Assembly: GCA_020059425.1 (NCBI GenBank) | Contig: JAGVCD010000428.1 | Coordinates: forward strand, 1-9,028 | Length of the DNA stretch: 9,028 bases | DNA from: Chamaesiphon sp. | GTDB lineage: Bacteria; Cyanobacteriota; Cyanobacteriia; Cyanobacteriales; Chamaesiphonaceae | Reading direction: 5' to 3' | In this document: positions 1-9,028 of the stretch, piece by piece | Numbering within the stretch: position 1 is the stretch's first letter | Layout of the letters: each line of letters starts with the position of its first letter | Made by a program: the position numbers and the translations under genes | Notes under the pieces: generated by a model | Databases searched by the model: none | Seen by the model: only the letters and a program-made list of their open reading frames with translations | What the model was told of the DNA's origin: nothing

Positions 1-1620
1 CAAATTGCCGAGGCGATCGACTACTCGATTTCTTCGGTGAAGAGATTTGTGCGGCAAGTGAATCAGAAAATTGAAGGGGCAATTCAGGTGCGATCGCGGC
101 AGGTATGGGTGACGAAATTCTTTGCTTATACGGTCTGGGAATACCGGGTAAATTGGCAAAAAGTGACCAGCTTTTTGACCTCTCAAAAAGCCAGTACAGA
201 CCAACTAGAAACGGCTACGATGGCGGAAAGTTCCCACCTCCATTTTGAGCTAGGGGGGGGGCAAAATGAGCTGGGGGTAGCTCAAAATGAGCTTACATAT
301 AAGAATCAATTTAAAGATCATGTTAAAGAAATTAAGACCTCCCCTACCCCTCCGAAAAAAATCAATGGGCAGAGTGGGGTGAACCCGGAATTGGAATTTA
401 TTTCACCGGAATTAGAAAACGATCTTCAGACTACGGCCACTGGAATACCAGAGCTGATAGAAACAAAATCAGATATTAGTGAGGACAGATCTTCCGCCGC
501 CGCCGAAAAAATGAATATAGCCAGCCGTAGCGCCGCCGCCTTGGGCTTAATCTGTCAAAATAACCCAGATGGTAGTAAGTCTTATGTTCCTAACCCTGCT
601 GGCCAATCTAGAGGCCGATCGGCATGGGTTGACCAAGGAATTGCTTTAGGCTTTTGGGAAAATAAAGAGCAAGCGACCGCGTTTCAAGGTCAAATTGCCC
701 AGTATGCCCGGAATCAAGATTGGTGTCGATCGCCTTTAGACTATGCCAACTCGACTATTAAAGGTTTACTAGCTGGGGATAACCCAAAAGCTGATCGGTA
801 TTGGGAAGCTTGGCGTAACAATCAGCCAATTGGCTGGGAAAATTTATTTGCTTGGGAAATTACTCCAGGTGTGGTAAACACTGCTTTTGCTAATTGGGTA
901 ACAACTCAGTTATTTGACAGCACCAAGTCACCAGCGGCGAATACTGCCGAAGCTGCTAAACAGATTAAATTTAATGCACGGGCATTATGGGAAAGATATC
1001 AGCGGGAAGTGGCTAGAGAGGTGCAAGTAGCCGATGAAGCTCAGCAGCGCGGCCAAGCTTATTTACCACCAGCGGCTTTGCTACCCCGCACTGACCAACC
1101 TACTAATGAACAGACCTATGCAGCGATCGATCGCTTAACCCAGGCGCAAGCAGTTGCTCTACCCGCTACTGGATTACCTCAGCTACCAGCAGTAACAGAG
1201 CCAGAAATTAGCATTGAAGAATATGCAGCTGCCACAGACAAAGCCGACATTATGGAGCGGATGCGCCGGATTGGCGGTTTAGGTGCTTCACGCCAAACTA
1301 GAAGCCCTGAACAACCAGCTTTGAACAAATCTTCAACTCCTGTTGAAATCCGAGCATCGATGACAGTTTTTACAGCTTCTGAACCGCTAGAATCACCCCC
1401 ACCATTACCAGTCAAGCCCTTATCTATGACGCTATTACCAGAGATAATTCATCGCCGGAAAATGCTGGAAACCCAATACCGCAGACAAAAACCGCCTTAT
1501 GATTTGGCAACTGCGGCTAAGTATTTGGTGTGGTCGGAGCAGGGGAATGAAGAAATGAAAATAGAGGCGATTGACTGGTTATCGGTTCATGGAGGAAGCT
1601 TACCGGACAAATCGATTTAA
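1..1620 (+). CDS. Winged-helix replication-initiator-like protein, 5' end missing
   Basis: The frame is open from base 1, so the gene starts outside the window; the GTG at 37 lies inside the DNA-binding domain and is unlikely to be the true start. 539 residues are visible. Residues 2-19 (IAEAIDYSISSVKRFV) look like the turn and recognition helix of a helix-turn-helix, and residues 22-55, ending in WEYRVNWQKV, look like the wing strands seen in phage and plasmid replication proteins. A low-complexity linker follows (about 60-170) with the repeated unit QNEL at 88-91 and 95-98. A second globular-looking part, about 170-345, is rich in Trp and Ala and I do not recognise it; the rest is Pro-rich and probably disordered. 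Domain order resembles replisome organisers of the lambda O or DnaD type (inference), but a plain transcription regulator is possible. The last 21 bp overlap the convergent tape-measure gene. Confidence 0.72.
   Translation, partial: QIAEAIDYSISSVKRFVRQVNQKIEGAIQVRSRQVWVTKFFAYTVWEYRVNWQKVTSFLTSQKASTDQLETATMAESSHLHFELGGGQNELGVAQNELTYKNQFKDHVKEIKTSPTPPKKINGQSGVNPELEFISPELENDLQTTATGIPELIETKSDISEDRSSAAAEKMNIASRSAAALGLICQNNPDGSKSYVPNPAGQSRGRSAWVDQGIALGFWENKEQATAFQGQIAQYARNQDWCRSPLDYANSTIKGLLAGDNPKADRYWEAWRNNQPIGWENLFAWEITPGVVNTAFANWVTTQLFDSTKSPAANTAEAAKQIKFNARALWERYQREVAREVQVADEAQQRGQAYLPPAALLPRTDQPTNEQTYAAIDRLTQAQAVALPATGLPQLPAVTEPEISIEEYAAATDKADIMERMRRIGGLGASRQTRSPEQPALNKSSTPVEIRASMTVFTASEPLESPPPLPVKPLSMTLLPEIIHRRKMLETQYRRQKPPYDLATAAKYLVWSEQGNEEMKIEAIDWLSVHGGSLPDKSI
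241..289. repeat. Perfect 12-bp inverted repeat flanking G runs
   Basis: CATTTTGAGCTA at 241-252 is the exact reverse complement of TAGCTCAAAATG at 278-289. The 25-nt loop between the arms contains a run of nine G (253-261) and a run of five G (273-277). The structure lies within the coding sequence and overlaps the candidate iterons. Confidence 0.75.
241..336. other. Candidate intragenic replication origin: three 21-bp iterons plus AT-rich block
   Basis: GAGCT occurs at 247, 268 and 289, exactly 21 bp apart, about two helical turns. The surrounding bases are related: units two and three share CAAAATGAGCT (262-272 and 283-293), and units one and two are followed by a run of G. The 43 bases from 294 to 336 directly after the array are about 81% A+T. 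Iterons beside an AT-rich unwinding region, placed inside the initiator gene between its DNA-binding and C-terminal parts, is the layout of the lambda origin in gene O (established). That this is an origin is inference. The alternative is a short in-frame protein repeat with no DNA function. Confidence 0.4.
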
Positions 1621-4600
1621 AATACCGCCGTCTCTAATCTCATTGGCAATTACTCCGCGAATAGCTTGGGTAAACTTGGGGCCAAGTTGATCATTAACTG
1701 CTGGCTGCGATTTGCCATCAGATTGTAGATTGACATCGAACTTTCCATTTAGTAACCCGCCTAAGCCGCTGAAATTACCACCAGATAGACTGCTGCTATT
1801 GCCGCCAATAACTCCACCGCGATCGTAATTGAGGATGCCATTAGGAAACTTTTGATGATAAGCCGCTGTCTCTGGCAGATTAAGTATTCGTTCGCCGCGC
1901 TTGCCCACGATTACCGTCGCGCCTTGTCCTTCGCGTCGGATAGCTGCTGCGATCGCCCCATTACCAGCTCCGAAGGCTTCATGACCTTGACCACCAGGAA
2001 TCAGGCCACCATCAGCAAAGCCTAAGATACCGCCGATAAAGTTTACTGCTCCGCCTAGGATGCCAGCATTAGAACCTTTCCCACCACCACCATCAAATAA
2101 TTGGTCAGTAAACTTCTGTGCCAATATTTTGATCATGCCCTGTACGATATTATTGAGGGCACTTTGCCAGATTTCATCAAAGCTTTTGGTTCCGGAAATT
2201 AGCTCGGTTATGAAGCCCTGGACTTCACTACGGGCAAGCTTTTGTAGTGCAGTAGTACTAGCATTAATGGAGTTAGACAGCGTATCAAATTCTTGGGTAA
2301 TGCTGGCTAGATTGATGCTGTGGAGTTTGTCGATCGCCTGACTAGCGCTATCAACTTGTTGCTGGGGAATTTGGGTTCCACCAGCTCTGGTCTTGGCCAC
2401 CTGATAGCTGAAATCGGCCTTTTGTTTGTAGTAGCGTAAATCTTCATTGCCGATCGCAGCGGCTCGACCGGGTACTGCGGCTTCTCTAAATTGGCCTTGA
2501 GCGATTAAATTCTTACTTTGTTGCTGGGCTAAATCTACGCCGGGGCTGTAGAGCAAATCGGTGGTCGATACCTTTTGACGGGCTTCTACAGTTTCGGCTA
2601 AGGCGGCTTTGATTAAGGCTTGGCTGGCTAGTACTTTGAAAGCGGCATTCTTATTGTCATCGGCTTGGGCAATTAGCTTTTCCACATCCCCAATTAACTT
2701 ATTCAAGTCGGGGTCAATGATGCCGATATCACCTAGCGATTGTTGACGCTCCCGCAGAGTGTTTAGACTTTCTTGCAGCTGACCCTTGGTTTTTTCAACT
2801 TCGCTAGTTAATTTAGTCTGGTCGATTTCAAACTGAATTTTGACCTTAGTTGGTTCATCTGGCGCATTCTTTAACTTAGTTTCTAGGGCATCAACCTTTA
2901 CCCGTTGGGTTTCTTTATCTACTAACTGCCGAGACTTCTCGTTCTGAGTGTTAACAGTGCCCTGAAAATCGGTAGCATTAGCGGCTTTGCGTTGCTGATA
3001 ATTACTTTCAGCTGTTTGTTTGCGACCTACTAAAGCAGCCCGTTCTTGATTAAAATCAATGGCTTCTAACTTGGGATTGCTGATTCCGAGCCGTTGATTT
3101 TCCACTAGGCGTTTTTTGTCAGTATTTAGATTGGCCAGAGCATCATTAACTTTAGCTACTTCCTTATCTCGCTTGGCCTTGCCTTTGACATCGCTAATTT
3201 CTTGGTCAACAGCAGCGATCGACACTTTATCAGTGAGGCCAGCTTTGCGGGTTTCTAGGCTAGCTACCTTTTGGCTGGCGTTATTAGTGATGCCCTGGTC
3301 ACGGCGATCGCGGGTAGCATCTAACTGCTGGTCGGTGGTTTTACGTTTGGCCAGGACATCATTCTGAGCCTTTTGCACTTCTAGCACTCGTAACTCGGAT
3401 TTTCGCAATTCCTCATTCTTAGAAATTACCTCTTCAACAGCCTGAATCTGGCCGCTATAGTCCATATTGTCAGAGCCACCGACCGCAATCTTAGACTCGC
3501 GATCGGCCTTTAGTCTTTCGATGGTTTGCTGGCTCTCAATCTTTTTCCTGTCGTATTTGTCATTAATGGCTTGGCGATCGCTTTGGTAGCGTAGATTTCC
3601 TTTGGCTTGACCATCACTGCTTTTAGTTTCAGCTTCCCGTAATTTCCCCCTGTCTAGCTGTTGGTCAGCAGCATCAACTTGGCTTTGAGACTTTTGTCTA
3701 GCGCTGTTGCCTTGCTTGGCTTTCCTTTCATCAGCTGCTCGTTTTTCTAAGGCTTTTTTGACTAAAGGATCTTTTCTTATTTCTCCCAGGTTATAAAACA
3801 GATCACCGGGATTGTAATTAGGCTGAGTGTTTTCTGGTTGCTTTTTAGAGGCTTTTCGTTTGCCTAAGACATCGTTTTGAGCTTTTTGTACTTCTAACAC
3901 CCGCAATTCAGACTTGCGTAGCTCCTCGTTTCTTTGAATCACAGCCTGAATGACATTAATCTGACCCAGATAGTTAGCGCCGTCGTTGCGGTTGTACTTA
4001 ATTTCTTGACCACGCTTGATATCTAGCTTCTCGATCGCCTGGGCATTCTTGGCGTATTTGCCATCAAATTTATTATTGATAGCTTGGCGCTGGGTCTCGT
4101 AATTGAAGTTTCTGGCGATCGGTAACTTACCCGCCCTGGCTTCTTTCTCTTTAACGCTACCTGTTTCTAGCTCTAGGCTGGCGTTAATTAGCTGAGTTTG
4201 CAGCTTCTGCCAGCTGGTGGTTACTTTGTCTTGAGATTTTTGCTCAGTGATTTGCCCTTTCTGGGCAGCTTTGGCCGCTCTTAGCTGCTCTCTTTGCTCC
4301 TTTCGGTCTTGTCTTCCCTGCTCTTTGTATTTTGCTAGTTTTTCGGGGTCAGTTTCTCCCTGATACTGTTGACCCCCTTTACCTTTGCGCGGGTCTGGCT
4401 TGAATCCTCTCTTACTGGCAATCATTACAGGTACTACATCAGTAATGCTTTTGCCAATATCTTTGCCAGCTGCTTGACCAACCGACTCAGCATTAGGTAG
4501 CTTCCAGTTTTGCAATCCTTGATTAGCAGTAGCTTGTAGCCTACTAACTAAGCCCTTGCCAGCTATATCACCGCCTTTTTGTCCGGCTTTGTCCATCTGG

Positions 4601-4653
4601 GATAAGAACTGTCGATCGTCTGCGACCAGAAGGATTGATACGTTGTTGTTCAT
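1600..4653 (-). CDS. Phage tail tape-measure-like protein
   Basis: 1017 residues, ATG start. A tape-measure protein sets tail length and is ejected during DNA injection. Residues about 100-690 are highly charged and Lys, Gln and Glu rich, predicted as long helix or coiled coil. Residues 805-856 (amphipathic helices ending in QLFDGGGG), the Gly-rich hydrophobic segment 863-880, FADGGLIPGG at 879-888 and GERILNLPETA at 920-930 form a C-terminal block very like lambda-type tape measures. Residues 182-267 and 353-438 are an internal duplication. By the usual rule of about 0.15 nm per residue it would span a tail of about 150 nm (inference). No chaperone, tail tube or baseplate gene is nearby, so it may be a remnant, a captured gene, or part of a phage-plasmid that continues outside. 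No Shine-Dalgarno sequence is obvious before the ATG. A large coiled-coil protein of other function is the main alternative. Confidence 0.75.
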   Translation of the reverse strand: MNNNVSILLVADDRQFLSQMDKAGQKGGDIAGKGLVSRLQATANQGLQNWKLPNAESVGQAAGKDIGKSITDVVPVMIASKRGFKPDPRKGKGGQQYQGETDPEKLAKYKEQGRQDRKEQREQLRAAKAAQKGQITEQKSQDKVTTSWQKLQTQLINASLELETGSVKEKEARAGKLPIARNFNYETQRQAINNKFDGKYAKNAQAIEKLDIKRGQEIKYNRNDGANYLGQINVIQAVIQRNEELRKSELRVLEVQKAQNDVLGKRKASKKQPENTQPNYNPGDLFYNLGEIRKDPLVKKALEKRAADERKAKQGNSARQKSQSQVDAADQQLDRGKLREAETKSSDGQAKGNLRYQSDRQAINDKYDRKKIESQQTIERLKADRESKIAVGGSDNMDYSGQIQAVEEVISKNEELRKSELRVLEVQKAQNDVLAKRKTTDQQLDATRDRRDQGITNNASQKVASLETRKAGLTDKVSIAAVDQEISDVKGKAKRDKEVAKVNDALANLNTDKKRLVENQRLGISNPKLEAIDFNQERAALVGRKQTAESNYQQRKAANATDFQGTVNTQNEKSRQLVDKETQRVKVDALETKLKNAPDEPTKVKIQFEIDQTKLTSEVEKTKGQLQESLNTLRERQQSLGDIGIIDPDLNKLIGDVEKLIAQADDNKNAAFKVLASQALIKAALAETVEARQKVSTTDLLYSPGVDLAQQQSKNLIAQGQFREAAVPGRAAAIGNEDLRYYKQKADFSYQVAKTRAGGTQIPQQQVDSASQAIDKLHSINLASITQEFDTLSNSINASTTALQKLARSEVQGFITELISGTKSFDEIWQSALNNIVQGMIKILAQKFTDQLFDGGGGKGSNAGILGGAVNFIGGILGFADGGLIPGGQGHEAFGAGNGAIAAAIRREGQGATVIVGKRGERILNLPETAAYHQKFPNGILNYDRGGVIGGNSSSLSGGNFSGLGGLLNGKFDVNLQSDGKSQPAVNDQLGPKFTQAIRGVIANEIRDGGILNRFVR
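3340..3597 (-). repeat. Internal duplication, copy 2 (residues 353-438 of the tape-measure-like protein)
   Basis: Second copy of the 86-residue segment. Residues 413-434 equal 242-263 of copy 1, yet 15 of the 22 codons differ, all silently. The duplication is therefore old and the protein sequence has been held by selection. Confidence 0.85.
3853..4110 (-). repeat. Internal duplication, copy 1 (residues 182-267 of the tape-measure-like protein)
   Basis: This segment aligns without gaps, at an offset of exactly 171 residues (513 bp), with copy 2. Matching landmarks are RQAINNKFD versus RQAINDKYD, GQINVIQAVI versus GQIQAVEEVI, and a 22-residue stretch (242-263) that is identical in both. Confidence 0.85.
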
Positions 4654-4680
4654 TTTGGGTTGAAAGTATTGCTATTAGAC

Positions 4681-4709
4681 ATTAAATTGCAGTTGCATTG
4701 GCTTGTTAA
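4681..4709 (-). promoter_or_regulatory. Possible sigma70-type promoter for the tape-measure-like gene
   Basis: On the minus strand TTAACA (4709-4704) is followed by 17 bp and TTTAAT (4686-4681), about 30 bp before the ATG at 4653. Predicted from sequence only. It overlaps the plus-strand promoter, so the two would compete or be controlled together. Confidence 0.4.
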
Positions 4710-4722
4710 CATGCTTTATAAT
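4693..4722 (+). promoter_or_regulatory. Sigma70-type promoter reading toward 4841-6341
   Basis: TTGCAT (4693-4698), an 18-bp spacer and a consensus TATAAT (4717-4722). The spacer contains GCTTGTTAACATGC (4701-4714), a palindrome apart from one mismatched pair. The 12-mer TAACATGCTTTA (4707-4718) overlaps the -10 box and recurs at 8775-8786 in the other divergent region, suggesting a shared operator. The predicted start is near 4729, giving a leader of about 110 nt. Confidence 0.55.
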
Positions 4723-4736
4723 GGTAGTTATAAATT

Positions 4737-4755
4737 ATCAGATTTCTGATTTTTT
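4737..4755 (+). terminator. Small hairpin with T tract in the leader (possible pause or attenuator)
   Basis: ATCAGA (4737-4742), TT, TCTGAT (4745-4750), then five T. The stem is short and AT-rich, so termination would be weak. It begins less than 10 nt after the predicted transcription start at about 4729, which suggests pausing or attenuation rather than the end of a transcript. The rest of the leader, to 4840, holds one HIP1 site (4767-4774) and nothing else that I recognise. Confidence 0.3.
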
Positions 4756-4840
4756 ATATGCGAATGGCGATCGCCTGTCTGGGAAGAACTAACGATCGCC
4801 ACTCTAACCCAACCTTGTGAAAAGTGAGTTATTTTTTATT

Positions 4841-5338
4841 ATGCCTCAGACCTGGACTTACCCAACGATACAGGCGCAACCCTGTGACTTTATTTGTGGC
4901 TACTTTTCGCCGTTGCTGCAAGTTTTGGACCATATTGTTTACCCCAACGGGAATATTTTGCTGACTGCCACCAGAATATTTTCAGCTGATTTTGTCCGGC
5001 CAATTGATGAAACATTCTTATTGGCTCCGGGGGATGAAGTTATTGCTAAACCGCAGCTGCATTATGGGGACATTGTTTCAGCCAGGGGTACTTATCAGCC
5101 CTTTGATACTTACCTGGCGATCGGGGTCAGTATTCAAGAGATTTCTCTAGAAGATAACTGGCTGCAATCTTGGGATGTGCAACTAAATGGCCAAAACATC
5201 GGCGATGTGATTTGGGAGACTGACAAAGGCTGTTCCTGTAATGGCCTTCACTATCGTTCTGTTTATCAGGCGGCGAATGTCGCTGCTGAAGAATTTCAAA
5301 TTCGTAAGGCTGTTGCTGTTCTAGAGCCAGTTTTTTAA
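4841..5338 (+). CDS. Hypothetical protein, 165 aa
   Basis: I do not recognise a family. The protein begins MPQTWTYPTI and looks soluble, mostly beta with alternating hydrophobics; it has no signal peptide and no membrane segment. Four Cys are present: C15, C19 and the pair C131 and C133 in GCSCNG, so metal binding is conceivable but unsupported. The C-terminal part (about 112-155), with LNGQNIGDVIW followed by YRSVYQAANVAAEEF, reads like a small strand-plus-helix module. An in-frame GTG at 4817 would add eight residues. I prefer the ATG at 4841 because neither start has a good ribosome site and ATG followed by CC also begins three other genes here. It is followed after 46 bp by the DUF5895 gene and probably shares its transcript. 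Confidence 0.65.
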   Translation: MPQTWTYPTIQAQPCDFICGYFSPLLQVLDHIVYPNGNILLTATRIFSADFVRPIDETFLLAPGDEVIAKPQLHYGDIVSARGTYQPFDTYLAIGVSIQEISLEDNWLQSWDVQLNGQNIGDVIWETDKGCSCNGLHYRSVYQAANVAAEEFQIRKAVAVLEPVF

Positions 5339-5348
5339 CTTAATCATT

Positions 5349-5366
5349 GCTGCCTTTACTGGCAGC
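5349..5366 (+). other. Intergenic hairpin between the 165-aa gene and the DUF5895 gene
   Basis: GCTGCC (5349-5354), a 6-nt loop and GGCAGC (5361-5366), extendable by one G-U and one A-U pair. No T tract follows, so it is more likely an RNA-processing or stability element than a terminator. Confidence 0.4.
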
Positions 5367-5384
5367 GAACCACTCACTAAAACC

Positions 5385-6341
5385 ATGCCTACCAAGAAAA
5401 CTACTAAAACCATCCAACCCGAAATTATGAACCCACTTGAACCTGAAATTTTAGACGAACAAATCTTGGATCACCCAGATGTTGATCAACAGATGCAGTT
5501 TGATGCTTACCATTACGATGATGACTCTGTAATATTGCCAAAGGCATCACAGGAGTATGACCCTTATTTAGATGACAGCTACTCCGACCCAGATGCTACT
5601 TATCCCCGAATCCAAACATTGCGCGGCGAAGGTGCCCAAAAACCCTGCTGGTTTATCCCTCAGTCACAACTTGATCAGGCGGGCTGGCTTGACCCTAACC
5701 CAGAATTATCAACCTATCACTTTGCTGGTGGCGACTCCGAAGACGGCTTGATATTGTATCAACCGCGCTTACTGGTAGCAGCCAAAACCACCTTACTTGC
5801 TTTCGATCGCGAAGCTAGCACGAAGGCTAACCGGATGATTCTATGTGGTGACTACAACCGCCTGTCGGAAGAAGTGAAAGAAAACTATGGGATGGTGCAA
5901 TTCTTGCGGCTGTACCTACTGGACGAAAACAATGCCCCACTGGCCGAAATGCCCTTTGAGTTTCGAGCAAAGGGAGCCACTAGAGCAACCTTTGTAAAAC
6001 AGTGGGAGCAAAACTGTGATGAGATTACTCGGCATCACTGCAAATCAGTTGGTAAACCCTTTGCTAAACGGAATGCTGCTTATCGATCGCTCTGTGTCTT
6101 TATTCCCCAACTGACTAAAGAGAAAGTAGAGACTACTAAGGCCAACGTGATGGCCACTAAAGTAACTGGTCATGTGCGATCAACTGCTGATAACTGGGTA
6201 ACTTATTTTCTGGGCAGGAATGAAAATGCCGATTGGTACATGGGCGTGATGGATGCGGGGCGATCGCTGATATCTGGAGTACGAACTGATCAGGTAGCAG
6301 AATTACTAGAGAGTAAAAATCTGTTGATGCTTCCTGGTTAG
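5385..6341 (+). CDS. DUF5895 domain-containing protein
   Basis: 318 residues, function unknown. The N-terminal part, about 11-70, is acidic and probably disordered (repeated E, D and Y). The conserved-looking body starts at YPRIQTLRG (73-81), followed by WFIPQSQLDQAGW (89-101), LLVAAKTTLLAFDREAS (about 128-144) and FRAKGATRATFVKQW, features I associate with the cyanobacterial DUF5895 family from memory. The family is found largely on accessory elements of cyanobacteria; no reaction is known and I see no catalytic motif. The start ATG follows TAAAACC with no Shine-Dalgarno sequence, the same 12-base context (TAAAACCATGCC) as the small gene at 7444. Length fits the family. A strong hairpin closes the gene at 6350-6377. 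A single-stranded-DNA or phage-recombination role would be speculation. Confidence 0.75.
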   Translation: MPTKKTTKTIQPEIMNPLEPEILDEQILDHPDVDQQMQFDAYHYDDDSVILPKASQEYDPYLDDSYSDPDATYPRIQTLRGEGAQKPCWFIPQSQLDQAGWLDPNPELSTYHFAGGDSEDGLILYQPRLLVAAKTTLLAFDREASTKANRMILCGDYNRLSEEVKENYGMVQFLRLYLLDENNAPLAEMPFEFRAKGATRATFVKQWEQNCDEITRHHCKSVGKPFAKRNAAYRSLCVFIPQLTKEKVETTKANVMATKVTGHVRSTADNWVTYFLGRNENADWYMGVMDAGRSLISGVRTDQVAELLESKNLLMLPG

Positions 6342-6349
6342 CAGGGTAT

Positions 6350-6377
6350 TTGTCTCCGTAACTGGTTACGGAGACAA
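6350..6377 (+). terminator. Perfect 13-bp hairpin after the DUF5895 gene
   Basis: TTGTCTCCGTAAC (6350-6362) and GTTACGGAGACAA (6365-6377) are exact reverse complements; with a realistic loop the stem is 12 bp around CTGG. It begins 9 bp after the stop codon. Only three T follow (6380-6382), so it is a non-canonical terminator or a 3'-end stabiliser. Confidence 0.6.
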
Positions 6378-6418
6378 CCTTTAAAAAGTCCTTAAATGCA
6401 AACTTCGCAAACCTATAA

Positions 6419-6436
6419 AATCCACGCGCGTGGATT
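6419..6436. promoter_or_regulatory. 18-bp perfect palindrome at the methyltransferase start (candidate operator)
   Basis: AATCCACGCGCGTGGATT is fully self-complementary and ends six bases before the TTG start. A -10-like TATAAA (6414-6419) touches its left edge, and its right arm contains the only Shine-Dalgarno-like bases (GGA at 6432-6434). A protein bound here would block transcription and a folded RNA would hide the ribosome site. An 18-bp perfect palindrome is expected about 0.03 times in a window this long. Confidence 0.6.
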
Positions 6437-6442
6437 ATTCAC

Positions 6443-7396
6443 TTGATTTCTTCAACTGTTTTCTCTGGTGGCGGCTTGGCCGACATTGGCTTAATTTCTG
6501 CTGGCCACCGGGTAGCTTGGGCGATCGAATACCATCAACCAGCCGCCCAAATTTATCAGTTAAACTTTGGTCATAATCCACTCCAAGACCTCTTAAAAGC
6601 TAATCCCGCCGACTACTGCACCCCGGACTATTTTCACCTGAGTAGCCCCTGCCAATCTTTTAGCGCTGGCAATATTAATGGCGTGGAACATGACGGCGAT
6701 TTAGCCCTGGCTCAAAAATGCGCCGACTTTATCCGCTGGCATCAACCAGAGAAACTGTCGATCGAGAACGTCCCGGCCTATAACAACTCTAAATCCTTTG
6801 AACTCTTAAAAACCGCGATTACTTGCATTTATCCTCACGTCACCATTGACACCGTAGATTTCGCCACTTTTGGGGTACCCCAGCATCGGCGGCGGCTAAT
6901 ATTACGCGCTAGCTTCGACCAAATCCAGCCGCTCTACCTATCTCAGACCCACAGCAAACAGCCGGATTTATTCACAAAATCCTTTGTGGGTTGGTGGGAA
7001 GTAATTCAGGATTTGATTGATGATTTTAAAGTCAGCCCCTTAACGGATAAAGAGCGATCGGCTATTGCTATTGGGCAACCTCAAGCACCATTTTTAATCC
7101 AAAGATTTGGCGACCGAGGTAATAGATCACTCACGATTAGAGCAGCCCATGAACCCTGCTGGACAATCTTAGCCAGTCGCGGCGGAGATACAAAATCTGG
7201 GAACCGGACGAGGGTTATTGATGTGGTAACAGCAGATGGAGTTTGTCGGTCTTTGAACCTACGGGCTGTGGCTAGACTGATGAGTTGCCCGGATACTTAC
7301 AGCTTTCCAGTTGGTGCCCAGTGGCATGAATGCTGGCGGGTGTTGGGCAATGGAGTACCACCGCTGGCCATGAAGGCGATTGTTAAGTCTTTTTAA
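6443..7396 (+). CDS. DNA (cytosine-5-)-methyltransferase, solitary
   Basis: 317 residues; it transfers a methyl group from S-adenosylmethionine to cytosine C5 in a specific DNA sequence. Motif I is FSGGGLADIGL (7-17), binding the cofactor. Motif IV is SSPCQSFS (67-74) with catalytic C70; the usual first Pro of PPCQ is Ser here. Motif VI is ENV (108-110), motif VIII QHRRR (147-151), and motif IX lies in RSLNLRAVARLM (269-280). Motif X is GNGVPPLAMKAI (303-314). The region between VIII and IX, about 160-260, is the target-recognition part and is short. The start is TTG at 6443: the in-frame stop at 6416 and motif I at residue 7 leave little choice. No restriction endonuclease gene is visible, so it is an orphan enzyme, as is common on phages and plasmids. 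The target site cannot be read from the sequence. Confidence 0.92.
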   Translation: MISSTVFSGGGLADIGLISAGHRVAWAIEYHQPAAQIYQLNFGHNPLQDLLKANPADYCTPDYFHLSSPCQSFSAGNINGVEHDGDLALAQKCADFIRWHQPEKLSIENVPAYNNSKSFELLKTAITCIYPHVTIDTVDFATFGVPQHRRRLILRASFDQIQPLYLSQTHSKQPDLFTKSFVGWWEVIQDLIDDFKVSPLTDKERSAIAIGQPQAPFLIQRFGDRGNRSLTIRAAHEPCWTILASRGGDTKSGNRTRVIDVVTADGVCRSLNLRAVARLMSCPDTYSFPVGAQWHECWRVLGNGVPPLAMKAIVKSF

Positions 7397-7443
7397 TTGC
7401 CACGTAAACGGGCTATAGTATATGGATTATTTTAGTTAAAACC

Positions 7444-7656
7444 ATGCCAGTCAAAAAAAAGCGCCGAGGAGCGCCACCAGGTAGCGTAAATAATCCTACC
7501 GGAAAAAATCAACATGCTAACGATCGGGGGAAAATGATTGGTTTTAGGATGCCTTTGGCCTTGGAGGAGAAATTTTTAGCCCGAGTTCAAGGGTTGAAAA
7601 TTACAAATACTCAGGCGGTTTGTATGGCGATCGAACAGTGGCTAGAAACTTCTTAA
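7444..7656 (+). CDS. Small ribbon-helix-helix-like DNA-binding protein
   Basis: 70 residues. A basic, flexible N-terminus (KKKRRGAPPGSVNNPTGKNQ, residues 4-23) precedes a compact module: strand KMIGFRMP (30-37), helix A (38-50) and helix B TNTQAVCMAIEQWLE (54-68), the pattern of RHH proteins such as CopG and Arc. These act as dimers and usually repress their own promoter or control plasmid copy number (established for the fold). It starts 47 bp after the methyltransferase stop; a -10-like TATAGT at 7414-7419 could give it a separate promoter, though no good -35 is seen. Its TAA stop interlocks with that of the convergent coiled-coil gene. Assignment to RHH is by pattern only. Confidence 0.65.
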   Translation: MPVKKKRRGAPPGSVNNPTGKNQHANDRGKMIGFRMPLALEEKFLARVQGLKITNTQAVCMAIEQWLETS

Positions 7657-7970
7657 ATATTGTTGGGGTCTTCATCTGTTCGACCTTCTAAATGCATCAG
7701 TCGTCTGTTTAAACGCCGAATTTGACGGGCGCTGTCCTCGCTTTTGCGCTCATTTCTAGCCAGGTCAACATCTAAGTCGTTCACATGTCCCCGAATAAAG
7801 TTGAAACCACCGCGCATGGTTGCTAGCAAGGTACCTTCTACTACTTCGGTACGATTTTCTAGGCTAGTCATTCGATTTTCTAAGCTAGTCATTCGTTCAT
7901 CCAATCTGATGACGACTTGTAAAACCTGGCTTAATTGATTTTCAATCCGTTCTAATCTTTCTTCTGACAT
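7653..7970 (-). CDS. Small coiled-coil protein, second gene of the RHH operon
   Basis: 105 residues, highly charged. Residues 1-46 have a heptad pattern, including a perfect tandem MTSLENR MTSLENR (27-40). A break with Gly (MRGGFNFIRGHVND, 52-65) separates this from a second helix rich in Arg (66-96). No catalytic motif, signal or clear membrane segment. AGGA (7981-7978) lies seven bases before the ATG and overlaps the last codon of the upstream RHH gene, so translation is probably coupled. Position behind an RHH gene recalls antitoxin-toxin or partition-adaptor pairs, but nothing in the sequence identifies a toxin. The stop overlaps the opposite gene by four bases (TTAA). Confidence 0.65.
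   Translation of the reverse strand: MSEERLERIENQLSQVLQVVIRLDERMTSLENRMTSLENRTEVVEGTLLATMRGGFNFIRGHVNDLDVDLARNERKSEDSARQIRRLNRRLMHLEGRTDEDPNNI
7852..7893 (-). repeat. 21-bp tandem duplication in the coiled-coil gene
   Basis: Bases 7852-7872 and 7873-7893 are the same 21-mer with one difference (G or A at position 11). Each encodes the heptad of the MTSLENR repeat. It is recent or gene-converted, in contrast to the old duplication in the tape-measure-like gene. Confidence 0.85.
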
Positions 7971-7974
7971 TTAT

Positions 7975-8169
7975 CTATCCTATATTTTTAAAACTTGATT
8001 TGTACGCTCTAATGGCTTGCCGGACATGGTAACTAGTACCTTCTGGCAACGACCTCAACCAGTCCTTATCGTCAGGGTCGATTTTAGCCGTTACAATTAC
8101 GGGCTTTTGGTCGCAGTCTGGAGCTAGGTTAGGCCGTAGGCCGCTAGTATTGCGTTGATGGGTTGACAT
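7975..8169 (-). CDS. Ribbon-helix-helix repressor-like protein
   Basis: 64 residues. The N-terminal 22 residues look disordered. Strand PVIVTAKID (23-31), helix A PDDKDWLRSL (32-41) and helix B TSYHVRQAIRAYK (45-57) fit an RHH DNA-binding domain; the strand would contact the major groove in a dimer. The ATG sits at the edge of an array of three small palindromes (8168-8203), which suggests autorepression, as for CopG and RHH antitoxins. No Shine-Dalgarno sequence is visible, so translation may depend on a very short leader. The downstream coiled-coil gene follows after four bases. The gene upstream on this strand, the SWIM protein, ends 47 bp before it. Confidence 0.65.
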   Translation of the reverse strand: MSTHQRNTSGLRPNLAPDCDQKPVIVTAKIDPDDKDWLRSLPEGTSYHVRQAIRAYKSSFKNIG

Positions 8170-8203
8170 ACTGAGTATAGACTTAATAAGTATACTCAGT
8201 ATA
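8168..8203 (-). promoter_or_regulatory. Operator array and -10 boxes of the RHH operon
   Basis: Three odd-centred palindromes lie in a row: ATACTGAGTAT (centre 8173), ACTTAATAAGT (centre 8186) and TATACTCAGTATA (centre 8197), at 13 and 11 bp spacing. The outer two also form a perfect 12-bp inverted repeat (8168-8179 with 8191-8202). The minus strand carries TATACT three times (8179-8174, 8194-8189, 8203-8198), each a good -10 match, so binding would cover the promoter. The -35 is unclear. Confidence 0.6.
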
Positions 8204-8216
8204 CCACGTATTAAGA

Positions 8217-8753
8217 TTAATAATTAGCCCAATGAGCTAGGCGGGGGCGCGGCGCGGCTTTGGTACTTGACCTCACAAACTGTACTGGGTCGATCGCGGC
8301 GGTGTGGTGACAAAATACTTTTCTATTCATTGCCTTGAAAAATACTGGCACCTCGCGCTGTAAGCGATTACTGCGCAAGCGGTATAACATGCATTCACAT
8401 TTCAGCTGGCCGCTGGGCTGACGATGTACCGCGTAAAAGGGCTGTTGACTGCCTTGGACTAGATAGATAGTGGCGCTCTCTTGCTTGACCTCTAAGCCGA
8501 TTGATCGCATATTTGCCCGGTAGATTACGAAATTAGCTAAGGTGCTGTAGGCCACAATTCCGACCTGCTTGATCCATAAACCATTAGCCCAAAACTGCAC
8601 ATCTAAATCCTGAGTCTTAAAGCGCTGTTCCCATTCTGGGCGATCGCACCAGCGGGATAAAAAATCGGCTACATCGCGCTTTGGTACTAATTGGCTAATT
8701 AATTGACTGGATGGATTTTTTAATAGTCCATAACTGGCGGCATCTTTTGGCAT
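8217..8753 (-). CDS. SWIM-type zinc-finger protein, hypothetical
   Basis: 178 residues. The pattern C119-x-C121, then 26 residues, then C148-x-H150 in FCHHTAA matches the SWIM zinc finger (CxCxnCxH), preceded by the usual strands FYAVHRQPSGQLKC. SWIM domains bind DNA or proteins and occur in MuDR transposases, Swi2/Snf2 helicases and many bacterial proteins. There is no helicase or transposase domain here, so this is a stand-alone finger with an N-terminal part (1-100) that I do not recognise, including WEQRFKTQDLDVQFWANGLW. AAGG four bases before the ATG supports the start. A consensus promoter lies 34-62 bp upstream, inside the symmetric divergent region shared with the HTH gene at 8880. 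Similar small proteins are, to my memory, frequent on cyanobacterial accessory elements. Confidence 0.7.
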   Translation of the reverse strand: MPKDAASYGLLKNPSSQLISQLVPKRDVADFLSRWCDRPEWEQRFKTQDLDVQFWANGLWIKQVGIVAYSTLANFVIYRANMRSIGLEVKQESATIYLVQGSQQPFYAVHRQPSGQLKCECMLYRLRSNRLQREVPVFFKAMNRKVFCHHTAAIDPVQFVRSSTKAAPRPRLAHWANY

Positions 8754-8786
8754 AAAACCTTATGGGATATACGATAACATGCTTTA

Positions 8787-8815
8787 ATTATAGCTTGCAT
8801 TAAACAAGTTAACAA
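8787..8815 (-). promoter_or_regulatory. Promoter of the SWIM-finger gene
   Basis: On the minus strand TTGTTA (8815-8810), a 17-bp spacer and TATAAT (8792-8787). The predicted start is near 8780, with a leader of about 27 nt. The 12-mer TAACATGCTTTA (8775-8786) covers the start site and is identical to that at 4707-4718. Confidence 0.6.
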
Positions 8816-8823
8816 GCTATAAT
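8795..8823 (+). promoter_or_regulatory. Promoter of the right-end HTH gene
   Basis: TTGCAT (8795-8800), a 17-bp spacer and TATAAT (8818-8823). The predicted start is near 8830, about 50 nt before the ATG at 8880. It overlaps the opposite promoter almost completely. Confidence 0.6.
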
Positions 8824-8879
8824 GATAGATAAGAAAGGGGTGCAAAAGCCATACACGGTAATCATTTAAGGTATTTAAA

Positions 8880-9028
8880 ATGGAACATAAAACAGCGGAA
8901 GCATTGCAGTTAGTTGACCGCCATTATCAGGCCGGGTTTGAACTGAGCGAGGCGATCGAATGGACGGCTGAACAGCTAGGCATTAGCCGCCGATTAATTA
9001 CCAAATGGGTAAAGGCCGATCGGGGAGA
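8880..9028 (+). CDS. Helix-turn-helix protein, 3' end cut by the window edge
   Basis: 49 residues are visible from an ATG with AAGG (8868-8871) eight bases before it. Residues 28-43 (WTAEQLGISRRLITKW) are a classic helix-turn-helix, with A-x-x-L-G-I-S and a recognition helix ending in KWVK. The first 27 residues appear helical. What follows is outside the window, so it could be a transcription regulator, a transposase-like protein or a replication protein. Being read divergently from the SWIM gene across a symmetric promoter, it is a natural candidate for the regulator of that promoter (inference). Confidence 0.6.
   Translation, partial: MEHKTAEALQLVDRHYQAGFELSEAIEWTAEQLGISRRLITKWVKADRG

What the first reader, a model, noticed from the sequence alone, without database searches (positions are those of the whole stretch)
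241..336. Possible replication origin inside the initiator-like gene
Three GAGCT-containing units sit at exact 21-bp spacing and are followed at once by 43 bases of about 81% A+T. They lie in the linker just after the winged-helix domain. This is the geometry of the lambda origin inside gene O. The units are in frame and give the repeat QNEL, so the DNA repeat may have shaped the protein.
Basis: partly seen in the sequence, partly recalled or inferred. Interest (0 to 1): 0.7.

Follow-up and report, generated by a model that had tools for sequence, protein, structure and literature searches.

The report
Cyanophage replication origin inside initiator gene
A virus-like element of photosynthetic bacteria appears to start copying its DNA from a short repeated site buried inside the gene for its own starter protein, using nearly the same DNA signal as viruses and plasmids of quite different bacteria.

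Summary
TGAGCT recurs three times at exactly 21 bp, followed by 43 bp of 81-84% A+T. The units are better described as a 13-bp near-palindrome, GCTCAAAATGAGC, at 238, 259 and 280 with 3, 2 and 0 mismatches. They lie in a predicted disordered linker behind a predicted winged-helix domain.

A scan of viral contigs for two such 13-mers 19-23 bp apart returned 11 contigs; in 11 of 11 the array lies inside an ORF, behind its N-terminal part. The six viral ORFs scanned, and a plasmid ORF, match replication-initiator or DnaD-like families; the other five are at least 80% identical to scanned ones. Exact cores are read in two frames, in one gene also in the other orientation, and two-mismatch copies in the third frame, so the DNA rather than the peptide is conserved. 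Window and phage homologue L001 share the gene's longest synonymous-codon run here.

Best reading: an in-gene, lambda/SPP1-type origin bound by its own initiator. That is a known kind. What looks new is its place in a cyanophage-like element and the iteron core shared with Bacillota phages and plasmids. Binding and replication are untested.

The parts
1..1620 (+). Initiator-like gene, 5' end cut off by the window (539 aa seen; P0001-P0009 are 523-634 aa)
   Evidence: ORF; homologues; P0006, P0009 and P0003 hit PHROG 345 'replication initiation O-like' at E 3e-4, 0.0026 and 0.11, while the window's own member hits nothing
1..174 (+). Codes for the second half of the predicted winged-helix DNA-binding domain
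   Evidence: Alignment to P0003; AlphaFold models of P0003 and of its N-domain alone, pLDDT 79; winged-helix structure matches
238..250 (-). Iteron unit 1, weak, reverse orientation, 3 mismatches to GCTCAAAATGAGC
   Evidence: in register with units 2 and 3 at 21 bp
259..271 (+). Iteron unit 2, 2 mismatches, its left arm lost in a G run
280..292 (+). Iteron unit 3, exact GCTCAAAATGAGC; with flanks AGCTCA-AAA-TGAGCT
   Evidence: 11 identical codons in a row with L001 across 274-306
293..335 (.). A+T-rich block (84%), candidate DNA unwinding element

Best explanation
The stretch is the replication origin of a temperate siphophage-like element of a cyanobacterium, placed inside the gene of its own initiator. 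The N-terminal winged helix, probably as a dimer, binds near-palindromic 21-bp-phased iterons (core CTCAAAATGAG) in the linker-coding DNA. Binding on one face of the helix opens the adjacent A+T-rich block, and the C-terminal part recruits host helicase loader or primase. Shown by sequence: repeats, spacing, A+T block, homologues, synonymous conservation, the same core in initiator genes elsewhere. Predicted: winged helix and disordered linker. Inferred: binding, melting, helicase recruitment, temperate life, cyanobacterial host.
For: Repeat and A+T statistics. Between window and L001, 140 of 280 identical non-Met/Trp residues use the same codon, but 14 in a row do so across 274-318; 47 of 10,000 permutations reach such a run. 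The linker block is conserved (52-76% identity) between flanks at 30% and 22% (P0010 left out). In 11 of 11 viral contigs returned for paired cores these lie inside an ORF behind its N-terminal part; six of these ORFs and the Priestia ORF, 7 of 7 scanned, hit initiator or DnaD-like PHROGs at E 6e-4 or better. The core occurs nowhere else in L014-L025. Exact cores read AQNE or LKMS (two frames), AHFEQ in the other orientation (L014 only), two-mismatch copies SKRA or SNRA (third frame). Proven in-gene origins: lambda (PMC4488673), SPP1 gene 38 (PMC6316719), TP901-1 and Tuc2009 (PMC8965321), pSK41 rep (PMC5703833); passages read. RepA_N iterons are described as mostly semi-palindromic direct repeats converging on a poly-A tract (PMC7145576, passages), as in unit 3.
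Against: Only one exact core in the window and one in L001; the other units are degenerate. Cumulative GC skew of the 42.8-kb contig has no global extreme at the repeats (minimum near 2 kb, maximum near 30 kb, repeats at 26.1 kb). 21-bp tandem repeats also occur in coding DNA where no origin is suspected (window 7852-7895, L001 11471-11518). The A+T block is not universal: its best 43-mer within 50 nt reaches the 93rd percentile of the gene in 12 of 17 array genes and fails in 5 of 17, all one protein group; taking a best value favours it. The window protein hits no initiator model itself; members also have weak hits to sigma factors and regulators. blastp links its family to none of the other array genes at 1e-3. 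DNA of only one homologue could be fetched.
Confidence: 0.87

Rival explanations
1. The repeat is a protein feature: a short peptide motif (AQNEL, then YKDPFKDP) in the disordered linker that binds a partner such as helicase or loader; the DNA repeat is a by-product.
For: The peptide block is conserved across nine homologues in a linker otherwise hardly alignable.
Against: Synonymous codons are conserved exactly here; elsewhere the same DNA core is read in more than one frame, and once in both orientations, within initiator linkers.
Confidence: 0.06
2. The array is bound by the initiator but serves autoregulation (roadblock of its own transcription) rather than as the origin.
For: In-gene sites could block transcription; nothing here measures replication.
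Against: The A+T block follows at once; the mapped cases of this layout that I read of (lambda, SPP1 oriL, TP901-1, pSK41) are origins.
Confidence: 0.05
3. Chance duplication of a heptad-coding stretch with no function.
For: Other 21-bp tandem repeats exist in this window and in L001; units 1 and 2 are degenerate.
Against: Shuffle statistics, conservation in L001 and copy-number change by one whole unit in P0005 and P0008, and the shared core in initiator genes elsewhere.
Confidence: 0.02

Closest known systems
Phage lambda ori inside gene O
   Same: Initiator gene with iterons in its middle and an A+T-rich block directly 3' of them; iteron 1 holds CTCAAAACGAG against CTCAAAATGAG here
   Different: Four iterons annotated as 18 bp, 20-24 bp apart, only the first with the exact YGAG core; protein unlinked by blastp; host Escherichia
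Replisome-organizer origins of Bacillota phages (SPP1 oriL in gene 38; TP901-1 ORF13; Tuc2009)
   Same: Direct repeats inside the cognate initiator gene; SPP1 oriL also has an A+T-rich unwinding element
   Different: Their iteron letters were not compared here; hosts Bacillota
DnaD-like / O-like initiators with GCTCAAAATGAGC arrays (L014-L028: Priestia, Peribacillus and Paenibacillus plasmids, a Staphylococcus warneri phage, 11 viral contigs)
   Same: Same 13-bp core, mostly 21-25 bp apart or twice that, same place in the gene
   Different: Two to five exact copies per gene against one here; proteins not linked to the window family by blastp at 1e-3
RepA_N plasmid initiators (pSK41 rep)
   Different: No Pfam RepA_N match; fold match tied with TFE and RNA polymerase III winged helices

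Membership tests
In-gene (lambda-type) phage replication origin | Repeated, phased sites inside the gene's linker region | tested here: met
In-gene (lambda-type) phage replication origin | Adjacent A+T-rich block | tested here: met
   window and L001
In-gene (lambda-type) phage replication origin | Gene codes for a winged-helix initiator | tested here: inconclusive
   winged helix predicted; initiator identity rests on weak PHROG 345 hits of 3 of 11 members and fold matches
In-gene (lambda-type) phage replication origin | Initiator binds the repeats; fragment supports replication | not testable with these tools
   needs bench work
RepA_N initiators (PF06970) | Match to the Pfam RepA_N model | tested here: not met
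   no PF06970 hit for the window protein or any of 11 members at E up to 1
RepA_N initiators (PF06970) | RepA_N N-domain fold | tested here: inconclusive
RepA_N initiators (PF06970) | Semi-palindromic iterons around a poly-A tract | tested here: met
   AGCTCA-AAA-TGAGCT in unit 3, not in the degenerate units 1 and 2; description in PMC7145576
PHROG 345, replication initiation O-like | Profile match | tested here: inconclusive
   P0006 3e-4, P0009 0.0026, P0003 0.11; the other 8 of 11 members, window included, none at E up to 1

The most novel reading that the evidence does not exclude
One iteron signal, CTCAAAAYGAG, is a shared recognition site of phage and plasmid winged-helix initiators across bacterial phyla, from lambda O through Bacillota phages and plasmids to a cyanophage, held constant as DNA while the proteins diverge beyond blastp detection and read the site in more than one frame.
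Probability: 0.5. Interest if true: 0.65.

Novelty: new member of a known kind. Interest (0 to 1): 0.52.

Why it matters
It would give an origin and initiator for a group of cyanophage-like siphophages whose replication protein matches no curated model, and a small replicon to test in cyanobacteria. The shared core offers a DNA-based way to find origins in phages and plasmids whose initiators are too diverged for protein searches, and raises the question why the binding site outlasts the protein sequence.

Tried and rejected
GC skew as support: no global extreme at the repeats in the 42.8-kb contig. Peptide-motif reading: held unlikely on synonymous conservation and multi-frame reading. My first idea that lambda iteron 1 is read in another frame than here was wrong: it reads PQNEG in the same frame. 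Cyanobacterial plasmid proteins (L004, L006, L010-L012): P0007 has a weak hit to the L004 protein (E 0.01, 23% identity), and the others were reached from that protein or from the L006 protein. L004, L006 and L010 have linker repeats of other sequence; L011 has one 8-bp inverted pair, L012 only a dinucleotide run; none of the five has the CTCAAAAYGAG core. Seventeen distinct ORFs of the homologous contig besides the initiator (7, 10 with one shared, the tape measure) gave no polymerase or helicase hit; small ORFs were not scanned, so absence is not claimed. PDB sequence searches gave nothing useful. The pattern scan of viral contigs and another returned zero although L001, a viral contig, holds both patterns, so these zeros, and that of the same pattern in genome contigs, count for nothing; may likewise miss contigs. 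The search for related loci found no relative in genome contigs and only the one contig in viral contigs. blastn of window 200-345: the listed hits (20 of 31 phage and 20 of 131 plasmid records) have E 0.01 or more; the top-ranked plasmid row (E 0.4) led to the Priestia gene. Paper string search: 18 papers hold one of three core strings, 17 listed; by title only PMC7466680, on lambdoid O proteins, concerns origins (passages of it seen).

Full report
What is there. The window's first ORF (1-1620, cut at its 5' end) has TGAGCT at 246, 267 and 288, and a 43-bp stretch behind it with 81-84% A+T. No other 6-mer in the window occurs three times at one spacing between 10 and 40 bp; shuffles average 0.05 such triples and 3 of 60 have any. 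The unit is better written as GCTCAAAATGAGC, at 238 (3 mismatches, reverse orientation), 259 (2) and 280 (0): again exactly 21 bp apart. Of 300 shuffles none had the exact core and none had two sites with at most 2 mismatches at 19-25 bp; single sites with 3 mismatches are common, five more lie in the window. Unit 3 with its flanks is AGCTCA-AAA-TGAGCT, a palindrome around an A-tract. Units 2 and 3 read QNEL; unit 1 reads HFEL.

Conservation. The linker is hardly alignable (30% and 22% identity on either side) except for an island holding the repeats and the start of the A+T block (52-76%; P0010, which lacks this part, left out). The distance across it is 17 residues in 7 of 10 rows and 24 in two (one extra 7-residue unit); one row (P0002) escaped the pattern but equals P0001; in P0004 the unit peptides have diverged. 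Between window and L001 half of the identical residues use the same codon (140 of 280), but 14 in a row do so across 274-318; 47 of 10,000 permutations match that run. In L001 the most A+T-rich 43-mer of the gene again follows the last unit.

The core elsewhere. The top-ranked plasmid hit of the stretch, itself not significant (E 0.4), lies in a gene annotated DnaD domain protein on a Priestia megaterium plasmid. There, four copies of GCTCAAAATGAGC, two in each orientation, stand 21 or 42 bp apart. A scan of viral contigs for two copies 19-23 bp apart then returned 11 contigs; by my own arithmetic (26 fixed letters; no call) chance expects practically none. In 11 of 11 the array is inside an ORF of 175-352 aa, near residues 100-190, behind its N-terminal part. 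The ORFs of six contigs, plus Priestia, were scanned: 7 of 7 hit replication-initiation or DnaD-like PHROGs, two of them only at about 1e-4. The five unscanned ones are at least 80% identical to scanned ones. The viral hits amount to about four protein groups, two clearly related (about 40% identity), a third weakly, so they are fewer than eleven independent cases. Peribacillus and Paenibacillus plasmids, whose proteins are related to the Priestia one, and a Staphylococcus warneri phage, whose protein equals that of L017, have it too. CTCAAAAYGAG occurs nowhere else in L014-L025, once in the window and once in G001. Within these linkers exact cores are read as AQNE or LKMS (two frames) and, in Priestia, as AHFEQ in the other orientation; two-mismatch copies are read in the third frame (SKRA, SNRA). 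That is hard to explain except by selection on the DNA.

Known kind. Lambda ori lies in gene O, with iterons and an A+T-rich segment (PMC4488673, passages); measured here, lambda O has iterons at gene nt 349-433 and its most A+T-rich 43-mers start at 434-447. SPP1 oriL lies in gene 38 (PMC6316719, passages), TP901-1 and Tuc2009 origins in their replisome-organizer genes (PMC8965321, passages), the pSK41 origin in rep (PMC5703833, passages). [quoted passage not shown] The layout found here is therefore a new member of a known kind.

What speaks against it. The window has only one exact core. GC skew of G001 gives no global signal. Tandem 21-bp repeats also occur in other coding stretches. The A+T block fails in 5 of 17 array genes, all one group. 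blastp does not link the window family to the other array genes, so shared descent of the recognition is inferred. DNA of further homologues could not be fetched, and two DNA scans missed a contig known to hold their pattern. The cyanobacterial host is inferred from GCGATCGC sites in the sequence (recalled as cyanobacterial HIP1, not counted) and from a weak relative on a cyanobacterial plasmid.

Verdict. An in-gene origin bound by its own winged-helix initiator is the best explanation (0.87). The layout is ordinary for phages. The part worth following is that a 13-bp site matches letter for letter between a cyanophage-like element and Bacillota replicons, and 10 of 11 core letters in lambda iteron 1, while the proteins do not match by blastp. 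In the one string search made, no listed paper other than the lambdoid one concerned origins by title.

Noticed in passing
4706-4720, 8774-8788, 8809-8823: Three copies of a TTAACAWGCTWTAAT-like motif (2, 1 and 0 mismatches) in two intergenic regions, none in G001 at up to 2 mismatches; may be shared operator/promoter sites.
   Followed up: partly
7852-7895: A 21-bp tandem repeat (2.1 copies, 95%) in a small coiled-coil-like ORF; a warning that 21-bp periodicity alone is not an iteron sign.
   Followed up: no
L001 11471-11518: A second 21-bp repeat in the homologous initiator gene, in its C-terminal linker; Tandem Repeats Finder lists none there in the window gene.
   Followed up: partly
253-261: Run of nine G inside iteron unit 2, where the near relative P0011 reads GGVQNEL; looks like slippage or drift.
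   Followed up: no
1-1620 (relatives P0011, P0012): Two partial proteins, both listed with a longest contig of 61,450 bp, correspond to the two ends of this gene, with linker insertions in P0011; possibly a broken or split copy.
   Followed up: no
L004 4861-4923; L006 3463-3498; L010 4336-4401: Cyanobacterial plasmid proteins (PHROG initiator or DnaD-like hits for those of L004 and L006) have other repeats in their linkers; possibly further in-gene origins.
   Followed up: partly
1600-4653: The 1017-aa ORF on the other strand lies in the place of L001's tape-measure gene but has no PHROG hit better than E 0.04 itself.
   Followed up: no
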